From positions 558,001 to 622,000 of the forward strand of contig NZ_CP008887.1 in assembly GCF_000769655.1 (NCBI RefSeq): DNA of 64,000 nucleotides, in the 5' to 3' direction. A program made the position numbers and the translations under genes. Positions within the stretch are counted from its first letter, which is position 1. The number at the start of each line of letters is the position of its first letter. The DNA is from Thermococcus eurythermalis (lineage in GTDB: Archaea > Methanobacteriota_B > Thermococci > Thermococcales > Thermococcaceae). Positions 1 through 64,000 of the stretch are shown in pieces. The notes under the pieces are model-generated. The model was not told the origin of the DNA and made no database searches. It worked only from the letters and a program-made list of their open reading frames with translations.

Positions 1-360
1 ATAGGCTTCCTCCGCCTGAGGATTCCGAGCGAGAAAGCCCACAGGAAGGAGATAAACTGCTGTCCCTCGGCCATAGTCAGGGAGCTCCACGTTTACGGCC
101 CGCTCGTGCCGATAGGTGGGAAGCCGAGGTACGAGTGGCAGCACCGGGGCTACGGAAGGGAGCTTCTGGCCGAGGCAGAGAGAATAGCGAGGGAGGAGTT
201 CGACGTCAAGAAGATGCTCGTCATAAGCGGTGTTGGCGTCAGGGAGTACTACAGGAAGTTCGGCTACCGTAAGAACGGGCCCTACGTTGCAAAGAGGCTC
301 GACAGGAGCTACGCTGATTACAAAAAGAGTAAGGAGTTCGACGCCCACCTGAACACTTAA
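1..360 (+). CDS. elp3: Elp3-family tRNA uridine(34) modification enzyme, C-terminal fragment
   Basis: The reading frame is open from base 1 and stops at 358-360, so only the last 119 codons are present; the 5' part lies outside the window. The visible part is the GNAT acetyltransferase domain: a RELHVYGP strand, then [24 protein letters not shown] (the acetyl-CoA binding loop and helix), then [18 protein letters not shown] near the end. In Elp3 this domain follows a radical SAM domain, and the enzyme makes the carboxymethyl-type modification of wobble uridine in tRNA. The radical SAM half cannot be checked here, so a stand-alone GNAT is formally possible, but the RELHVYG and [10 protein letters not shown] motifs are typical of Elp3. 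Confidence 0.85.
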
Positions 361-362
361 GC

Positions 363-921
363 TTAAGCCAGAACTCCGCTTTTTTCTTTCTCAACTTTAG
401 CCGCCAGCGCTATCGCTATGAAGTTCGCACCGCTCATCAGCAGGTCAACTGAGACGAACAGTCCGATTGCCCAGAGGCTTGACCAAGGCCACTGGAGCAC
501 TATCATTGCGCCTAGGAGGATTGTGACGACGCCTGAGAGGATCATCAGGGCCCACTTGGTTGACGTCCTTGTTCTGGAAGGCCACGCCGATCCTTATCGC
601 GCCTATCGCTATCAGCGAGAACCCGAGGACGAGCGTCAGCACTGTCGTCGCGAGAACGGGATTCTCAAGGGTCGCTATACCGCCGATAACGTAGATAATG
701 CCCATGAGAATGTGCAGGCCCCTGCTCTTCCAGTCCTTCGTTTTGGCGATTCCCTGCGCAATCTGGAGCGCTCCACCAACGACCATGAACGCTCCGAACA
801 CCGCAACGCTCGTTATCGTCATCAGCGGCAGGAGGAGCAGTCCCGCGACTCCAAGTGTTGTGAATATCACGCCAAGCACGAGCATCCATGCCCAGTTCTT
901 CTTGAGCTCACCGGATTCCAT
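363..921 (-). pseudogene. HdeD-family (DUF308) membrane protein, frameshifted
   Basis: The start ATG at 921 follows GGGAGGTGG. The first part encodes an N-terminal cytoplasmic stretch and TM helices (WAWMLVLGVIFTTLGVAGLLLL, then SVAVFGAFMVVGGALQIAQG, then HILMGIIYVIGG) as in HdeD/DUF308 proteins. After the codons for AFQNKDVNQ the frame is lost near 553-560. Reading on in the next frame after removing one base gives WALMILSGVVTILLGAMI, exactly the expected next helix pair, and that frame runs to a stop at 363. The first frame instead continues through charged, non-membrane sequence past the end of the second. A one-base insertion therefore splits the gene. The family role is unclear (acid-stress associated in enteric bacteria). 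A sequencing error is the main alternative. Confidence 0.7.
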
Positions 922-1021
922 GGAACCACCTCCCAACTTTTTTCACCAAAAGTAACTTTAAGTCCTTAAAAAGTTTTCTGTGGAAAAGTTAGTAAAATGG
1001 GGGAAAAGAAGAGAACGGGGC

Positions 1022-2950
1022 TTAACGCCTTCCGTACTTCCTCAGCAGGAGCCCGAGCACGAGGAGTGCTCCCAGGATTATGGCCATTCCCAAGTACGTC
1101 TGACCGCTTCCCTTATTTACGGTGACTCTGAGGCTCGTCTCTCTGCTCTTCTGGTCGCTGACGGCCTTTACTGTGATAACGTAGTCTCCCGCGTCGGTGT
1201 TTTCGGGAACCGTCACCTCCAACGTAAACTCGACTTCCTCGTCCCTTCCGAGGGAGGGCACTTTGCGGGGCTCCACCTTTACGTTCCACCCTTTGGGGGC
1301 CTCTACCTCCAGCCTGACGTTGGTCAGCGGGCTGGTTCCCGTGTTGTACACCCTAACGGAGGTCTTTGCCTCGTCTCCCGCCTCTACCTTCAGGCTGTAC
1401 CTTTCCAGGGTCGCGGTCATCCCGTAGCTGCCCGTCAGCCTTGCCGTGAGGTCTATTTCCCTGCTCTCCCCGCTTCCCTCGGAGGTCACGCTGAGTTTTG
1501 AGCTGTACGTCCCGAGCTCGGCCGTGTCTGGGGGTATCAAGATTACGTAGAGGTGCTTTTCTTCTCCCGCCTTCACGTAGGCGCTCGTTATTCCCGTGTG
1601 AGAGGTGGGGTCTTCAACCACCATTCCGCCCCAGTTCTCTGGCACCTGCAGGCTCAATGAGTACGTGTCGTCCTGCGTTCCGAGGTTCTTCAGGACAACG
1701 GGGTAGATGAACGTCTGCCCAAGCACCTGGCTCTTTGAGGGCTCCGGAGCGCTCACCTCAAGGTAGTAGGGGAGCTTCTGCATGCTTACTTGGAGCTCTC
1801 CTTTCCTGCCCGCCCTTATCTCGACGTTTTTCTCAACCTCTCTGTAGGCCTCCTTTGAAATCCGGACGGTGTAGCTCCCTTCGGGGGCCTCTATAACTGC
1901 CGTCCCGTCGGAGAGCGTCTTTGCTTCCGCAACCATCTCCCCGCCCCGTAGAAGCTCAACCCTTGCGCCGGCGATGTACGACCCGGACTCCCTGTCTGTG
2001 ACCTTGATTGAGAGCGTCCCGTTTTCTCCCGCGTGGGTTCTGTTCACGTACACTCCGAGCCGCTCTTCCGCGTCTCCTGCCTTTACGGTGATGTTGTACA
2101 TTCCAACCCCTGCATCGCTCGGGACTTCTACCACCAGCGCCACCGTGCTCTCGCCGGAGACCCTAACCGCCCGAACCGGCTCTCCACCTGCGAGGAACTT
2201 TGCTCTCCATCCTTCGGGCATGTCAGCGTTCAGAAATACCACAGTGGGAGACGGCGAGGTAAGGACAAGCTGGAACTGGACGCTTTCGCCGGCTTCCACT
2301 TCCTTGACGGGGTAGTCGCACAGAACCCTAATACCATCGCCCTTTATCGTGACGTAGAGGGGCATTTGGCTTTCGCCGGCGCGGAAGGTGAGCTCAAACC
2401 TGCCAGTCTCGGCGGACGTTTTCACGACTATGGTGACCTGGGCGCTCTCGCCGTGTCTGAGGTAGACGCCGTTGATATCCGAGCTTCCGTCGGTTATTCT
2501 GGCGCTCCACCCCGGCGGGACATCAACCGAGAGCGGGACGAAAGCGTCGCCGCCTTCGTTCTTCACGGTAACCTGGAACGAGATCTCCCCACCTGGTGCC
2601 GTTATTTTGCTTGGAAACTGGGCCTCCAGGACTATGTTTCCTGGGGAATCCTCAACGCGGACGTCATCACCGATAAGGATTATGCGAACCGTGCCCTCGT
2701 TGTATTTGAGGCTCCCCGCCGTTAGATTCAATCCTTCGGCGATTTCCACCGTGTCCCCAAAGGAGAGCACGTAGGTTGTCCCGTTTACTCTGATGGCCGC
2801 CCTCCCGTCGCTCGAAAAGTCCACGAACTCAACTGGAATTCCGTTGACCCTTATGCTCTGGCCAACGTGGAGGGTTACGGTGATTGCTTTGGCAGACGCT
2901 ACCGGCGTGACCAAGAGGAGAAAAAGAATCAGAGCGAGGGCCTTTTTCAT
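1022..2950 (-). CDS. Secreted, membrane-anchored NEW3/Ig-like repeat protein of an ABC cluster
   Basis: A protein of about 642 residues. ATG at 2950 is preferred because AAGGTGAT lies four bases upstream; GTG/ATG codons slightly upstream would overlap that site. An N-terminal signal peptide (MKKALALILFLLLVTPVASA) is followed by beta-rich modules with repeated signatures such as VTVKNEGGDAFVPLSVDVPPGW, VVLKNLGTQDDTYSLSLQVPENW and VRVYNTGTSPLTNVRLEVEAPKGW, the pattern of NEW3 (alpha-galactosidase-associated) domains. A carboxypeptidase-regulatory/PEGA-like module (GARVELLRGGEMVAEAKTLSDG) sits near the middle. A single C-terminal helix (YLGMAIILGALLVLGLLL) and KYGRR tail anchor it outside the cell. 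It is the last gene of an ATPase-permease-anchored protein operon, so it is probably an extracytoplasmic partner of that transporter. The substrate is unknown. Confidence 0.75.
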   Translation of the reverse strand: MKKALALILFLLLVTPVASAKAITVTLHVGQSIRVNGIPVEFVDFSSDGRAAIRVNGTTYVLSFGDTVEIAEGLNLTAGSLKYNEGTVRIILIGDDVRVEDSPGNIVLEAQFPSKITAPGGEISFQVTVKNEGGDAFVPLSVDVPPGWSARITDGSSDINGVYLRHGESAQVTIVVKTSAETGRFELTFRAGESQMPLYVTIKGDGIRVLCDYPVKEVEAGESVQFQLVLTSPSPTVVFLNADMPEGWRAKFLAGGEPVRAVRVSGESTVALVVEVPSDAGVGMYNITVKAGDAEERLGVYVNRTHAGENGTLSIKVTDRESGSYIAGARVELLRGGEMVAEAKTLSDGTAVIEAPEGSYTVRISKEAYREVEKNVEIRAGRKGELQVSMQKLPYYLEVSAPEPSKSQVLGQTFIYPVVLKNLGTQDDTYSLSLQVPENWGGMVVEDPTSHTGITSAYVKAGEEKHLYVILIPPDTAELGTYSSKLSVTSEGSGESREIDLTARLTGSYGMTATLERYSLKVEAGDEAKTSVRVYNTGTSPLTNVRLEVEAPKGWNVKVEPRKVPSLGRDEEVEFTLEVTVPENTDAGDYVITVKAVSDQKSRETSLRVTVNKGSGQTYLGMAIILGALLVLGLLLRKYGRR

Positions 2951-2955
2951 TCCCA

Positions 2956-3951
2956 TCACCTTATCTCAGCTCTAACAAAGCCGAGGTACGCCGCAACGAA
3001 GCCCACGACGAGATACGCCATCATGAAGACTATCTCCTTCTTTGCAAAGGACAGGCTCTCTGCCAGGCTGTACGTTGGCTCTTCGGAGTCGTCCATTCCA
3101 ATCGGGAACATGACGTCTTCCCATGAGCGTGCGTGGGGGTTCAGGACGTACTGGGATATCTGCTCGAAGTCCGCCTGCGGCGACAGGCTGCTAATTGTCT
3201 CAACGGTCTCGAAGTATTTCTTGTTCCACTCCTTCATTTGCTCCTCGTATTCTTCCCACAGCTTCTCCTGCTCTTTCAGCTGTTCCAGCGTCATGTTCTC
3301 AAAGTTACCTGGGTCGTACGTGGGGGGCTGTGGTCGCGGGCCGGCCACGTGGTCCGCCACTATCGGAGCTATGGACTCAAAAACTACCGTGACCGCCAGG
3401 AAGAGCACGAGGGCGTACATCAGGGCGCTGCCGCTGGACTTGGAGTGTGCCGAGAACGCCACGGCTATCCCGAAGAACACCAGGAGGTAGACGTATGCAA
3501 AGACGAAGTAAACTGCCAGCCTCGTGACCGATGTGCTGTCCACGTTAACTCCCATCCACATCAGCGCTCCGAGGATAACGAGGAACGTTATGAAGACCGC
3601 CACGGCGAGCGTAACGGCACCGCCTATGAGCTTGCCAAGTATTATCTGGTCTCTGTAGACGGGGTGCCCCATGAGGACTTTCAGGGTTCTCTCCTCCCTC
3701 TCTCTGGTTATGGCGTCAAAGCCGAGGGCAAGGGCGAATATTCCCCCCGCGAGGCCCAGGTAATGCGTGACGCCCCACATGACCTCATAGACCTCTGGGC
3801 TTTCTCCTTCCTCGGTCATCCACGACATCATGCCCGTCTTTACCTGGACCAGCGCGAGCAGGGTTATGAGGAGCAGGAACCCGAAGAGAACCAAGAAGCG
3901 CCTGCTGGTTATGTAGTCGCGGAACTCTTTGGCCGCTATAGCTCCTATCAT
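2956..3951 (-). CDS. ABC-2 type transporter permease
   Basis: 331 residues with an ABC-2 permease layout: a short amphipathic N-terminus (MIGAIAAKEFRDYITSRRFLVLFGFLLLITLLALVQV), a large extracytoplasmic segment, a cluster of helices in the middle (VTLAVAVFITFLVILGALMW; LAVYFVFAYVYLLVFFGIAVAF; SALMYALVLFLAVTVVF), a second acidic extracytoplasmic loop rich in E/K/Y (LEQLKEQEKLWEEYEEQMKEW), and a last helix (VFMMAYLVVGFVAAYLGF). The motif FDAITREREERTLKVLMGHPV is the cytoplasmic coupling region seen in this family. It overlaps the ATPase gene by four bases upstream and ends just before the anchored NEW3 protein, so the three form one operon. Export is the usual direction for ABC-2 systems; the cargo cannot be read from sequence. 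Confidence 0.85.
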   Translation of the reverse strand: MIGAIAAKEFRDYITSRRFLVLFGFLLLITLLALVQVKTGMMSWMTEEGESPEVYEVMWGVTHYLGLAGGIFALALGFDAITREREERTLKVLMGHPVYRDQIILGKLIGGAVTLAVAVFITFLVILGALMWMGVNVDSTSVTRLAVYFVFAYVYLLVFFGIAVAFSAHSKSSGSALMYALVLFLAVTVVFESIAPIVADHVAGPRPQPPTYDPGNFENMTLEQLKEQEKLWEEYEEQMKEWNKKYFETVETISSLSPQADFEQISQYVLNPHARSWEDVMFPIGMDDSEEPTYSLAESLSFAKKEIVFMMAYLVVGFVAAYLGFVRAEIR

Positions 3952-4883
3952 TCTCTCTCCCTCCCGTAAACCAGCTCAAGAAAGACCTCCTCGAGGGTCG
4001 GCTCGTGGAGGTGGATGTCGGTGACGGTGTAACCCATTCCCGTCAGCTCCCTAATCAGGTCTTCGCGGACGTCCCGTGAGGCGTATACGGTTATCCTGTT
4101 CGGTCCTTCCCTGTGCCAGTCAGTAACCTCCGTGCTCAGCCCGCTTATTTCGAGCGGCTGCTTCGTCTCCACGGTTATGACGACCCTTCCCTCAATGAAC
4201 TTCCGCTTAATCTCCTCCTGACTGCCGCTTGCGAGGAGTTTTCCCCGGGAGATTATGCCGATTTCATCGCTAACCTCCTCGACCTCCGGGAGTATGTGTG
4301 ACGAGAAGAACACTGTCTTTCCGTCCTTTTTCAGCTCCCTTATAAGCTCCCTCATCTCGATGACTCCGCGCGGGTCGAGGCCGTTGGTCGGCTCGTCAAG
4401 GAAGAGCACTTCTGGGTCGTTTATGAGGGCCTGTGCGAGTAAAAGGCGCTGCTTCATGCCTGTGGAGAACTCCCCGGCCTTCTTGTTCGCGACTTCTCTG
4501 AGCCCGACGAGGTCGAGCAGTTCCTTTGCTCTCTTCTCGGCCTCGTTCCGGGGCATCCGGTAGAACTTGGAAAAGTACAGGAGGTTGTCGAGGGCGCTCA
4601 TGTTCGGGTAGAGGCCCCCCTCAGCCGGCATGAACCCGGTTATCCTCTTGACTTCGACTGGCTTTTCCATCACGTTGATTCCTGCTATGTACGCCGTCCC
4701 CTCCGTGGGCTCCACGAGGCCCAGGAGCATGAGGATTGTCGTTGTTTTGCCCGCCCCGTTGGGGCCCAGGAACCCGTAAACGGTGCCTTTCTTGACCTTG
4801 AGGTTGAGGTGGTCAACTGCGACTGTTCCATTGTAAACTTTAGTCAAGTTTTCTGTCTCTATTGCGTACACATGAACCACCAT
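3948..4883 (-). CDS. ABC-2 type transporter ATP-binding protein
   Basis: 311 residues. Walker A GPNGAGKTTT, Q-loop region, signature FSTGMKQRLLLAQAL, Walker B EVLFLDEPTNGLDPRG and switch His in SSHILPEVEEVSDE are all present, so it should be an active ATPase. The C-terminal 80 residues (RVVITVETKQPL to the HEPTLEEVFLELV motif) are the extension typical of CcmA/NatA-like exporters. A TATA-like element CATATAAACC (plus-strand view) at 4904-4913 sits about 24 bases before ATG 4883, so the mRNA is probably nearly leaderless. It is the first gene of the 1022-4883 operon. Confidence 0.9.
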   Translation of the reverse strand: MVVHVYAIETENLTKVYNGTVAVDHLNLKVKKGTVYGFLGPNGAGKTTTILMLLGLVEPTEGTAYIAGINVMEKPVEVKRITGFMPAEGGLYPNMSALDNLLYFSKFYRMPRNEAEKRAKELLDLVGLREVANKKAGEFSTGMKQRLLLAQALINDPEVLFLDEPTNGLDPRGVIEMRELIRELKKDGKTVFFSSHILPEVEEVSDEIGIISRGKLLASGSQEEIKRKFIEGRVVITVETKQPLEISGLSTEVTDWHREGPNRITVYASRDVREDLIRELTGMGYTVTDIHLHEPTLEEVFLELVYGRERE

Positions 4884-4903
4884 ATGGGGGAAAAACTCTG
4901 GGA

Positions 4904-4913
4904 CATATAAACC
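4904..4913 (-). promoter_or_regulatory. TATA box of the 1022-4883 ABC operon
   Basis: Read on the minus strand this is GGTTTATATG, about 20-25 bases upstream of ATG 4883. The spacing implies transcription starting at or next to the start codon. The plus strand of the same 93-base gap carries the promoter of the divergent gene at 4976 (AAGGTTTTTATCTG around 4945-4958). Confidence 0.6.
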
Positions 4914-4975
4914 TTTCTGAAATTAAATCGTCGTTAGTAAAGCAAAGGTTTTTATCTGTGCTGAGAACTCGCCTT

Positions 4976-5491
4976 ATGCGCTTCAAACCGAGACCCTTCA
5001 ACGAACTCATTGGCTTCCGCTGTCTCTACTGCCTCGACTGCTGCAGGGGGAGACACATCTACCTGACCCTAAAGGATATAGAGCGAATAACTAAAGCTGG
5101 CTATGACCCTCAGGACTTCGTAACGTTCTCAATTGAGGGCGACAAGGTGCGCTTCGTTTTAGCTGTGAGGGAGTGGGACTTGGGCTGTGTCTTCCACGAC
5201 CCTGAGACTGGTAAGTGCACGATTCACAAAGTTAGGCCTCTCATATGCCGCATCTACCCGTTTATGGTTTCAAGAAAGCCCCTCGGCGTGGAAGGGGAAA
5301 AGCCCTTCCACTACAGAGGCCAGGAGCTCTGGCTCTACTACGACGGGAGCTGTCTAGGAGTAAACGCCGACGAGCCTGAAACAACAATAACGCCTGAAGA
5401 GATAGCGGAGCTCGGCCTTGAGTTCGAGGAGGAGTTTGAGAGAACTGATATAGAGGGTTTCTCGGAGCTTTTGGAGGGGCTCGAAGGCTAA
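4976..5491 (+). CDS. YkgJ-family cysteine-cluster protein
   Basis: 171 residues starting at ATG 4976; upstream in-frame codons would run through the divergent promoter region. An N-terminal cluster C16-x2-C19-x2-CC (residues 22-23) is followed by CVFHDPETGKCTIHKVRPLICRIYPF in the middle, the cysteine/histidine pattern of the YkgJ (putative zinc or Fe-S cluster) family. A further Cys lies in DGSCLGVNADEPE. The C-terminus is acidic. The biochemical role of archaeal members is not established. The TATA-like GGTTTTTATC about 20 bases upstream suggests a leaderless message. Confidence 0.8.
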   Translation: MRFKPRPFNELIGFRCLYCLDCCRGRHIYLTLKDIERITKAGYDPQDFVTFSIEGDKVRFVLAVREWDLGCVFHDPETGKCTIHKVRPLICRIYPFMVSRKPLGVEGEKPFHYRGQELWLYYDGSCLGVNADEPETTITPEEIAELGLEFEEEFERTDIEGFSELLEGLEG

Positions 5492-5521
5492 GCTTTTAAG
5501 CCCCCTGCCGATGTCAGAAAC

Positions 5522-6028
5522 ATGAGCAAGGAACTCCGCTACCGACGGGCTTCGGCCTGGGAGTACGACTTAATCCTCCGCGAGGCCGAGAAGTACGGTG
5601 AGCTTGAGCACCACTTCTTCGCCGTCGTTGAGGGTAGGTTCAGGGACGTTTACGCCGTCAACGGGAGGGTGTGGGCCGAGATTGAGGGCCTAAAAATCAA
5701 GCCCTACGCCTACGGAACCTTCGTCGGCACGATTAAGGTTGATAAGAACCTCGTGGAAAAGTTTTACCCCAACGTCGAGTTCTTCTACTTCGTTGAGGTC
5801 GAGAAGAACTACGCGGTTCTAAGCCCAAAGGCGGGCTTTCTGTTCACGACTGGCAAGGACGTGCCTAGGAGCGGTGTCCGAAAATACGTCTGGCAGGGGA
5901 CTAAGAAGCTGGTAATATACGACGAGAACGGCGTTATCCTCGGTATCGGTAGGATAAACCCTGAGAGCAACCGGAAGTTCATTCTCAACGTCACTGACAT
6001 CGGGGAGTTTCTGAGGAGGAACCGCTGA
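5522..6028 (+). CDS. Nip7-like PUA-domain ribosome biogenesis protein
   Basis: 168 residues, close to the length of archaeal Nip7 homologues. The N-terminal half is a pre-PUA domain ([23 protein letters not shown]). The C-terminal half is a PUA domain: [13 protein letters not shown], then [19 protein letters not shown], then [12 protein letters not shown], which lines up with the LYGNHVLKSG, VVVYSMADIPLGFG and ADIGEYVR segments of eukaryotic Nip7. Nip7 acts in 60S subunit maturation in eukaryotes, and the archaeal protein binds RNA; an archaeal role in ribosome assembly is inferred. It begins 30 bases after the YkgJ-like gene and is probably cotranscribed with it. Confidence 0.75.
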
Positions 6029-6164
6029 ATTCAAATCGGTCCAGTGCCTCATGCTGCTTAAAAATCCCCAAGGTGGGCAGAGCACCATGGGTTTCCACCG
6101 AGAATACCTTGCAGAGTTGGATTTATACGTATAGTACTATGAAGATACTTTTGTTTAACAAAAG

Positions 6165-6173
6165 TTTTATATG
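6165..6173 (+). promoter_or_regulatory. Putative promoter for the 6250-6553 RNA or the downstream operon
   Basis: TTTTATATG is a good archaeal TATA match in a stretch of more than 500 bases without a gene (6029-6584). Transcription would start near 6195. A second candidate, ACTCTTATAAG, lies at about 6227-6237 and would start transcription at about 6258, almost exactly at the first stem of the structured region. No coding capacity is visible between these sites and 6585. Confidence 0.4.
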
Positions 6174-6249
6174 GTTCAACTTTGCTCATTACATTCAACG
6201 GGCGTTAAACAGTCGAAACTCTTTTAAACTCTTATAAGTTAGTAAGACT

Positions 6250-6553
6250 TCGAAAAGGCCACCGAGAAACAACCCGACGAGATGAGGGGTTTCGCGTTAC
6301 CCTCCAGCATTGGAGGGTTGACGCCGTAAGGCGTCCTCTCAAGACTGCCCGCTGTGGCAGTCAAAAGCTCTGATGGGTGGCCTCTAAAATGATAACCCCG
6401 AACCGCTCTGCGGTAGGGGTAACGGGCCTTAGACCGGGCCTGCGGGCTGGAGCCGAAACCGGCAACGGGAGTAGGTGATGGGCCCGCAAACCCTCCCGTC
6501 AATGGCTAGGGTAGTTCGTTAGAACCCTTGCCCTTTAGGGCGGGGAGGAGGTC
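6250..6553 (+). ncRNA. Hairpin-rich putative RNA with an IS200/IS605-like right end (omega-RNA-like remnant)
   Basis: No gene fits here, but complementary stems are frequent. GGCCACC at 6257-6263 pairs with GGTGGCC at 6376-6382 and encloses smaller hairpins: CCCTCC/GGAGGG, GACGCC-GTAA-GGCGTC and GACTGCC/GGCAGTC. Next come ACCCC/GGGGT around ACCGC-TCT-GCGGT, and ACGGGAG/CTCCCGT. The 3' end at 6525-6545 is CCTTGCCC-TTTA-GGGCGGGG followed by AGGAGGTCA. That terminal hairpin and tail resemble the right ends of archaeal TnpB-bearing IS200/IS605 elements, which in known cases form the 3' part of the TnpB guide RNA. No TnpB zinc-ribbon or RuvC coding is present, so this would be an orphan remnant or a domesticated RNA. 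It could instead be a long 5' leader of the operon at 6585. The IS assignment rests on memory of such ends, not on a search. Confidence 0.45.
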
Positions 6554-6584
6554 AGAGTGAATGCCTTTAACGGAGGTGATATGT

Positions 6585-6971
6585 GTGAAAAATCCTGTGA
6601 AACTTGGATTGCTCCTCTGTCTTGTTAGTTTGGTCTCTCTGGCCAGCGTATCGGCATGGAGCTCGAAGGCTGTCTCTTCCTCATCAGGATGCTGGAGAAT
6701 GTATGACCATGACGCGGACACCCCCCAGTGGGCCCCAGATGAATGGGTCTGGGCGGGTGTCTCAGGATGGCTTAACATATGCGATGGAAAAATAACCGTA
6801 GACACTTCAACCGTGAGGCATGTTGCATACTGGTCCGGCGTCAAGGTGGACAGGTCGCGGGTGGTAAAATACACCGGAGCAAGGGTTTCATACACAAAGA
6901 TACCCTACGAGAGGTACAATGGTGATACCGGGGAGGCCTTTGCGCTGATTCCTCACTTCTACAAGCACTGA
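6585..6971 (+). CDS. Small secreted protein heading the ABC/PEGA operon
   Basis: About 128 residues. GTG 6585 is chosen because GGAGGTGAT ends five bases before it; an ATG at 6561 is in frame but has no such site. The N-terminus is a clear signal peptide (VKNPVKLGLLLCLVSLVSLASVSA). The mature part of about 104 residues is rich in Trp and Tyr (SSGCWRMYDHD, WAPDEWVWAGVSGW, YTKIPYERY) with two Cys (in SGCW and NICDG) that could form a disulfide, and it ends in IPHFYKH. I do not recognise the family. Size, secretion and position before an ABC-2-type transporter resemble Sec-dependent bacteriocin loci of the lactococcin 972 kind, but the sequence match I can see is too weak to claim it. Confidence 0.65.
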   Translation: MKNPVKLGLLLCLVSLVSLASVSAWSSKAVSSSSGCWRMYDHDADTPQWAPDEWVWAGVSGWLNICDGKITVDTSTVRHVAYWSGVKVDRSRVVKYTGARVSYTKIPYERYNGDTGEAFALIPHFYKH

Positions 6972-6986
6972 CTCGGGTGACCTCGC

Positions 6987-7994
6987 GTGCGGGCTGAGAT
7001 TGTGCTTGCCCTCTGCATTCTAATCTTTTATCTGGGAACCACCCCAGTGTCTGCCGCTCCGTTCTGGCTAAAGCCTGGAACTTATGTGAACTACACCGTT
7101 GTCGTCCCGGAGGACGCCCGCTTTGGGATAAACGACATCATGGTCAAAGTTGATATGCTCAACGAGCGCTCCTTTGAGGCGCTTTCTCGCTACCTAAACG
7201 TTTCTCGGGGTGAGAACTACGTTACCGTTCTCTGGCCGATGGGGACGTCTTACCTCTCCTTTAAAGTCCTCTCTGTGGACAATACGACGGCTAAAATCCG
7301 CGTCAGGCTTGAGCTCCATAACGTGGTAATTGAAAGTCCCGACATCGCGAACGCGAGCGTTCTGGTGTTCTCGGAAGTTCTTACGCTCGACCTTGAGACT
7401 GGGGCCTACATCGTAAACGGCACACCCGTTGCCAGGCCGAGCTTCTTCATTGACCCGTCCGCCCCTCCTGAGCCCGGCGCGCTTCTCCTGAACGTCACGG
7501 TTCCGGAGGGCGGAAACTGGGTGATGCGGGTTGAGAACCTGAGCTACTCCCGCTATAAAGACTTTGAAGTCCTGACATACCTGCGTACCTTCCATCCGCC
7601 GTTCATATATCTTGAATCCGATGTGGTGCCGTTCAGCCTCAGCGGCCCCAACTACAGCTGCTCTGGCGGAACTTCGTTCTCGGCGCTCTATGACTCATCG
7701 ACCGGCCTTATGATAGCATCAGACCTGAGTGCAACCCCTCCCGAATTCGTCCTCATGGGGATTATCAGATCCAGCATGGAGGACGTGAACGCTTCCAGGG
7801 CCCTCCGCAGATTCCTCTCTGAGGGTGCAGACAAGCGCTGGCTTCAGGGCTGGAACCTCTATGCGACCAACGTGGGGTTTCCAGAGGAACGTTCGTTAGA
7901 GAGGCCGACCAGCCCCCTCGCATACTACTTTGCGTTCACTGTTCTTGTCGCCTTTGCAGTCGGTTTTAGGGACTTTAGGAGGTGGATTGGATGA
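6987..7994 (+). CDS. Extracytoplasmic protein with C-terminal membrane anchor
   Basis: 335 residues from GTG 6987 with GGGTGA eight bases upstream. There is a signal peptide (MRAEIVLALCILIFYLGTTPVSAA), a beta-rich ectodomain with many N-glycosylation-type sequons (NYTV, NVSR, NTTA, NGTP, NLSYS), and one terminal helix (LAYYFAFTVLVAFAVGF) followed by the short basic tail RDFRRWIG. No catalytic motif stands out and I do not recognise the family. The stop codon overlaps the next start (ATGA at 7991-7994), so it is translationally coupled to the permease gene and probably works with that transporter at the cell surface. Confidence 0.75.
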   Translation: MRAEIVLALCILIFYLGTTPVSAAPFWLKPGTYVNYTVVVPEDARFGINDIMVKVDMLNERSFEALSRYLNVSRGENYVTVLWPMGTSYLSFKVLSVDNTTAKIRVRLELHNVVIESPDIANASVLVFSEVLTLDLETGAYIVNGTPVARPSFFIDPSAPPEPGALLLNVTVPEGGNWVMRVENLSYSRYKDFEVLTYLRTFHPPFIYLESDVVPFSLSGPNYSCSGGTSFSALYDSSTGLMIASDLSATPPEFVLMGIIRSSMEDVNASRALRRFLSEGADKRWLQGWNLYATNVGFPEERSLERPTSPLAYYFAFTVLVAFAVGFRDFRRWIG

Positions 7995-8761
7995 AAATTC
8001 TTCGCTGGGAGCTTGGAGACCCGCTGAACCTCGCCGCGTTTGCCTTTGGTTTCCTGCTCATCGGCACTTCCCTGTTCATTGGGGGGATTAGGGTATCGAA
8101 TCACTTTATGGTGTTCCCTCCTGAGGAGGACTCTCTCGTGGCTTTTTCATACCGGGCCATGGGGGTCAGCGTTCCCCTTCTGTCCGAAAGGGTGTATACG
8201 TCTTTTATTCTGACCGCCGTCCTCCTGTCATCTCTGGTTCTGAGAAACGATAGAGACACTCGCTTTGCTCTTTCAGTTTACTCCCTACCCGTGGGGAGGA
8301 AAAGGCTTGTTCTCTCCAAGGTTCTGGCAGTTTTTGTACTGCTGTTCACGGCCTCATTTCTCCCGTTTATTCTGACGGTTGCCTACATCTTCGGCGATAC
8401 CGGAAGCTTCATTCTCAGTGCCTTCCTCTCGAAGGGTCTGCTCCTGGTATACCTCCTGTACTGGGCTCTGGCTGTCTTTTATGCAGTTGCAGTTTCCTCT
8501 TTCGTGGCTATAATCTCCCTCAACACCTTCGTCTCAATAATGGCTGGACTTTCCGCCCTCTACGTTCCCTATTCTCTGGGGGCATCATTTCTACCCCCTA
8601 AGGTTCTCAACACTGCAATACTCCAGGCGTACACTTCTGAAATCGCTCTTTCCGGCTGGATTCCCCACCTGCTCTCGTCCGCTTTTCTCCCCTGCGTTTT
8701 TCTTCCGGTTCTGCTTATCATCCTGACTACTTACGTGGCAGAAAGGAGGGATGTCAAATGA
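7991..8761 (+). CDS. ABC-2-like multispanning permease
   Basis: 256 residues from ATG 7991, after GGAGGTGG. About six hydrophobic segments are visible: FAFGFLLIGTSLFIGG, SFILTAVLLSSLVL, AVFVLLFTASFLPFILTVAYIF, GLLLVYLLYWALAVFYAVAVSSFVAIISL, FVSIMAGLSALYV and PCVFLPVLLIILTTYVA. Between them YSLPVGRKRLVLSKVLAV matches the cytoplasmic coupling stretch of ABC-2 permeases. It overlaps both neighbours by four bases and lies two genes before the ATPase at 9174, its likely partner. Confidence 0.8.
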   Translation: MKILRWELGDPLNLAAFAFGFLLIGTSLFIGGIRVSNHFMVFPPEEDSLVAFSYRAMGVSVPLLSERVYTSFILTAVLLSSLVLRNDRDTRFALSVYSLPVGRKRLVLSKVLAVFVLLFTASFLPFILTVAYIFGDTGSFILSAFLSKGLLLVYLLYWALAVFYAVAVSSFVAIISLNTFVSIMAGLSALYVPYSLGASFLPPKVLNTAILQAYTSEIALSGWIPHLLSSAFLPCVFLPVLLIILTTYVAERRDVK

Positions 8762-9177
8762 GGCTCTTCAGGCTCACGCTTTTTCTTGTAGCTGTCTTCA
8801 CTCTGGTGGCACTCGTCATCCAGCACATTGAACTTTCCAAGCCTTACTCGGACTTTGCAGTAGATGCATCGTGTGCCGTCGTTCCCTCCGCGAGGGTTCT
8901 TGCCCTCAACATGAACGGACAGGACAACTATTCGGTGGCTTTCTACGATCCAGTGGAGGGCAGATTTCTCTACTCGTCAGAGCTTGTCGGCTCGGGCAGG
9001 GCGGTCGTTGAGTTCAATCACTCGGGCCCGTACTGCGTTGTTGTGTCTTCCCAGGCGCCGGCTTCGGTGGCAATCTCGGGCATGGGGAGCTACCCCTCTT
9101 CGAGGGCGCTTTCAATTGAGTACCTTGTTGGCGGCACATCTGCGCTCCTGTTTGTCCTTACGGGGGTGCGGAGATGA
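8758..9177 (+). CDS. Two-helix membrane protein of the ABC/PEGA operon
   Basis: 139 residues. An N-terminal helix (LFRLTLFLVAVFTLVALVIQHI) and a C-terminal helix (LVGGTSALLFVLTGV) flank a small extracytoplasmic beta-rich domain of about 85 residues with sequons (NYS, NHS) and a Cys pair (CAVV, YCVV). ATGA overlaps join it to the permease upstream and the ATPase downstream, so it is probably made in fixed ratio with them and may be an accessory subunit. I do not recognise the family. Confidence 0.7.
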   Translation: MRLFRLTLFLVAVFTLVALVIQHIELSKPYSDFAVDASCAVVPSARVLALNMNGQDNYSVAFYDPVEGRFLYSSELVGSGRAVVEFNHSGPYCVVVSSQAPASVAISGMGSYPSSRALSIEYLVGGTSALLFVLTGVRR

Positions 9178-9830
9178 TAATCCGGACAAAACACCTTACA
9201 AAACGTTTTGGCCACATAACAGCGCTCGATTCGGTCAGCATCGGAATTGGTGAGGGCGTTACCTTAATCCTGGGGCCCAACGGGGGAGGCAAGAGCACCT
9301 TTCTGAACCTCTGTGCTGGAACGTACAGGCCCACTGAAGGTGTGATCCGGGTCTTCGGGGGCGATCCCTGGGCCGACGCGAACGTTAGACAGAGGTTTGG
9401 TGTGTCTTTTGACCCTCCTGCCCTACCGAAGCACAGGACGGGGCGTGAGTGGCTTGAGTTCCTGGCTGAGATTAGGGGCGGGTCTACGTCGGATATCATT
9501 GAGGCGTTTTCACTTGGGGGCTTTCTCGATAGGAGGATTTCCACGTACTCGGCAGGAATGATGAAGCGGTTGAGCATAGCATCTGCGTTCGTGGGGGAGC
9601 CAGAGCTTGTCCTGCTGGATGAGCCGCTTGTGAACCTTGATTTTGATGCGATACCTGAAATCGTCGGCCTGTTGGAGCGTTTTGCCTCTGAGGGTCTGTC
9701 TATTGTTGTGGTTTCTCACATATGGAAGCCGTTCCTTGAGTTCGCGGACAGGGTGGTAGTCATAGCAGGAGGGAGGGTGAAGCATGATGGTAGCGTGGAG
9801 GAGGTTGCTTCTGCTCTCAGTCTTATTTAG
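9174..9830 (+). CDS. ABC transporter ATP-binding protein
   Basis: 218 residues, the length of a bare nucleotide-binding domain. Walker A GPNGGGKST, a signature region STYSAGMMKRLSIASAF, Walker B ELVLLDEPLVNLDFDA and switch His in VVVSHIWKPF are present. The canonical LSGGQ is altered to YSAGM, common in ABC-2 exporters. It is coupled to the permease genes upstream, and the following PEGA gene starts 47 bases before its end. Confidence 0.88.
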   Translation: MIIRTKHLTKRFGHITALDSVSIGIGEGVTLILGPNGGGKSTFLNLCAGTYRPTEGVIRVFGGDPWADANVRQRFGVSFDPPALPKHRTGREWLEFLAEIRGGSTSDIIEAFSLGGFLDRRISTYSAGMMKRLSIASAFVGEPELVLLDEPLVNLDFDAIPEIVGLLERFASEGLSIVVVSHIWKPFLEFADRVVVIAGGRVKHDGSVEEVASALSLI

Positions 9831-11424
9831 CGGGCTCTTGGCGCCGTCTGCATCTTCGACCCCTGTGTTTTTTGAGTTTGACGGCCAGGTAAGGGCTGGA
9901 AACCTGACTTCGGTGGCCCCTATCGTGCTGAACCTGAGTGAAGGGGACTGGCCCGTTGAGCTCTCCGTTGGAAACGTTACCCTCGTTCTCAACGTGAGCG
10001 TTGGTGATGCTCCCCTGGTGGTTGAGATTAATGAGTCGCTTCTGAGAAGGTCATTGGGCGGTTTCTCGACAGCCACAGTCTTTCTTTCAGGCAGAGAGGT
10101 GCCTTCAATAGAATCCGAGAAGACCCCGTGTATGGCGGCCCCGGATTGGAGTGAGGGTGAAGGCGAGAGCTCGGCGAGGGGGCCTTCAAGGCCGGTTCCA
10201 ATGGAAACTGTTCTCTTCTCGCCGTGTCGCGAAAGGGAATACCTTCTCCTTCCCAGCGGCGTTCCTGTGGTCGCCGAGTATGGGGGTGTCAAAAAATACT
10301 GCCTCATCAGGATTTCTGAGGGAGGCGGCGGCTGGAGCTCACAGGGAGGGTGCTCCTTCGCGTATATTGAAAACGCGGTATCTTCCGTCCCCGTGGAGAT
10401 AACATCGAGACCCTGCAACGCTACCGTCTACATCAACGGCTTTCATCTCTTCGGGGAGTGGTTCACTCCTATGGTGGTTCACCTTCCGCTCACTCCTGAG
10501 CTGAGCCCCTACAATGTATCCATCGGTGCGAGAGGCTATCCATTTGTCTCTGGCGTCGTGAATTCAACTGAAAAAAGGGTAGCCCTTTATGCGGATCTAT
10601 CCGCTCTCTCACGCGTTGTTTTGGTCCACTCCGGGGCGGGAGTACTTGAAGTCCTAACCGAGCCTGCCAATGCTAGTCTAAAAATCTTTGCGGGAAATAA
10701 TGAGGTTTTCTCTGGTAGAAGTCCCATTAAACTCGTCCTTCCTGAGGGAGTTTACACGCTCAGTGCGTCTCTTCCAGGGTATGGGGGCATCGTTGAAAAC
10801 GTGACAGTCCCCGCCAACGAAAGCGTTTCGCTCGACCTCACCCTTAGCCTTCTGCCTGCGAACCTCCGTATTACCACTGTCCCTTCCGGGGCAGAGGTGA
10901 GAATTGGGAACGTAACCTGTACTTCTCCCTGCTCCCTGAACCTGACTGCAGGTGTCTACAACGTTTCTGCTTCGCTTCCAAGGTATCTTCCAAGCTCTGT
11001 CCTTGTTGGGCTCGCACCCGGAGAATCACAGGCCATCTCCCTGGAACTCGTTCAGATGCCCGTCCTGAGGATTTTAACATCGCCAGAGGGTGCTACCGTT
11101 ACTGTGGGTGGCGAACAGTGCTTCACTCCCTGCAACATCACGTTGGCTCCCGGCAGCTACAGCGTGACCGTAGAAAAAAGCGGCTATGAGAAAGCCGTGC
11201 TTGTGGTATCCCTTAACGCGGGTGACGTGAGCGTGGTCAACGTCTCCCTGAGGAAAGAACCGTTGCCAACTTCACCTTCCCCCGTGGACGCCCTTAAAAC
11301 CAGTCACGAAGTCAACAAAGTTACGGAGACTGTGTCGCGGCAGGAGGGGATAAACTGGAAACCGGCACTGGTAGTTTTTTCATTGCTGGCTCTTGTCGTT
11401 GTGTTTGCCAAAATGCGTGGGTGA
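9784..11424 (+). CDS. PEGA-repeat surface protein anchored at the C-terminus
   Basis: 546 residues from ATG 9784 (GAGGGTGA just upstream), overlapping the ATPase gene by 47 bases. After a signal peptide (WRRLLLLSVLFSGLLAPSASS) comes an N-terminal domain of about 200 residues, then about four PEGA modules: ITSRPCNATVYINGFHLFG, LTEPANASLKIFAGNNEVF, ITTVPSGAEVRIGNVTCTSPC and LTSPEGATVTVGGEQCFTPC. The last two carry the usual TPC/SPC Cys pair that can form a disulfide. A Pro/Ser linker leads to the anchor helix PALVVFSLLALVVVFAKMRG. PEGA domains are surface domains of unknown binding specificity, often on S-layer-associated proteins. It closes the 6585-11424 operon and mirrors the NEW3 protein that closes the ABC operon at 1022-4883. 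Confidence 0.8.
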   Translation: MMVAWRRLLLLSVLFSGLLAPSASSTPVFFEFDGQVRAGNLTSVAPIVLNLSEGDWPVELSVGNVTLVLNVSVGDAPLVVEINESLLRRSLGGFSTATVFLSGREVPSIESEKTPCMAAPDWSEGEGESSARGPSRPVPMETVLFSPCREREYLLLPSGVPVVAEYGGVKKYCLIRISEGGGGWSSQGGCSFAYIENAVSSVPVEITSRPCNATVYINGFHLFGEWFTPMVVHLPLTPELSPYNVSIGARGYPFVSGVVNSTEKRVALYADLSALSRVVLVHSGAGVLEVLTEPANASLKIFAGNNEVFSGRSPIKLVLPEGVYTLSASLPGYGGIVENVTVPANESVSLDLTLSLLPANLRITTVPSGAEVRIGNVTCTSPCSLNLTAGVYNVSASLPRYLPSSVLVGLAPGESQAISLELVQMPVLRILTSPEGATVTVGGEQCFTPCNITLAPGSYSVTVEKSGYEKAVLVVSLNAGDVSVVNVSLRKEPLPTSPSPVDALKTSHEVNKVTETVSRQEGINWKPALVVFSLLALVVVFAKMRG

Positions 11425-11461
11425 GGTTGGATATTGGGTCAAATGACCTCTCCCCCGTAAT

Positions 11462-11509
11462 CTTTTTAAGACCTTCCGCATAGAATTCAAATGGTAACCA
11501 AAGGTTACT
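11462..11509 (+). promoter_or_regulatory. kaiC-like gene promoter with an inverted repeat over the start site
   Basis: The TATA-like TCTTTTTAAG at 11461-11470 is followed about 25 bases later by GGTAACC-AAA-GGTTACT at 11493-11509, an inverted repeat with six-base perfect arms (GTAACC/GGTTAC). It would lie on or just after the transcription start, the place where archaeal repressors commonly bind. The ribosome binding site AGGAGGTGA at 11512-11520 follows directly. Confidence 0.5.
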
Positions 11510-11525
11510 AAAGGAGGTGACGCTC

Positions 11526-12272
11526 ATGGTCAGGAAAGTCAAGACGGGCATCCCTGGCATGGACGAAATTCTCCATGGGGGAATCCCCGAGAGGAACGCT
11601 GTCCTTCTCAGCGGCGGGCCGGGAACGGGGAAGACGATATTCAGCCAGCAGTTCCTCTGGAACGGCCTCCAGATGGGTGAGCCTGGCATCTACGTTGCCC
11701 TTGAGGAACATCCCGTTCAGGTAAGGCAGAACATGGCCGAGTTCGGCTGGGACGTCAGGAAGTACGAGGAAGAAGGAATGTTCGCGATGGTCGATGCCTT
11801 CACCGCGGGCATTGGTAAGAGCAAGGAGTACGAGAAGTACATCGTCCACGACCTCACCGACATCAGGGAGTTCATAGACGTCCTCAGGACGGCCGTGAAG
11901 GACATAAACGCCAAGAGGGTCGTCATAGACTCAGTGACAACGCTCTACATCAACAAGCCGGCGATGGCGAGGGGCATCGTCATGCAGCTCAAGCGCGTTT
12001 TGGCCGGTCTTGGAGTTACGAGCATACTCGTGAGCCAGATAAGTGTCGGCGAACGCGGGTTCGGCGGTCCGGGAGTTGAGCACGGCGTTGACGGCATAAT
12101 AAGGCTCGACCTTGACGAGATTGACGGCGAGCTCAAGCGCTCGTTGATAGTCTGGAAGATGCGCGGGACAAGCCACAGCATGAGGAGGCACCCGTTCGAT
12201 ATCACCGACAAAGGAATAGTCGTTTACCCGGACAAAGTTCTCAAGAGGAAGACCGTTGTTGAGGTTGAGTGA
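11526..12272 (+). CDS. KaiC/RadA-like ATPase (single KaiC domain)
   Basis: 248 residues from ATG 11526, six bases after AGGAGGTGA; the upstream in-frame GTG is part of that site. The N-terminal motif [27 protein letters not shown] leads into Walker [11 protein letters not shown], with Walker B in [14 protein letters not shown] and a conserved [19 protein letters not shown] tail. This is the one-domain archaeal KaiC-like family, relatives of RadA and the clock ATPase. Their role in archaea is poorly known; circadian timekeeping is not implied. The following gene encodes an HTH/coiled-coil protein only 21 bases downstream and is its probable partner. Confidence 0.85.
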
Positions 12273-12293
12273 AAACTGAAAGGGGGTGAGAGA

Positions 12294-12839
12294 ATGGAGG
12301 TTCCGCTGAACCCGATTGGGAGGGAGGAGATTCACAGGCTTGAGAGCATACTCCTCTTCGCGACGCTCTTCAGGCCCGAAGTTATAGAGCTCATAAAGGA
12401 TCCGGCAGAGAGACTGACCTGGGTTGACAGCCTTGCAGTCGCTGCGGGTGCCATAGCCAGGGAGAAGGCTGGCATGACCACCAGCGAAATCGCCGAGGAG
12501 CTCGGCAGGACTGAGGCGACGATAAGGAAGCACCTCAAGGGTGAGACCAAGGCCGGCCAGCTCGTCAGAGAAACTTATGAGCTCATAAAGCAGGGCAAGC
12601 TCGACGAACTCGTGAAGAACGTCGAGGTTCTGGCCAAGGGCGGCCAGCTCGTTGCTATGGAGGAGTACGAGAAGCTCAAGAAGGAGAAAGAGGAGCTTGA
12701 GGCCAGAGTGGAGGAGCTTGAAGAGAAAGTCAAGAGCCTCGAAGAGGAGAACAGGGCACTCAAGGCGAAGCTTGAGAACGTCAGGAAGATACTTGACGAC
12801 GCTTTGAGCAGGATAAAAGAGATAGGGAAGCTCCTTTAA
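12294..12839 (+). CDS. HTH plus coiled-coil protein, likely partner of the KaiC-like ATPase
   Basis: 181 residues, ATG 12294 after GGGGGTGAGAG. The first 110 residues are helical with an HTH-like segment (MTTSEIAEELGRTEATIRKHLKGETKAGQLVRETYELIKQGK). From residue 120 on there is a long heptad coiled coil (YEKLKKEKEELEARVEELEEKVKSLEEENRALKAKLENVRKIL). A DNA-binding head with an oligomerising stalk fits a regulator or scaffold. It is cotranscribed with the KaiC-like gene. Its end overlaps the convergent speH end by four bases. Confidence 0.7.
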   Translation: MEVPLNPIGREEIHRLESILLFATLFRPEVIELIKDPAERLTWVDSLAVAAGAIAREKAGMTTSEIAEELGRTEATIRKHLKGETKAGQLVRETYELIKQGKLDELVKNVEVLAKGGQLVAMEEYEKLKKEKEELEARVEELEEKVKSLEEENRALKAKLENVRKILDDALSRIKEIGKLL

Positions 12840-13264
12840 CTTCCGTTTCCATTCTTCCTCAGGGCCTCTTCCCACGTCATTATCATGTGGGTGAAAGTCT
12901 CGTCGTCCTCCTCGATTCCGCGCTTTATCTCGGAAACGTGGGCGTACTTGGCCTTGAGCTGTTCGAGGATGTAGTCAACGGCCTTCTCGGGCTCGGCCTT
13001 GGTTCCGCAGGTGTAAACGTCAAGTGCGGCGTAGCCCTTCTCTGGCCAGGTGTGGATTGAGATGTGGCTCTCGGCGACGATAACTACACCGCTGACGCCG
13101 GTCGGTGAGAACTTGAAGAAGTAGCTTGACTTGACTTCCATGTTGCCTACCTTTGCCGCCTCAAGGAATATCTGCCTTATCTTGTCAGCGTTACCGAGAA
13201 CCTCTGGATCGCACCCCGCGGCTTCAACAACGTAGTGAAACCCAATAGTCTCGATCTCGCTCAT
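12836..13264 (-). CDS. speH: S-adenosylmethionine decarboxylase proenzyme
   Basis: 142 residues, typical of the prokaryotic class. The proenzyme cleaves itself to make a pyruvoyl group; the site is visible as VVIVAES-HISIHTWPE, with processing expected between Glu65 and Ser66. GYAALDVYTCGT carries the conserved Cys. The product, decarboxylated SAM, donates aminopropyl groups for spermidine and the long or branched polyamines of hyperthermophiles. The start ATG 13264 follows GGTGAGA. On the minus strand CTTTAAAAAG near 13299-13308 is a suitable TATA box. Confidence 0.95.
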   Translation of the reverse strand: MSEIETIGFHYVVEAAGCDPEVLGNADKIRQIFLEAAKVGNMEVKSSYFFKFSPTGVSGVVIVAESHISIHTWPEKGYAALDVYTCGTKAEPEKAVDYILEQLKAKYAHVSEIKRGIEEDDETFTHMIMTWEEALRKNGNGS

Positions 13265-13569
13265 GGTCTCTCACCTGGGTGGTGGGTAGTACGCTCCCTT
13301 TTTAAAGTTAATCCCCAAAGTGAACAGGAATTAGCGGGCCGTTTCGGCTCTGAACTGGCCAGAATTGAATTTTATGGATTTAAACTGAAGTTTTCTGGTA
13401 GTTTTTGAAAAATCCGGTTACTTACTGACAAAACGGACTTTGAGGCGATTAAAGCCGTTTAAACCTTTCTGGTGAACAGTGTCCAGTTTAAACCAATGAA
13501 CCACTAATTTTAAAACTCGCATTTCAAACTAACCACAAGTCGAGATTAAAAGCTTTCAGGGGTGAACGT
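13265..13569. promoter_or_regulatory. Divergent promoter region of speH and secFD
   Basis: About 305 AT-rich bases without a gene. The left end holds the speH TATA box (minus strand, 13299-13308). The right end holds TATA-like AATTTTAAAAC around 13506-13516 and GATTAAAAGC around 13544-13553 for secF. I see no hairpin or conserved RNA. Two short GTTTAAAC/CAGTTTAAACC stretches around 13457-13496 are AT-rich palindromic sequence of unclear meaning. Confidence 0.45.
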
Positions 13570-14478
13570 ATGGCCAAGAAGAAGGCTAAAAAGCCCGGGG
13601 AGACCAATGAGTTCCGGGCGAAAAAACGCGAAAAGCTCCGGTTTTTGGCTGAAATGGAACCGAAAAAGATGATAACCTATCCACTCGCCGTCTTTATAGT
13701 GGCCCTGCTCTTAGTGGCGGTTCACTTCCCGCCGCTTGGCATTGAGCTCAGGGGCGGTGTCGTGGTTACTGGCTACGGGATAAGCGCCGACCCCGACCAG
13801 GTCGAGAAATGGCTGGGTGACCAGCTTGGGTTCTCCGTCAATGTCGAGAGCTTTACGAGCGTTGATGGGTCAAAGGGAATTCGCGTTTACACCCCCGCTA
13901 ACGCTGACCCCACCCAGATTATTAAGGCCCTCAAGCAGAAGTACCCAGATGCAGACTACACTCACAGCGAGGTTCTTCCAACGTTCGGTGAGCTCGCCAA
14001 GAGACAGGGCATTAGGGCCATAGCGTTTGCCTTCCTGGCAATGGCCGTGGTGGTCTTCCTGTTCTTCAGGAACCCGGTCTCGTCGCTGGCGATAATTTTC
14101 TCGGCACTCTCAGACATGATAATTGCAATTGCGCTGATGGGTGTCTTTGGAATCCAGCTGACGACGGCAACGATAGCGGCCCTGCTGATGCTCATCGGTT
14201 ACACCGTTGACAGCAACATACTCCTCACCACCAAGCTCACGCGCAGGAAGGAGGACACCATAGAGGAGGCCTACCTCAGCGCTGTTTCAACGGGCTTCAC
14301 CATGAGCACGACGACCCTTGGAGCTCTGTTTATGCTGTGGCTGATTTCAACGTCGCCGACGATAGACAACATAGCCATAGTCCTCATATTCGGTCTCCTC
14401 GCGGACTTCATGAACACCTGGGTCTTCAACGCCGGCGTTCTCCGCTGGTATCTCACCACCAGGGGGGTTAAGGCATGA
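13570..14478 (+). CDS. secF: Protein-export membrane protein SecF
   Basis: 302 residues, ATG 13570 after GGGGTGAAC. A basic N-terminus (AKKKAKKPGETNEFRAKKREK) precedes TM1 (YPLAVFIVALLLVAVHFPPLG), the LRGGVVVTGYG motif, a periplasmic-type domain, then five helices including FAFLAMAVVVFLFFRNPVSSLAIIFSALSDMIIAIALMGVFGIQL and IAALLMLIGYTVDSNILLTTKLTR (the conserved TM4 D-N motif). SecF with SecD uses the ion gradient to help late steps of Sec translocation. It overlaps secD by four bases. Confidence 0.93.
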   Translation: MAKKKAKKPGETNEFRAKKREKLRFLAEMEPKKMITYPLAVFIVALLLVAVHFPPLGIELRGGVVVTGYGISADPDQVEKWLGDQLGFSVNVESFTSVDGSKGIRVYTPANADPTQIIKALKQKYPDADYTHSEVLPTFGELAKRQGIRAIAFAFLAMAVVVFLFFRNPVSSLAIIFSALSDMIIAIALMGVFGIQLTTATIAALLMLIGYTVDSNILLTTKLTRRKEDTIEEAYLSAVSTGFTMSTTTLGALFMLWLISTSPTIDNIAIVLIFGLLADFMNTWVFNAGVLRWYLTTRGVKA

Positions 14479-15995
14479 ACAGGAAGCTTAAAAAGCTCCT
14501 CCTCAACTGGAAAGTTCTCCTGCTCATCATCTTTGTCGCTGGTTCGATAGCGACGCTTGCTGTACGTCCATTGACCTACGGAATAGACATCGCGGGTGGA
14601 GTCGCCCTCATAGCCCAGACTGAGCGCCCCGTTGATTCCAGCACAATGGAGATTGTGACAGACTCGCTCCAGGAGCGTTTGAACACCTTTGGGCTGAGGG
14701 AGGTCCAGATTCAGGCGCAGGGAAATGACATTGTCGTTGTTAAAGTGGCTAACGTGACGAGCACTGAGGAAGCCAACTCCCTCAAGAAGGTCATTGAGAG
14801 CCAGGGTGTCTTCTACATGGAGTTCAACGGGGTAATATTTGGAACGGGTAAGGACATAACCTACGTTGGCGTTTACCAGGTTAAGTCTGACAACAGCTGG
14901 GCAGTTCCCTTCAGGATTTCCAAGGAAGCCGCTGAGAAGTTCGCCGAGCTCGCCAAGGGTAAGCCGGGCTGGCCCGTTGACATGTTCCTTGACCCGCCCG
15001 CTGACTCGCTCCTCGTCGTGCCCAGGAGCATTTACGACCTCATGAACAGCACAGCCTTCAACGCCAACGCCCCTGAGGCCCCGTACCTCATCGAGAGGAT
15101 AGAGAGCGCCTTCAATACTACCACGGTGGTGTATGCAAACCAGAGCGCTGAGGAGCTGAAGAGACTCGCCAACGGGAAGCAGATTGTCCTCGCTGGAGTT
15201 GGTGCGGAGCTTGTAGATGAGCTCAAGGCAATGAACGTTAGCGTCCGCTACATCCCGAAGCAGAGTGGCGTTACGGACGAGGAGTTCATCAAGAAGGTTC
15301 TCGGCCTCTACGGCCCCTACTCCCTCGGTGCGGAGCTTGCCCAAGGCGAGCCTCAGACCGATGTACAGATAACAGGTCATGCCTCTAACAGGTTCCAGGC
15401 CGAGCAGGAAGCTAGGACCGTTTACACAGTCCTCAAGAGCGGTTCCCTCCCTGTTAAGCTTAAGGTCATAGGCATGGAGTTCATCTCGCCAAAGCTCGGT
15501 GAGAGCTTCAAGACCCAGGCGCTCTACGCGGGGATAGCCGCCCTGATGGCGGTGCTGCTCATCGTTTACCTTCACTACAGGAGCTGGAAGATAGCGATAC
15601 CAGTCGCAAGCACGAGCCTCTCCGAGGTTATCATCATACTCGGAATCGCTGCCCTGATAAAGTGGAACCTTGACCTTCCGAGCATAGCAGGCATTATAGC
15701 GGCCATAGGAACCGGTGTTGACCAGCAGATAGTCATAACCGACGAGCTTCTCGGCGGGGACAAGTCCACCAAGATAACGAGGCGCTCCAGTACCCTCAAG
15801 AGGATTGGAAGGGCGTTCTTCATCATCTTCGCATCCGCGGCAACGACGATAGCGGCCATGAGCCTCCTTCTGGTATACTTCGTCGGGACGCTGAAGGGCT
15901 TTGCCGTGACGACTATAATCGGTGTCGTTATTGGAACCCTGATTACGAGGCCCGCCTACGCTGAGATAGCAAAGTACCTCGTTGGTGAGAAGTGA
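14475..15995 (+). CDS. secD: Protein-export membrane protein SecD
   Basis: 506 residues. TM1 (WKVLLLIIFVAGSIATLAV) is followed by YGIDIAGGVALIAQTE, a large extracytoplasmic domain, and a C-terminal bundle with IIAAIGTGVDQQIVITDELLG and FIIFASAATTIAAMSLLLVYFVGTLKGFAVTTIIGVVIGTLITRPAYAEIAKYL. These are the RND-type core and its charged TM4 pair. The gene order secF-secD, reversed relative to bacteria, is usual in euryarchaea. The next gene starts on its stop codon. Confidence 0.93.
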   Translation: MNRKLKKLLLNWKVLLLIIFVAGSIATLAVRPLTYGIDIAGGVALIAQTERPVDSSTMEIVTDSLQERLNTFGLREVQIQAQGNDIVVVKVANVTSTEEANSLKKVIESQGVFYMEFNGVIFGTGKDITYVGVYQVKSDNSWAVPFRISKEAAEKFAELAKGKPGWPVDMFLDPPADSLLVVPRSIYDLMNSTAFNANAPEAPYLIERIESAFNTTTVVYANQSAEELKRLANGKQIVLAGVGAELVDELKAMNVSVRYIPKQSGVTDEEFIKKVLGLYGPYSLGAELAQGEPQTDVQITGHASNRFQAEQEARTVYTVLKSGSLPVKLKVIGMEFISPKLGESFKTQALYAGIAALMAVLLIVYLHYRSWKIAIPVASTSLSEVIIILGIAALIKWNLDLPSIAGIIAAIGTGVDQQIVITDELLGGDKSTKITRRSSTLKRIGRAFFIIFASAATTIAAMSLLLVYFVGTLKGFAVTTIIGVVIGTLITRPAYAEIAKYLVGEK

Positions 15996-16672
15996 TGTAC
16001 GTCATAATAATGGGTGCCGGTAGGGTTGGATACCTGGTCGCGAAGATGCTCGAAGCGGACGGCCACGACGTCACGATAATAGAGATGGACAGAAATAGGG
16101 CGAAGGAGCTCTCGATGCAGATAAACGGCCTGGTCATAGAAGGTGACGCCACCGACCCGAGGACTCTCGAAGAGGCCAACATAAAGCAGGCCGACGCTTT
16201 CGCGGCGCTTACGGGCAAGGACGACGCCAACCTGCTCGCGTGCATCTTGGCGAAGCACCTCAACCCGAATATCAAGACGTCGCTGAGGATAAGCAACCCC
16301 AAGAACAGGCTCATATTCGAGGAGGTAACTGACCTCAGGAAGTACTTTGACTTCGTAATCTCCCCGGAAGTGATAGCGGCGGAATACATAAGCAGAAACA
16401 TAGTCACGCCCGGCTTCGACCGCGTCCTCTTCCCGAAGGAGGGGGCGGAGATAGTGCGCTTCAACATTGACGAGAACAGCAAAATCGCAGGAAAGCTAGT
16501 TAAGGAGCTCAACCTACCAAAAGACGCTCTGATAATAGCAGTTTACGACGAAAAAGGCAACCTGATAATCCCGTCGGGGGACACGAGGCTCCCTGAGAAG
16601 GGTCAGATTATAGTTTTCGCCAAGAACTCAGTCCTTAAGGACGTTAAGGAGCTCTTGGAGGGCGAAGATTAG
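15995..16672 (+). CDS. TrkA/RCK-domain potassium channel or transporter regulator
   Basis: 225 residues from ATG 15995, sharing one base with the secD stop. The N-terminal Rossmann fold has GAGRVGYLVAKMLEADGHDVTIIEMD (NAD(H)-type GxGxxG plus the acidic residue at the end of strand 2). The C-terminal RCK_C domain spans roughly residues 140-222 (EIVRFNIDENSKIAGKLVKELNLP to GQIIVFAKNSVLKDVKELLEGED). Such proteins are the cytoplasmic nucleotide-binding subunits that gate K+ uptake systems. No Trk membrane subunit is adjacent, so the partner is elsewhere. It is probably cotranscribed with secFD. Confidence 0.88.
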   Translation: MYVIIMGAGRVGYLVAKMLEADGHDVTIIEMDRNRAKELSMQINGLVIEGDATDPRTLEEANIKQADAFAALTGKDDANLLACILAKHLNPNIKTSLRISNPKNRLIFEEVTDLRKYFDFVISPEVIAAEYISRNIVTPGFDRVLFPKEGAEIVRFNIDENSKIAGKLVKELNLPKDALIIAVYDEKGNLIIPSGDTRLPEKGQIIVFAKNSVLKDVKELLEGED

Positions 16673-16765
16673 CCAGCAAACTAACAAATTTGGACGGTAT
16701 TTGTGGTGTTTTAAATTTTAAACATTTTTCATAATTCTCATTTCATTAATTCATGAACACCATAA

Positions 16766-16776
16766 ACTATTTAAAG
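16766..16776 (+). promoter_or_regulatory. Promoter of the A-type ATP synthase operon
   Basis: ACTATTTAAAG is a TATA-like box in the AT-rich gap 16673-16842. It implies a start near 16800 and a leader of about 40 bases ending in GGAGGGACGG before ATG 16843. The longer frame from 16753 runs through this box and lacks a ribosome binding site, so it is not used as the start. Confidence 0.55.
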
Positions 16777-16842
16777 CTGGTTAGGGAAGCCAAAACCGTC
16801 AAAAGGGCTCACCTGTTTTCATTGTCATCGGAGGGACGGTTC

Positions 16843-17154
16843 ATGGAGGACGTCATCAAGCGGATTGTTGAAGCAGAACGGGAAGCAGAGGAACGTATTG
16901 AGCGTGCGAAGGAAGAGGCCAAAGCCATTGTCCGCAATGCCAAGGAAGAGGCCAAGACCATCGAGGAGGAAATTCTCGCCAAGGCCCAGGCCGAGGCCGA
17001 GTCCCTCGTTCAGAAGGCGAGAGAAGAGGGCGAAGCCGAGGCCAAGAGGATTATTGAGGAGGGTGAGAGGGAAATCGAGTCCCTTCGCTCAAAGGCCGAG
17101 ACGAACTTCGAGACTGCCATAGCCAGGGCGATAGAGCTTGTGAGAGGGGGCTGA
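16843..17154 (+). CDS. atpH: A-type ATP synthase subunit H (peripheral stalk)
   Basis: 103 residues from ATG 16843. Almost entirely a charged coiled coil of Ala/Glu/Lys/Arg heptads (VEAEREAEERIERAKEEAKAIVRNAKEEAKTIEEEILAKAQAEAESL). With subunit E it forms the right-handed coiled-coil peripheral stalk linking the catalytic head to subunit I. It is the first gene of the nine-gene operon, two bases before atpI. Confidence 0.9.
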   Translation: MEDVIKRIVEAEREAEERIERAKEEAKAIVRNAKEEAKTIEEEILAKAQAEAESLVQKAREEGEAEAKRIIEEGEREIESLRSKAETNFETAIARAIELVRGG

Positions 17155-17155
17155 A

Positions 17156-19165
17156 ATGTTCAGGCCCGAGGAAATGGTCAAGCTCGAGGTCATAACCCTT
17201 AACCGCTACAAGGACGAGCTGCTGACTTACCTCCACGAGGCCGGGCTCGTTGAGATTCGCGAGCTCGACGTTAAGGTCGCCCAGAGGGACGCCCCCAACG
17301 AGTACTACCGGAAGGCCGCTTCGTACAGCATAACAATATCCAGGATTGTGGACTTTCTGAAGGCCCACAAGAAGACCTCCGGAGGGGGACTGAAGGGGTT
17401 CTTCTTCCCGAAGGAGCGCGCCAGAAGGACTTACCACTACGAGGGCGTTGAAAAGCTGATAAAGGACGTTGAAGAGTTCCTATCGAAAGTTGAGCCCGAG
17501 ATAAAGGCCCTTGAGTCCCAGATGAACGCACTCCAGAGCGAGATTGAGCGCATCAACGAGTCCATTGAAGTACTTGAGACTCTCTCGCCCCTTAACCTGG
17601 ACGTCCGCTACCTCAGGCACTCCGGGCTCGTAAAGGTCACAGTGGGTACTCTGGACAGGACGAGGCTGAAGCCCCTCATTGAAGACCTCAAAGGGGTCAC
17701 GGAGGGTAAATTCGCCCTCGTTACGAAGGACTCCGGTGAGAAGGTTCTCCTTGTTATAGCGACCCTCAGCAGGTATCAGGATAAGGTCAATTCAGTCCTT
17801 GCAAAGCACTCCTTCGAGAAGATAGAGGTTCCTGGGGGTGAGGGGACTCCCGCGGAGCTCCTCAAAGAGTACAGGAGAAAGCTTGACGCCAAGCTGAGGG
17901 AGCTCGACGAGATCAGAAAAGAAGAGGAGAGCCTGGCCGAGAAGTACTACGACGACGTCGTTTTCTATAAGGAGCTCCTTGACAACGAGCGCGACAAGGC
18001 CTCAGTGCTTCCAATGCTCGCGAGGACCAACATGACGTTCGCTTTGACCGGGTGGCTTCCAAGGATGGACGTCCCCAAGGTTCTTGAGGGGATAAAGGAC
18101 GTAACGGAAGGAAAGGCCTACATAAACGTCCGCGAGCCCACCGAGGCTGAGCTCGACGAGATTCCGATAAAGCTCAAGAACCCGAAGTGGGTCAGGCCCT
18201 TCGAGATGATTACCGAGATGTACGGTGTCCCCAAGTACAACGAGATAGACCCAACGCTCATCATAGCGTTCACGTACTCGTTCTTCTTCGGCTTCATGCT
18301 CACTGACTTCATGTACGGCCTTATCATCGGCGTGATTGCGGCATTACTCGTTAAAGGACACAGGAAGTTCAACGACGGAACCTACAAGTTCGCCTACACC
18401 CTCCTCTGGAGTTCGTTCTTCACGATGCTCATGGGTGCTCTCTTCGGCAGTTACTTCGGCAACGCGGGGGACATACTCCTCCAGCACATCACGGGCAACT
18501 CAAACGCCCAGTTCCCGCGCATAGCGGATCCGCTCAAGCAACCGATGACCGTGCTGATGATGGCCCTTGCCATAGGTCTGGCGCACCTCTTCACGGGCTA
18601 TGCCACCGGCTTTGTCGTCAAGTGGAAGAACGGCGACGTCAAGGGCGCGGTGTTTGAACAGCTTCCATGGATGCTGATCATAATTGCCGTAGCCCTCCTT
18701 GCAACCAAGAATACCTCCATGACAATGCTCGCCAAGGTCATCTTCGGTGCTGGTCTGGTGCTCTTTGTGGTGGGAGAAATAGTCAGCAACGGCGGACTCG
18801 CGGCCCTGATGTTAATCTCGGACTTCTTTGGCTTCGTGGGCAACTGGCTCAGCTACGCCCGTTTGATGGCTTTGGCCCTTGCAACCAGTGGAATAGCGCT
18901 GGTCATCAATATCCTGGCGGAAATGGTCTGGGGAATCAAGGTAAGCGTCGTTCCCATTGGAATTGTCGTAGGTTTGATTATATTCTTTGGCGGTCAGCTG
19001 TTTTCAGTGGCAATAAACGCCCTTGGAGCGTTCGTTCACTCGCTCCGTCTTCACTATGTTGAGTTCTTCGGAACCTTTTACTCGGGTGACGGGAAGCCGT
19101 TCACCCCGTTCAAGTCCAAGAGGGAAGTTTCAAAACTTGAGCTGAAAGCTGATGGAGGTGCATGA
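17156..19165 (+). CDS. atpI: A-type ATP synthase subunit I (a-like, ion channel)
   Basis: 669 residues. The N-terminal 350 residues form the soluble arm with coiled coils (VEPEIKALESQMNALQSEIERINESIEVLE; LDAKLRELDEIRKEEESLAEKYY). The rest is a membrane domain of about eight helices starting near LIIAFTYSFFFGFMLTDFMYGLIIGVIAALLV. The conserved channel Arg is in NWLSYARLMALALATSGIALVINI. It conducts ions to the K ring and anchors the peripheral stalks. Length and layout are normal for the family. Confidence 0.93.
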   Translation: MFRPEEMVKLEVITLNRYKDELLTYLHEAGLVEIRELDVKVAQRDAPNEYYRKAASYSITISRIVDFLKAHKKTSGGGLKGFFFPKERARRTYHYEGVEKLIKDVEEFLSKVEPEIKALESQMNALQSEIERINESIEVLETLSPLNLDVRYLRHSGLVKVTVGTLDRTRLKPLIEDLKGVTEGKFALVTKDSGEKVLLVIATLSRYQDKVNSVLAKHSFEKIEVPGGEGTPAELLKEYRRKLDAKLRELDEIRKEEESLAEKYYDDVVFYKELLDNERDKASVLPMLARTNMTFALTGWLPRMDVPKVLEGIKDVTEGKAYINVREPTEAELDEIPIKLKNPKWVRPFEMITEMYGVPKYNEIDPTLIIAFTYSFFFGFMLTDFMYGLIIGVIAALLVKGHRKFNDGTYKFAYTLLWSSFFTMLMGALFGSYFGNAGDILLQHITGNSNAQFPRIADPLKQPMTVLMMALAIGLAHLFTGYATGFVVKWKNGDVKGAVFEQLPWMLIIIAVALLATKNTSMTMLAKVIFGAGLVLFVVGEIVSNGGLAALMLISDFFGFVGNWLSYARLMALALATSGIALVINILAEMVWGIKVSVVPIGIVVGLIIFFGGQLFSVAINALGAFVHSLRLHYVEFFGTFYSGDGKPFTPFKSKREVSKLELKADGGA

Positions 19166-19654
<489 letters not shown>

Positions 19655-19664
19655 GCCAATCTCC

Positions 19665-19672
19665 TTTTTTTT
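19665..19672 (+). terminator. Intra-operon T8 tract between atpK and atpE
   Basis: Eight consecutive T residues follow the atpK stop by ten bases, in an otherwise gene-tight operon. Oligo-T on the coding strand is the core archaeal termination signal, so partial termination here could raise the yield of H, I and K relative to the downstream subunits. No upstream hairpin is needed for archaeal RNA polymerase. Confidence 0.4.
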
Positions 19673-19693
19673 ACAGCCTGAGGAGGACTGAAA

Positions 19694-20305
19694 ATGGAGG
19701 GTGCAGAACTCATAATTCAGGAGATAAACAGGGAAGCGGAGCAGAAGATACAGTACATCATCAACGAGGCGAAGGAAGAGGCCGAGAAGCTCAAAGAGGA
19801 GGCCAGGAAGAGGGCCGAGGCCAAGGTCGAGTGGATACTCAGGAAGGCAAAGACACAGGCCGAGATTGAGAAGCAGAGGATAATAGCCAACGCAAAGCTT
19901 GAGGTCAGGAAGAAGAAGCTTGCCGCTCAGGAGGAGCTGATAAGAAAAGTCCTGGAGTCCCTCAAGGAGAGGCTTGCCAGCCTGTCCGAAGATGAGTACT
20001 TCCCGATGGTCGTCGGGCTCACGGCCAACGCCGTTGAGGAGCTCGGGGTTGATAGGGTCGTTCTCCGCTCGAACGATAGAACCCTCAAGCTCATCGTTGA
20101 GAGGCTCTCCGAGTTCAAGGAGAAGCTCCGCGAGGCCCTCGGGAAGGACGTCGAGGTCATCGTTGGCGAGCCGATTCAGACAATCGGCGGAGTCCTCGTT
20201 GAGAGCCCCGACGGGACGGTAAGGGTCGACAACACCTTCGAGTCTAGGATAGCGCGCTTTGAGAGCGAGCTGAGGGCTACCATTGCGAAGGCCCTCTTTG
20301 GGTGA
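19694..20305 (+). CDS. atpE: A-type ATP synthase subunit E (peripheral stalk)
   Basis: 203 residues, ATG 19694 after GAGGAGGACTGA. The first 100 residues are a coiled coil (IQEINREAEQKIQYIINEAKEEAEKLKEEARKRAEAKVEWIL); the C-terminal globular domain (DVEVIVGEPIQTIGGVLVESPDGTVRVDNTFESRIARFESELRATIAKALFG) is the conserved part that binds the A3B3 head. Partner of AtpH. Confidence 0.93.
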   Translation: MEGAELIIQEINREAEQKIQYIINEAKEEAEKLKEEARKRAEAKVEWILRKAKTQAEIEKQRIIANAKLEVRKKKLAAQEELIRKVLESLKERLASLSEDEYFPMVVGLTANAVEELGVDRVVLRSNDRTLKLIVERLSEFKEKLREALGKDVEVIVGEPIQTIGGVLVESPDGTVRVDNTFESRIARFESELRATIAKALFG

Positions 20306-20310
20306 TTAAG

Positions 20311-21710
<1,400 letters not shown>

Positions 21711-21716
21711 AGGAAA

Positions 21717-23474
21717 ATGGGAAGGATAATTCGTGTTACCGGACCACTCGTCGTTGCGGACGGCATGAAAGGAAGCAAGATGTACGAGGTTGTCCGCGTC
21801 GGTGAGATGGGCCTCATAGGAGAAATAATCCGTCTTGAAGGTGACAGGGCGGTCATTCAGGTCTACGAGGAGACTGCGGGCATAAGGCCCGGTGAGCCCG
21901 TTGAGGGAACGGGTTCATCGCTCAGCGTTGAGCTCGGCCCGGGACTGCTTACCTCGATGTACGACGGTATCCAGAGGCCTCTTGAGAAGCTCCGCGAGCT
22001 CAGCGGTGACTTCATTGCTAGGGGTCTTACCGCTCCGGCTTTGCCGAGGGACAAGAAGTGGCACTTCACGCCCAAGGTCAAGGTCGGCGACAAGGTCACC
22101 GGCGGAGACATCCTCGGTGTTGTCCCCGAGACCAGCATCATCGAGCACAAAATCCTCGTTCCTCCATGGGTCGAGGGTGAGATAGTCGAGATAGCCGAGG
22201 AAGGTGACTACACCGTCGAGGAGGTCATAGCCAAGGTCAAGAAGCCGGACGGAACCATCGAGGAGCTCAAGATGTACCACCGCTGGCCCGTCCGTGTCAA
22301 GAGGCCCTACAAGAACAAGCTCCCGCCGGAGGTTCCGCTCATCACCGGACAGAGGACGATAGACACCTTCTTCTCAATAGCCAAGGGTGGAACCGCCGCC
22401 ATTCCGGGTCCGTTCGGTTCAGGAAAGACCGTCACCCAGCACCAGCTGGCGAAGTGGAGTGACGCACAGGTCGTCGTTTACATAGGTTGCGGTGAGCGCG
22501 GAAACGAGATGACCGACGTCCTTGAGGAGTTCCCCAAGCTCAAGGACCCGAAGACCGGTAAACCGCTCATGGAGAGAACCGTTCTCATAGCCAACACTTC
22601 AAACATGCCCGTTGCCGCCCGTGAGGCTTCAATCTACACCGGAATCACCATCGCCGAGTACTTCCGTGACCAGGGCTACGACGTCGCTCTGATGGCAGAC
22701 TCGACCTCAAGATGGGCCGAGGCTCTGCGTGAGATTTCCGGAAGGCTTGAAGAGATGCCCGGTGAGGAAGGTTATCCGGCCTACCTCGCGAGCAAGATTG
22801 CGGAGTTCTACGAGCGTGCCGGCCGTGTAGTTACCCTTGGAAGCGAGCCGAGGGTCGGTAGTGTCTCCGTCATCGGTGCCGTTTCACCGCCTGGTGGTGA
22901 CTTCAGCGAGCCCGTCGTCCAGAACACCCTGCGTGTCGTCAAGGTCTTCTGGGCCCTCGATGCCGACCTCGCGAGGAGGAGGCACTTCCCGGCAATCAAC
23001 TGGCTGAGGAGCTACTCGCTCTACCTCGACGCCATTCAGGACTGGTGGCACAAGAACGTTGACCCAGAGTGGAGGAAGATGCGTGACACTGCCATGGCCC
23101 TCCTCCAGAAGGAAGCCGAACTCCAGGAGATTGTCAGAATCGTCGGTCCAGATGCACTGCCCGACAGGGAGAAGGCCATACTCATCGTCACGAGGATGCT
23201 CCGTGAGGACTACCTCCAGCAGGACGCCTTTGACGAGGTCGATACCTACTGCCCGCCGAAGAAGCAGGTCACCATGATGCGCGTAATCCTCAACTTCTAC
23301 AACAGGACGATGGAAGCCGTGGACAGGGGCGTCCCAGTGGACGAGATAGCCAAGCTCCCGGTCAGGGAGAAGATTGGCCGTATGAAGTTCGAGCCCGACA
23401 TCGAGAAGGTTAGGGCGCTCATAGATGAGACGAACGAGCAGTTTGAAGAGCTCTTCAAGAAGTACGGGGCGTGA
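21717..23474 (+). CDS. atpA: A-type ATP synthase catalytic subunit A
   Basis: 585 residues. Catalytic P-loop in [21 protein letters not shown] (near residue 235), then [29 protein letters not shown] and [20 protein letters not shown], all hallmarks of the V/A-type A subunit. The bulge segment between the N-terminal barrel and nucleotide domain is present ([21 protein letters not shown]). There is no intein, although some archaeal homologues carry one. Ends overlapping the atpB region. Confidence 0.97.
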
Positions 23475-23479
23475 TGCTC

Positions 23480-24871
23480 ATGCCGGGAATGGAGTACTCC
23501 ACCGTTAGCAAGATTTATGGCCCTCTGATGATTGTCGAGGGCGTCAAGGGAGTGGCCTACGGTGAGGTCGTCGAGATAGAGACCGAAAGCGGAGAGAAGA
23601 GGAAGGGACAGGTTCTTGAGGCCAGGGAGAACCTCGCGATAGTCCAGGTCTTCGAGGGAACCCGCGATTTGGACGTCAAAACAACGAGCGTCCGCTTCAC
23701 CGGCGAGACGCTCAAGGTTCCCGTTTCAATGGACATGCTGGGAAGGATCTTCAACGGTATAGGCAAGCCCATAGACGGCGGGCCGGAAATTATCCCCGAG
23801 GACAGGCGCGACGTCCACGGCGCCCCGCTCAATCCAGTTGCGAGAGCATACCCGAGGGACTTCATCCAGACCGGTATCTCCGCCATAGACGGTATGAACA
23901 CCCTCATCCGCGGTCAGAAGCTCCCGATATTCAGCGGTTCAGGTCTGCCACACAACATGCTCGCGGCCCAGATAGCCAGGCAGGCCAAGGTTCTCGGTGA
24001 GGAGGAGCAGTTCGCCGTCGTCTTTGCTGCCATGGGTATCACCTACGAAGAAGCGAATTTCTTCAAGAAGAGCTTCGAGGAGACCGGAGCCATTGAGAGG
24101 GCAGTCCTGTTCCTCAACCTCGCCGACGACCCGGCCATTGAGCGTATCATCACCCCGCGTATGGCCCTCACCGTTGCGGAGTATTTAGCTTTCGACTACG
24201 ACATGCAGGTGCTCGTTATCCTCACCGATATGACCAACTACGCCGAGGCTCTGCGTGAGATTTCCGCTGCTAGAGAAGAGGTTCCTGGAAGGCGCGGTTA
24301 TCCGGGTTACATGTACACCGACCTCGCCACAATCTACGAGCGCGCCGGCCGTGTCAGGGGCAAGAAGGGAAGCATAACCCAGGTGCCCATCCTGACGATG
24401 CCCGACGACGATATCACCCACCCGATTCCGGACCTTACCGGTTACATCACCGAGGGCCAGATAGTCCTCAGCAGGGAGCTCCACAGGAAGGGTATCTACC
24501 CGCCAATTGACGTCCTTCCGAGTCTCAGCCGTCTGATGAAGGACGGTATCGGTAAGGGCATGACCCGTGAGGACCACCCGCAGCTCAGCCAGCAGCTCTA
24601 CGCGGCCTACGCTGAGGGAAGGTCTCTCAGAGACCTCGTCGCCGTCGTTGGTGAAGAAGCTTTAAGCGAGACCGACAGGAAGTACCTCAAGTTCGCGGAC
24701 AGGTTCGAGAGAGAATTCGTCGCCCAGCGCTACGATGAGGACAGGAGCATCTTCGAGACCCTCGACCTCGGCTGGGAGCTCCTGGCGGAGCTTCCGGAGA
24801 GCGAGCTCAAGCGTGTCAGGAAGGAGTACATCCTCAAGTACCACCCCAAGTACAGGAAGAGGGGCTCTTAA
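23480..24871 (+). CDS. atpB: A-type ATP synthase regulatory subunit B
   Basis: 463 residues from ATG 23480 ([15 protein letters not shown]), chosen over GTG 23471 and ATG 23474, which lie inside the GGGGCGTGAT ribosome binding site and the end of atpA. It lacks a functional P-loop: the equivalent segment reads [18 protein letters not shown], as expected for the non-catalytic B subunit. [15 protein letters not shown] and [43 protein letters not shown] are conserved. Confidence 0.97.
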
Positions 24872-24896
24872 CTTTCCAACTTTTTAGGTGGTCGAG

Positions 24897-25535
24897 ATGG
24901 CAGAACTGCTCAACGTCAAGCCCACCAGAATGGAGCTCCTCAACCTGAAGAGGCGCATCCAGCTGGCCAAGAAGGGCCACAAGCTCCTCAAGGACAAGCA
25001 GGACGCTCTGGTCATGGAGTTCTTTACAATCTACGACGAGGCGCTTCAGCTGAGGCGCGAGCTCAACCTTAAGATGAAGGAGGCCTTTGAGGCCATTCAG
25101 ATGGCCGAGATAGAGCTTGGAACGCTCCGCCTCAAGGAGATAAGTCTCTCGGTGAAGCCCAACAGGGAAGTCGAAATCCTCAAGAGGAACGTTATGGGCG
25201 TCTCCGTCCCCATGATAGAGGCCGAGAGCTTTAAGAGGAGTGCCGTGGAGCGCGGCTACGCCTTCGTGTCCAGCTCTGCGAGGGTCGACACCGCAGCAGA
25301 GAAGTTCGAGGAAGTCCTTGACCTGGCGGTCCGCCTTGCTGAGGTCGAGGAGACGCTCAAGAGGCTCGCGAAGGAGATAGAGGTCACGAAGAGGCGTGTC
25401 AATGCCCTTGAGTACATCATAATCCCGCGCATGGAGGCCACCGTTAAGTTCATCAAACAGCGCCTCGACGAGATGGAGCGCGAGAACTTCTTCAGGCTCA
25501 AGAGGGTCAAGGCGTTAATCGCCGCAAGGGGCTGA
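24897..25535 (+). CDS. atpD: A-type ATP synthase subunit D (central stalk)
   Basis: 212 residues from ATG 24897 (AGGTGG upstream). Long N- and C-terminal helices ([38 protein letters not shown] and [45 protein letters not shown]) make the antiparallel coiled coil that turns inside the A3B3 head. Last gene of the operon; a T6 and pyrimidine-rich tract follows. Confidence 0.95.
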
Positions 25536-25550
25536 ATTAGGGCTTTTAGT

Positions 25551-25575
25551 GCTTTTTTAAATCTCTTCTCTCTTA
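25551..25575 (+). terminator. Terminator of the ATP synthase operon
   Basis: GCTTTTTTAA followed by ATCTCTTCTCTCTT, starting 16 bases after the atpD stop: a T6 run and a pyrimidine-rich tail, the usual archaeal signal. A TATA-like CTTAAATATA at 25601-25610 then begins the next transcription unit. Confidence 0.55.
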
Positions 25576-25641
25576 TGTAGGTGTTTGTGTAGGCAAATCG
25601 CTTAAATATAATTTGTCCGTAATCTCCTTTGGTGATCGGGT

Positions 25642-26409
25642 GTGGGGGAGTATTTTATTGAGCCCGGGCTTGACCCGCGAAAGGATCACGTTCTCTACCG
25701 TGACGAGGAACACCTGGTCGTTTACCTCGGGACGCAGGAGGGGGGAGAAGACGTCGACGTCAACAGCTACCTCATAGTCAGCAGGGGGAAAGGTATCCTG
25801 ATAGATCCAGGAGGGTACAAGATTTTCTCAAAAGTTCTCGCCAACATCTCCAAATACATAGACCCCCGGGACATCGAGTACGTTTACATATGTCATCAGG
25901 ATCCCGACGTCGCGGGGAGCCTTCCCCTCTGGAGGGAAGTCAGCAACGCGAAAATAATTGTCCACTGGCTCTGGACGAGGTTTTTACCTCACTTCGGCTT
26001 CGAGGACGCCAAGAGCATCACACACGAGCTCCCTGATGAAGGTGAAACGCTCTCATTCGGGGCAACGACCCTTGAGTTCATTCCCGCCCACTTCCTCCAC
26101 AGTCCCGGCCATTTCACAATATACGACCACAGGAGCAAGTTCCTCTTTACCGGTGACATTGGCATAGCGCTCCTTGACGAGCCATACATCGTTGTCGAGA
26201 ATATCGAGAGACACATTCAGGCCATGAGACCCGTCCACGAAAGGCTAATGGCCAGCAACAAGGCAATAAAAGCTTGGCTGGACAAGGTCAGGTTCCTTGA
26301 CGTTGAGGCAATACTGCCTCAGCACGGGGCAATCATACCCAAAAAGTTCATACCGCGCTTTTACGACTTCCTTGAGAACCTGAAGTGCGGCGTTGACCTC
26401 TACCGCTGA
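25642..26409 (+). CDS. ODP-type (flavodiiron-like) metallo-beta-lactamase fold protein
   Basis: 255 residues from GTG 25642 (GGTGATCGG upstream). The metallo-beta-lactamase metal-binding order is visible: ICHQDPDVAGSL (His85, Asp87, Asp89), then HFLHSPGHFTIYD, FTGDIG and ILPQHGAIIP, as in the diiron domain of flavodiiron proteins. The C-terminal flavodoxin domain of those enzymes is absent, matching the ODP (oxygen-binding diiron protein) group. Bacterial ODPs next to chemoreceptors have been shown to sense O2, and here the next gene, nine bases on, is a soluble chemoreceptor-like protein. An oxygen or redox sensor role is inferred. Confidence 0.8.
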   Translation: MGEYFIEPGLDPRKDHVLYRDEEHLVVYLGTQEGGEDVDVNSYLIVSRGKGILIDPGGYKIFSKVLANISKYIDPRDIEYVYICHQDPDVAGSLPLWREVSNAKIIVHWLWTRFLPHFGFEDAKSITHELPDEGETLSFGATTLEFIPAHFLHSPGHFTIYDHRSKFLFTGDIGIALLDEPYIVVENIERHIQAMRPVHERLMASNKAIKAWLDKVRFLDVEAILPQHGAIIPKKFIPRFYDFLENLKCGVDLYR

Positions 26410-26418
26410 GGTGGTAGC

Positions 26419-27189
26419 ATGAACATCAGAAGCATCGAGAAGGCCTCAAATGCGCTGGCCCAGTCAGTTCGTATAAAAACGTCCAGCAGGGAGTCCAGTA
26501 AAATCGTTGATGAACTTGCAGAGGAGATAAGCGGGCAGTTCCTGGACAACAACCTCGCAATAATAGAGAACATAGAAAAGCTGTCCAGGGTTATGAAAGA
26601 GCTCGAAAAGTTCCAGCAGGAGTTTTTACCCTTTTTCCAGCGCTTTGAGGTCTTTGCCAGCGAGTTCAACACCCTTGTTGAGAATCTTGAATACATTTCA
26701 AAAATAAGCGATTCAATAGCCAGTGTTGCCAAACAGACAAACCTGGTTGCCTTGAACGCCTCAATCGAGGCGGCCCGTGCGGGAGAGGCCGGGCGGGGCT
26801 TTGCTGTCGTTGCCGAGGAGATCAGGAACATGGCCGTCCAAACGATGAACCTTGCCAAGGAGATTAAGGACTTCAACGCCCGTGTTATGGGACAGCTGGA
26901 GACACTCCGCGATGCTCTGACGGTCATGGATCGCATTAAGGAGGGCACCGAGATACTGGGGAGGGATATAGAGGTAATGGTCGAGATTAGCTCCGTTTTG
27001 GAGGAAATTTCGAGAGAACAGGAAGAGATAGTCAACGACATCAAGAGGCTCAAGGGAATAGCCCTTGCCCTCAGGAAATTCGCCGACATGCAGGATAGGT
27101 ATAACAAGGAGCTGGCTTCTCTCCTTAGGATGATGGTTAGTGAATACGCAAAGGAGCAAAAGACTGAAGAGGTGTTTGATGATGACTGA
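26419..27189 (+). CDS. Soluble methyl-accepting-chemotaxis-like signalling protein
   Basis: 256 residues, shorter than a full receptor. There is no transmembrane helix, HAMP or sensor domain; it is a coiled-coil antiparallel bundle with the conserved MCP hairpin tip at about residues 105-142 ([35 protein letters not shown]). That tip normally contacts CheA and CheW. Reading just after the ODP-like gene, it probably transmits the signal of that protein. The target is not visible in this window, as no che genes are present. The alaX gene begins inside its last codons. Confidence 0.82.
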
Positions 27190-28408
27190 AAAGCTGTACT
27201 ACAAAGACCCCTATCTCAAGGAGACGACAGCAAGGGTAGTTGAAGTTAAAGACCTCGGTAACGGTCTAGTTGAGCTTGTCCTTGATAGGACTATCTTTTA
27301 TCCTGAAGGCGGGGGTCAGCCCTCTGACCGGGGGCTCATAGAGGGAGACGGCTTTGCAATTGAAGTCACCAACGTCAAGGAGCGGAAGGAAATCTGGCAC
27401 GAGGGGGTACTTGAGGGCAGGCTTCCAGAGAAGGGGGAGGAAGTTACGCTCAAGCTCGACTGGGACTGGAGATACGAGAACATGAAGAACCACACCGGCC
27501 AGCACATTCTCTCCGCTGTTCTCAAGAAGCTCTACGACCTCGACACGACGGGCTTCCAGATTTTCGAGCACTACAACAAGATTGAGGTCAACGGCGAGCT
27601 TGACTGGGATATGATTACAAAGGCGGAAATCGAAGCAAACAGAATAGTGGCAGAGGGTATTCCCGTAACCGTCGAGGAGTTCAAGTACCTTCCGGAGGAG
27701 CTACTTAAGACGCTGAGGAAGCACGTGAGCAAGGTAACCGACAGGGTCAGGATAGTGAGCATCGGCGACGTTGACAGGACGCCCTGCGGCGGGACGCACG
27801 TCAGGAACACCTCTGAGGTCGGGCTTATCAAGGTTCTGCGCTTCTACAAGAAGTCCAGAGACCTATGGAGGATAGAGTTCGTGGCCGGCAACAGGGCTTT
27901 GAGGACACTCAACGAGCTCCTTGAGGACTACTGGAGTTCCCTTGAGGAGATGCCCAACAAGAACAGGCCCCTCATCGAGCGCGTCAAAGACCTGAAGGCC
28001 GAGATGGGCTCCCTTGAAGGGAAGATTGAGGAGCTCAGGCGTGAGCTCTGGCGCTGGAAGGGCCTGGCCTTGATAGACAAGGCGGAGGAGATTGGCCACT
28101 ATAACGTCGTTACCCTCGTCGAGAAGTGGCCGATGAAGGACGCCCAGGCCTTCGCCGTCAACTTCGTTGAGAACAACCCCGGCTCGATACTCCTCATTGC
28201 CGGAGAAAACTACGTCCTATTCGCGAGGAACGAAGAAGTGGAGGTCTCCATGAAGGAGCTCCTCTCAAAGGTCATCGAGGAGCTTGGGGGCAAGGGTGGG
28301 GGAACCGACAACCTTGCCCGGGGAAAGGTGGAAGCCGAGCCCGAAGACGTTCTTGACGTTGCAAAAGAAAAGCTGAGGGAGCTCATAAACTCCTCCGGGG
28401 ACCAGTGA
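27182..28408 (+). CDS. alaX: Alanyl-tRNA editing protein AlaX (long form)
   Basis: 408 residues if started at ATG 27182 (27179 also possible); GAGGTG lies just upstream and the start overlaps the preceding stop. It contains [13 protein letters not shown], the zinc-site motifs [10 protein letters not shown] and [13 protein letters not shown] of the AlaRS editing domain, a coiled coil ([27 protein letters not shown]), and a C-terminal DHHA1 domain with [16 protein letters not shown]. Long AlaX proteins hydrolyse Ser-tRNA(Ala) and Gly-tRNA(Ala) in trans. No aminoacylation domain is present, so it is not AlaRS. Confidence 0.92.
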
Positions 28409-28435
28409 GCTTTCATTTTTGCCCTTCCGCTTTCT

Positions 28436-29266
28436 TTAATCCAGCGCGTCTTCCGTTATTCCCAGTTTTTCAAGCACAACCCTCCACTGCTCCTCTGGCA
28501 CCTTGGGCTTTTTCAGCTCTTCCTCGGCTCTCTCCCTGCTCATCAGCCCGTAGCGGACTAAAGCAGCTATCCTTCTGTGCTCAAAAGAATGGCCGTGCTT
28601 TTCCCAGTAGCGCTCCAACGCCGGGCCGAGGACGAGGCAGTTGGTCGTGTAACCCGGCAGCTCTGGGAACTCAAAGGGGAGCTCTTTCAGTATTTCAAAG
28701 CGCTCCTCCTCGGTCATCATTGAGAGGAGCCTTATCTGAATCACCCCCCCACTCATGAGCCTGTAGGGGTGGTGGCCGAACGGCAGCTCGTGGCCGGTGA
28801 TGATGTAGCGGTAGCCGTTTTTGAGGGCGTACTTCCTGAGCTTTTCCATAGTCCTCTTGGAACAGCGCCTGCAGGGGGATTCACCATTTAGCAGGGCCTC
28901 TCTAAAGATGTCCGAGTAGTCATAGCGAAGAACCTTGAACGGAACTCTCAGGTACTCAGCTATCCTTTTTGCGTTCTCTATCGCTTCCTCCGCCATGAGC
29001 CCGTGGTCTATCATGACTGCTTCAAGCTCCGGCACCTTGTAGACTTCCTTTGCGAGATAGAGCGACACAACACTGTCCTTTCCTCCGGAGTATGCGACTA
29101 CGGCCCTATCAACGTCCTTCATTAGCTCCTCGAGCTCTTTCCTGATTTTCTCCCCCTCAATCGGGTGCTTGAGATAGACCTGGCACTCCCTGCATATTGG
29201 CTTCCCGTCGATGATGTCTATTTTGGCTGTCCTTTCATCGTGGACGCAGAGTGAGCACTTGAGCAT
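28436..29266 (-). CDS. TtuA/Ncs6-type PP-loop tRNA-thiolation-like protein
   Basis: 276 residues from ATG 29266; the longer frame upstream has no family features. The N-terminal zinc knuckle has Cys4, Cys7, Cys25 and Cys28 (KCSLC and CRECQ). The PP-loop SGGKDS is at 60-65. Cys132 and Cys135 (PCRRC) plus Cys210 (TTNC) match in number and order the three cysteines that bind the [4Fe-4S] cluster in TtuA 2-thiouridine synthases. The usual C-terminal zinc finger is not obvious. It may thiolate tRNA or act on another substrate; the family-level call is sound, the exact target is not. Confidence 0.8.
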   Translation of the reverse strand: MLKCSLCVHDERTAKIDIIDGKPICRECQVYLKHPIEGEKIRKELEELMKDVDRAVVAYSGGKDSVVSLYLAKEVYKVPELEAVMIDHGLMAEEAIENAKRIAEYLRVPFKVLRYDYSDIFREALLNGESPCRRCSKRTMEKLRKYALKNGYRYIITGHELPFGHHPYRLMSGGVIQIRLLSMMTEEERFEILKELPFEFPELPGYTTNCLVLGPALERYWEKHGHSFEHRRIAALVRYGLMSRERAEEELKKPKVPEEQWRVVLEKLGITEDALD

Positions 29267-29297
29267 GGCGAAAAGAAGGGAGGCGCGTTTTATAAGG

Positions 29298-29966
29298 CTA
29301 CCTCCTGTACCTTTCGAAGCCCTTGAGGGTTTTGAGAACCGGCTCAATAGTTTTCTCCTTACCCTTCTTCCCCGCAAAGAGCAGAACCACCGTTATCTGG
29401 TCTTCGAGGAGAATGCCATCGTTGTTCCTCGCCATAAACCAGCCGAAGATGGCCCCGAAAACGAAGCCTGCTAACCAGAGGGCCATCACGAAGAGCGTCG
29501 TTGATGTTCCTGTTGAAGTGGTTGTCAGGGAAAGGGCCTTGTAAGCCAGCGCGAAGGCAACAATGAACATACCTTCTAGAAGCAGGCTTACCTTAACTGC
29601 TTTCTCTAGTATTCCGAAGACCCTGTCATCACTGGTGTATCTTTCAATAATCCTGCCGTCGTGGATGCTATAGACGAGAGTTCTGGAGACATTCGCGCCG
29701 CTTCTGAAAGCCAGAAAAGCAAAGAGCATGGCCAAGTAGTCCCAGCGGACTTTCCAGACCCCGTAGATGCCAACTATGATACAAATCAGTGTGAACAGCC
29801 TTTCAAGGGTTTTCTTCTGGTTCCCTGGAACGTCAATGCGGAAGGTTCTCCTTAGCGTTATTCCAGCCAGCTTGCTCATGAGTCTGGCCATCATTAAAGC
29901 TAAGTTCATGAAGAAAAATGCCAGCAGGAGAAGAATAGCCATAACCTTGGCCAGCAACGTTATCAC
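29298..29966 (-). CDS. Polytopic membrane protein (DUF2101-like)
   Basis: 222 residues from GTG 29966. Hydrophobic segments at the N-terminus (VMAILLLLAFFFMNLALMM), at 55-90 (LFTLICIIVGIYGVWKVRWDYLAMLFAFLAFRSGANVSR), around 125-145 (VSLLLEGMFIVAFALAYKAL) and 155-175 (LFVMALWLAGFVFGAIFGWFM). The C-terminal 45 residues are cytoplasmic and basic. It resembles the DUF2101 proteins of Thermococcales; no function is known. It is the gene upstream of the TtuA-like gene on the same strand. Confidence 0.65.
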   Translation of the reverse strand: MITLLAKVMAILLLLAFFFMNLALMMARLMSKLAGITLRRTFRIDVPGNQKKTLERLFTLICIIVGIYGVWKVRWDYLAMLFAFLAFRSGANVSRTLVYSIHDGRIIERYTSDDRVFGILEKAVKVSLLLEGMFIVAFALAYKALSLTTTSTGTSTTLFVMALWLAGFVFGAIFGWFMARNNDGILLEDQITVVLLFAGKKGKEKTIEPVLKTLKGFERYRR

Positions 29967-30017
29967 TGTATTTACTACGCGTTTCAGGTTTTAGCCCTTT
30001 TCTGAGAAATAGGAAAG

Positions 30018-30923
30018 TTAGAGTTCTTCCCTCTTCCTTTTTACAATGGGTGCAACCTCCCGCGCGACCCTCTTGACGCTGAAGAGCGTGAGTGAGTCCA
30101 TTCTCTTGAGCTGTGCCAGGAGGCAGCCGCTTATCCTGACGTCTATGTATTTCTTTGCCTCCATCACTGTCTTGAGGAGCTCCCTAACGCTCCCGGCCCT
30201 TTCAAAGTCCAGTCCGGCCTTCTTAAGCCTCTCCACGTTGAGCTCGTGGATTGTCAGCGGCTGGAGCATCATCTCGTCTATTCCGAGGGAAGCGGCAAGC
30301 TCTGCTATCTTCGGTATATCCTCGTCGTTGATGCCGGGCATGAATATCGTCCTGACGACGGAGCGGACGCTCTTGTCGGCGCCGACTATTCTGAGAGCGT
30401 TCACCACGGCGTCGAAGGTGTCGGCGTTGGTTATCTTCAGGTGTTTCTCACGAGTGGCCGCGTCGAGGCTTATCATGACGATATCGAAGTCGAGCTTCTC
30501 CCACAGCTCCTCAGTCAAAAGCGAGCCGTTCGTCTGGAGGTCGAGCCTCGCCTCCGGAAACCTCTCGCGGAGCATTCTGTTGACCTCTACTATTCGCTTG
30601 CTCAGCAGGGGCTCGCCGTACTGCGAAACGGTGATTGCCTTTGGGTTCTCCCAGCCGTAGTAGCCGGGTTTTGGAACCTTTCCGAGCTTCACCGCAACGT
30701 TGGAGTAGCAGAATATGCAGTCGTGGTTGCACGCGGGGGTTAACTCGTAGCTCGGGTGGTGAACCGGGTTTGGGTTGCTCAAATCAAGGCCCTGACACCC
30801 CTGGCAGTGGGTTGGGAACTTAAGATCCATGACAAACTCCTTTAACAGCCTCGCCTCTTTGTTCTCCAAAATCTGGGGCTCGACGCCCATCTTTCTCGCG
30901 AACTCCTCCCAGCTGTACTTCAT
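30018..30923 (-). CDS. Radical SAM protein
   Basis: 301 residues, ATG 30923 after GGTGAGAGA. The radical SAM cluster motif is PACNHDCIFCYSN (Cys65, Cys69, Cys72). An extra CQGC (Cys40, Cys43) lies upstream. SQYGEPLL, DLQTNGSLL and MISLDAATREKHLKI follow the TIM-barrel strands of the family. No second C-terminal cluster motif is obvious. It belongs to the archaeal COG0731/COG2108-like group, whose substrates are not established. Confidence 0.82.
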   Translation of the reverse strand: MKYSWEEFARKMGVEPQILENKEARLLKEFVMDLKFPTHCQGCQGLDLSNPNPVHHPSYELTPACNHDCIFCYSNVAVKLGKVPKPGYYGWENPKAITVSQYGEPLLSKRIVEVNRMLRERFPEARLDLQTNGSLLTEELWEKLDFDIVMISLDAATREKHLKITNADTFDAVVNALRIVGADKSVRSVVRTIFMPGINDEDIPKIAELAASLGIDEMMLQPLTIHELNVERLKKAGLDFERAGSVRELLKTVMEAKKYIDVRISGCLLAQLKRMDSLTLFSVKRVAREVAPIVKRKREEL

Positions 30924-30970
30924 TCTCTCACCGGTGGGAGCGGAAAAAAGGGCCTTAAAAAGGTGATTGG

Positions 30971-31672
30971 TCAGAGAAGTCCCCTCAGTTGAAGGCCGTC
31001 AAAGACCGGGCCGTCCCTGCACACGAGGTATTTTCCGAGGTTGCAGGAGCCGCAGACGCCTATGCCGCACTTCATGTAGCGCTCGGCCGAGACCTGGACG
31101 TTCCGGTAGTCCATGACCCGCAGGACTGCCCTCAGCATGGGCTCCGGGCCGCAGGCGTAGACCTGGTCAAAGTCGTCCTTCCTTTCGGCCAAAACGTCCG
31201 TTGGGAAGCCCTTAACCCCTGCCGAGCCGTCGTCGGTCGTGATAATCACTTCGTCCACGTAGTTCTCGATATCCATCAGTGCAAGCTCGTCCTTTGAGCG
31301 GGCGCCGTAGATGAGCGTTACCTCTTTGAATATGCCTTTATACTGTCGTGCTAGGGCGTAGAGCGGCGGAATTCCTATACCTCCCGCCACGAGTGCAGGT
31401 CTGTCCCCCCTGAGTTCGAAGCCCCTTCCATAGGGTCCGCGAATCCACAGCCTGTCCCCTTCCTCCAGGCCGAAGAGCCTCGACGTGAACGGCCCGACGC
31501 GCTTGACAACGAGCATGTCCCTCCACGCCAGGCTGAAGGGCTTTTCCCCGGCGCCGGGGAGCCAGACCATAACGAACTGCCCGGGCGTAAAGTCAAACTC
31601 CCCTGAGAGCCTGAACGCCCGGACGTCCCTCGCGACTTCCCAGGTCTCCTTAAGCTCAACTACCCTGTACAT
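30971..31672 (-). CDS. pyrK: Dihydroorotate dehydrogenase electron-transfer subunit
   Basis: 233 residues. FAD-binding segment FTPGQFVMVWLPGAGEKPFSLAW, NAD-binding segment ALVAGGIGIPPLYALARQ, and the C-terminal [2Fe-2S] cysteines in MKCGIGVCGSCNLGKYLVCRDGPVF. PyrK passes electrons from the PyrD flavoprotein to NAD+. It overlaps pyrC by 17 bases, forming a pyrimidine synthesis pair; pyrD is not in the window. Hydrogenase/sulfhydrogenase gamma subunits are similar, but the pyrC neighbour supports PyrK. Confidence 0.9.
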   Translation of the reverse strand: MYRVVELKETWEVARDVRAFRLSGEFDFTPGQFVMVWLPGAGEKPFSLAWRDMLVVKRVGPFTSRLFGLEEGDRLWIRGPYGRGFELRGDRPALVAGGIGIPPLYALARQYKGIFKEVTLIYGARSKDELALMDIENYVDEVIITTDDGSAGVKGFPTDVLAERKDDFDQVYACGPEPMLRAVLRVMDYRNVQVSAERYMKCGIGVCGSCNLGKYLVCRDGPVFDGLQLRGLL

Positions 31673-32879
31673 TTAGGCGAACCCCCTTTGGCTTTCCAAT
31701 AATTTCATCGTCCTCCATAACGACTTCTCCATGGAGAACCGTCATCACGACCTTTCCTCTCAGCTTTCTGCCCTCCCAGGGGCTCCATTTGGCCTTCGTG
31801 TAGAACTCCTCGGGTCTAACCCTCCACTCCCTCTTCAGGTCAATCACCGTGAAAGTTGCATCGTTTCCGGCTGCAAAGTCCCTTCCCCTAATCCCGAAGA
31901 CCTTGATGGGGTTCTCGTGCATCTTCTCAACGATGTCAAAAACGCTGATTACTCCCCTGTTCACGGCGTCGAGGAGCAGCGCCACTTCGGTCTCAAGCCC
32001 GGGAATCCCGGCCGCTCCTGCTTCCTTGTCCTCCAGCGTGTGGGGTGCGTGGTCACTCGCTATTATCGGAATTTTTGAGAAGTTTCTCCAGAGCGCTTCA
32101 ACGTGGTCTTTCGTCCTCAGTGGCGGGTAGACCTTTAGGAGAGGGTTTCTCTCGTAGCCTTTTCTTGTGAGAAATAGGTGGTGTGGAGTAACTTCAAAGC
32201 TGACCCACGGAAGGTTTTTATCCAGTATTGCCTCCAGCCCACCTTTCGTTGAGACGTGGCATATGTTCAGGGGCTTCTTGAGCCTCCCGGCGCTTTCGAG
32301 GGCTTTATGTATCGCCTTTTCTTCCACTTCCGGTGGCCTCTCCGGCATTTCTCTGATTAGTTCGGCATCCTCAGCGTGGACGCTCAAAACTCCCGGTGCA
32401 CAGGCGTAGTCGTCCTCAAAGTTTTCCGAGTATATCCCACCGGTTGATGCGCCCATGAAGGCCTTGTAAAAGTCGGCTCCCGCGGTTATCGCCTCTTTGC
32501 AGTTGTCCTTCATTAGAAACCCGACTGCGTAGTCGGCATAAGCTTTTTTCTGGAACAGCTCAAGGCGTTTTTTGAACGTTTTTGAGTCCATCACCGGCGG
32601 CTTTGTGTTGGGCATGTCAAAGACCGCGGTGATTCCCCCGTGAAGGGCCGCCTTTGTCCCGCTCTCGACTGTTTCCTTCCTTTCCTCTTCGAAGTCCCTG
32701 AGGTGAACGTGGGTGTCTATCAGGCCCGGGAGAATTAGATACCGCGACAAATCCAGCTCCTTTTCTCCGGTTAGAGTCCGGGTTGCTATCTGCGATATTT
32801 TTCCGTCATCAACCGCTATACTGCCCTCGACGATTCTTCCCCTGAGAACGAACTTTCCTTTTAATACGAGCTCGTGCAT
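31656..32879 (-). CDS. pyrC: Dihydroorotase
   Basis: 407 residues from ATG 32879 (MHELVLKGKF). Metal ligands visible in DTHVHLRDFE, ICHVSTKGG and ASDHAPH, with ADFYKAFMGA in the region of the carboxylated Lys; amidohydrolase ending MTVLHGEVVMEDDEIIG. It closes carbamoyl-aspartate to dihydroorotate. A minus-strand TCTTAAAACC around 32909-32918 gives a start close to the initiation codon. Allantoinase is the main lookalike; pyrK next door settles it. Confidence 0.93.
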   Translation of the reverse strand: MHELVLKGKFVLRGRIVEGSIAVDDGKISQIATRTLTGEKELDLSRYLILPGLIDTHVHLRDFEEERKETVESGTKAALHGGITAVFDMPNTKPPVMDSKTFKKRLELFQKKAYADYAVGFLMKDNCKEAITAGADFYKAFMGASTGGIYSENFEDDYACAPGVLSVHAEDAELIREMPERPPEVEEKAIHKALESAGRLKKPLNICHVSTKGGLEAILDKNLPWVSFEVTPHHLFLTRKGYERNPLLKVYPPLRTKDHVEALWRNFSKIPIIASDHAPHTLEDKEAGAAGIPGLETEVALLLDAVNRGVISVFDIVEKMHENPIKVFGIRGRDFAAGNDATFTVIDLKREWRVRPEEFYTKAKWSPWEGRKLRGKVVMTVLHGEVVMEDDEIIGKPKGVRLNVQGS

Positions 32880-33221
32880 TAAAGCCCGCACATGGGTTTT
32901 TTGGAGGGGGTTTTAAGATTTTTGCATTATGAAATTGAGAGGAAATGCTTTTTTCGGGTTTCCCCAAGCGTGTCTCAAGATTTTTTCAGAATTGTGGGTG
33001 AATTCTAACTTTTACATGATTCCAAAGCCACGTTCATGTCGCATTGTCTCTTTTGAACCCTTAATGCTTTTCTGTCCATGATCGAGTCTTTTTTCCGACA
33101 GATCTGTTCTGGTGGTTTGTACACTAACGTAACCCTTAAATATTACTCGAATGTATAGCTTCATGCCATTATACCCTATATATGGCAACACTGCTAAAAA
33201 GTGGAAAAGGAGGCCGAATAA
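32880..33221. promoter_or_regulatory. Divergent control region of pyrC and the peptide transporter
   Basis: 342 bases with no credible gene. The left side holds the pyrC promoter. The right side holds two plausible plus-strand TATA boxes for the transporter: CCTTAAATATTAC at about 33135-33147 and the TTATACCCTATATATGG stretch at about 33168-33184, followed by AAAAGGAGGCCG before ATG 33222. The presence of two boxes suggests two start sites. No hairpin or riboswitch is evident. Confidence 0.45.
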
Positions 33222-35654
33222 ATGAATATGAAGAAAACCTGGGGCATGATTGCTGCAGTTTTGTTGTTGTTTAGTTTGATAGCGACCCCAGTGGCCAGGC
33301 CAGTAGCTGCCGCAGAGGGCGACAAGGTCCTCAAGACCGTCATCTACTCTTCAACCGGTGCCCTCTTCATGGGTGTCTGGAACCCGAGCTCCAGCGGTTA
33401 CAGTGACACTTACTCAAGGAGAATTGCTGACCTGGTTTTTGACAGTGGATTCCCCTACGGCGTTGAGGGTCTTCCCGTCCCCTACCACTGCCGTGTGGTC
33501 GAATACAAGAAGGATGTAACCGTCCCTGAGGACGCTGTGATATTCAACTCGACAACCGACACCTGGGTCGCCGCTCACGCCGGCGAGACTGCCAAGACCT
33601 ATGCCAAGATTGAGTGTGACAGGCCCTACTTCCACGATGGCCACAAGGTCAGCGCCGCTGACGTCATGTATAGCCTTGCCTGGAGCTGGGAGTGGATCCA
33701 CCAGGACGGTGATGACGACCCGTATTACGACGCCAGCGAGGCCGACTGGAGCGGTGACTCCATGGCAACAATCCTCGGTATCAAGTTCGTTGAGCAGACC
33801 GACGACAGGATGGTCTTTGAAGTCTACCACAACTACTACTTCCCGCCGAGCGAGATAATGACGGCTGCCTACGTTGTCCCGTTCACTGGCACTCCCTGGC
33901 AGCTCTGGTACGCAATGAGCGAGCTCGTTGCCCACAACGAGAAGTACTCCTGGAGTGAGTCCACCGAGGAGATTGAGCAGCTCGACCAGATCAACCCGAA
34001 GCACGCCCAGGCCATAAAGGAGGAGCTCCTCGAGCTCAAGAACTCCAAGCCGATTCCGGAGTTCCTCAAGCCCTACATCGAGAACGAGAACGAGGCCATT
34101 GCTGCTTACGACTCCATAGCCAAGTTCATTGACGAGCACCACCATGCCGTCATCGGCAATGGTCCGTACTACATTGATGAGTACCAGCCCGAGAACCTCT
34201 TCGTCAGGCTCAAGAAGTTCGACAAGTGGACGGTTCCGGCCTTCGCCGAGGGCAAGTACAGGGCCGAGCCATACTTCGAGACCATTGAGGTCTATGGTCT
34301 CCAGAACCAGGACACCGCAATCCTTGAGGTCGCCAAGGGCACTTACGACGTCCTCTGGTACCCGTTCCCGGCCTACAGGTTCACAGGCCTAAGTCAGGAG
34401 CAGAAGAACGCGATTGACCTTTACAAGAGCACTGCCGCCTTCGGTGACTTCGTCTTCAACCCGGTTCACGACCCGGACAACCCGTATCTGATTACCGCTG
34501 GTGACAAGAAGTACTTCAACCCGTTCGCCGTTAGGAAGGTCAGGTTTGCCCTTGAGTACCTGATAAGCAGGGCCCACATCGCTCAGAACATCTTCCAGGG
34601 TAGCGCCGGTGCCATGTACACTCCGTGGACATCAACCGAGACTGGTTACGAGTACATCAAGCCGGTCGTTGATGCGTTTGAGCTCTCAGAGCAGCCGGAC
34701 GAGACGTTTGCCCTCCAGCTGATTGAGGAGGGCATGCAGGAGGCCGCCCAGGAGCTTGCCAAGATGGGCTACGAGCTCAAGAAGGTTGACGGCAAGTGGT
34801 ACTTCGAGGGCGAGCCGGTTAAGATTGTCGGTATCGGCCGTTCCGAGGACGAGAGGAAGGACGTTGCCCAGTACCTCGTGAGCGTTCTCAAGGATGCTGG
34901 CTTCGATGCGGAGGCCCAGATTGTTGACAGGAGGACCGCGAGCGGTATGGTCTACACCAGTGACCCGAGCTCATACCAGTGGAACTTCTACACCGAGGGC
35001 TGGGTCTCCTCGAGCAACGTTAAGTTCTCGCCATCTAGGATTATCCAGTACTATTCTAGCATCTGGTATGCTCCAGGCCTTGTTGGCTGGAAGTGGAGCC
35101 CGGAGAACACCGAGAGGGCCACCCTTGAGGAAGTCCTCAAGTACCTCGGTGACGGGGACATCGCCAAGGGCCTCAGCAAGCTTGGTCTTGACTACTACAA
35201 CACCGTGGACAAGATCCAGCCGCTCCTTGACTGGACTGCCGACGACTTTGCTCTGGTAATCTACGCGGGTGAGAACAAGGGCGTTAAGATGGACAGCGAG
35301 GACAAGTACTGGGACTTCAACAGGCTCGGTACCGCCATTGGTATCTACGAGAGCTTCAGGGTCTTCACCTACGAGAACTGGGAGTTCTACGCCGTGAACA
35401 AGAGGGTTAAGATCGACGTCGTTGACCCGGTTGCCGGTCTGGCTTCTAGGTGGGCACTCAGGAGCGCCAAGCCTGCTAACGTTGAGTCCACCACCCCGAC
35501 TGAGACCAGCAAACCGACCGGGACTACCAAGCCAACCGAGACCACTAAGCCCACCGAGACCCAGGAGACCACCGAAGAGGGAGGAGGAATCTGCGGACCT
35601 GCGGCCCTTGTTGGGCTTGCAGTGGTCCCGCTGCTCCTCAGAAGAAGGAAGTGA
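33222..35654 (+). CDS. Peptide ABC transporter substrate-binding protein with CGP-CTERM anchor
   Basis: 810 residues. Signal peptide (KKTWGMIAAVLLLFSLIATPVARPVAAAEG), an SBP_bac_5-type body (ISRAHIAQNIFQGSAGAMYTPW; DRPYFHDGHKVSAADVMYSLAWSW), then a Thr/Pro/Glu/Lys stalk (TTPTETSKPTGTTKPTET...), then ICGPAALVGLAVVPLLLRRRK, a textbook CGP-CTERM sorting signal of Thermococcales. The binding protein is thus tethered outside the membrane, captures oligopeptides or similar ligands, and delivers them to the permeases that follow. Start codon 33222 follows GGAGGCC; ATG 33228 is an alternative. Confidence 0.9.
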   Translation: MNMKKTWGMIAAVLLLFSLIATPVARPVAAAEGDKVLKTVIYSSTGALFMGVWNPSSSGYSDTYSRRIADLVFDSGFPYGVEGLPVPYHCRVVEYKKDVTVPEDAVIFNSTTDTWVAAHAGETAKTYAKIECDRPYFHDGHKVSAADVMYSLAWSWEWIHQDGDDDPYYDASEADWSGDSMATILGIKFVEQTDDRMVFEVYHNYYFPPSEIMTAAYVVPFTGTPWQLWYAMSELVAHNEKYSWSESTEEIEQLDQINPKHAQAIKEELLELKNSKPIPEFLKPYIENENEAIAAYDSIAKFIDEHHHAVIGNGPYYIDEYQPENLFVRLKKFDKWTVPAFAEGKYRAEPYFETIEVYGLQNQDTAILEVAKGTYDVLWYPFPAYRFTGLSQEQKNAIDLYKSTAAFGDFVFNPVHDPDNPYLITAGDKKYFNPFAVRKVRFALEYLISRAHIAQNIFQGSAGAMYTPWTSTETGYEYIKPVVDAFELSEQPDETFALQLIEEGMQEAAQELAKMGYELKKVDGKWYFEGEPVKIVGIGRSEDERKDVAQYLVSVLKDAGFDAEAQIVDRRTASGMVYTSDPSSYQWNFYTEGWVSSSNVKFSPSRIIQYYSSIWYAPGLVGWKWSPENTERATLEEVLKYLGDGDIAKGLSKLGLDYYNTVDKIQPLLDWTADDFALVIYAGENKGVKMDSEDKYWDFNRLGTAIGIYESFRVFTYENWEFYAVNKRVKIDVVDPVAGLASRWALRSAKPANVESTTPTETSKPTGTTKPTETTKPTETQETTEEGGGICGPAALVGLAVVPLLLRRRK

Positions 35655-35745
35655 TTCCTCTCTTTCCCTTCTTCAACTTTTGTTGGGGTACGTATTTTGA
35701 CATTCTTCGATTCGCTCTTTTGCTTGGGCTTATGGTCGTATGCGT

Positions 35746-35762
35746 AAAGTATTTAAATAAAG
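35746..35762 (+). promoter_or_regulatory. Internal promoter before the peptide transporter permeases
   Basis: AAAGTATTTAAATAAAG is a strong TATA/BRE match in the 179-base gap after the binding-protein gene, with GAAGGAGGGA and ATG 35834 about 60-75 bases downstream. A pyrimidine-rich tract right after the 35654 stop (TTCCTCTCTTTCCCTTCTTC) could end part of the upstream transcripts, letting the abundant binding protein and the membrane parts be expressed at different levels. Confidence 0.5.
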
Positions 35763-35833
35763 TTTTACAGACAAGAAAAAGACAATGCTCAAAATTGAAC
35801 CTAGCAGTACAGAACAGTGAAGGAGGGAATTTT

Positions 35834-36883
35834 ATGGGATTTGGAAAATATCTGGTCATTAGAATACTGAATGCTCTTATAGTGCTGACTATAGTTACAT
35901 TAGTGATGTCCGCCCTTTTCGTTAAAGTGGCGGAAAAGGACCTCCAGGAGACAATAATACAGCGAGTGAATGCTGAGTTCCAGGCCCTCCAGCAAAAGGG
36001 GCAGACCCCCGAGGACCCCGACGCCTGGAGGGCACAGAGACTTGAATACTATAGATCCATGTACCACCTTGACAAGCCCTACTGGTGGAGGGTTCAATAC
36101 TACTTTAAGCGCACGCTGACATTCGACTTCGGAAAGACCAAGAACCCTGTGTTTGGTTCCGAAAAGGACGTCGTGGCCATCCTTAAGACTGCAATTCCCC
36201 GCACAATCCAGCTCTTCACGACCGCGCAGATAATAATCATAGTTTTGGGTATCCTCCTCGGTGTAAAGGCCGCCCAGATGGTCGGCAGTCTCTTCGACAG
36301 GGCACTTTCAATCATAGCCCTGATAATGAGCAGCATCCCGATGTGGTGGTTCGGGATGATAATGCTGCTCGTGTTTTCGTTCAAGCTTGGATGGTTCCCG
36401 TCTAGGGCAATCCCTGACCCGAACCTCACCGGGTGGGCTCACATAGCCGACATCCTCAAGCGTATGACCCTTCCGGTGTTGACAATAGTTATCGTCTCCT
36501 TCGGAGCTTGGGCGTGGGTTATTAGGAACATCATGATCGGTACGATGCAGGAAGACTTCATTATGGCTGCAAGGGCAAAGGGTATCCCCGAGAGGAAGGT
36601 TATATACGGCCACGCCCTTAGGGCAGCAGCTCCCCCGGTTGTTACGATGATCATCTTCAGCCTCCTCGGTTCCCTTGGCGGTGCTATAATCACCGAGAGC
36701 GTCTTTACGTGGCCTGGAATGGGTAGGGTTTACTGGATTGCAATTGAGACCAACGAGACGAACCTCATCATGGGTCTGACATTCGTAAACGTGCTGCTTT
36801 ACCTCGCGGGTGTTATCATCGCGGACCTTGCATATGGATTCCTTGACCCGAGAGTTAAGGTTGGTGCATCTGAACACATGTGA
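35834..36883 (+). CDS. Peptide ABC transporter permease (DppB/OppB type)
   Basis: 349 residues from ATG 35834 (MGFGKYLVIRILNALIVLT), where GGAGGG precedes the start. TM1, an extracytoplasmic loop of about 95 residues, then five helices with the EAA-type coupling loop DFIMAARAKGIPERKVIYGHALRAAAPPVVT and the family end IADLAYGFLDPRVKV. First membrane gene of the transporter operon; 11 bases to the next permease. Confidence 0.92.
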   Translation: MGFGKYLVIRILNALIVLTIVTLVMSALFVKVAEKDLQETIIQRVNAEFQALQQKGQTPEDPDAWRAQRLEYYRSMYHLDKPYWWRVQYYFKRTLTFDFGKTKNPVFGSEKDVVAILKTAIPRTIQLFTTAQIIIIVLGILLGVKAAQMVGSLFDRALSIIALIMSSIPMWWFGMIMLLVFSFKLGWFPSRAIPDPNLTGWAHIADILKRMTLPVLTIVIVSFGAWAWVIRNIMIGTMQEDFIMAARAKGIPERKVIYGHALRAAAPPVVTMIIFSLLGSLGGAIITESVFTWPGMGRVYWIAIETNETNLIMGLTFVNVLLYLAGVIIADLAYGFLDPRVKVGASEHM

Positions 36884-36894
36884 GGTGACGGGCC

Positions 36895-38313
36895 ATGCGT
36901 TGGGTTGACTTTAAACAGTCCCTTTCAGAGTTTTGGAGTGACTTCAAAAGGCAGAAGTCCGGTTTACTGGGTATAGGGTTGTTAATCCTGTTCATCTTTA
37001 CTGCAGTCGCTGCCCCGGTGTTGACGTCACCTGACATCCCTGATAAATGGCAGGAGTTCTGGCTTGACAACCCTAAGAACGTGCCCCCAGTCTGGGTAAA
37101 CGCATTTTCCGGCGAAAAGAAGGCCGCCCATTTGATAATCGAGGGTGAGGCCCTCCAGAAGCTCATAACGGAGACCGACTCCGGCTACCGCATAGAAGTT
37201 ACCTACAACAACGAGTACGATGTTCCGCCCCAGGACATAGTTATAAAAGATCTCGTCGGTAATGCCGACGGAGGCAAGCCCTCAATAACGGTCATGGTTG
37301 AAAGGCCCGACGGCAGAGAGGTTACTTTAATAGAGAACTACAAGTTCTCAGGAAAGATTGTCCTCCAGCTCGGTACCCACCCGCAGGTTAGGGCCAACCT
37401 CATCAACTGGATTAAGAGCGAGGGCATACAAATTGACCCGCTTCAGGAGTTCCAGTACAGAACCCTTATGGACGCCACCAAAGTAATCTTCGGAAAGTTC
37501 AACGAGAACATCCTCGAGCACCCCGAGCCCCTGAAGGGTACTTACAAGTTCACTATACTCGTGAACGTCCCTGAAGGCACTTCCGTTTCCTTTGATGATG
37601 CCAGGATTATATTCACGGGTAGAACCTACGGCTGGCTCGGAACAGACTTCAAGGGAAGGGACCTGCTTTCAGGTATCATCTGGGGTTCAAGAGTATCCCT
37701 CGTTATCGGTATCTCAGTTGCCGTTGTCAGTGTCCTTATCGGAATATTCTACGGTGTTACGAGCGCGTACCTCGGTGGATGGAAGGACGAGATTATGATG
37801 AGGTTCCAGGAGTTCATGGCATCAATACCCAGCCTTCCGATACTCATCCTCATGGGTGCGTACTTTGGAGGCCACATCGCGCTCTGGCAGATAGTCGTGC
37901 TACTCGCAATATTCGGATGGGTCGGTATAGCGAGGGTTGCCAGAAGTATGGCGCTCCAGATTAAGGAGCAGACTTACGTTGAAGCTGCCAAGGTTCTGGG
38001 TGCCGGTACAGGTAGGATAATCTTCAAGCACATGGTTCCACAGCTCCTTCCGTATGCCTTTGCCCAGATGGCACTCAGCGTTCCCGGTGCCGTGCTTTCA
38101 GAGGCTTCACTGAGCTACCTGGGTCTCGGTGACCCGACCGCGGTTACGTGGGGGCAGATACTCCACGATGCACAGACGGCCGGTGCGGCAGTGAACGGTT
38201 ACTGGTGGTGGGTTATCCCGCCCGGACTTGCAATCGCCCTCGTCGGACTGACGTTCGTGCTCATAGGTACCGCCCTCGACAGAGTGCTCAACCCGAGATT
38301 GAGGAGGCTGTGA
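36895..38313 (+). CDS. Peptide ABC transporter permease (DppC type) with a large extracytoplasmic insert
   Basis: 472 residues, much longer than the usual 280-300. TM1 (LGIGLLILFIFTAVAAPVLT) is followed by about 200 residues of soluble sequence (to FTGRTYGWLGTDFKGRDLLSGIIWG) before the standard five-helix domain with EQTYVEAAKVLGAGTGRIIFKHMVPQLLP and the C-terminal FVLIGTALDRVLNPRLRRL. The insert sits outside the membrane and may dock the anchored binding protein. The DppC core is intact. Confidence 0.9.
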   Translation: MRWVDFKQSLSEFWSDFKRQKSGLLGIGLLILFIFTAVAAPVLTSPDIPDKWQEFWLDNPKNVPPVWVNAFSGEKKAAHLIIEGEALQKLITETDSGYRIEVTYNNEYDVPPQDIVIKDLVGNADGGKPSITVMVERPDGREVTLIENYKFSGKIVLQLGTHPQVRANLINWIKSEGIQIDPLQEFQYRTLMDATKVIFGKFNENILEHPEPLKGTYKFTILVNVPEGTSVSFDDARIIFTGRTYGWLGTDFKGRDLLSGIIWGSRVSLVIGISVAVVSVLIGIFYGVTSAYLGGWKDEIMMRFQEFMASIPSLPILILMGAYFGGHIALWQIVVLLAIFGWVGIARVARSMALQIKEQTYVEAAKVLGAGTGRIIFKHMVPQLLPYAFAQMALSVPGAVLSEASLSYLGLGDPTAVTWGQILHDAQTAGAAVNGYWWWVIPPGLAIALVGLTFVLIGTALDRVLNPRLRRL

Positions 38314-38323
38314 GGTGGTAAAA

Positions 38324-39283
38324 ATGGCAAAACCCGTCCTTGAAGTTCGCAACCTTAAGATGTACTACTTCACCAACAGGGGTGTAGTGAGGGCAGTTGA
38401 CGACATAAGCTTTGACATAAAGAAGGGTGAAGTCCTTGGACTTGCCGGAGAGAGCGGATGCGGCAAGTCCTCCCTTGGTTTTACTTTAATGGGCATGCCC
38501 ACGCCGCCTGGAAAGATTGTGGACGGCAGCATCAAAATCGACGGCAGGGAGATAGTCGGCCTCCCCGAGAGTGTGCTCAGGAAGGAGATACGCTGGCAGA
38601 AGATATCCATGATCTTTCAGGGTGCTATGAACGCTCTTAACCCCGTTTACACCGTCGGCTACCAGATGATAGAGCCCCTGATCTACCACAAGGGAATGAG
38701 CAAGGAAGAGGCGCTCGACAGGGCCCAGAAATACCTTGAGCTCGTTGGTCTCGACCCCGAGATCGTCTACCGCTACCCTCACGAGCTCTCAGGTGGTATG
38801 AAGCAGCGTGTTATCATTGCAACCGCGTTGCTCATGGAGCCGAGCGTCGTCATAGCCGACGAGCCGACCACGGCCCTTGACGTCGTTGTCCAGGCCCAGA
38901 TTATCAACCTCATGAAGAGGCTGAAGAAGGAGCTCGGCCTCTCGATGATATTCATTACCCACGACCTCAGCATCCTCGCTGAGATTAGCGACCGCGTTGC
39001 CATCATGTACGCGGGCAAAATCGTGGAGATTGGAGACAGCGAGAAGATTTACTACGAGCCTGCCCACCCGTACACCCAGAAGCTCCTTGCCGCCATTCCA
39101 AGGCTCCACGAAGACGTCGAAAAGCTCGAATTCATTCCGGGACAGCCGCCCAACCTCCTCAACCCGCCGAAAGGATGCCGCTTCCACCCGAGGTGCCCGT
39201 ATGCAATGCAGGTTTGTAAGGAGCAGGTTCCCGAGATGAAGGAAGTTGATAAAGACCACTACGCTGCATGCTGGTTGCTGTGA
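38324..39283 (+). CDS. Peptide ABC transporter ATPase (DppD type)
   Basis: 319 residues from ATG 38324 (GAGGTGG upstream). Walker A GESGCGKSS, signature HELSGGMKQRVIIATAL, Walker B VVIADEPTTALDVV, and the oligopeptide-permease C-terminal extension with four Cys (GCRFHPRCPYAMQVCKEQVP and AACWLL), a pattern reported to hold a [4Fe-4S] cluster in related ATPases. Pairs with the next ATPase as a heterodimer. Confidence 0.92.
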   Translation: MAKPVLEVRNLKMYYFTNRGVVRAVDDISFDIKKGEVLGLAGESGCGKSSLGFTLMGMPTPPGKIVDGSIKIDGREIVGLPESVLRKEIRWQKISMIFQGAMNALNPVYTVGYQMIEPLIYHKGMSKEEALDRAQKYLELVGLDPEIVYRYPHELSGGMKQRVIIATALLMEPSVVIADEPTTALDVVVQAQIINLMKRLKKELGLSMIFITHDLSILAEISDRVAIMYAGKIVEIGDSEKIYYEPAHPYTQKLLAAIPRLHEDVEKLEFIPGQPPNLLNPPKGCRFHPRCPYAMQVCKEQVPEMKEVDKDHYAACWLL

Positions 39284-39293
39284 GGTGTGAGAC

Positions 39294-40301
39294 ATGGCCG
39301 AGCCGGTACTTAAAGTTGAAAACCTTAAGAAGTACTTCCCAATCAAGAGGGGCTTCCTTGCCAGCCTTCGCGGTGAGCCTCAGCGCTTCGTCCACGCCGT
39401 TGATGGGGTAAGCTTTGAGATAGGCAAGCAACAGGTCTTTGCCCTCGTCGGTGAGAGCGGCTGTGGAAAGTCCACCACTGGAAAGCTCATAGTGAAGCTC
39501 CTTGAGCCCACGGAGGGTAAAATATACCTGGAGGGTCAGGATGTCACTGAGATTAGGACAAAGGAAGAACTCCTCGCATACAGAAGGAAAGTTCAGATGA
39601 TATTCCAGGACCCGTTCTCTTCAATGAACCCCAGGTTCAAGATATACGACGTGCTTGAGGAGCCCCTGCTGATCCACGGAATCGGTGAAACGAGGGCTGA
39701 GAGGGAGGAACTCATTTACAAGGCCCTTGAGATGGTTAAAATTACCCCTCCCGAGGAGTACGTGGGCAGGAACCCCCACATGCTCTCGGGTGGACAGAGG
39801 CAGCGTGTGGCAATAGCAAGGGCCCTCATCCTTAACCCGACTTTCATCGTTGCCGACGAGCCGGTCTCGATGCTTGACGTTTCAATCCGTGCGGAAGTCC
39901 TCGAGCTGATGAAGGAGCTCAAGGAGAAGATGGGAGTTACTTACCTCTACATCACCCACGATATGTCCACTGCAAGGTACTTCGCCGACTGGATGGCAGT
40001 CATGTACCTTGGAAGGATTGTCGAGATGGGCCCAGCGAAAGTCGTCATTGACAACCCGCTCCACCCGTACACGAGGGCACTCCTGGCCGCGGTTCCAGAG
40101 CCGAAGCCCGAGCGCAGGAACATCATCAAGGAGCTCCCGATCAAGGGTGAAGTCCCCAACGCCGTGGACATACCGCCTGGATGCCGCTTCCACCCGAGGT
40201 GTATCTACGCCCAGAAGGGTCTCTGCGACACCAAACACCCGCAGCTCATCGAGTACGAGCACAACCACTGGGCGGAGTGCCATCTTGTCGGGAAATACTG
40301 A
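39294..40301 (+). CDS. Peptide ABC transporter ATPase (DppF type)
   Basis: 335 residues. Walker A GESGCGKSTTGKL, signature HMLSGGQRQRVAIARAL, Walker B FIVADEPVSMLDVS, switch His in YITHDMSTARYFAD, and C-terminal GCRFHPRCIYAQKGLCDTKHPQ with HWAECHLVGKY (four Cys). Second ATPase and last gene of the transporter operon. A T6 tract (40313-40318) and T-rich sequence follow. Confidence 0.92.
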   Translation: MAEPVLKVENLKKYFPIKRGFLASLRGEPQRFVHAVDGVSFEIGKQQVFALVGESGCGKSTTGKLIVKLLEPTEGKIYLEGQDVTEIRTKEELLAYRRKVQMIFQDPFSSMNPRFKIYDVLEEPLLIHGIGETRAEREELIYKALEMVKITPPEEYVGRNPHMLSGGQRQRVAIARALILNPTFIVADEPVSMLDVSIRAEVLELMKELKEKMGVTYLYITHDMSTARYFADWMAVMYLGRIVEMGPAKVVIDNPLHPYTRALLAAVPEPKPERRNIIKELPIKGEVPNAVDIPPGCRFHPRCIYAQKGLCDTKHPQLIEYEHNHWAECHLVGKY

Positions 40302-40312
40302 GCCCACACAAC

Positions 40313-40329
40313 TTTTTTATTTTAATTCT
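40313..40329 (+). terminator. T-rich terminator after the peptide transporter operon
   Basis: TTTTTTATTTTAATTC starting 12 bases after the last stop. The same stretch could act as the TATA region for the gene at 40359, so both functions may overlap here. Confidence 0.45.
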
Positions 40330-40358
40330 CTGTCTCTCGTTGTTGAAGGTGGTACCTG

Positions 40359-40871
40359 ATGAGTAGCTTCAGAGAAGGTATTACGTATCCCCCAATCAGA
40401 ACTGGCCTGATACTGCTGTTGCTGGCTTTTCTGATGTCCCTTGCCGCCTCTTATAACGTGCTCAGAGAAGACGTTCGAACTGGCGTTTGGGGGCCCGGAA
40501 CTCACTCCATTGGTGACGAGATTGAGGTGTCTGGGGAAGTTGTGAGTATAAGCCTTGAGATTTCCTCGGACAACGCTTCGGTCAGGGTAATCGCCGATGG
40601 TGTGGAAAACACCTACACCCTGTCTGGGAGCAGCGAGAGGTTGGAACTTTCTTCGCCCCCGTCTGTTCTGGTCGAGAACGGGGAGGTCAGCTATTCGTAT
40701 GCTGTAAAGTGGGTGGAGTACCCGTATTCTTATCTCGGCTTCCTGGCGTTTTTCATCATGATCGTGGGAAGCGTTATCGCCTTTAGGGGGTACCTAAGCT
40801 TCATGGAGTCCCTCAAAGAGAAGGCAACGGCAAAGAAGAGGGGGGAGAAAAATGAGGGCTCTAAACTATGA
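40359..40871 (+). CDS. Two-helix membrane protein, family unknown
   Basis: 170 residues, ATG 40359 after GGTGGTACC. A first helix ([20 protein letters not shown]) leads to an extracytoplasmic beta-rich domain of about 90 residues ([31 protein letters not shown], possibly an OB-like fold), then a second helix ([22 protein letters not shown]) and a basic cytoplasmic tail. No family recognised. Its last 20 bases overlap nadE, so the two are coupled, though no functional tie is evident. Confidence 0.6.
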
Positions 40872-41613
40872 TGTCGCTATAAAAACCACCGTGGACTTCA
40901 TAAAAGAGAAAGTGGGCGATGCTGGGGCGAATGGAGTTGTGATTGGAATCAGCGGGGGCATAGACAGCGCGACCGTCGCGTACCTCGCCGTTAGGGCCCT
41001 TGGGAAGGATAGGGTTATGGGGCTCATCATGCCCTACTACGAAAACCGCGATGTTGATGACGCGAAACTCGTCTGTGAGAGCCTGGGAATCGAATACGAG
41101 CTGATAAACATAAAGCCCATCGTAGATGAGTTCGAGAGGGCCGTTGGAGGGCTCGACACCCTGAGCAGGGGGAACGTAATGTCAAGGACGAGGATGGTTC
41201 TCCTCTATGCCCACGCCAACGCCAGGAACTACCTCGTCCTGGGTACCTCCAACCGGAGTGAGTTTCTGACCGGCTATTTCACCAAGTGGGGCGACGGGGC
41301 GAGCGACTACGCTCCGCTCATAAATCTCTACAAGACAGAGGTCTGGGAGATAGCAAAGCGTCTGGGAGTTCCTGAGGGGATAATCCAGAAGAAGCCCTCT
41401 GCCGGCCTCTGGGAGGGGCAGACCGACGAGGACGAGCTGGGAATAAGCTACCGCCTCCTTGATGAAATCCTGTGGCGTCTAGTTGACTTGAAGATGGAGA
41501 AGGGGGAAATAGCGAGGGAGCTTGGCGTTCCAGTTGAGAGGGTAGAATACGTCGAAGGCCTCGTGAAGAAGAGCGAGCACAAGAGGAGACTCCCCATCGG
41601 GCCAGAGTTCTGA
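40852..41613 (+). CDS. nadE: NAD+ synthetase
   Basis: 253 residues, ATG 40852 after GGGGGGAG. PP-loop [19 protein letters not shown], then [43 protein letters not shown] and [17 protein letters not shown], which are diagnostic. There is no glutaminase domain, so it should use ammonia directly, as archaeal NadE proteins do. It makes NAD+ from deamido-NAD+. Confidence 0.96.
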
Positions 41614-41622
41614 GGTGAGCGC

Positions 41623-42465
41623 ATGAAGAGGGGCTACATTCTCGTTTTTCTCGCTGCGTCTATGTGGGGGACTCTCGGTATCTTCGCCAAGTACCTCGAC
41701 GGCTTTGGCCTCAGCCCGTTCACTATGGTATTTTACCGCGTCCTTTTTGCCCTGATACTCCTGGGCATGTACCTTAAGCTCAGGGGTATCGGGCTCTCCA
41801 TTGAGAAGGGAAGGCTGAAGTTCTATGCCCTTTACGGGTTCTTCAGCATATTTCTCTTCTACACGCTCTATTTCTACACTGTAACTATCTCCTCGGTCTC
41901 CTTTGCTGTCCTGCTCCTCTACACCGCGCCGGTGTACTCGATAGTCCTGGGACGGCTGGTCTTTGGGGAGCCGATGAGCAGGGAAAAGCTCGTTGCGCTG
42001 GTCATGGTGATGGTTGGAGTTGTCCTCGTCAACGGTTCTGGGGCTGAATTTTCCGCCAGGGCGCTTGTATTCGGCCTCCTTACCGGGCTGACCTACGCCC
42101 TCTATGGGGTTCTTGCAAAGCTCGCCGTGAGAAAAGAAGAGCCCGAGAAGGCCCTCTTCTACACCCTGCTTTTTGGGTTCTTCTTCCTCATCCCGTTCTC
42201 TGACTTTAGCGTTCCGACCGGTGCGGTCCCCTACCTCTTCGCACTGGCACTCTTCCCGACGTTCCTCGGCTACGTCCTCTACAACCACGCTCTGAAGGAA
42301 GTGGAGGTCAGCAGGGCAAGTATAGTCGCAACTATAGAGCCCGTTGTCGCAATACTCCTCGCATACATTCTCTTCGGGGAAAAGCTTACGCTGTCCCAGG
42401 TGCTTGGTGGGGCCCTCATAATCGGGGCCTCTGTGCTGGTTCACATCAAAGAGGAGAAGGGCTGA
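41623..42465 (+). CDS. EamA-family (DMT) transporter
   Basis: 280 residues with ten predicted helices in two EamA repeats. The first begins GYILVFLAASMWGTLGIFAKYLDGFGLSPF and contains the LLYTAPVYSIVLGRLVFGEPMSREKL signature. The second contains LVFGLLTGLTYALYGVLAKLA and TIEPVVAILLAYILFGEKLTLSQVLGGALIIGASVLV. Probably exports a metabolite; the substrate is unknown. A decayed relative lies at 46718-47503. Confidence 0.88.
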   Translation: MKRGYILVFLAASMWGTLGIFAKYLDGFGLSPFTMVFYRVLFALILLGMYLKLRGIGLSIEKGRLKFYALYGFFSIFLFYTLYFYTVTISSVSFAVLLLYTAPVYSIVLGRLVFGEPMSREKLVALVMVMVGVVLVNGSGAEFSARALVFGLLTGLTYALYGVLAKLAVRKEEPEKALFYTLLFGFFFLIPFSDFSVPTGAVPYLFALALFPTFLGYVLYNHALKEVEVSRASIVATIEPVVAILLAYILFGEKLTLSQVLGGALIIGASVLVHIKEEKG

Positions 42466-42470
42466 GGGAC

Positions 42471-43793
42471 TCAAATGTAGAAGTACCTCTCAAGCTCCCA
42501 CTCCGTCACTTTTTTCGTCTTAACCGGCAGTCCTTCACTCTCAAGGTAGGTCACGTATTCGCTCCATTCGTTCTCTTTGTAGGCGATGAAGTTTCTGTAC
42601 GCCTCGCCAAGGGCGTCTCTCACAATCCTGTCCTTTTTGAGTTCTTCGAGTGCCTCTCCAAGGCTTCCGGGCAGGGTTTCGATTCCCCGCCTGTTTCTTT
42701 CTTCCTCGGTCATGTTGTAGACGTTGCCCTCGACGTATGCATCGGGTTCGAGCTTTCTCTTTATTCCGTCGAGTCCTGCCATCAGAACCGCGGCTATTGC
42801 CAGATATGGGTTGGCGCTGGGGTCCGGGCACCTGTACTCTATCCTCGCCCCGCTGTTCTGGAAGGCTGGAATCCTCACGAGGGTGCTCCTGTTTCTGTAG
42901 CCCCAGCTGATGTAAACGGGGGCCTCGTAACCGGGAACGAGGCGCTTGTAGCTGTTCACCGTTGGGTTGGTTACGGCGGCGAGGGCCTTTGCGTGCTTCA
43001 AGATTCCGGCTATGAAGTGGATTGCAGTCTCGCTCAGTCCGTCTCCCCCTGCGAAGGCGTTCTCTCCGTTCCTCCAGAGGCTTATGTGGAGGTGCATCCC
43101 GTTGCCAGGGAATCCGTAGAGGGGTTTTGGCATGAACGTCGCGTGGAGGCCTCTCATCTCGGCTATGGCCTTGACGAGGTACTTGAAGCTCACGAGGTTG
43201 TCCGCGGTCTTTAGGGCCTCGTCGTAGCGGAAGTCAATCTCGTGCTGAGCTTTGCCAACCTCGTGGTGGAGTGCCTCAGGCACGAGGCCAAACGACGGCA
43301 TGTAGAGTGCTATTTCTCTCCTGAGCTCCCTCGCCTTGTCGAGCGTCACCAGGTCAAAATACCCTCCACTGTCTGGTATGTGGAGCTCCCACGTGCCGTT
43401 CTTCTTGAAGAGGTAGAACTCCGGCTCTGGCCCTATATATGCCTTGAACCCTTCCTTTTCGAGCCTTTTGAGGGTCCTCCTCAGGACTCCTCTGGGGTCT
43501 GCTCCGTAGGGCTTTCCGTCCTTGTAGATGTAGCCGTAGACCCTTGCTATTCCTTCCCAGGGGACTTCTGCGTACGTGCTGGGGTCTGCCTTAAAGATGA
43601 GATCGCTGTCTTCTATGCCCTGGAACCCTGGGATGGAAGAGCCGTCAAAGGCTATGCCGTCCTCAACGGCCTCTTCGTACCTCTCGATGGGAATTTCCAG
43701 GCCCTTTGGGACGCCGTTTATGTCCACGAATATGAGCTGTAAGAACCTCGGCCTGGTGATATCAACATTTGGAAATTTTGCACTTATGTTCAT
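42471..43793 (-). CDS. glnA: Glutamine synthetase type I
   Basis: 440 residues, the length of the GSI-alpha form. FDGSSIPGFQGIEDSDLIFKADPSTY, HHEVGKAQHEIDFRYDEAL, NGMHLHISLW and GARIEYRCPDPSANPYLAIAAVLMAG are catalytic and metal-binding signatures. The adenylylation loop of GSI-beta does not appear to be present, so regulation is more likely transcriptional or by feedback. The gap 43794-44016 upstream is AT-rich and carries the divergent promoters (minus-strand AGGAGGAATG before the start codon); I see no PII gene nearby. Confidence 0.96.
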   Translation of the reverse strand: MNISAKFPNVDITRPRFLQLIFVDINGVPKGLEIPIERYEEAVEDGIAFDGSSIPGFQGIEDSDLIFKADPSTYAEVPWEGIARVYGYIYKDGKPYGADPRGVLRRTLKRLEKEGFKAYIGPEPEFYLFKKNGTWELHIPDSGGYFDLVTLDKARELRREIALYMPSFGLVPEALHHEVGKAQHEIDFRYDEALKTADNLVSFKYLVKAIAEMRGLHATFMPKPLYGFPGNGMHLHISLWRNGENAFAGGDGLSETAIHFIAGILKHAKALAAVTNPTVNSYKRLVPGYEAPVYISWGYRNRSTLVRIPAFQNSGARIEYRCPDPSANPYLAIAAVLMAGLDGIKRKLEPDAYVEGNVYNMTEEERNRRGIETLPGSLGEALEELKKDRIVRDALGEAYRNFIAYKENEWSEYVTYLESEGLPVKTKKVTEWELERYFYI

Positions 43794-44016
43794 TTTTTCA
43801 TTCCTCCTTTGCTTAAACGTCTAATTATTTCCGCCTTTTGGTGAACAAATACTCCTAATTAACCCTTTCTCCTGGATTTTTGAACACGTGACAAAAAACG
43901 GCCGGCGTGCTTAATCTTTTTGACATTAAAATGCATATTTTGTTGGTTTCCAGCTGTTCTTTTGACAAAAAAATGCTAAACAACGTTTATCTGTCTTGCC
44001 CTGGATTAACACCTGT

Positions 44017-44421
44017 ATGAACCCTGAAAACTCAATCCTAAAGGAAATCTACCGCATAAACAGTCATCTTCCTGCAAAGAGACCGACCCTTGCCCAGCTC
44101 CTTGAAGAGAACAGACCGTCGGTCAGGCTTAGGGACGGGAGCGAGCACTCTTTTAGACGCGCTGAGCTTGAGCGCATCAAGGGTTTGCTAGATCCGGGTG
44201 AGGATACTCAGCTCCTGCTCCCCATAGTCCTTGAGATTGTGAGCGACTTCAGGGGCTACTTCCGCGTCAGGGGAAAGGTTGCCGTCAAGGTGATAGACAA
44301 ACTCCTCGGTTCATACGACCCCTTAGACGAGCCCGTGGAGAGGCTCTACCCGAGGTACCTGCTTTCGAGGGTTAGACGTGAGCTGCCGACGACAACGACC
44401 TACGCATTCATAGCGGAGTGA
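44017..44421 (+). CDS. UPF0216/DUF61-like conserved archaeal protein
   Basis: 134 residues from ATG 44017; codons further upstream fall in the promoter gap. INSHLPAKRPTLAQLLEENRPSVRLRDGSEHSFRRAELERIKGLLD matches the DUF61/UPF0216 pattern, followed by LLLPIVLEIVSDFRGYFRVRGKVAVKVIDKLLG. Function unknown. AACGTTTATCTG just upstream suggests a short leader. Confidence 0.75.
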   Translation: MNPENSILKEIYRINSHLPAKRPTLAQLLEENRPSVRLRDGSEHSFRRAELERIKGLLDPGEDTQLLLPIVLEIVSDFRGYFRVRGKVAVKVIDKLLGSYDPLDEPVERLYPRYLLSRVRRELPTTTTYAFIAE

Positions 44422-44699
44422 TGGGTATGGACGACGAGAGGGTGTTCCTAAACTACCTCATCTTTACGGTGCCCCAGGTTACCGTACTTGTGGGAGCGAT
44501 TTTTGGAATCCTCGTGCTTGTTGGGGTAGAGACCCCAATTGTCCTTGGGATTTTTGCGCTCCTTTACGGGGTGATGCTCCTCGCGGTTGCCCTCATTGCC
44601 AGGGAGCACTTCTCAGGCTTGATGTTGTATTGGCTGTTCTTGTTTTTCTCCATCGTTCTGGCCCTTTCGGGCGTTGGCATACTGGTCTATAACAGGTAA
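44421..44699 (+). CDS. Small three-helix membrane protein
   Basis: 92 residues from ATG 44421, which shares a base with the preceding stop. Three helices: FLNYLIFTVPQVTVLVGAIFGILVLVG, TPIVLGIFALLYGVMLLAVALIA and MLYWLFLFFSIVLALSGVGILVY. No motif. Translationally coupled to the UPF0216 gene. Confidence 0.6.
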   Translation: MGMDDERVFLNYLIFTVPQVTVLVGAIFGILVLVGVETPIVLGIFALLYGVMLLAVALIAREHFSGLMLYWLFLFFSIVLALSGVGILVYNR

Positions 44700-44740
44700 C
44701 GTTTTATATTTTCCAGTTGTATAACTTTAAGGTGATGCTG

Positions 44741-46357
44741 ATGCGGAGAATTTCTTCAGTGACGCTCATTGTACTGGTATTGCTGGCGATTCTGCCTCTG
44801 ACAGCCGCTTCTTCGGACCAAGTGATTCAGGTCATAGCGGGGGACTACTCGGATGGAAGCGTCGTTGTTCTGAATCCCCACAGGGTGAACTACAAGCTGG
44901 CTTCAGTGAGGGAGGTCTGGGTTGAGTCGCCTGACGGAAGGCGCGTGGAGGGCTTCAATGTAACGATATCCCCCCGTGTGGTTCAGGACTGGGGGCTGGG
45001 GGAGGGAATGACGTTTAGATACAACGTGAGCTGTGCCCCAACGGTAGCACCCGGGGGCTATTCTCTAAAAATTCGGTTTCTGGGGGTTCTTCCTACCGGG
45101 GAGCTGTCAATATTCATTGTCTCCGTGCCTTTAACCGTCTTGGAAAGCCCGCTTCACTTTGGAGACGTTAACGTTTACACACTCACAGGGAGCTGGCCCA
45201 GGGTTTTTATTGGGGGCGAGCTGGTGGTGTATTCCTCGGTCTATAACATGGGTCATGTGGCCGTTAATGGGACGGCTTTTCTGACAATCTCTCGCGGCGG
45301 GAAGACCTACGTAAGCTTGAGTAAGGCCATTGTCTTTGAGCCTGCTTCAGATTCTACTGTGCTCTTTAACGTGAAACTCCCCTACTCTCTCGGGCAGGGG
45401 GACTATACCCTAAAATACGTCATAAAGACCCCGCGGGGGACGTTTTCTAAGACCTTGACTTTTTCCCTGGAGTGGGGGGTTTCCCTTCTGGGCGTTTCCC
45501 TTGAAAAAGACAGGGTTTATGTTGGAGATTCGGCCGTCGCATACGTCTCTGTAATGTCTCAGCGAAATATACCTGCCAATCTAACGGTCCGGTTCATCAA
45601 TGATAAAGGGGAACACGTGGACACTTTGCTCAAGCAGCTTTCCCTTGGGGAGGGTTCCTTTGTCTTTGAAGTGCCTCTTTTTACAGAGGCTCCCGGCCGC
45701 TATAACATATCAATCTCCATAGGCGTCGGTGAAAATGTTATCGGCACAGCGTCCGCAACCTACGAAGTTGTTGAGGCCCCCAGGATTTCCTCGGTTGTCC
45801 CAGTGTACTCAGAGGAGAACCTGGAGTTTCGTGTCATGATTTCAAACCCCGGCGCCGCGGCTTCGGGTGTTATCTCATACCTGCTCCGCTTCGAAAACGG
45901 TACTGTGTACAAAGGCTCGAAGGTCATTGACGTTCCATCCGGGAATTCCACCGTTGTCTTTGTGTTTCCATCGGGTGCCGGTGACGTTGAGTACACCTTC
46001 AATCTCTCCGTCGGCGGCCGCGTTAGCTCGGCGAGCGGGACGTTTGAGCAGCCCTCTCCCCCAACACCGGGACCTGCTCCCACAAACACTTCAACTACGC
46101 CTGTAGAGAACACCACTTCGAGCTACACTCCATCAAACTCAACGGGTGCGCCGACGTCCGGTGGGTTGTGGTGGCTGTTCGCAGTCCTGTTGATTACTGC
46201 ACTGGTCGTGAGTGGGGCGTATTGCATCCACAGAAATCAGGCAGGGAGAAAGCGCCGGGGGAAGCGTGGGCCAAAACGTCGCTCTCCTCTCGGGAGATTC
46301 AGGAGGCCGAGGCCTCCTACGTTCTGGGAAAGGGACTCTCTCCCCAAAAAGAAGTGA
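44741..46357 (+). CDS. Large surface protein with Ig-like modules, Ser/Thr stalk, TM anchor and basic tail
   Basis: 538 residues from ATG 44741, after AAGGTGAT and a TATA-like TTTTATAT at about 44702-44709. Signal peptide (RRISSVTLIVLVLLAILPLTAASS), then repeated beta-rich modules with many N-x-S/T sequons (NVTIS, NVSC, NGTAF, NLTV, NISIS), resembling CARDB/NEW3 Ig folds. A Pro/Thr/Ser/Asn stalk (TPGPAPTNTSTTPVENTTSS) leads to the anchor LWWLFAVLLITALVVSGAYCI. An unusually long basic cytoplasmic tail of about 45 residues (KRRGKRGPKRRSPLGRFRRPRPP) ends the protein. No enzyme motif; probably a surface adhesion or structural protein. Confidence 0.72.
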   Translation: MRRISSVTLIVLVLLAILPLTAASSDQVIQVIAGDYSDGSVVVLNPHRVNYKLASVREVWVESPDGRRVEGFNVTISPRVVQDWGLGEGMTFRYNVSCAPTVAPGGYSLKIRFLGVLPTGELSIFIVSVPLTVLESPLHFGDVNVYTLTGSWPRVFIGGELVVYSSVYNMGHVAVNGTAFLTISRGGKTYVSLSKAIVFEPASDSTVLFNVKLPYSLGQGDYTLKYVIKTPRGTFSKTLTFSLEWGVSLLGVSLEKDRVYVGDSAVAYVSVMSQRNIPANLTVRFINDKGEHVDTLLKQLSLGEGSFVFEVPLFTEAPGRYNISISIGVGENVIGTASATYEVVEAPRISSVVPVYSEENLEFRVMISNPGAAASGVISYLLRFENGTVYKGSKVIDVPSGNSTVVFVFPSGAGDVEYTFNLSVGGRVSSASGTFEQPSPPTPGPAPTNTSTTPVENTTSSYTPSNSTGAPTSGGLWWLFAVLLITALVVSGAYCIHRNQAGRKRRGKRGPKRRSPLGRFRRPRPPTFWERDSLPKKK

Positions 46358-46363
46358 CCAAAC

Positions 46364-46373
46364 CTTTTTATTC
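46364..46373 (+). promoter_or_regulatory. rnpB promoter TATA box
   Basis: CTTTTTATTC is centred about 25 bases before the first base of the rnpB P1 helix at 46394, the spacing expected for archaeal initiation. Confidence 0.6.
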
Positions 46374-46393
46374 TCCCTTTTCTACTTCCTTAC

Positions 46394-46717
46394 GGCGAGG
46401 GGGTCGGGGGCTCTCGGGGTACTCCCGAGGAAGTTCCGCCCACCGCACCGGGGCCGCGGTGCCGCAAGGCACCTCCCGAGAGGGAGGGCAACGGCGCAGA
46501 AACGACACGGCCCCCGGGAGATGTGAATGACGCGTGCGAAGGGCCCGGCGACGGGTCCCGAGCTAACCCGCAGACAATCCCGGGGGATGCGGTGAAACGG
46601 CCGTCCCGCGGGGTGCAAGGCCGAGGGAGGGGCGATGAGTTCCCGGTGTGAGCCCCGTGGTAGGCCGCTCAGTCGAATGCCCCCTTGATACAGAAGGCGG
46701 GCTACGACCCCCTCGCC
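46394..46717 (+). ncRNA. rnpB: RNase P RNA (archaeal type A)
   Basis: About 324 nt and very GC-rich. The first 13 bases (GGCGAGGGGGTCG) pair perfectly with the last 13 (CGACCCCCTCGCC), forming P1. The CR-I motif GAGGAAGTTCCGCCC, the GCAGAAACGAC region, and the CR-V motif ACAGAAGGCGGGCTACGA are all present in the right order. It is the catalytic RNA that trims tRNA 5' ends. Short frames inside it are spurious. Boundaries are taken from P1 pairing. Confidence 0.93.
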
Positions 46718-47503
46718 AAATCAATAGATGAAACTTCTACGAAGACCAAGAACGCGTAAACTATCGCGCTCAGCGGGTCGAGGTAGCTGAGCAAAGCGGC
46801 GTCTTTGACCTCGACCTTTTCAGCCCGTCCATGTAAAGGTAGGGAGCGAATACAGTATGCACGAGAACGAGAACCGCTATTGCCCACTAGACCGGGTTTC
46901 CGACGTTTTCAACGGCCACGAAGGGGACTAAAACGGCAGAAGCTACCGCCAGCTGGAGGAACGTCAGGCTTTCGCCGTCAATCTCCCTGAGGAACCTGCC
47001 CAGGTTTGGGATTAGAGCATAGAAGAACGCCGCCAGGAATGCAAGGACTATTCCTATGAAGTCCCTGTCCGAGCGGCTGATTTTCTGGACGATGTTATAA
47101 GGAGCAGTCCAGCAAAGGCCATCCCGATGCCGGCTATTTTCCGCCTGTCAAGGCCCTCTCCGAGGAAGCGCCACGAAATCAGCATCGCCAGGACGGGAGA
47201 AACGTAGTAAACGAGGACGGCGTTGGCTATGGTAGTGTAGTTGAAGGCGGTAAACAGAAAGGCCCAGTTAAGAGCTAAAGACGCTCCCAGTGCCAGCAGG
47301 TGGAGAGGCCTCTCTTTTAGCTTGCCCAGCGTGTATCCCAGCTTTTTCCTGAACTTCCGGATTGGGAGGAGGACGAGCACCCCAAGCGAGACCCTTGCAA
47401 AGGCCACACCCAGTCCGGACAGGCCGGAAAGTCTGCCGAATACCCCGACGCTTCCCCATATCAGCATTGCGACCGCTATCTGTGCCTTTGGGTTTATCCT
47501 CAT
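46718..47503 (-). pseudogene. Decayed EamA-family transporter gene
   Basis: Begins intact at ATG 47503: INPKAQIAVAMLIWGSVGVFGRLSGLSGLGVAF, then YYVSPVLAMLISWRFLGEGLDRRKIAGIGMAFAGLLL. Near 47085-47095 the frame shifts; the next frame gives SRSDRDFIGIVLAFLAAFFYALIPNLGRFL and FLQLAVASAVLVPFVAVENVGNPV, then hits TAG where Trp is expected (VWWAI), continues AIAVLVLVHTVFAPYLYMDGL, shifts again near 46820, and gives VEVKDAALLSYLDPLSAIVYAFLVFVEVSSI. The last EamA helix is missing where rnpB begins. At least two frameshifts, one nonsense change and a truncation rule out a single sequencing error. Confidence 0.85.
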
Positions 47504-48546
47504 TCCAGGGAGCCCTCCCACTCCTCGTACGCTTCCTTCACTTCCTCCTTTCTGAACTCTGGAACCGCGTCCCTGAACGGGTCGAAGCGCTCAAGATTTT
47601 TCTCGTCACCCCCTATGTACGTGGCCACCAGCCCAACTTTTGAGTGAAGGCTTGAGGGCAGGCGTAGGATTCTCTTGATGTCCACGGTAACCCTTCCGTC
47701 AAAGTATGCCTTTGAGAACGTGCTTGATATTGAGAACAACCGTATGAGCGTTTTATATCCCACCCCGCTCGGAAATGCTGCCAGCAGGCCCTTCTCAACG
47801 AAGCTTTTGACTATCTGCTCCCTGCTCTCCTCGCTCAGTATCTTTCTTGCGAGGCCTTTCTTTATCCCAGCACTTATTAGATGGTTCTCGTTGGCCCTCT
47901 TTATGAAGTAGCCGAACCGGAGCCTGAAGGTTCTGAAGTAGCCGCTCGACAGCATAATCCTCCGGCTCATGACGTCCTCAAATGTCACTTCCTCAGAGGT
48001 GCTGATGTATGCGAGAATCCTCTCCCTCGCTTTGGAGTCCAGCCTTAGCGCCCACTCGTCAAGAACCCTTATGTGGTATCCCCTGCCCGAGTAGACCACG
48101 TGGACGTTCTCAAAGCCGAAGTCCTCCTTCAGGACCACCAGCGTGTCCTTCGCCAGCTCCTTGGCGTCCTCAAGGCAGATTGGACAGACCTGTCCGCTCG
48201 GGTGCCTGTCCATACACCGCCTTAAGGGCAGGTCTTTGGCGTCTATGTCGAAGACCAGCTCCGCACCTAGCCAGCCCTCCATTTCAGCCGGCTCCCTGTA
48301 GAGGGCAACCGAAGTGTAGACCGCGTAGGGAGATGTCGCCTTGATGTAGTCCTCCAAATCCCTAACATCGGCGAAGACGTTTTTCCTGTCGCTCGGCCCT
48401 TCTCCCGTATGGTCAAAGCCAAACTCCCGCTTTTCGAGCTCCTTTAAGATGAACTCTGGTATCATCTCTGCCTTCCACTCACCCTTATAGTAGAGCTCCC
48501 TTTCTTCCCTGCTGACCTCTCTGAGGAGCTCAGCCACTTTCCTCAC
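47500..48546 (-). CDS. priS: DNA primase small (catalytic) subunit
   Basis: 348 residues. Catalytic aspartates in ELVFDIDAKDL, zinc-binding CMDRHPSGQVCPICLEDA, and VVYSGRGYHIRVLDEWA mark the archaeal/eukaryotic PriS fold. It makes RNA (and in Thermococcales also DNA) primers with PriL. Overlaps priL by 17 bases. Confidence 0.95.
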   Translation of the reverse strand: MRKVAELLREVSREERELYYKGEWKAEMIPEFILKELEKREFGFDHTGEGPSDRKNVFADVRDLEDYIKATSPYAVYTSVALYREPAEMEGWLGAELVFDIDAKDLPLRRCMDRHPSGQVCPICLEDAKELAKDTLVVLKEDFGFENVHVVYSGRGYHIRVLDEWALRLDSKARERILAYISTSEEVTFEDVMSRRIMLSSGYFRTFRLRFGYFIKRANENHLISAGIKKGLARKILSEESREQIVKSFVEKGLLAAFPSGVGYKTLIRLFSISSTFSKAYFDGRVTVDIKRILRLPSSLHSKVGLVATYIGGDEKNLERFDPFRDAVPEFRKEEVKEAYEEWEGSLE

Positions 48547-49735
48547 CCCCTTGAGCCTCGCTCCGCTCTTCCCTCGCGAGCCTGCGGAGGTAGTAGGTCA
48601 GCGGGTTTTTTACTCCCCTGCAGTGCTTGTCCGGCTTGCACAGCTGGGGCGCGTTGGCGCGTATCTTGTCGCAGTTCGGGGGGAAGTACCAGGTTGAGTT
48701 CCCGCTGTCCTCAAGGGTAGGGCTGTCGGTGAGGCCGAAGCCGAGGTGGTACCAGATGTTCTTAATCTCGTGGGGCTGGTCTTCGAAGAGGGGTGGTTTA
48801 CAGCGGTTTCCGGCCTCGATGATAATCGGTAGAATTTCCTCCTCAATGATTCTCAGGTCGCTCACGCAGTCCTTGACGCGGACGTCCCTTTTTGGCGGGT
48901 TCGGACAGAGGCGCGCGTAGCTGAGGAAGCTCGTTAGGAGGACGGTAATCGCGTAGTTCCTCATTCCCGCGGGGACGCCCTTCAGGGCCTCCTTTACGCA
49001 CGGCGGGAAGAGGTCGAGGCGGAGCGGTTTGGCGCCGACTTTTCCAAGCTTCTCGAGCCTCTCTTTGAAGTACTCTCCCGCAAGTTCCTCCAGCTTTTCT
49101 CTCAGCTTCTCATAGAACTCCGGTAGCTCGTCCCGCACCTCTGTGAGAATGCTGACCGCCCTGTCGAACCGCCTCTCGAAGGCCATCTCCCAGAGCCGTA
49201 GTGTTTCTTCCCATCGGAGGTACGCGTAGCCCCTTCTGATGTAGATCTCTTTCAGAGACCCGTCCCACAGTTCGATGAATTTGCTCAGGGGCATTCTGTA
49301 TTTCAGCTTGAGCTTCTCCTTATCCTCTTTCGGCAGGTTTCTGTCCATTGCCCTCTCAAGTATCTTTCTATCTCTTTCCGGAACTTCCTCTGCCGGCTCA
49401 ATTTCTAGGAGGCTCCCTTCAAGTGAGCCTTTTCTCTCTATCCGCGCGCGGTAGAGCTTCGCGGTGGCCTTTCTCACGAACTCAACTTCAATGCCGTACG
49501 GTGAAAATGCGAGGGCCCCCAAGAGAGCGTAGAATCTGAAGAGGTCTCTAAGCTCTTCGAGAGCATCAATCTTGAGGAGCTCGGCGGGGGGTTCGCTCGA
49601 GTCAGTCATCCATCTGACGAGTGAAAGGGCCTCATCTACACCTATGCTTGAGGGGATTCTCTCCAGGAGCGTTAAAATGTCCCCAAACTCACGCCGTATT
49701 AACTCCTGTGCCTCCCTTCCAAAGGGGTCGGGCAT
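48530..49735 (-). CDS. priL: DNA primase large subunit
   Basis: 401 residues. The C-terminal domain has the cysteines that hold the [4Fe-4S] cluster: FPPCVKEALKG, VKDCVSDLRIIEEE, PPNCDKIRANAPQLC and KHCRGVKNPLTYYLRR, with WYHLGFGLTDSPTLEDSGNSTWYFPPNC typical of PriL. The N-terminal two thirds are helical. Promoter lies right of 49735 on the minus strand. Confidence 0.93.
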   Translation of the reverse strand: MPDPFGREAQELIRREFGDILTLLERIPSSIGVDEALSLVRWMTDSSEPPAELLKIDALEELRDLFRFYALLGALAFSPYGIEVEFVRKATAKLYRARIERKGSLEGSLLEIEPAEEVPERDRKILERAMDRNLPKEDKEKLKLKYRMPLSKFIELWDGSLKEIYIRRGYAYLRWEETLRLWEMAFERRFDRAVSILTEVRDELPEFYEKLREKLEELAGEYFKERLEKLGKVGAKPLRLDLFPPCVKEALKGVPAGMRNYAITVLLTSFLSYARLCPNPPKRDVRVKDCVSDLRIIEEEILPIIIEAGNRCKPPLFEDQPHEIKNIWYHLGFGLTDSPTLEDSGNSTWYFPPNCDKIRANAPQLCKPDKHCRGVKNPLTYYLRRLAREERSEAQGGEESG

Positions 49736-49879
49736 GGTTTCACCTTCCAGTCACTTGGGGTTATCCAATAAAACGTTTCCCCTTCTATATATGGCCGCGC
49801 GTTGGTTCTCTGGTTTTGGGGTATGTTCCATTGCAAATCTTCCATCGGATTGCAGTTTATTTCCATTATCTTCCAAAAG

Positions 49880-49888
49880 TTTTATATC
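49880..49888 (+). promoter_or_regulatory. Promoter of the second KaiC-like gene
   Basis: TTTTATATC, with start expected near 49910 and a leader of about 55 bases to ATG 49968 (ACGGTGAT upstream). The 232-base gap 49736-49967 also carries the divergent priL promoter; nothing else is evident in it. Confidence 0.5.
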
Positions 49889-49967
49889 TACAAACCATCA
49901 ATTAGGTATAGCAGTAGCATGGGAATGGATAGAATGGAAATTCCAAATAGCACTCACGGTGATTCCT

Positions 49968-50720
49968 ATGACCGGAAATGTTTGGCAGGTTCCGAGAGTC
50001 AAGACCGGGATTCCCGGTTTTGATGACCTCGTTGGGGGAGGATTTCCAGCGGGGACCACAGTTCTCGTGACTGGTCCCACTGGGAGCGGTAAAACGACGT
50101 TCGCCGTTCAATTCGTTTACAAGGGTGCCGAGCTCTACGGTGAACCCGGCGTCATAGTCACCCTTGAGGAGCGTGCCCAGGACCTGAGACGTGAAATGAA
50201 GGCCTTTGGTTGGGACATTGAAAAATATGAGCGCGAGGGCAAGATAGCCATAGTGGACGGTGTCAGCGCGGTGGTTGGTCTCCCGTCTGAGGAGCAGTAT
50301 GTTCTTGAGGGCAATCTCAACACCGAGGACTTTCTTAGGTACATCTACCGCGTTGTCAAGGCTATTAACGCGAAGAGACTGGTTATAGACTCCATTCCAT
50401 CGATAGCATTCCGCCTTAAGAAGGAAGAGGACATCAGAGAAATGCTCCTTCAGCTCAATACAATACTCCTTGAGATGGGCGTCACCTCAATCCTTACGAC
50501 CGAAGCCCCCGACCCTGCCAGGGGTAAGATTAGCAGGTACGGCATTGAGGAGTACATTGCGAGGGGCGTTATCCTGCTTGACTTCATTGAGAGGGAAGTT
50601 GAACTCAAGCGCTACCTTTTGATCAGGAAGATGCGTGAGACGAGGCATTCCATGAAGAAGTATCCCTTCGAAGTGACCGAGGACGGTATAGTTGTTTATC
50701 CAAGCGGGGAAATCTACTGA
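49968..50720 (+). CDS. KaiC/RadA-like ATPase (single domain), second copy
   Basis: 250 residues from ATG 49968. RVKTGIPGFDDLVGGGFPAGTTVLVTGPTGSGKTTF gives the Walker A; AKRLVIDSIPSIAF is the Walker B; the end RKMRETRHSMKKYPFEVTEDGIVVYP mirrors the copy at 11526. Unlike that copy, there is no HTH/coiled-coil partner next to it. Confidence 0.85.
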   Translation: MTGNVWQVPRVKTGIPGFDDLVGGGFPAGTTVLVTGPTGSGKTTFAVQFVYKGAELYGEPGVIVTLEERAQDLRREMKAFGWDIEKYEREGKIAIVDGVSAVVGLPSEEQYVLEGNLNTEDFLRYIYRVVKAINAKRLVIDSIPSIAFRLKKEEDIREMLLQLNTILLEMGVTSILTTEAPDPARGKISRYGIEEYIARGVILLDFIEREVELKRYLLIRKMRETRHSMKKYPFEVTEDGIVVYPSGEIY

Positions 50721-50765
50721 CCTTCAACCCAAAATTTTTTAAAGTTCTGCTTCTTACTAAGTTTG

Positions 50766-51929
50766 ATGGTGTCTAAAAAAGAACTTGTAGTTGCCCTGGC
50801 GTTGTCACTCATACTCGTTTCTCTTGCGCTTAGCCGTTACTCTCTGGAACGGGATTCCTTTACTGGTCTCTGCGTTCGCTCGTCCCCATCGTTCTCCCTC
50901 CTCTACGACGGGAGGGAAGCTGTTGCAGTGGGACGACAGCTTAATGTTGGGGAGATATACACCGTGGAAGGCAGGCTTAGAAAAACCGAGAACGGCCTGT
51001 GGATGGACGTTGCCTCGGCGATTCGGTCGAACGCGACGTTTCCCCTCGAACGGATTGAGGGTGCGTACTGGTACTCCAACGGCCCGCTCCTCTTAACTCC
51101 CCGCCGCGTCTACCTGCCCTATCCGCTGAACGTTTCGAAGGGTGCTTTTGTAAGAGTTCAAGGTCTGACCTACGGCTCGAAGTTTTATCCTGTTAAGGTG
51201 GAGGAAATTGGCAGTTTTCACGAGCTGAGGAACGGCATGCCTTACTCTGTTGATGGTGTTGTCCTATACGGCGGAAACCCCGCAACCCTCTGGAACGGGA
51301 GCGAAGAGTTTAGGGTTTACCTTCCATACGGCCTAACCCTCAAGCCAGGCTCCCGCGTGAGGGTTCTCGGCATAGCGAGGCTGCACTCGACGGTTATCCT
51401 CTACGCTGGGGACGGGGGCGATGTTGAATTCCTTGGGCCCGCTGAGAGCAAGCCCCTCGAAAACGCCAAAATCGGGGAAACAGCGACAGGGGAGTGCTTG
51501 GTTATTAAGAGCACCTCCCGGTACTTAAACCTCAACTGCACGTCCCTGCGGCTTTACGGCTTTCGGGCGAGGCCAGGGGACACGCTTCGTTTCAAAGCCC
51601 TCAGAAGAAAGTCGAGCCTGCTCTGTCTGGAATGCTCTGTTGTGAGGCCGAGGGAGAAACTTCCCAACGGAATATGCTCTTTTAGAGAAGGCTCCTTCGC
51701 AAGAATTTCCGGGACTGCTGTCCGGGTCAAAACCTACAGAAACGGTTTCGGAATAGCGAACGTTACGAACGGCACGTGCTCGGTCTTACTGAAGCTGCCT
51801 TCGAGGCTCGGCGTTTCTCTGGTTGAGGGAGATAACGTGACTGCTTACGGCTTCTTTACACTGTACAAGGGAAAACCGGCCTTTGAAGTCCAGTCGGGTG
51901 ATGACCTTTGCTGCGGGAAGCGCTGTTAG
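50766..51929 (+). CDS. Secreted or membrane-tethered protein with OB-fold-like repeats
   Basis: 387 residues from ATG 50766; TTTTTTAAAG at about 50736-50745 suggests a leaderless message. An N-terminal helix (ELVVALALSLILVSLALSRY) acts as signal or anchor. The body has repeated short strands of the type YTVEGRLRKTENGLWMDVASAI, FVRVQGLTYGSKFYPVKVEEIG and ARISGTAVRVKTYRNGFGIANV, each resembling a small OB fold. Several Cys (CLECSVV, CSFR, CCGKRC) may be disulfide-bonded. Not assigned to a family. Ends overlapping the next gene by 22 bases. Confidence 0.6.
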   Translation: MVSKKELVVALALSLILVSLALSRYSLERDSFTGLCVRSSPSFSLLYDGREAVAVGRQLNVGEIYTVEGRLRKTENGLWMDVASAIRSNATFPLERIEGAYWYSNGPLLLTPRRVYLPYPLNVSKGAFVRVQGLTYGSKFYPVKVEEIGSFHELRNGMPYSVDGVVLYGGNPATLWNGSEEFRVYLPYGLTLKPGSRVRVLGIARLHSTVILYAGDGGDVEFLGPAESKPLENAKIGETATGECLVIKSTSRYLNLNCTSLRLYGFRARPGDTLRFKALRRKSSLLCLECSVVRPREKLPNGICSFREGSFARISGTAVRVKTYRNGFGIANVTNGTCSVLLKLPSRLGVSLVEGDNVTAYGFFTLYKGKPAFEVQSGDDLCCGKRC

Positions 51930-53031
51930 GGCTTTTCCTCGGCACATTCACTGGAATAACACCTGGAATCCACGTGAACACGCTGGCCTCCATGCTCCGC
52001 GACGTTGTGCTGAGTCCCGTCGTCCTCTTCGCCATGGGGCTGCCCACACTTTCCTCGATGTTCTCCCATCAACGTTTCTCGGTGTCCCAGACGGAGGCAC
52101 GGCCCTTAGCGTTTTGCCCGCTCACAGGCTCGTACTTAGGGGCAAAGGCCTTGAGGTAGTCAGAATAGCGCTGGTTGCGAGCTTCTTAGCAACTCTCTTT
52201 TCTATCCCTCTTATTCCGATATACATTCGTCTTGCCCCTCTCTATCGGCCGGCTGTGGGGAAAATCGCTGTCATCTTCTTGATAGTTCTCCTCGTGGCAA
52301 CCGAAGACGGCGTGAAACGTCTCTATGCGCTCTTCGTGGTTTTTGTATCCGGGGCAGTGGGCTTCTTAGTCCTTTCCCTGTCCATGGAGGAGCCGTTCTA
52401 CGCGCTTTTCACCGGGCTTTTTGGCGTCCCGGTGATAGTCTCTTCAATAGGTTCCGGAACAAGAAATATAGAACCGGGGAAGCCTGAAGTGGAGATTGCT
52501 CCGACAAAGCTCGCGTTCTTCTCCTTTTACGGGACGCTCTCAGGCATGCTTGCGTCTCTGTTTCCGGCCTTCACCGCGTCGCAGGCGGCCCTGCTCGGCA
52601 CTTTTGTCTCCCGGGACGAGCGGTCTTTCCTAACTGTTGTTTACTCACTGAACACTGCCAACTTTCTCTTTGCGTTCTTCAACTTCCTAAAAACTGGGAG
52701 AGAAAGAAACGGGATAGTGGCGCTGATGGAGCCCTTAGGCCTTGAGAGCCTGCCCCCGTTTGTCCTGCTTGCGCTGTTTGTCGGCCTAGCGACCCTTCTC
52801 TACGGCGAAGCGCTCGCGGCCCTCTGTGCGGGGGCCCTTTCGAGGCTTCCATACCGGCTCATCAACTTTTTAGTCCTGGTGTTTTTGATAGTCCTGGCCT
52901 TCGTTTTTGATGGCGTCTTGGGACTGCTGGCGCTTACGGCATCTTCAATTACCGGCTACCTTGCGGTTCTTCTCGGCGTGAAAAGGACAAACTGCATGGG
53001 CTCCCTGATGCTCCCTGTCCTCCTGAGGTGA
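51908..53031 (+). pseudogene. TctA/DUF112-like membrane protein gene with a frameshift
   Basis: Reading from TTG 51908 (after GGGTGATGA) gives LREALLGLFLGTFTGITPGIHVNTLASML, then VVLSPVVLFAMGL, the start of a TctA-like permease (the GxxxGxxPGxxxN signature is present). At about 52040-52048 the correct frame is lost. Adding one G gives AMGLAHTFLDVLPSTFLGVPDGGTALSVLPAHRLV, which joins the long downstream frame running to 53031 with further helices (VRIALVASFLATLFSIPLIPIYIRLAP and so on). So a single base is missing. The full protein would be about 375 residues. A sequencing error cannot be excluded. Confidence 0.72.
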
Positions 53032-53033
53032 AC

Positions 53034-53345
53034 TCAGGCTGACTTCTTCTCTTTCATAATCCTCTGGAACTCTGAGTAGTCGGTTACAATCCTCTTGCCG
53101 TCCAGCGTCTCGAAGTACACCTTCTTGACCTTCACCTTTTTGACGTCGGTGTACTTCATCTCAGGTGGGTCGTAAGAACCGGGCTCGACGACCTCGTCTT
53201 CTATTACATGGGTCTTTAGTTCGGGCTGGCCGACGTATTTCCATACCTCGTAGAAGACCTCCGGCTCGAGGTGTATCTCACCCTCGAGCTCTGTCCAGTC
53301 GGCCCCAATTTCTTCCAAGAACTCCTTCACAACCTCGAAGTGCAT
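53034..53345 (-). CDS. Conserved small hypothetical protein
   Basis: 103 residues from ATG 53345. Acidic, mixed alpha/beta (MHFEVVKEFLEEIGADWTELEGEIHLEPEVFYEVWKYVG; VKKVYFETLDGKRIVTDYSEFQRIMKEKK). No catalytic motif. Good codon usage matching the host and a tidy position support a real gene; function unknown. Confidence 0.65.
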   Translation of the reverse strand: MHFEVVKEFLEEIGADWTELEGEIHLEPEVFYEVWKYVGQPELKTHVIEDEVVEPGSYDPPEMKYTDVKKVKVKKVYFETLDGKRIVTDYSEFQRIMKEKKSA

Positions 53346-53439
53346 AGAAACCACCGCTTTATAATATGACGCCGGGGGTTAAATACCTATCGCCGGGCAG
53401 GTTTTTAAACCCCCTTCTCTAACTCCTCCGGTGGTTAAG

Positions 53440-54630
53440 ATGGCGAGGGTAATCGTTGACGCTCAGGCTGCGAGAGCTATCGGTAAGGGCGCGATGATAG
53501 TCTTCAAGAAAGGGGTGGTGAGAACAGAGGGCGACTTCGAGCCGGGAGATATAGTCGAGGTCTACACGCGCGGGGGCAAGTTCCTCGGGAGGGGCTTTGT
53601 GAACCCGAACTCCAACATCATGGTTCGCCTGCTCATCAAGGACAGAGAAACCCCGATAACGAAGGAGCTCTTCAGGGAGAGGATTAAAAAGGCCAACGAG
53701 TACAGGAAGAAGGTTCTCGGCTACGACAAGGCATACAGGATGGTCTACGGCGAGGCGGACTACCTGCCGGGCCTCATCGTTGACAGGTTCAACGAGATAG
53801 CCTCAATCCAGATTTCGAGCATCGGTATGGAGCGCTTCAAGCTTGACCTTGCGGAGGCCATAATGGAGGCTGAGCCCGAAATCGAGACGGTCTTCGAGAA
53901 GAACACCGGGCGCTCAAGGCGGAGGGAGGGCTTGCCTGAGATAGAACGTGTCCTCCTCGGAAAGGAGAAGTACCGCACGATAATAGAGGAAGGGAAGGCA
54001 AAGTTCATCGTGGACATGCGGGGTCAGAAGACCGGCTTCTTCCTCGACCAGAGAGAGAACCGCATCGCGCTTGAGAAGTACGTCAAACCTGGAATGAGGG
54101 TTCTCGATGTCTTCACCTACACCGGCGGCTTTGCGATACACGCGGCAGTTGCTGGCGCCGATGAGGTAGTTGCCGTTGACAAGTCCCCTTGGGCTATCAA
54201 CATGGTCATGGAGAACGCCAAGCTCAACGGGGTTGAGGACAAGATGAAGTATATAACGGGCTCCGCGTTCCAGGTCATGGAAGAGATGCTCAGGAAGGGA
54301 GAGAAGTTCGATATAGTAATTCTCGACCCGCCTGCCTTCGTCCAGCACGAGAAAGACCTCCAGCGCGGGCTCAGGGCGTACTTCAACGTCAACTACGCCG
54401 GCTTGAAGCTCGTGAAGGAAGGGGGAATCCTCGTCACGGCCTCCTGCTCCCAGCACGTTGATATGCAGACCTTCAAGGACATGGTGATAGCGGCCGCTGC
54501 TAAGGCGGGCAAGTTCCTCAAGATGCTTGAGCCCTACAGGACTCAGGCTCCAGACCACCCGATACTCATGGCATCAAAGGACACCGAATACCTTAAGTGC
54601 CTGTTCCTCTATGTTGAGGATATGCACTGA
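53440..54630 (+). CDS. RlmI-like class I SAM-dependent RNA methyltransferase with PUA domain
   Basis: 396 residues from ATG 53440, with CGGTGG upstream. The N-terminal PUA domain (residues 1-80: VIVDAQAARAIGKGAMIVFKKGV, GKFLGRGFVNPNSNIMVRLL) is followed by a linker domain and the methyltransferase: GQKTGFFLDQRENR, LDVFTYTGGFAIHAAVAGADEVVAVD (SAM site), FDIVILDPPAFV (catalytic motif IV) and TASCSQHVD (Cys of the m5C type). Probable rRNA cytosine methyltransferase. It is the last chromosomal gene before the AT-rich island. Confidence 0.9.
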   Translation: MARVIVDAQAARAIGKGAMIVFKKGVVRTEGDFEPGDIVEVYTRGGKFLGRGFVNPNSNIMVRLLIKDRETPITKELFRERIKKANEYRKKVLGYDKAYRMVYGEADYLPGLIVDRFNEIASIQISSIGMERFKLDLAEAIMEAEPEIETVFEKNTGRSRRREGLPEIERVLLGKEKYRTIIEEGKAKFIVDMRGQKTGFFLDQRENRIALEKYVKPGMRVLDVFTYTGGFAIHAAVAGADEVVAVDKSPWAINMVMENAKLNGVEDKMKYITGSAFQVMEEMLRKGEKFDIVILDPPAFVQHEKDLQRGLRAYFNVNYAGLKLVKEGGILVTASCSQHVDMQTFKDMVIAAAAKAGKFLKMLEPYRTQAPDHPILMASKDTEYLKCLFLYVEDMH

Positions 54631-54738
54631 AGCTTGGGACGATGACGAGAAAGCACAAAACTCTTATCTTAACTCTACACTATTTTGAAAACTATTATTA
54701 ATTTTGTTCATTGTTATTGAAAAGAAGGCTTCTGAGGG

Positions 54739-54760
54739 CTGTATCTACACTGAGATACAG
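54739..54760. promoter_or_regulatory. Palindrome CTGTATCT-N6-AGATACAG upstream of the integrase promoter
   Basis: Arms of eight bases match perfectly (CTGTATCT/AGATACAG) around a six-base spacer. It is a member of the element-wide family GTGTATCT-N6-AGATACAC. It lies about 20 bases before the first integrase TATA box (54780-54789), the usual place of an archaeal activator site. Confidence 0.65.
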
Positions 54761-54779
54761 TCATCACAATTGACAAAAT

Positions 54780-54809
54780 ACTTATAAACTTTTAGTGACT
54801 TTTAGTCAC
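54780..54809 (+). promoter_or_regulatory. Integrase promoter 1 with an AGTGACT operator-like palindrome
   Basis: ACTTATAAAC is the TATA box; GTGACT-TTT-AGTCAC at 54795-54809 (perfect six-base arms) would overlap the expected start near 54810. A repressor bound there would block initiation. Confidence 0.5.
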
Positions 54810-54858
54810 CTCTTCTTGACAAACTGTCTAATTACAACATTGAGAAGTATGGATAATC

Positions 54859-54880
54859 TTTATAAAAGAGCAGTGACTAG
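54859..54880 (+). promoter_or_regulatory. Integrase promoter 2 with an AGTGACT half-site
   Basis: TTTATAAAAG at 54859-54868 is a very good TATA box, with AGTGACTAG immediately downstream at 54872-54880. Transcription would begin close to the GGTGATTGGTG ribosome binding site. The AGTGACT word thus follows both integrase TATA boxes. Confidence 0.5.
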
Positions 54881-54899
54881 TATTCATTGGTGATTGGTG

Positions 54900-56087
54900 A
54901 TGCAGTGGGATAAGTTGTACACATACAACACAAGATTTGAAGTTGTTGATATGTTTGTTGAGCAGAGCAAAGAAGTGTTTGTGATAGTGTCAGACAATGA
55001 CTTTGAAGGTTGGTTGATGTACAAACAGAAGATAGGAACCACAAAAGATTGGATGAGAAACTTGAGAAACTGGACTAGACAGTTCAGAGAAATGATGAGG
55101 GATGAGTTCCCACACCTAACAATTGTTAGGTCTGGGGTGTACTACTATCAACTAAATAGACAAGTTATACACAGATTTATGATGTATCTGTTCAACAAGT
55201 ACAGTTACAGAAGCTATCAGAAGTTCTACCACAGCTTTTTTGACTTCTTAGATTGGGTAGCAACAAACATTGATTTGACTGATGAAGAGTACAAGAACTT
55301 ACTTGTATTACAATCACTTAAAAACAAGTACAGTCTCAGAAAGCTTGTTAATCAACACCAGTTGGCTGAATACAGAGATAGCAGAACAATAAAGGCAGTG
55401 ACAACAGAAGACATTAGAAAGAGTATTGAGTTGATAGTTGACTTGTACAATAACAGTAACAAAATGAGGTTGACAGATTGGTTTGTGTGGAGTTCATCAG
55501 TTGCACTCACAGTTATGAGTGTCACAGGAATGAGGTTCAGGGATTTGAGAAGCATTAAGTTCAGAGATGTGGACTGGGAAGCTAGAATGATTATAGGAAA
55601 GAACAACAAGATTGGAGAGCTAGACTTCTACTTTTTGAATGATGAGGCTCTGGAACTTCTCATAAAGTACAAAGAGTTGTTTGGACTCAGTGACAGTGAT
55701 TACATTGTTGGGTACAGGAGACTTGATGAGGCTTTCAGGAGAATCAGAGAACAGGTCTATTCAAAAGAGCTGATTAAGGCTAGCAGGCTCTCAAACAACA
55801 CAATAATACAGATTCTCTACCCTGTGCAGTTGAAGATGTGCAAGAAAGCTTATGTGAATAGATTGGTTGAAATGGGAGTCAAAGAGCCTGTACTCAGTCT
55901 ACTTACCCACCACAGAAACCCTAGTAGAGGATTGGAGAACAGTCAGGTTGCAAAAACCCTCTGGAATCACTACATCAATAAGGTTGTGAGGGCAGACACC
56001 AATCTCTATAAAATGTTAAGAGAAGAGTATGATAAGGCTTTCAAATCTTTGAAGCTACTCCCTGAGAGCTTCTATGAACTCTTCTAA
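54900..56087 (+). CDS. int: Tyrosine recombinase / integrase of the element
   Basis: 395 residues from ATG 54900 (GGTGATTGGTG upstream). The N-terminal half is a basic/aromatic DNA-binding region. Arg212 in TGMRFRDLRSIKFRDVDW is box I. LKMCKKAYVNRLVEMGVKEPVLSLLTHHRNPSRG resembles box II, with Lys where bacterial enzymes have His, as in SSV-type archaeal integrases. Tyr358 in LWNHYINKV is the likely nucleophile. The gene is unbroken, unlike SSV-type integrases that are split on integration. Its end overlaps the convergent small gene by 33 bases. Confidence 0.85.
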   Translation: MQWDKLYTYNTRFEVVDMFVEQSKEVFVIVSDNDFEGWLMYKQKIGTTKDWMRNLRNWTRQFREMMRDEFPHLTIVRSGVYYYQLNRQVIHRFMMYLFNKYSYRSYQKFYHSFFDFLDWVATNIDLTDEEYKNLLVLQSLKNKYSLRKLVNQHQLAEYRDSRTIKAVTTEDIRKSIELIVDLYNNSNKMRLTDWFVWSSSVALTVMSVTGMRFRDLRSIKFRDVDWEARMIIGKNNKIGELDFYFLNDEALELLIKYKELFGLSDSDYIVGYRRLDEAFRRIREQVYSKELIKASRLSNNTIIQILYPVQLKMCKKAYVNRLVEMGVKEPVLSLLTHHRNPSRGLENSQVAKTLWNHYINKVVRADTNLYKMLREEYDKAFKSLKLLPESFYELF

Positions 56088-56342
56088 GTTTACTTTTTCT
56101 TCTTTTGCTATCTTCTTCCTCTCTAGTAGCTTCTGATGGTAAAGCTCTATGAAGTCATCAATCAAATTCTTCTCTGCTATTATTGTTATCAAAGCATCAA
56201 CTACAGCTGAGGTGTCAGCTCTCTTGTTTGTTGTTACTTTAACCAATTCTTTGAGTTTCTTGTATTTCTCAAAGGCTTTGTCATCTAAGAAGACAGTGTG
56301 GGTTGCTCTCCTCTTTGTCTTCTTTTCAGTCTTCTTCACCAT
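56055..56342 (-). CDS. Small ribbon-helix-helix-like protein
   Basis: 95 residues from ATG 56342 (GGTGATTGCT upstream). A basic N-terminus (KKTEKKTKRRA) precedes a strand THTVFLDD and two helices (AFEKYKKLKELVKVTT; TSAVVDALITIIAEKNL), the layout of an RHH DNA-binding protein. A helical tail rich in Lys/Glu follows. A natural candidate for the protein that binds the palindromes of the element; its own promoter carries one (56390-56407). Confidence 0.6.
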   Translation of the reverse strand: MVKKTEKKTKRRATHTVFLDDKAFEKYKKLKELVKVTTNKRADTSAVVDALITIIAEKNLIDDFIELYHQKLLERKKIAKEEKVNLEEFIEALRE

Positions 56343-56389
56343 AGCAATCACCCAGTTAAAATTAGCATCTTAAAAATAAAAATTTGTTG

Positions 56390-56407
56390 GTATCTACTAT
56401 TAGATAC
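56390..56407. promoter_or_regulatory. Palindrome GTATCTA-CTAT-TAGATAC upstream of the RHH-like gene
   Basis: Seven-base perfect arms; same core as the other element palindromes. On the minus strand it follows CTTTTCTTTTTTATC (terminator of the upstream gene) and precedes an AT-rich promoter and ATG 56342 by about 50 bases. Confidence 0.6.
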
Positions 56408-56431
56408 AAGCTGATAAAAAAGAAAAGTTAG

Positions 56432-56680
56432 TCATCTGAGTGACTTAAACAGTATTATTATTGAGCTGGTGACAGCATAAGCTTCAAATATGAGTCTTAG
56501 TGATGGGTCTGGGTTTATAGTGTTCATAATCATTAGTGTACCTATCACATTCAAAAAAGCAACAATGAACCCTGTCAGACCTCTGACTTTACTCTTTATG
56601 AACATATAGAACACAAATAACATTATTATGATTGGAAAAAAGAACATCATTGCATCTTGTACTGTCCAACTATCAAACAT
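56432..56680 (-). CDS. Small membrane protein of the element
   Basis: 82 residues from ATG 56680, after GAGGTGGGGG. Three hydrophobic stretches (AMMFFFPIIIMLFVFYMFI; LTGFIVAFLNVIGTLMIMNTI; LIFEAYAVTSSIIILF). No family recognised. It has its own palindrome/promoter module just upstream (56714-56758). In a virus this size and composition would suit a coat or membrane protein; that is speculation. Confidence 0.6.
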   Translation of the reverse strand: MFDSWTVQDAMMFFFPIIIMLFVFYMFIKSKVRGLTGFIVAFLNVIGTLMIMNTINPDPSLRLIFEAYAVTSSIIILFKSLR

Positions 56681-56713
56681 TACCCCCACCTCACAAAATA
56701 ATAATGAAATTTT

Positions 56714-56758
56714 TGCTTAGAATTTAACAAAAAATGGTGTATCTCATAGTAGATACAC
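56714..56758 (-). promoter_or_regulatory. Element promoter module: palindrome plus TGTTAAATTCTAAGCA block
   Basis: GTGTATCT-CATAGT-AGATACAC at 56737-56758 (perfect eight-base arms), then on the minus strand TGTTAAATTCTAAGCA at 56714-56729 and ATG 56680. Nearly the same arrangement occurs at 60238-60283. The T-rich end of the upstream gene (TTTTTCTTTTTATTC) directly precedes the palindrome. Confidence 0.65.
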
Positions 56759-56790
56759 ACAGAATAAAAAGAAAAATAGAGAGATAAGTT

Positions 56791-57174
56791 TCATCCATCC
56801 CCAATGAATGGAATCACTTTCACAAGCAGTGCAAATAGTCCATAAGCCATTGGGAAGTAGTAGAGGAACATAAATAAAACACCTAGCACAAAACTGATTG
56901 TTTGTATCTTTTGTATAAGGCTTTCAGGATACACTAAGCTTTTAATCCAGTTCCAAAAACCCCAGTAACTGTTATTACTATTATCTGAGTTATATCCAAC
57001 AACTTGATAAATAGCATCTGATGATGAGGGTGTATCTACATTCTGATACACACTCAAATCAGGATTCTGCCAACTCAAATCAGCTTGTTGATTATCCATT
57101 ACTGCTAATGTATAATTTAATATGTTACTGAGGAATACAAAGAAGATACCAAATGTAATTAATTTAATATTCAT
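56791..57174 (-). CDS. Membrane protein of the element
   Basis: 127 residues from ATG 57174, after GGGGGTGATTGGGG. A signal-like helix (KLITFGIFFVFLSNILNYTLAV) is followed by a polar Asn/Ser/Asp-rich loop (SSSDAIYQVVGYNSDNSNNSYWGFWNW) and two helices (IQTISFVLGVLFMFLYYFPMAYGLFALLVKVIPF). It starts 46 bases after the giant protein gene and is probably in the same transcript. No family recognised. Confidence 0.62.
   Translation of the reverse strand: MNIKLITFGIFFVFLSNILNYTLAVMDNQQADLSWQNPDLSVYQNVDTPSSSDAIYQVVGYNSDNSNNSYWGFWNWIKSLVYPESLIQKIQTISFVLGVLFMFLYYFPMAYGLFALLVKVIPFIGDG
57030..57051. repeat. Palindrome GTGTATC-N8-GATACAC inside a coding region
   Basis: Seven-base perfect arms within the membrane protein gene 56791-57174, over the codons of SVYQNVDT. 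It is the only clear family member placed inside a gene. It could be an internal operator or a chance match. Confidence 0.45.
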
Positions 57175-57220
57175 CCCCAATCACCCCCTTTTGGGTGTGG
57201 AGGGGAGGGGTGAGTAGTCA

Positions 57221-60187
57221 TCAGTCAGACCCCCCTCTAGTCAGTTTATCACTTAATTTGAGGCTAGCTATTACAATTGCTATCAGGCTTATTAAAATGA
57301 GGTAGGCACTGCTTATGATGTGTAGAGCAACAAGCACTAAGAATACAAGTGCCCCAGACACCACAGCAATCTTATCTGATAGTGTGAGATACTTCACAAT
57401 CACAACTAGAGCAATTATGATTAACATTGCCCAGAACTGGGTGTTCAGGAAGAAGTCCCTGAACATCCTCTTCTTCTCAATCTGATTCTGTAAGTCTTCT
57501 GTGAGGGCTATATTGAAGTTGAATGTATCTAGTCTCTTGTATTGCATATTTTCATTGTAATCAAACTGTTGCATCTGAACCCCCAAATCAATCACTCCAA
57601 ATAGCACTTTTGCTATTTTTGTCTGTGCAGACACATAGACATTGTAAGTCATTCCATCCAACAGGACTTTTCTGTCAATAAGACAAGCATATGTTGTGTA
57701 TCTTGTAGTATAAGTTGCAGATTTTCTATCAAAGATAACCTTACAGCTGTATTCTTGAGTTGGTTTGAGCAGGTTGATGATTGCATTGTCTTGTTTGACC
57801 CCCTGCAAGACCATATTACCTTCAAATTTAATTGATATGTCTATATTGTTGATTAAATCATCTCTAATGTCATTGTAATCTAATTGTGAGAGGGTCTGGT
57901 CTGTATTAAAGTAGAGGTTTATGAGGAGCACAAACTTTTCATCAGAATCATAAGCAAATATTATTGTGTCTTCATTCTTCTTTAGAGCTGTTGTGTCAAT
58001 CTCCCTTACAAGCTTTCCATCCTTGTAGACTTTTATTGTTTGAAAATCAGGCAAACCATCCCCATCCTGGTCAATCTGAGACCAATCTATGTATATTCTA
58101 CAGTCATCAGTGACTTTGAAGTTCAGAACCTGCCCATCTTCTGTTTTGAACACATAGCTCTGCTCATCACATACTTGCTGTAATGTGTCATCATAAATCA
58201 CAAAATAGTACCCATCACCAAATGTGTCTTCTCCTTCTCCTGAACTTCCCTCATCTGATGAACTGTTACTGGAAGCTGAAGTACTCATATCAACAATCTC
58301 AGAATTGAGTTGACCATTTGCAACCCAGTTTGTGCTCTTCTGATAGATTATTGCTCCCTGGTCATTTTCTATACTTATTACAACAGTACAGGTTTTTGAG
58401 TAGTCTTCTTGTGAAATCCAGAACCTATTATAAGTATTATCATCTTTTGTTACTTCACAATCTGTGCTCTCTACTCTAATGTTTACTGAATCAGTTACAT
58501 CAGCACCATTCTTGTCATAAACAGTAACATCATATGCTGTTTTTGGCCAGTTGACCTGAGCAACAAGCTTAAACCAGTTCTCTTGGTTCAGGTCAGGGAA
58601 GAGGTAGTGATATCTGTTAATATCATCAGTATCAACAGCATCAGTTCCTGCTGAGTGTATTCCTGTCACAGGGTCTTCTGTTATAATTTGTATGTTAACA
58701 TTGTAATTATCATTATTGTAATCAAATTGTTGGTCTGGGTCTGTTATAAGTCTTGTGACAGTTGTAACATCAGCATCCTTAAACCAATCAGCAAGTTTAA
58801 GTGAATATTTTTTGAATGTAGCTGTTCCTGTATCTTCATCTAGATATTCAACAATTATTTTCATATCATCTTTGAGATTATCTGTAAATATATACACATT
58901 CTTTGCATCAGCAAACTGTTCAAAATCTTTTTGTTTAACATTAATTAATAATAATCCTAATCTTGTGTTAAAATTAAAGTACACAAAAATGTTTCTATAA
59001 AAGTCATAGAATATGACATCATTATAATTGTGTCTATACACTCCTGCCTCTAATGTATACCCATCCCCCAATTGTGTTATTAGTTTATCAGATATTTTTG
59101 CTTCATACTCTTGTTCAGTTGTTGTTTTTGAAATATAATCCTGTTCAACAAGTTTCACTGTGACAGTTTTATAGTGTTTGTTTATAATAACATATGCATA
59201 ATATATTTTACTATTAAATTTAATTGGTGTTGAAAATATACCAGCAACTGACCTGAAGTCTTCTAATTCACCATCACCATCAGTATCAATTTTTTCTGGG
59301 GTATATGAGATACTATGCTCTGAATCATAGTGTATTGTTACTGTTTGTGTCCAACTGTAATATCTTGATGAAGCTGTAACACCAACAAACAAGTCTGCAA
59401 AATCATTATTATAAACTCTAGCAAGCTGTTCACCTGTCCATTCTTGTATATTATAATAATTCCCTGAACCAGAGGAATAGTGATAACTAACAGACAATTT
59501 TTTTGTTAGATACTTATCTGTATCATTTTGTACATCTAAGTCAATTGACAACCAGTTAGCTGTTATCCAGTTCAGTGTCCCTGAGCTATATTCTAAGTTT
59601 GTTTCAAAATAATCAAAATCCTCAGCACTACTAAAATCAATTTTGAGTATGTTTTTGATTGGGTACAACACATCTTCTGATGTTGAACTAAAAATTGTTG
59701 GGTCATATTGTTTGTGTTTGAGTATAAGATAATAAGCATTGTTATCATTCACACCAATGTTTGTTATTGTATCAGGTAAGGGATAAAAATTAGCATTCAA
59801 TAGTTTCACAAGAAAATAAGTATCAAATATATAGTTTTGATTTGTGTCAGTTAAATCAACATATGATAGTTTTATGTCAGTTGTGTGAAAATACATATCA
59901 TACCAACCCATTTTTTTAATAACAGTAAAATTATACTGTGCTGTGGTGTCATTAGCATAAGTGTTGTGTAACCAGTTCCAAAAGTCTAAGTATTGATTTT
60001 GAGCTATATCCTGTTGTCCATTTTCATAAACAAAGCTGAAAACAGCTAATTCAAAGTTATCATTGATTGGTTGACCTGATTCATCATAAATATTAATAGT
60101 GAATTCTTCTAGAATTGCACTCACATACCCCCATTCAATCAGAACTAGAATGAGAAGTGTGAGCACAATAACTTTTCTCTTGCTCAT
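57221..60187 (-). CDS. Giant membrane-anchored ectodomain protein of the element
   Basis: 988 residues from ATG 60187, after GGGAGGGGTGAG; an upstream in-frame start would overlap that site. Signal peptide (KVIVLTLLILVLIEWGYVSA), then more than 850 extracytoplasmic residues, beta-rich and full of Asn, Asp, Tyr and Thr. Two calcium-loop-like motifs, DTDGDGELEDF near residue 299 and DQDGDGLPDFQ near residue 705, resemble thrombospondin type 3/dockerin loops. A Ser/Asp/Glu/Gly linker (SSNSSSDEGSSGEGED) lies near 645. The C-terminus has about three to four helices (FWAMLIIIALVVIVKYL to LILISLIAIVIASLKL). Position among small membrane proteins and an ATPase suits a virion spike/attachment protein or surface component of a transfer apparatus. 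Not assignable to a family by eye. Confidence 0.75.
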   Translation of the reverse strand: MSKRKVIVLTLLILVLIEWGYVSAILEEFTINIYDESGQPINDNFELAVFSFVYENGQQDIAQNQYLDFWNWLHNTYANDTTAQYNFTVIKKMGWYDMYFHTTDIKLSYVDLTDTNQNYIFDTYFLVKLLNANFYPLPDTITNIGVNDNNAYYLILKHKQYDPTIFSSTSEDVLYPIKNILKIDFSSAEDFDYFETNLEYSSGTLNWITANWLSIDLDVQNDTDKYLTKKLSVSYHYSSGSGNYYNIQEWTGEQLARVYNNDFADLFVGVTASSRYYSWTQTVTIHYDSEHSISYTPEKIDTDGDGELEDFRSVAGIFSTPIKFNSKIYYAYVIINKHYKTVTVKLVEQDYISKTTTEQEYEAKISDKLITQLGDGYTLEAGVYRHNYNDVIFYDFYRNIFVYFNFNTRLGLLLINVKQKDFEQFADAKNVYIFTDNLKDDMKIIVEYLDEDTGTATFKKYSLKLADWFKDADVTTVTRLITDPDQQFDYNNDNYNVNIQIITEDPVTGIHSAGTDAVDTDDINRYHYLFPDLNQENWFKLVAQVNWPKTAYDVTVYDKNGADVTDSVNIRVESTDCEVTKDDNTYNRFWISQEDYSKTCTVVISIENDQGAIIYQKSTNWVANGQLNSEIVDMSTSASSNSSSDEGSSGEGEDTFGDGYYFVIYDDTLQQVCDEQSYVFKTEDGQVLNFKVTDDCRIYIDWSQIDQDGDGLPDFQTIKVYKDGKLVREIDTTALKKNEDTIIFAYDSDEKFVLLINLYFNTDQTLSQLDYNDIRDDLINNIDISIKFEGNMVLQGVKQDNAIINLLKPTQEYSCKVIFDRKSATYTTRYTTYACLIDRKVLLDGMTYNVYVSAQTKIAKVLFGVIDLGVQMQQFDYNENMQYKRLDTFNFNIALTEDLQNQIEKKRMFRDFFLNTQFWAMLIIIALVVIVKYLTLSDKIAVVSGALVFLVLVALHIISSAYLILISLIAIVIASLKLSDKLTRGGSD

Positions 60188-60237
60188 ACTCACCCCTCCC
60201 TTGTTTTTCAGTCTCAATATATATTAAGAGTGAAAAC

Positions 60238-60283
60238 TGCTTAGATTTTAACAAAAATCAGTGTATCTACTATGAGATACACT
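60238..60283 (-). promoter_or_regulatory. Element promoter module upstream of the giant protein gene
   Basis: AGTGTATCT-ACTATG-AGATACACT at 60260-60283 (nine-base arms), then on the minus strand TGTTAAAATCTAAGCA at 60238-60253 and a further AT-rich TTAATATATATTG near 60212-60224 before the strong ribosome binding site. The run TGAAAACTGCTTAGA (plus strand, 60231-60245) is repeated exactly at 62366-62380. Confidence 0.65.
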
Positions 60284-60313
60284 CAGTGTAAAAAGAAAAA
60301 GAAGAGAAGGGAA

Positions 60314-60772
60314 TCAGACAGTTTGTAGCTTCTCTCTAAAAGTAACAACAGTTCCAATGCCTCCAATTATAGCTGAGAGGAAGATGAGAGCAACAATCTG
60401 GTAGAGGCCTCCAAGAACCCACATTGATATGAATTGTCCCAGCCACATTGGCTCAGTAATGAGAACTACTAGATAGCCTATTAAACCCATCACAGCACCT
60501 TTTATGTCATTTCTGGTTATGAGATAACCTGGAAGCCCAATCAGAGCAAAGAGAAGTATTATGTTTATGAGCCTGACAAGTGGGTACTCTTGCTCAGCTT
60601 CTTGCATTGTTATTGTTGTCTGGTTACTGACAACTTGTTGTAAGTCTTCATCATATTCAATTCTCTCATAAGTGATTGTGCTGTGCTCATTCATAAAGTT
60701 GTACTTAACTGCTAGAATAAGCAAGAATCCTGCCACAATTATAGCTATAACAAACTTCATAGCTCTGTCCAT
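60314..60772 (-). CDS. Four-helix membrane protein of the element
   Basis: 152 residues from ATG 60772, after GAGGTGATTGGTA. Helices: AMKFVIAIIVAGFLLILAVKY, PLVRLINIILLFALIGLPGYLI, GAVMGLIGYLVVLITEPMWL, and GQFISMWVLGGLYQIVALIFLSAIIGGIGTVVTF. A short acidic/Thr loop (ITYERIEYDEDLQQVVSNQTTITMQEAEQEY) lies outside the first helix. No family recognised. It lies between the ATPase and the giant protein genes. Confidence 0.65.
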   Translation of the reverse strand: MDRAMKFVIAIIVAGFLLILAVKYNFMNEHSTITYERIEYDEDLQQVVSNQTTITMQEAEQEYPLVRLINIILLFALIGLPGYLITRNDIKGAVMGLIGYLVVLITEPMWLGQFISMWVLGGLYQIVALIFLSAIIGGIGTVVTFREKLQTV

Positions 60773-60810
60773 TACCAATCACCTCTTTTTCTTTGTTGTT
60801 GAGGTGGTGA

Positions 60811-60831
60811 GTACCCCAGTGTCTGGGGTAC
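60811..60831. promoter_or_regulatory. GC-rich palindrome GTACCCCAG-TGT-CTGGGGTAC
   Basis: Nine-base perfect arms, unusually GC-rich for the island. On the minus strand it sits about 25 bases after a TATA-like GATATATTATATAATG and before the ribosome binding site of the gene at 60772, so it overlaps the expected start or the leader. Either an operator of its own or a leader hairpin; unrelated in sequence to the GTGTATCT family. Confidence 0.5.
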
Positions 60832-60888
60832 TTCATTATATAATATATCAAAAAATACTTAGCATTTCAAAATAAAACATATACAAAC

Positions 60889-60912
60889 AGTGTATCTATA
60901 TATAGATACACT
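60889..60912. promoter_or_regulatory. Perfect 24-base palindrome of the GTGTATCT family
   Basis: AGTGTATCTATA followed by its exact complement: the best copy of the family. On the minus strand it follows the pyrimidine-rich end of the ATPase gene (CTCTTTCTCTTCTTTTG) and precedes ATTTTGAAATGCTAAGTA, a diverged form of the shared block, then the TATA region of the gene at 60772. Confidence 0.65.
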
Positions 60913-60939
60913 CAGACAAAAGAAGAGAAAGAGAGGAGG

Positions 60940-61878
60940 TTATTGTTTGTTTGACAGAACAGACTCAACAATATCTTTTTTGATGTAAGTCTTGTTACCT
61001 TCTTTAATCAAATAGTCTTGGACAGCTTCAAGGAATTGAGCTAATTGGGTGTTTGACAGTTTATACTCTTTCTTAAGTTCTGAAACACTGATAAGGTCAT
61101 CCTTTGAAAGTTTATTGATAATGGACTGCTTAATAATCTCTTTGTGTTGAAGCATCCTCTCCCATTTGATTCTATAGTACTTGCTGAACTCCTCTTCTGG
61201 GATAGCTTTGAATTTGATTACTAGATTGGGTTTGGTCTGAATCATATTGACTGCTGTAGATACATTGAAGCTTCTACTGTATCTCCTTTTGAGTTCCAGC
61301 AACTCAACAAGGAGCTTGTCCTTGTTTGAGTGGAAGTAGACTTCAGCAACACCCCTATCCCTGACAACAATGATTAAATCAGTCCTTCTGAGAACATCAG
61401 CATTCAAATCTATGTTGATTGAATTTAGAATGTAAATCTGTTTGAGTGCCCTAGAAGTCTTAAAGAAGTTGATGAGGTTTCTACTCACTGCTGTTGAAGT
61501 TTCCTGTGCTGAGAGCAGGTTGTGGGCTTCATCAAAAATGTGAATCTGTAAGGGTTCTTCAATGTTCTCAAAGAACCTCACTAAGTCTATTTTGTCTACA
61601 TAGATGTAATTCAAATCAAAAGAGAGTGTATCTCTAATGAGATAATTGAGATACATTGCTATTCTAAGTGCCAAGGTGCTCTTACCACTGCCCTCTTGTC
61701 CTAACACTAAAATCATCAAGTCATAGTCTTTCTTTTTAATGTATCTCACTAAATCTCTAAGTAGTTGTTTGAAGAGTTTTGATAAACCTGGTTTTCTACA
61801 TCTAATTATAGATACATCATCTGATTCAAATTGTATGGGGGATGAGGTGAGCTGAATTTTAACCTTGCTCACCCTCAT
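60940..61878 (-). CDS. P-loop ATPase with C-terminal winged helix
   Basis: 312 residues from ATG 61878 (GGGGGTG upstream). Walker A GQEGSGKST at 60-68; Walker B IHIFDEAHNLLSA with Asp116-Glu117; then SRALKQIYILNSINIDLNADVLRRTDLIIVVRDR, a sensor/arginine region like that of FtsK/HerA, A32-type packaging and Zot-like ATPases. The last 70 residues (LSKDDLISVSELKKEYKLSNTQLAQFLEAVQDYLIKEGNKTYIKKDIVE) look like a winged helix. Probable roles are DNA packaging, virion extrusion or conjugation-like transfer; the exact family is not resolvable by eye. Overlaps the upstream gene by 20 bases. Confidence 0.78.
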   Translation of the reverse strand: MRVSKVKIQLTSSPIQFESDDVSIIRCRKPGLSKLFKQLLRDLVRYIKKKDYDLMILVLGQEGSGKSTLALRIAMYLNYLIRDTLSFDLNYIYVDKIDLVRFFENIEEPLQIHIFDEAHNLLSAQETSTAVSRNLINFFKTSRALKQIYILNSINIDLNADVLRRTDLIIVVRDRGVAEVYFHSNKDKLLVELLELKRRYSRSFNVSTAVNMIQTKPNLVIKFKAIPEEEFSKYYRIKWERMLQHKEIIKQSIINKLSKDDLISVSELKKEYKLSNTQLAQFLEAVQDYLIKEGNKTYIKKDIVESVLSNKQ

Positions 61879-62323
61879 CACCCCCAGCAAACTCTTCTTT
61901 ATCTTCATCATCAAAAGTATCAATTAGTGTTTCAGGTTTAGTTAGCTGGAAGACATCCAACAGCCCATTTTCAACCAACACCTGCATCTGTAGTTCTTTA
62001 AGTACATAGACTTCATCTACATCTAGAACTTCATTATTGTAGATTTTTTTGAGAAGGTACTGATAGAGCAATAAATCATCTTCAGATAGTGTCCTATCAA
62101 GCAAATGTGCTATAAAATTGTGTAGAGTCAGTATTGATTCAACAGAAGCAATATAAAGGTCATAATCAACAGTTTCAGTGCTAGAATAGATTGCTTTCAG
62201 CTTAGAGGTTGTCTCATTCAGCTTTAAAGCAATAAAGCTTATGTAGAACCTTGTGAAATCTAAGGGAACAGCAAAACTCTGCTTGTACAAACTGTACTTG
62301 CTGAAAAGTTCATCAAGTTTCAT
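61859..62323 (-). CDS. Helical acidic protein of the element, unknown
   Basis: 154 residues, ATG 62323 after GGTGGTGTGAG. All-helical prediction (YISFIALKLNETTSKLKAIYSS; SVESILTLHNFIAHLLDRTLSEDDLLLYQYLLKKIYNN) with an acidic tail (IDTFDDEDKEEFAGGDEGEQG). Coupled to the ATPase by overlap, so likely its partner. No family recognised. Confidence 0.6.
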   Translation of the reverse strand: MKLDELFSKYSLYKQSFAVPLDFTRFYISFIALKLNETTSKLKAIYSSTETVDYDLYIASVESILTLHNFIAHLLDRTLSEDDLLLYQYLLKKIYNNEVLDVDEVYVLKELQMQVLVENGLLDVFQLTKPETLIDTFDDEDKEEFAGGDEGEQG

Positions 62324-62744
62324 AACTCACACCACCCACAAATAATTTTCCAAATAATATTAAACTGAAAACTGCTTAGAATTTTGTTAAAAGTAAAACA
62401 CAACTTCCAGGGTCATCTCACATATATAGTATGTTCTTTTTTGAGATGTTTTCTCAAACTTTTCCCAGAAAAAGTAAACAAGATGAAAGAAAAATTTTTC
62501 ATTTGAAATATTTTCCAAATAAAAAACAAAAATAAAACAGATGAAAATTTTTTGAACAAAAACATATAATATATATTGTTGAGAAATTCTCACAAGTACA
62601 CAAAACCCAGAACAAAATTTTCACACAAAAATAAAACAAAAAGTTTTCAGAAAAAATCCAGAATTCAAAAATTTTTTCAAAAATAAAAATAAAATAAAAA
62701 TTTTTGTGAAAATTTGAAATGACATCTCAAAAAAATCTAGGAAG
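62324..62744. other. Very AT-rich non-coding stretch, possible replication origin of the element
   Basis: About 420 bases with no credible gene. AAAATTTTT-like tracts recur at least five times. A TGAGA word recurs in both orientations: TTTGAGA-TGTTT-TCTCAAA at 62440-62458, TTGAGAA-A-TTCTCACAA near 62579-62595, and GACATCTCAAAAAAA at 62721-62735 as the inverse of TTTTTTGAGATGT at about 62437-62449. The right side of the 62323 gene promoter (62366-62385) carries the shared CTGCTTAGAATTTT block. Low melting DNA with inverted iterated words suits an origin; a pure promoter region would be shorter. Confidence 0.45.
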
Positions 62745-63086
62745 TCAGAATTTGATGAACTTCACAAGCTCTAGCTCTTTTTTGAAGCTTTCAATGTTTT
62801 TAAAAAACCAATCCAACACAAAATCAGCAACATCACTCTTTTTGAGGTCACTTCTCCTCTCACAGAGGTAATTAAACTTGTTTAGAACAGATAAGGACAC
62901 ACTAAGAGATTGTGCTGTGGAATGACCCCACCTCTTCTTACTATAAGCCTTATCAATTGTATCCAAGGGGAACTCAAACACTGCAATAGAAAAGATGTCA
63001 GAAACTGAGAGTTTTGTTTGATTTGAAAGTTCAAGAAGCTTAACATAATTATCTTCACTGATTGACACCCTGAGTACAAACTTCAT
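62745..63086 (-). CDS. Small RHH-like DNA-binding protein candidate
   Basis: 113 residues from ATG 63086, after GGTGAT. Begins with a strand (MKFVLRVSIS) and helices EDNYVKLLELSNQTKLSVSDIFSIAVFEF, compatible with a ribbon-helix-helix domain, followed by basic helices (KRRWGHSTAQSLSVSLSVLNKFNYLCERRSDLKKSDVADFVLDWFF-like layout). Sits next to the AT-rich stretch, so it could be a regulator or an origin-binding protein. Family assignment is tentative. Confidence 0.5.
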   Translation of the reverse strand: MKFVLRVSISEDNYVKLLELSNQTKLSVSDIFSIAVFEFPLDTIDKAYSKKRWGHSTAQSLSVSLSVLNKFNYLCERRSDLKKSDVADFVLDWFFKNIESFKKELELVKFIKF

Positions 63087-63156
63087 ATACATCACCATTA
63101 TTGCTTATTCATATATAATATATATGATATACTGTTTAGCCTATACAATAATACTA

Positions 63157-63185
63157 ATTCCTATTATATATTATATAATAGGAAT
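63157..63185. promoter_or_regulatory. Large AT palindrome between two element genes
   Basis: Thirteen-base perfect arms (ATTCCTATTATAT and its complement) around ATT. It lies just past the stop of the gene at 63188 and about 70-100 bases before the start of the gene at 63086 (both minus strand). It may be a terminator hairpin, an operator or part of a replication site. Minus-strand TATA candidates follow at about 63112-63125. Confidence 0.5.
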
Positions 63186-63187
63186 AA

Positions 63188-63496
63188 TCACTCTTCATCA
63201 AGAGCATTCATAGTATCCTTAATTTTGTCTCTGAGCTTCTTAAGTTCTTGCTCAGGGATGTGCTCAATCTTTGAGTTCTTCTCTTTGAATGTGAGTCTGT
63301 AGAGCAAAAGAAGCCTTCCTCTAGCTGTTTTTTCTGAAATCTTCCCTGACCTGTAGTCTTCAACAATAGCTTTCTTAATCTTTAAAAAGTCCTGGACTGA
63401 ATCAAGCCCTTTTTTCTTTGAGTCTTTAACTCTAGAACCCAAGTACTTGTATCTGTTTTTGGAATAAGCTGACTTCACAATCTTCTTATATCCCAT
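63188..63496 (-). CDS. Small basic protein of the element, unknown
   Basis: 102 residues from ATG 63496, whose first base is shared with the stop of the upstream gene (TGATG). Very basic N-terminus (GYKKIVKSAYSKNRYKYLGSRVKDSKKKG), helical C-terminus (IPEQELKKLRDKIKDTMNALDEE). Could bind nucleic acid. No family recognised. Confidence 0.55.
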   Translation of the reverse strand: MGYKKIVKSAYSKNRYKYLGSRVKDSKKKGLDSVQDFLKIKKAIVEDYRSGKISEKTARGRLLLLYRLTFKEKNSKIEHIPEQELKKLRDKIKDTMNALDEE

Positions 63497-64000
63497 CACT
63501 CCTCACCCCCTTCTTCATTCTCTCTTCTAAAAATGAGGTCTCTCAGCTTTTTGAATGCTGAAACTTTTGCCTTATCAACTAATTCTTCTTTCTCATCAAT
63601 CTGCTTCCTCTTTTCAGCCAAAGCCTCTTGCTTAAACTCATTCTTCAGAATGTACCACATTGGACTCTTTATTTTATGACCCAAAAACTTAGTTGCTTTT
63701 GCCTCAGCTTTCTGCTCAGCTTCATTCTCATAAACCTTCTTAGTATTATCTTTGATTATGCCATACATTTGTTCTTTTAATTGACTATATCTCAGCTTGT
63801 AATGGTTTGCTTCAGCATTTGTGAGTAAACCCAACCTCTGTGCTTTATCAATCTCAATTTTAATAGCATCAGCAATCAAGAAAAGCTTCTCAACTCTCCT
63901 TTTGTCAGCTTCACTCCTCACAACAGTTCTCTCTGCTTTCCTGAGAAGCTCCTTCTCACCCTGCTCCAGGAACTTAAGGACTTTTTTCCTATCACTCTGA
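63496..64000 (-). CDS. Charged helical protein of the element, 5' end outside the window
   Basis: The frame is open across the right edge; the GTG at 63921 is only an internal codon, because coding-like sequence (SDRKKVLKFLEQGEKELLRKAERTVVRSEAD) continues to base 64000. So at least 167 residues. Highly charged, mostly helical or coiled coil (AEQKAEAKATKFLGHKIKSPMWYILKNEFKQEALAEKRKQIDEKEELVDKAKVSAFKKLRDLIF). No family recognised. Confidence 0.6.
   Translation of the reverse strand, partial: QSDRKKVLKFLEQGEKELLRKAERTVVRSEADKRRVEKLFLIADAIKIEIDKAQRLGLLTNAEANHYKLRYSQLKEQMYGIIKDNTKKVYENEAEQKAEAKATKFLGHKIKSPMWYILKNEFKQEALAEKRKQIDEKEELVDKAKVSAFKKLRDLIFRRENEEGGEE

Follow-up and report, generated by a model that had tools for sequence, protein, structure and literature searches.

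A protein-less IS200/IS605-type element likely to encode a stand-alone TnpB guide RNA in an operon leader of Thermococcus eurythermalis

We analyzed a window of 64,000 nucleotides from Thermococcus eurythermalis (contig NZ_CP008887.1, positions 558,001 to 622,000; all positions below are those of the window, unless a contig is named) and focused on the leader of an operon whose first gene starts at 6585. An initial annotation, made from the sequence alone, had placed an orphan structured RNA at 6250-6553. We find that the structured region belongs to a longer element of 363 bp (6193-6555), with the motif TTAC (6189-6192) directly 5' of it, which corrects those boundaries. The features of the locus are as follows.

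6165-6174, plus strand: TATA-like box of the host operon (TTTTATATGG), outside the element; a TATA-like sequence stands at the equivalent place in element-free leaders of relatives.
6189-6192, plus strand: TTAC, the insertion site and left target motif, which 39 of 52 copies with a left hairpin have at this position.
6193-6555, plus strand: protein-less IS200/IS605-type element, left-end hairpin deleted, delimited by empty-site alignments and by the alignment of eight copies from the same genome.
6215-6231, plus strand: candidate BRE/TATA-like promoter of the element itself (GAAACTCTTTTAAACTC), a motif present in 62 of 66 copies.
6249-6390, plus strand: 5' structured domain (covariance model R1, 153.2 bits here and no more than 14.9 bits at tnpB loci).
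6391-6555, plus strand: 3' domain, the TnpB omegaRNA scaffold (covariance model R2, 169.2 bits here).
6526-6555, plus strand: right-end hairpin and terminus, ending in GGAGGAGGTCAG (TCAG in 62 of 66 copies; ISDka2 match).
6556-6575, plus strand: predicted guide AGTGAATGCCTTTAACGGAG in flanking host DNA, of assumed length, placed just 3' of the right end by analogy with TnpB biology.
6572-6579, plus strand: ribosome-binding site GGAGGTGA of the downstream gene, read from the sequence and overlapping the predicted guide.
6585-6971, plus strand: first operon gene, encoding a small protein without a Pfam match, with orthologues at 71-91% identity in seven other genomes.

The 5' RNA domain measures approximately 140 nt and the 3' domain approximately 165 nt. 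The enclosing stem described by the annotation is present (GGCCACC at 6257-6263, GGTGGCC at 6376-6382), as is its terminal hairpin, CCTTGCCC-TTTA-GGGCGGGG at 6526-6545, followed by AGGAGGTCAG up to 6555. A TATA-like box at 6222-6229 accounts for the upstream TATA box that it had proposed. Its statement that no TnpB coding sequence is left also holds, as the genome's 16 PF07282 matches all lie away from C1:564150-564600. The loop of the first 5'-domain hairpin (6273-6290, CCCGACGAGATGAGGGG) resembles an L7Ae kink-loop, with the strict pattern in only 22 of 38 copies. Elsewhere in the window, the archaeal RNase P RNA (RF00373, 199 bits) occupies 46395-46716 on the plus strand.

A DNA search with 6150-6600 matched 22 places in the genome itself (2,126,164 bases). 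Eight of these are full or nearly full copies, the window copy and seven others at 72-78% identity. When the copies were aligned with their flanks, all eight had the right end GGAGGTCAG followed by unrelated sequence, and the seven sibling copies start just 3' of TTAC with a hairpin of the CCTCGCCCTTTAGGGCGGGGATGCAG type that is missing from the window copy. Thus, the idea of a stand-alone RNA without tnpB stands, while that of a single orphan gives way to a family of mobile, multicopy elements that have a 5' domain peculiar to them and carry a promoter-like motif themselves. Some siblings carry internal deletions (for example L008, L139, and L140).

Matches were found in 46 of 61 genomes of the genus, and the R1 model gave 200 matches in 52 of 94 genomes across the order, representing five of six genera. 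Among 66 copies compared (47 of the genus and 19 of other genera, excluding L165, which has no R2 match), a left-end-like hairpin occurs in 52 and the TCAG terminus in 62, with copy-specific sequence after it, and the promoter-like motif is also present in 62; the 40 fetched genus copies were selected among the best DNA matches, so this sample leans toward well-kept copies. TTAC stands at the expected spacing in 39 of the 52 copies with a left hairpin, whereas control windows average 3.5 of 52. Outside the genus, 20 R1 copies were examined, and in 19 of them R2 follows within 2 nt. An exact 23-base pattern from the 5' domain occurs in five stretches of genome contigs, all in records titled Thermococcus, Thermococci, or Thermococcales. 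A plasmid search gave no match to the element, and a phage search returned the right end only, in three records (HAV2 twice and ATV2). Two copies have unusual architectures: L026 (887-1019) is a 3' domain by itself that has lost an internal segment and is accompanied by neither the 5' domain nor tnpB, and L117 has CTGACCTCCTCCCC, the right-end sequence in reverse complement, at its left end, as though an inverted copy lay next to it.

The predicted fold of 6247-6555 has a free energy of -145.5 kcal/mol (z = -4.99), and none of 100 shuffled sequences was equally stable. A consensus fold was derived from an alignment of 37 of the 47 aligned copies; those left out were deleted, degenerate, or cut (L008, L138, L139, L140, L129, L134, and L132) or near-duplicates (L005, L119, and L121), and L127, at a contig end, had been left out earlier. 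It comprises 57 pairs, and 95.8% of the cells are paired. Changes on both sides of a pair were found in 109 cells, compared to a mean of 41.9 (sd 5.8) in shuffled alignments and 8-23 when the structure was slid along the alignment. The number of pairs changed on both sides, 17 against a shuffled mean of 13.0, is less striking taken alone, given that 12 of 500 shuffles were as high. The covariation is spread across the whole 300 nt, far from the ends of the element. G-U combinations (131 cells) outnumber A-C combinations (46 cells), an excess that is expected if the plus strand acts as RNA. The structure of 6247-6555 is not due to chance.

IS200/IS605 elements have subterminal hairpins at both ends. 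The window copy has the right one and lacks the left, which 52 of 66 copies have; the family qualifies as IS200/IS605, and the window copy is a left-truncated derivative of it. Because it has lost its left-end hairpin, this copy should be immobile. Its structure is well kept, with 55 of 57 pairs intact, as in the other four copies lacking a left end (55, 56, 55, and 51) and in the remaining 32 (mean 54.4). In an orthologous pair in which neither copy has a left end (L101 and L104), differences fall in three of 114 paired columns versus 27 of 199 unpaired columns (p = 0.0011).

The dispersed copies within a genome also show signs of gene conversion in their sequences. Over 75 nt, L006 and L003 of the same genome do not differ at all, whereas L006 and its orthologue L115 are 86.7% identical; for the 5' half of L121, the nearest match is L107, from the same genome. 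For four of five orthologous pairs, identity in the core falls several per cent short of that in the better-matching flank. Among L006, L115, L112, L121, L003, and L107 there are segments that resemble a paralogue more closely than the orthologue at that site. Gene conversion of this kind may be a trace of break repair, and it may keep the structure intact without selection at each locus.

These observations bear on the possibility that the locus is a relic of transposition without RNA function, that is, a DNA element resembling a PATE or MITE whose hairpins serve movement only and which has been decaying since the left end was lost. The missing left-end hairpin and the internal deletions in siblings would fit such a relic, and PATEs, which are protein-less IS605 derivatives, are described as common in Haloquadratum (PMC3119063). 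We nonetheless consider it unlikely, as covariation extends far from the ends over the full length, the G-U/A-C asymmetry points to an RNA, the promoter-like motif recurs in nearly all copies, and pairing is kept even in the orthologous pair without left ends.

Orthologues of the operon gene at 6585 occur in seven other genomes, and their leader is free of the element in all seven. When the element is removed from the window sequence, the leader aligns with five of these relatives without a gap through the junction, with one across a 3-nt gap at the junction, and with one with a 1-nt gap beyond it. Since the element-free leaders align in this way, the element inserted directly 3' of TTAC (6189-6192), downstream of the TATA-like box of the host (6165-6174) and upstream of the ribosome-binding site (6572-6579). 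For another copy (L003), a contiguous match across the joined flanks was found in 12 other genomes, and the junction of L008 is spanned in several genomes; for L007, no clean match spanning the junction was found. The empty sites can be explained without target duplication, and insertion 3' of a short fixed motif without such duplication is characteristic of IS200/IS605 elements. A decayed tnpB gene was considered for this site and rejected, given that the relatives show an empty site and that no tnpB coding sequence is present; the annotation had named a tnpB frame at this spot in relatives as the result that would speak against its reading, and the seven relatives have an empty site instead.

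The annotation had also suggested that the RNA may have become the leader of a secretion operon. The location in a leader is confirmed, and arose by insertion; the secretion part finds partial support, in a Pfam ABC ATPase and a PEGA protein encoded downstream. The RNA could have been kept by the host as a regulatory 5' leader or as an extra promoter of the downstream operon. The position between host TATA-like box and ribosome-binding site suits this possibility, and no terminator-like site was found in 6100-6700. The transcription start site of T. kodakarensis HgcC4, which lies outside transposase genes, is given as the main start site of TK1679 (PMC4247193), and P. abyssi sRkB is described as running into PAB0571 (PMC3124441). 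Against such domestication, the element is absent here from all seven relatives that have the orthologous gene, and hence there is no sign of long-term retention, and the RNA is of the same kind as copies elsewhere. We regard this explanation as quite unlikely.

The identity of the 3' domain is indicated by its relationship to tnpB genes. Two covariance models were built, R1 for the 5' half (142 positions, 38 copies) and R2 for the 3' half (167 positions, 36 copies). R2 has 22 matches in the genome, comprising nine places without tnpB, ten tnpB genes (80.9-114.7 bits), and three weak matches (below 20 bits). At all ten tnpB genes the R2 match starts at a constant distance, 22 nt, from where the Pfam TNB match ends, so the 3' half is the omegaRNA scaffold, overlapping the 3' end of tnpB. 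The omegaRNA-like 3' part proposed by the annotation is thereby supported at ten of the 14 tnpB genes of the genome. The other four (L009, L010, L011, and L012) have no R2 scaffold match and would need other guide RNAs. The ten loci with R2 all end in TCAG; six of them have the left-end motif, five of these with TTAC. The TCAG terminus, common to sibling copies and tnpB loci, likewise bears out the proposed IS200/IS605 right end, and the last 34 nt of the element are 97.1% identical to a stretch at and just past the annotated orfB end of ISDka2 in Hyperthermophilic Archaeal Virus 2. In the archaeal viruses ATV2 (L147) and HAV2 (L146), this right end coincides with the end of an OrfB gene or lies just downstream of it.

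Two properties expected of an omegaRNA are therefore found: a scaffold homologous to tnpB 3' ends at a fixed position (10 of 14 loci), and a scaffold that stops at the right end, so that the flanking DNA would form the guide (TCAG in 62 of 66 copies, followed by copy-specific sequence). The comparison with IS605 copies of the same genome that the annotation had called for gave a divided result, in that the 3' half and the ends are common to tnpB loci, while the 5' domain is absent there. R1 was searched at 24 loci, including the tnpA-tnpB element and all 14 tnpB loci together with 1.5 kb of flanking sequence, and no match exceeded 14.9 bits (E = 0.027). On this basis we rejected the idea that the 5' domain is a remnant of tnpA or tnpB.

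The genome could supply both proteins. Three loci have long, uninterrupted tnpB frames (424-437 aa), and the one tested has OrfB_IS605 and TNB domains and weak similarity to solved TnpB structures (E = 3e-07). There is one Y1 transposase gene, in an element that shares this right end and has a comparable left end. Across the order, 50 of the 78 genomes with a clear TnpB (defined by us as a best TNB match below 1e-9) carry the element versus two of 16 without (Fisher p = 0.00019), as do 22 of 25 genomes with a Y1 transposase versus 30 of the 69 that lack it (p = 0.00012); the copy numbers are correlated (rho = 0.67). All three values are uncorrected for shared ancestry, and more mobile genomes may hold more of everything. 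As a point against such dependence, two of the 52 genomes with the element, both drafts (G038 and G050), have no clear TnpB. In addition, 30 of the 52 have no Y1 transposase, and thus many copies cannot move now.

The annotation proposed checking whether the bases after the right end match a target in the genome, and no convincing second target was found. TTAC plus 14 guide bases, allowing up to three mismatches, gave a two-mismatch site at C1:1866383, within a coding frame, and a three-mismatch site; the backward control pattern also yielded one. By our own arithmetic, approximately 0.05 matches are expected for the two-mismatch site. We did not count C1:1866383 as a second guide target.

That the RNA is a decoy, binding TnpB to restrain it (for the host or in competition between elements) rather than to guide cuts, could draw on the presence of the scaffold with an extra 5' domain and on the proposal of circular omegaRNAs as decoys (PMC12558985), but is very unlikely, as 62 of 66 copies preserve the right end and the scaffold-guide boundary, features that a decoy could do without, and as the copies are mobile with ends common to tnpB elements.

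The explanation that we favor, and consider probable, is a stand-alone omegaRNA element that relies in trans on TnpA for its movement and on TnpB as its nuclease. Its identity as a protein-less IS605-type element encoding a stand-alone omegaRNA is well supported by sequence comparison, and it is likely that the RNA works with TnpB in trans; use by a TnpB elsewhere, which the annotation had offered as one possibility, is thus plausible. It is a non-autonomous IS200/IS605-type element whose sole product would be an RNA of approximately 300 nt. TnpA, from the one Y1 gene in the genome, would move full copies in trans, and TnpB from other loci would bind the 3' domain, with the first 16-20 or so nucleotides of flanking host DNA as the guide. 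The complex would then cut TTAC-plus-guide sites that lack the element, for example on sister chromosomes of a polyploid cell, and repair after the cut would copy the element in and so keep it. T. kodakarensis is described as polyploid, with 7-19 chromosomes (PMC4502288). Even without its left end, the window copy may go on producing a guide RNA against its own empty site, and its transcript probably extends into the operon.

More tentatively, and with some doubt, we suggest that these are RNA-only selfish elements, in which the protein gene is absent, movement by TnpA and retention by TnpB are provided from elsewhere, and a separate 5' RNA module found across five genera of one order lets the guide RNA work apart from the nuclease gene. 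Copies without a left end would persist as fixed guide RNAs in gene leaders, a possible route to domesticated TnpB guides. The element would be a minimal parasite of a parasite, an RNA using the nuclease and transposase of a transposon and encoding neither. Should the RNA act in trans, a single TnpB could serve many loci, copy number would be independent of keeping the nuclease gene, and copies without a left end would be a ready source of fixed host guide RNAs. Thermococcus kodakarensis is genetically tractable, and hence a direct test is possible.

Among known RNA families, the Rfam search proposed by the annotation gave nothing at gathering score here and only two relevant subthreshold matches, HgcC (RF00062; 36.2 bits, E = 1.2e-6, gathering score 50) and sot0042 (RF02656; 28.6 bits, gathering score 88). 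Subthreshold matches to RUF2, WT1-AS, and PCA3 were set aside as chance. None of 20 loci of the genome, eight element and 11 tnpB loci among them, reaches the HgcC gathering score. In T. kodakarensis, HgcC4 and HgcC5 are reported to be transcribed outside transposase genes, with HgcC4 in the 5' region of a gene (PMC4247193). The HgcC model (130 positions) covers only 6475-6568 of the window and not the 5' domain of the element. We presume that HgcC4 may be the copy at G011:C1:1474313 (L129); the 5' domain of that copy is weak (40.9 bits).

The closest described transcripts include the P. abyssi RNAs sRk48, sRk52, sRkB, and sRkC, reported as stand-alone, promoter-bearing, repetitive, and related to OrfB 3' ends, several of them binding L7Ae (PMC3124441). 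We liken them to the element by description; their main species are shorter, approximately 130-220 nt, with sRkB also at 343 nt, and they were described before TnpB guides were known. Related transcripts (HgcC4/5 and sRk48/52) have thus already been published as orphan RNAs, and our analysis links orphan archaeal RNAs of the HgcC and sRk types from earlier surveys to the TnpB guide RNA system. In the open literature (subscription journals being mostly outside this scope), we found no report that connects TnpB guide RNAs to HgcC or to IS605 derivatives that are protein-less or stand-alone.

The PATEs of haloarchaea have no transposase gene, IS605-like ends, and no target duplication (PMC3119063). 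The family fits this definition (protein-less, IS605-like palindromes, no target duplication), while the window copy lacks the left palindrome; neither an omegaRNA nor a promoter is reported for PATEs in the parts of that paper compared here. The TnpB omegaRNA of ISDka2-like elements has the same 3' domain and right end, as seen at tnpB genes of this genome. Unlike it, the element has no tnpB in cis, has its own promoter-like motif, and carries an extra 5' domain of 142 positions that is absent from the tnpB loci of the genome. The stand-alone IscB omegaRNAs of Ktedonobacter are likewise guide RNA loci apart from the nuclease gene, although the nuclease there is IscB instead of TnpB and the host is a bacterium.

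Follow-up and report, generated by a model that had tools for sequence, protein, structure and literature searches.

A putative polymorphic secreted-effector and immunity module built around an ABC exporter in the Thermococcales

Archaea are known to produce archaeocins, such as the halocins and the sulfolobicins, so that the claim of an earlier, sequence-only reading of this locus, that a secreted bacteriocin with an immunity transporter would be new for archaea, was too broad. To our knowledge, very few archaeal weapons have been characterised, and our literature searches found none for the Thermococcales, nor the module described here in print. In the bacterial lactococcin 972 (Lcn972) operons, the gene of a Sec-type secreted small protein is followed by ABC genes, encoding a DUF1430/integral-membrane protein and an ATPase. 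The enterocins AS-48 and MR10 have a bacteriocin gene together with a multi-part immunity ABC transporter (As-48EFGH and Mr10EFGH), in which a single membrane component, Mr10E, follows the bacteriocin and Mr10FGH follow the species (PMC10598978). The T6SS immunity arrays of V. cholerae are a precedent for orphan immunity genes, the partnered pair standing first with the orphans behind it, and the orphans matching the pairs of other strains (PMC5361080). The hypervariable VARTIG surface module, also from Thermococcales, is built on a large Ig-domain protein, and its authors draw a parallel with polymorphic toxins; the terms "ABC transporter" and "PEGA" do not occur in the text (PMC8416519).

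The operon that we analysed (Table 1) lies in a 64-kb stretch of the Thermococcus eurythermalis genome, hereafter the window. It has in common with the Lcn972 operons that ABC genes come after the gene of a secreted small protein, the layout to which the sequence-only reading had pointed. However, the small proteins have no detectable homology, and in place of a DUF1430 protein with an ATPase the operon encodes an ABC-2 permease together with the anchored ectodomain protein B and the PEGA protein F. The PF09683 profile, which recognises authentic Lcn972 at 8.7e-15, matched none of 20 members of the family of A and none of 15 members of a second small-protein family, A', at E up to 10, and gave zero matches in the entire genome. 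The profile-profile comparison with Lcn972 that the sequence-only reading had proposed gave probabilities of 20-60%, essentially an alignment of signal peptides. No window protein matched DUF1430 or a bacteriocin-associated integral membrane protein in Pfam or NCBIfam. Membership of A in the lactococcin 972 family is therefore rejected, by Pfam and by profile-profile comparison alike. No weight is placed on the Foldseek and VIA-align lists for the low-confidence model of A (pLDDT 56.8), among whose listed matches there was no Lcn972 chain.

Table 1. Features of the operon and of its upstream region (positions within the window).
Feature	Coordinates	Strand	Description
TATA-like box TTTTATATGG	6165..6174	+	Corresponds to the box 5' of A in relatives (alignment, 6 relatives)
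Repeat element	6240..6556	+	Between TATA box and gene A; IS200/605 right-end-like by eye
Gene A, small secreted protein	6585..6971	+	128 aa, GTG start; ribosome site GGAGGTGAT; proposed secreted effector
Gene B	6987..7994	+	Beta-rich ectodomain with a signal peptide and a TM anchor at the C-terminus; proposed cognate immunity receptor
Gene C, ABC-2 type permease	7991..8761	+	PF12730 E 0.002, sub-threshold
Gene D	8758..9177	+	Small protein, TM helix at each terminus, external domain
Gene E, ABC transporter ATPase	9174..9830	+	PF00005 1e-21
Gene F, PEGA-repeat protein	9784..11424	+	PF08308 2e-39; signal and C-terminal TM anchor

The enterocin and T6SS systems were compared with the operon by their organisation. 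The enterocins are bacterial, their peptides are circular or leaderless and not Sec-secreted, and Mr10E is a four-helix membrane protein whereas B is an anchored ectodomain. T6SS effectors are injected on contact with no ABC exporter involved. Against the LanFEG lantibiotic-protection transporters, E scored 1.8e-33 (TIGR03740, below cut-off), but this is generic ABC similarity; no lanthipeptide genes were seen and the accessory proteins do not share that similarity.

All six open reading frames are present where the sequence-only reading had placed them, although the ATGA overlaps that it described hold for only three of the five junctions (B/C, C/D and D/E), A and B being separated by 15 nt and E and F overlapping by 47 nt. 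Its small secreted protein of ca. 104 mature residues with two cysteines was confirmed in A (hydrophobic signal ca. 1-24, mature Cys36 and Cys66), whose family carries the motif WDHDxDxxxWxxxEWVWAGVxGxxxxCDG, and the domain matches of E and F agree with the ATPase and the PEGA-repeat anchored protein that it had named. By their sequences, C and E are the predicted permease and ATPase of an ABC-2 type exporter, as had been claimed; the permease falls below threshold in the window, but its paralogue in another locus (L116) matches PF12730 above the cut-off (4.1e-8). The best sub-cut-off NCBIfam scores of E were DrrA- and lantibiotic-protection-like, and PADLOC gave generic ATPase matches for E and nothing else. 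Among the window proteins, A, B and D had no Pfam match, and Rfam found in the 64 kb only an RNase P elsewhere in the window. The repeat upstream of A recurs in the same genome, with seven further long matches and 14 shorter ones, and is missing at the equivalent place in the loci L040-L045. A leader RNA structure suspected by eye 5' of A' amounted to only three pairs at -2.5 in RNAalifold.

These six genes form a real, conserved module of the Thermococcales, composed of a small protein (slot a), B, C, D, E and often F, the last being an accessory that is absent from more distant operons. A secretome study lists a PEGA protein among those in T. barophilus supernatants (PMC10667668), which may or may not belong to a module of this kind. 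The genes stay together in relatives at down to 30-40% protein identity, and dN/dS indicates purifying selection both on the A-type and A'-type proteins (0.06-0.39) and on B (0.17-0.35 where computable), so the operon is more than a chance arrangement. Of 115 genomes, 57 carry the B family and 56 the D family (our locus set left out about nine D matches, on short contigs or with low scores), and a contig scan with one A peptide pattern found four loci, all in Thermococcaceae.

In slot a there are at least five families of sequence, in nearly all cases immediately 5' of B: of 80 small-family ORF matches, 76 have a B gene directly downstream, and 64 of 68 intact small proteins adjoin an intact B. 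There is no convincing profile similarity among the families (hhalign probabilities of 4-46%, the one higher value, 89% between a3 and a4, covering an N-terminal segment that begins in the signal peptides). In A' an extremely conserved signal peptide is joined to a variable mature part. Pfam gave for A' stray weak matches in single members, of which Ntox47 was the best (0.0065, two of 15 members) and none came close to what a family match looks like; NCBIfam gave nothing near any cut-off for the other small families or B, and the PDB searched with the A profile returned no match up to E 10.

At a fixed locus, one orthologous place across species beside elongation factor 2, the small protein co-varies with the adjacent B (r 0.77-0.89). 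Relatedness inflates the p-values of the Mantel tests, and part of the signal comes from one A' cluster. In 17 A' pairs, the C-terminal half of the small protein correlated with the adjacent B at 0.89 but with the second B, C, D and E at 0.04, 0.02, -0.03 and -0.04, and A' clusters nest onto B clusters while cutting across D clusters. Within one orthologous A' locus, A' and B correlated at 0.78 and the flanking gene and E at 0.64, against 0.01 for the flanking gene with A' and 0.10 with B. With E controlled for in a partial correlation over the 28 pairs of family A, the C-terminal half still correlated with B at 0.77 and the N-terminal half at 0.33. Because family A correlates with C, D, E and F as well (0.76-0.92), it is mainly A' that shows the decoupling clearly. 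Small-protein variants are, as co-variation, paired with a cognate B.

Of 147 intact B genes, 83 lack a recognised intact small partner. More than half of these (48 of 83) share 60% identity or more with a partnered B from a different locus, a level reached by 3.5% of background pairs. Where a locus holds both kinds, 22 of 26 partnerless B are nearer to a foreign partnered B (median identity 66%) than to that of their own locus (31%), and the partnered B comes first in 19 of 19 such loci. For three orphans (L099-L101) there is no similar partnered B, and the small partners of some orphans may belong to unrecognised families. The sequence-only reading had named the absence of the small protein from otherwise identical operons as evidence against it; taken literally this is found in five operons (L123, L124, L136-L138), yet their B are 86-93% identical to partnered B elsewhere, as orphan immunity predicts. 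Among related species, the small protein and its B are thus exchanged together and surplus B genes are retained, which is the pattern expected of effector-immunity systems.

The co-variation and the orphans strengthen the idea of a secreted antagonist with an immunity transporter, even if indirectly and outside the lactococcin 972 family, and we consider it rather probable that this operon is a polymorphic secreted-effector and immunity module. A, judging by its signal peptide, would be exported through Sec and cleaved, and would act on the envelope of related archaea in which the matching B is missing. B, held on the outside of the membrane by its anchor and possibly a half-barrel for a hydrophobic ligand, would recognise its own A variant, as the co-variation suggests, and pass it to the shared C-D-E exporter, which by analogy with LanFEG- and AS-48-type immunity would clear A from the producer's membrane. 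New A-B cassettes would arrive upstream, older A being lost while their B remain as orphan immunity. Against this stand the purifying, not diversifying, dN/dS and the greater conservation of A than of B or F in the window's clade, and no toxin domain was recognised in A. A broader proposal, which we rate slightly short of an even chance, is that of a novel superfamily of polymorphic secreted antagonists, several families with no detectable similarity using one slot, whose cognate anchored lipid-binding-type B plugs into a shared exporter while tandem orphans record past encounters; such plug-in immunity is not known from bacteria or archaea.

The main rival is pheromone or kin recognition, with A as a signal, B as its receptor, the exporter relaying or clearing the signal and orphan B eavesdropping. 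Pherotypes too would give cognate co-variation and orphan receptors, and the AF2 model of B (pLDDT 75.8) has among its remote VIA-align matches the sensors RseB/MucB (Z 4.4-5.0). We find it unlikely nonetheless: past its C-terminal TM, B has a short tail with no cytoplasmic signalling domain, the conserved operon contains no regulator or kinase, and orphans piled in tandem are more typical of immunity genes. The top VIA-align rows for B were LmcA (Z 8.6), a YmcC-like protein (7.8) and DUF1849 (7.5), with LolA3 at 3.9, and Foldseek gave no match at E 0.001; on these middling Z-scores the fold may tentatively be a lipid-binding half-barrel of LolA/RseB type. This resemblance to lipid-binding lipoproteins and LmcA would also suit envelope assembly, in which B delivers or anchors a surface protein A, the exporter moves lipid or glycan and the variation is one of surface antigens (e.g., under virus pressure). 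PEGA proteins are surface proteins, and the highly conserved signal and variable mature part of A' recall an antigenic protein. We rate this somewhat lower still, as it leaves unexplained why partnerless B matching the partnered B of other genomes are retained.

An ordinary exporter operon with a fast-evolving accessory secreted protein could show co-variation by recombination hitch-hiking of neighbours: A adjoins B, related sequences inflate the Mantel tests, and A, B, C and E all inter-correlate in families A and a3 (ca. 0.6 for a3 with C and E). However, in A' operons C and the second B are as near to B as A' is and do not correlate with it (0.08 and -0.00), so local linkage alone does not predict the pattern, and we think this improbable. 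Lastly, that A is a true archaeal lactococcin 972 bacteriocin, as its place ahead of ABC genes, its Trp/Tyr-rich composition and an all-beta AF2 model (four sequences, low confidence) might suggest, is hardly credible without a PF09683 match or a profile-profile match beyond the signal peptide.

If the effector-immunity reading is true, about half of the phylum's genomes carry modules of the B/C/D/E type, and specificity would sit in an exchangeable receptor feeding one exporter. The strain-specific pairs would be testable in genetically tractable hyperthermophiles and could be a source of thermostable antagonistic proteins, and the Thermococcales would possess a natural kin-discrimination locus beside elongation factor 2.

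The six open reading frames proposed by the sequence-only reading (A to F) were borne out at the coordinates it gave, and the ATGA overlaps said to join them hold at three junctions, but not at A-B (a 15-nt gap) or at E-F (a 47-nt overlap). Pfam and NCBIfam identified E as an ABC ATPase, F as the carrier of the PEGA repeats and C as an ABC-2 permease (with a score below the curated cut-off), and no family in either matched A, B or D. Further PEGA-domain proteins are encoded in the same genome, one of them in a 1455-aa open frame. The structure model of A was too poor for use. That of B (pLDDT 75.8, pTM 0.74) had LmcA as its top alignment (Z 8.6 over 191 residues, rmsd 5.1), followed by YmcC-like lipoproteins (Z 7.8), DUF1849 (7.5), RseB/MucB (4.4-5.0) and LolA3 (3.9), which we take to be one lipid-binding group; Foldseek returned nothing at E 0.001. 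Since the alignment tool warns that unrelated structures can reach Z 7-8, the model no more than suggests a lipid-binding half-barrel.

We scanned 116 loci, the window at G000:C1:558001-622000 included, picked via matches to A, B or D. B was present in 109, B, C, D and E were all called in 72, and F was found in 42. The gene orders are a-B-C-D-E(-F) and a-B(-B)-F-C-D-E, where a is the small-protein slot. One genome (locus L053) had A-B-A-B-B-A-B-F-C-D-E, with its own TATA-like leader before each of the three A genes. A-like sequences (degenerate copies counted) occur in 26 of the 115 genomes of the phylum and 6 of its 12 genera; B (57 genomes) and D (56) are found more widely because more distant operons have B-C-D-E in common, without F.

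The module shows linkage and purifying selection. Upstream of B stand five small-protein families, A (34 loci), A' (19), a3 (11), a4 (6) and a5 (2), among which profile-profile comparison did not show homology, or, as at L130 and L162, further ORFs whose N-terminus is hydrophobic. Among loci selected through A, B or D, B lies directly downstream of 76 of the 80 ORFs matched by the five profiles; the exceptions are L052 (B nonetheless visible at the locus), L102 and L103 (both with a degenerate relic of A and no B) and L181, which is of the a3 type. Whole-genome searches found A' in 23 and a3 in 17 of the 115 genomes, with few additional places outside that count (at least G054:C10, G039:C57 and C100, G056:C23, G046:C143, G088:1721426 and G070:C143).

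When pairwise protein distances in the small protein were set against those in every gene of the operon, the small protein was seen to co-vary with B. The C-terminal half of A' and the B next to it correlate at 0.89 (17 pairs), against 0.04 for a second B (n=10), 0.02 for C (n=14), -0.03 for D (n=17) and -0.04 for E (n=15), and A' clusters nest onto B clusters while cutting across those of D. One flanking gene is common to 21 of 23 A'-type loci and an elongation-factor-2-like gene to 16, and these loci are therefore one chromosomal locus, at which exchange takes place. Over 14 loci there, distances of the flanking gene correlate with those of E (0.64) but neither with those of A' (0.01) nor with those of B (0.10); between A' and B the correlation is 0.78. 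This pattern of sequence distances indicates that the exporter descends with the chromosome and that the A'-B cassette is exchanged. In a3 (10 pairs) the small protein reaches 0.81-0.88 with B, against about 0.6 with C or E. In family A all genes intercorrelate (0.52-0.92); controlled for E, the C-terminal half retains 0.77 with B and the N-terminal half 0.33. Between the window and its closest relative, L039, dS is 0.39 in A and only 0.09 in B, which suggests recombination confined to A.

The A' signal peptide (residues 1-22, alignment A6), with a mean distance of 0.11, varies far less than the mature part (0.36-0.56), which is unusual for a signal peptide, and it may act as a recombination anchor. 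The A' gene also has a conserved 5' leader, with CCCGGGCAGGAGGGTC ahead of the start. It often makes up an inverted repeat that takes in part of the ribosome-binding site, a structure for which alignment-based folding gave no strong support.

Features and their positions
Feature	Position	Strand	Remark
PEGA-domain protein	window 1775-1888	minus
Cargo hotspot	window 6029-11516		between 168-aa and KaiC-like genes
Repeat element	window 6240-6556		between TATA box and start codon of A; 7 further long matches and 14 shorter ones in genome
Gene A	window 6585-6971
Gene A of L039	L039 4810-5214
L116	G000:C1:956248-959592		third paralogous operon of window's genome; a3-type gene broken by stop or frameshift, B-C-D-E intact
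PEGA-domain protein	G000:C1:1495327-1495944
L117	C1:1911600-1916136		window's genome; A'-B, then second B
A' leader (example)	L117 12137-12195	minus

Many B genes stand without a partner. Of 147 intact B genes, 64 come after an intact small protein of a recognised kind, which leaves 83 partnerless. Among the 83, 48 share 60% identity or more with a partnered B from a different locus; between partnered B genes of different loci the median identity is 23%, and 3.5% of such pairs reach 60%. Where both kinds share a locus the partnered B comes first (19 of 19 loci), and for 22 of the 26 co-resident partnerless B genes a foreign partnered B is nearer (median identity 66%) than the one at the same locus (31%); the binomial p is 0.0005. 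In L117, for example, the second B is 29% identical to the first and 79% to the partnered B of L144. There are counter-cases: three orphans (L099-L101) have no partnered B above 32% identity, and several in L107 and L064 are about as near to their own partnered B as to a foreign one. Seen from the other side, an intact B adjoins 64 of the 68 intact small proteins, the others being at L052 (B present), L045 and L145 (B broken in assembly) and L181. The L116 operon is possibly an immunity-only remnant.

The window operon itself occupies a cargo hotspot of the genus. By hand count, with 13 of 61 genomes unresolved, its two flanking genes lie 77-158 nt apart at 30 sites, enclose a window-type operon in 8 genomes (both flanks on one contig in 6) and other cargo in 11 (L215-L225: a P-loop ATPase of 357 aa, a methyltransferase-like protein paired with one of 490 aa, or a lipoprotein paired with a membrane protein). 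The metagenome-assembled genome G039 shows both an empty and a filled site (G039:C4, G039:C68) and is therefore probably a mixture of two strains. The repeat element, without an Rfam match, resembles by eye either an IS200/605 right end or a remnant of a guide RNA; it lies between the start codon of A and that gene's TATA box, so expression of A may be altered in the window.

A literature search at the level of titles and abstract openings found no description of the A-F module. The nearest published Thermococcales module is VARTIG, which is built on Ig-domain proteins and in whose text neither "ABC transporter" nor "PEGA" is mentioned. A role in signalling is possible, as is one in surface variation; lactococcin 972, to which the sequence-only reading had likened the layout, was rejected as the identity of the module. 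In an enterocin transporter, the Mr10E part tracks the bacteriocin and the remaining parts track the species (PMC10598978). Cognate co-variation, orphans behind the current pair and a small protein almost never without its partner are the pattern of effector-immunity systems, of which that transporter is one example and the type VI secretion arrays of V. cholerae are another (PMC5361080). Under an effector-immunity reading, A would be secreted and toxic, B would recognise it and C-D-E would clear it.

Follow-up and report, generated by a model that had tools for sequence, protein, structure and literature searches.

We found that the palindrome GTATCT-N6-AGATAC, the exact core of a family with the consensus GTGTATCT-N6-AGATACAC, occurs seven times in the whole 2.1-Mb genome of Thermococcus eurythermalis (Thermococcales), and that all seven copies lie within one integrated virus-like element of ~22 kb, each in intergenic DNA upstream of a gene start codon. 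We consider it probable (roughly 0.6) that these palindromes are the operators of a regulon private to this element and bound by a putative dimeric protein that the element itself encodes. The window, by which we mean the whole stretch of 64,000 nucleotides that was analysed, corresponds to positions 558001-622000 of the 2.12-Mb chromosome; the left end of the element makes up its right part, and from there the element continues past the window to ~634.9 kb; it is AT-rich (G+C ~35% vs ~56% for the chromosome). The element encodes an integrase of the tyrosine recombinase type (54900..56087, + strand; Pfam Phage_integrase, E=2.9e-5, below the cut-off) and a giant 988-aa protein (57221..60187, − strand), for which we found no relatives and which, from its size and position, is probably a structural or surface protein. 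Two other Thermococcales elements, in other genomes, served for comparison: element B, whose primase is 63% identical to that of the T. eurythermalis element, and element C, whose integrase is 41% identical. Searches of IMG/VR with the ATPase, primase, integrase, RHH1, giant protein, and p290, of phage records with the ATPase, giant protein, and primase, and of plasmid records with the primase returned no relatives.

The six positions given in the initial annotation (54739, 56388, 56737, 57030, 60261, and 60890, as placed here) were correct to within two bases. Palindrome 1 (CTGTATCTACACTGAGATACAG; 54739..54760, + strand) lies upstream of the integrase gene, at 20 nt from a TATA-like box, CTTATAAA. 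Palindrome 2 (TTGTATCTAATAGTAGATACCA on the − strand; 56388..56409), which has three outer mismatches and is weaker than every other intergenic site, lies 45 nt from the ATG of the gene for RHH1, a 95-aa ribbon-helix-helix-like protein (56055..56342, − strand). Palindromes 3 (56737..56758, − strand) and 5 (60261..60282, − strand), both with perfect arms, stand upstream of p85 and the giant gene, respectively, and palindrome 6 (60890..60911, − strand), perfect over 24 bases with its flanks, stands upstream of p154. Two further sites were found by scanning past the window end, upstream of p290 (65021 in window numbering) and of p160 (76633). The description of the intergenic copies as sitting upstream of genes, the integrase gene included, applies to all seven, but the integrase copy is ~140 nt from its start codon, which makes its link to the integrase weaker than first described. 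An eighth copy (palindrome 4; 57030..57051, one mismatch) is inside ORF 56791-57174 and has no promoter module beside it; its presence is far beyond chance expectation.

At p85 (CTAAGCA; 56714..56720, − strand), at the giant gene (CTAAGCA; 60238..60244, − strand), and at p290 (TTAAGCA), exactly 16 nt separate the end of the palindrome from YTAAGCA, which bears out the earlier report of TGTTAAA(A/T)TCTAAGCA at the same distance from the palindromes at 56737 and 60261 and extends it to 65021. At p154, the distance to CTAAGTA (60856..60862, − strand) is 27 nt (16+11), while at p160 the palindrome overlaps the CTAAGTA core promoter, and the 45 nt between palindrome 2 and the RHH1 ATG mean that this site must abut the RHH1 core promoter. 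These placements suggest sites of two kinds, activator-like (p85, giant gene, and p290) and repressor-like (p160 and RHH1). In Thermococcales, TrmBL1 palindromes upstream of BRE/TATA lead to activation and those downstream to repression (PMC4706686), and TK0271 acts as an activator from palindromes upstream of BRE/TATA (PMC6737238). By this position rule, we infer, the probable structural genes would be activated by the regulator, with p160 and RHH1 repressed. The proposal that one protein switches integrase and structural genes together could not be kept as written, because the positions suggest opposite effects at different promoters; a common switch for the two is possible.

In the mechanism we propose, a protein made by the element, as a dimer or a dimer of dimers, would bind GTGTATCT-N6-AGATACAC. 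Archaeal activators sit just upstream of the core promoter, and the site has this place at p85, the giant gene, p290, and p154; it would fall at about −44 to −65 if CTAAG is at −27, with that of p154 one helical turn further, and its occupancy would help to recruit TBP/TFB and so turn on the probable structural genes. Occupancy of the overlapping site at p160 and of the abutting site at the RHH1 gene would cause repression, the latter being autorepression if RHH1 is the regulator. Counting against the operator reading are the in-gene copy at 57030, the integrase copy far from the int start, and the RHH1 homologue of element C, which is not accompanied by palindromes.

The same operators could serve a pure repressor, a CI/F55-like lysogeny regulator that silences all seven promoters and whose loss induces the element, and we regard this as credible though unlikely. 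Such a repressor would suit sites found at int and at the majority of promoters in the probable structural module, and SSV1 F55, a virus-encoded RHH repressor, holds its provirus in this way (PMC5569661). However, the p85, giant gene, and p290 sites lie upstream of the core rather than on BRE/TATA or the start site as with F55, and several replication-side promoters (cas4, p129b, and p163b) have no site.

Alternatively, a host regulator (e.g., of the TrmB family) could recognise the sites, so that the element listens to host physiology. Thermococcales regulators do work through similar palindromes on either side of BRE/TATA, and the TrmB-family (TGM) sequence TATCAC-N5-GTGATA is distantly similar to the palindrome, but the sites do not conform to that consensus and a host regulator would be expected to have chromosomal targets. 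When up to three mismatches were allowed, counted over the 16 arm bases, we found 12 sites genome-wide, 11 of them in the element and a single one in the other ~2.1 Mb; as a control, the reversed pattern gave two. Equal frequency of the motif in the host chromosome, which the initial annotation had named as the outcome that would overturn it, was therefore not what we saw. At the same threshold, the window holds nine matches vs 0.24 expected, a number reached in 0 of 100 shuffles, and at up to two mismatches, dinucleotide shuffles of the element alone gave 0.01 expected vs 7 observed. Beyond this genome, the exact core occurred only three times in 60 other genomes of the genus (singletons with G+C-rich spacers), an IMG/VR scan gave 13 scattered singletons, and 257 Gb of GTDB contigs gave 56 singletons in unrelated taxa vs ~60 by chance; neither of the latter two scans contained clusters, and the family was not found in elements B and C. 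The suspected privacy of the site to the element is thus upheld, and we consider a host regulator quite improbable. No relative of the element carrying the palindrome appeared among those searched, leaving the family with no phylogenetic footprint.

We also considered the palindromes as recombination sites at which the integrase or the serine recombinase p221 (L011:14288-14953, encoded mid-operon) inverts or shuffles gene blocks. The nearest NCBIfam model to p221 is the Mpi promoter-inverting recombinase (E=9e-33, below the equivalog cut-off), an inverted repeat of 22-24 bp fits in size, and the spacers at 56737 and 60261 are identical and in inverted orientation. Yet the spacers of the other copies differ, and the sites are single rather than paired around promoters as in the Mpi-type invertible-promoter layout; moreover, the promoter sits between site and gene, so that inversion would not switch it, and recombination leaves the fixed spacing to YTAAGCA unexplained. 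Relatives of p221 (50-59% identical) occur in several Thermococcus genomes, and the five loci that we examined had no palindrome family, although the recognition helix of these relatives also differs from that of p221. Taken together, this makes recombination sites highly improbable.

The arms hardly vary (15-16 of the 16 half-sites keep TGTATC), in contrast to the six bases of the spacer, and this pattern favours protein recognition over a simple RNA hairpin. That the palindromes are hairpins in the terminators of preceding genes is scarcely credible, since, even though the sequence folds (−8 to −10 kcal/mol) and the T/C-rich tract reported earlier is indeed present before every one of the five leftward copies that come after another element gene, the hairpin comes after the T tract and not before it, the int and p160 copies have no preceding element gene, and the arm sequence itself is conserved beyond pairing.

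If the palindromes are operators bound by an element-encoded protein, RHH1 is our best guess for that regulator, but only a tentative candidate for the binder. The one reason to favour it is that its own promoter has the weakest intergenic site, as in autoregulation, an observation that counts only if RHH1 is the regulator. The initial annotation had regarded both RHH1 and p117 as RHH-like; neither gave a confident family or structural match. RHH1 had no match in Pfam, PHROG, NCBIfam, or the PDB, and its AF2 model (pLDDT 58), of too low a quality for use, matched no fold. It has a weak homologue in element B and a 55% identical one in element C, and the absence of the palindrome family around the latter counts against RHH1 as the binder, although one of the three residues expected from alignment to CopG to be DNA-contacting differs between RHH1 and the element C homologue (T14 vs K). 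The serine recombinase p221 (see above) is a further candidate binder, as is p117; the lack of the palindrome family around the relatives of p221, whose recognition helix differs, counts neither for nor against it. The second protein, p117 (62745..63089, − strand), is a possible tandem RHH protein with a weak ORF56 match (E=0.011, below the cut-off), an AlphaFold model too poor to use (pLDDT 46), and no relative in the other 93 genomes. Its promoter has its own, different palindrome (TTATTCATATATAATATATATGATA / TTATTCATATAT...). A second palindrome family, TTATTCATATATATAATATATATGAATAA, lies at genome positions 621105 (window 63105), 628312, 628477, and 633698-633717, at the p117, cas4/p148, and p129b promoters, and is possibly the operator of p117.

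The palindrome and TCTAAGCA had been taken as a single module; we find instead that TCTAAGCA belongs to a core-promoter element in its own right, CTAAG(T/C)R, which also occurs without the palindrome. The palindrome-free CTAAGCA of the p154b-ATPase unit (62373..62379, − strand) shows that the two motifs are separable, and CTAAG(T/C)(A/G) likewise precedes cas4, p129b, and p163b, and TTAAGCA precedes p174, all with no palindrome. Outside coding DNA, (C/T)TAAG(C/T)(A/G) occurs 10 times in the element, each time directed toward the next gene. The genome contains the bipartite pattern CTAAGYR-N7-11-TATTAT six times, always within the element: five copies stand at promoters and the sixth is in coding DNA. 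One relative genome has it in element B alone, and elsewhere it turns up about as often as a reversed-pattern control. Despite having no palindrome, elements B and C carry CTAAGYR at promoters of genes that they have in common with the T. eurythermalis element.

Counted from the C of CTAAG, ribosome sites begin 28-31 nt downstream at p85 (GGDGRD, 30 nt), p163b, p129b, p160, and B32155, an element B promoter. In T. onnurineus, promoters carry their TATA box between −30 and −20 and, at −10, an A/T element (PMC5316973). The ribosome-site distance and this layout together predict CTAAGYR at or immediately next to the TATA position, with TATTAT close to −10. The canonical Thermococcales TATA box at −30 to −20 is TTWTAW, and, judging from the ribosome sites, CTAAGYR would stand in its place at these promoters. 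One interpretation, which we hold to be doubtful, is that CTAAG(T/C)R-N7-11-TATTAT is a TATA-less promoter class belonging to several Thermococcales mobile elements and not to their hosts, that an initiation factor encoded by the mobile elements helps its recognition, and that the palindrome is a layer added by one element. The small proteins of the p129b/p132/p163b group, which is represented in each of the three elements, are a speculative candidate for such a factor. The CTAAG promoter common to the three elements is the more unusual part of the system, and if CTAAG truly replaces the TATA box, it raises the question of how a mobile element redirects TBP/TFB-dependent initiation.

Several observations concern the element as a whole. 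Its right end falls in a C/D box sRNA gene (L012:7888-7947; Rfam RF01128, sR43/sR42, E=2e-13), and no tRNA was found there; at its left end (window ~54640-54660), a second GATGACGAGAAAGCAC-like copy is kept. Element C likewise starts next to the end of the same methyltransferase gene and to GAGAAAGCAC. From the sRNA at the right end and the start shared with element C, this integrase family appears to target an sRNA gene and not a tRNA. We had considered AATTTTGTTCATTGT as the att core and gave it up, the C/D box sRNA repeat being the better candidate. Beside the primase gene are TGTAAGATT repeats (L012:1970-2390), and element B has TGTAACC repeats in the same place (L040:1590-2160); both resemble replication-origin iterons whose sequences have diverged. 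The TGTAACC-N6-GGTTACA palindromes of element B, once entertained as a diverged operator, belong to these iteron-like repeats, and we dropped them, an origin being more likely than an operator. Elsewhere, three adjacent basic coiled-coil-like proteins (103, 192, and 280 aa; L011:11188-12948), all starting with (S/A)YSKxxxK, are probably paralogues, and a Cas4-like PD-(D/E)XK nuclease (L012:216-1229) has a CTAAG promoter to itself, its start being predicted to be leaderless.

We conclude that this 22-kb element probably has its own private switch, set on an unusual promoter sequence that is common to two otherwise different elements. Regulation in viruses and proviruses of euryarchaeal hyperthermophiles is almost uncharted, and our literature search on palindromic operators and promoters of Thermococcales viruses returned a single review. 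Seven natural variants of one site, in activator-like and repressor-like positions, make position-dependent activation directly testable, and the genus has genetics and in vitro transcription systems.

Known systems resemble this one in part. AvtR of Acidianus filamentous virus 6 is a small virus-encoded regulator of the RHH fold; about eight inverted-repeat sites for it lie in the genome of its virus, and it activates at low dose and also represses, its own gene included (PMC5569661). However, AvtR comes from a crenarchaeal virus and its consensus is ATnnTnnTAnnACnTT, whereas RHH1 is not recognisable as AvtR and the binder is only a candidate. SSV1 F55 and SIRV1 SvtR are element-encoded RHH regulators that act on several of the promoters of an integrated virus, but F55 uses tandem ATAGATAG repeats over BRE and the start site, in contrast to a spaced palindrome mostly upstream of the core promoter. 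Sulfolobales viruses have virus-specific early regulatory sequences, one per genome at many promoters and some of them inverted repeats (PMC11065993); their common core is a strong canonical BRE/TATA, whereas ours is CTAAGYR with no recognisable TATA box. Unlike the pT26-2 plasmid family, with its suicidal tRNA-targeting integrase, this element has an intact integrase gene at one end. TrmBL1 (TGM, TATCAC-N5-GTGATA) and TK0271 (TGGACA-N8-TGTCCA) likewise have spaced palindromes placed relative to BRE/TATA, but of other sequence and in host chromosomal regulons, while the sites described here are confined to a mobile element. The closest precedents are therefore the viral RHH regulators AvtR and F55 and, for geometry, the host regulators TrmBL1 and TK0271.
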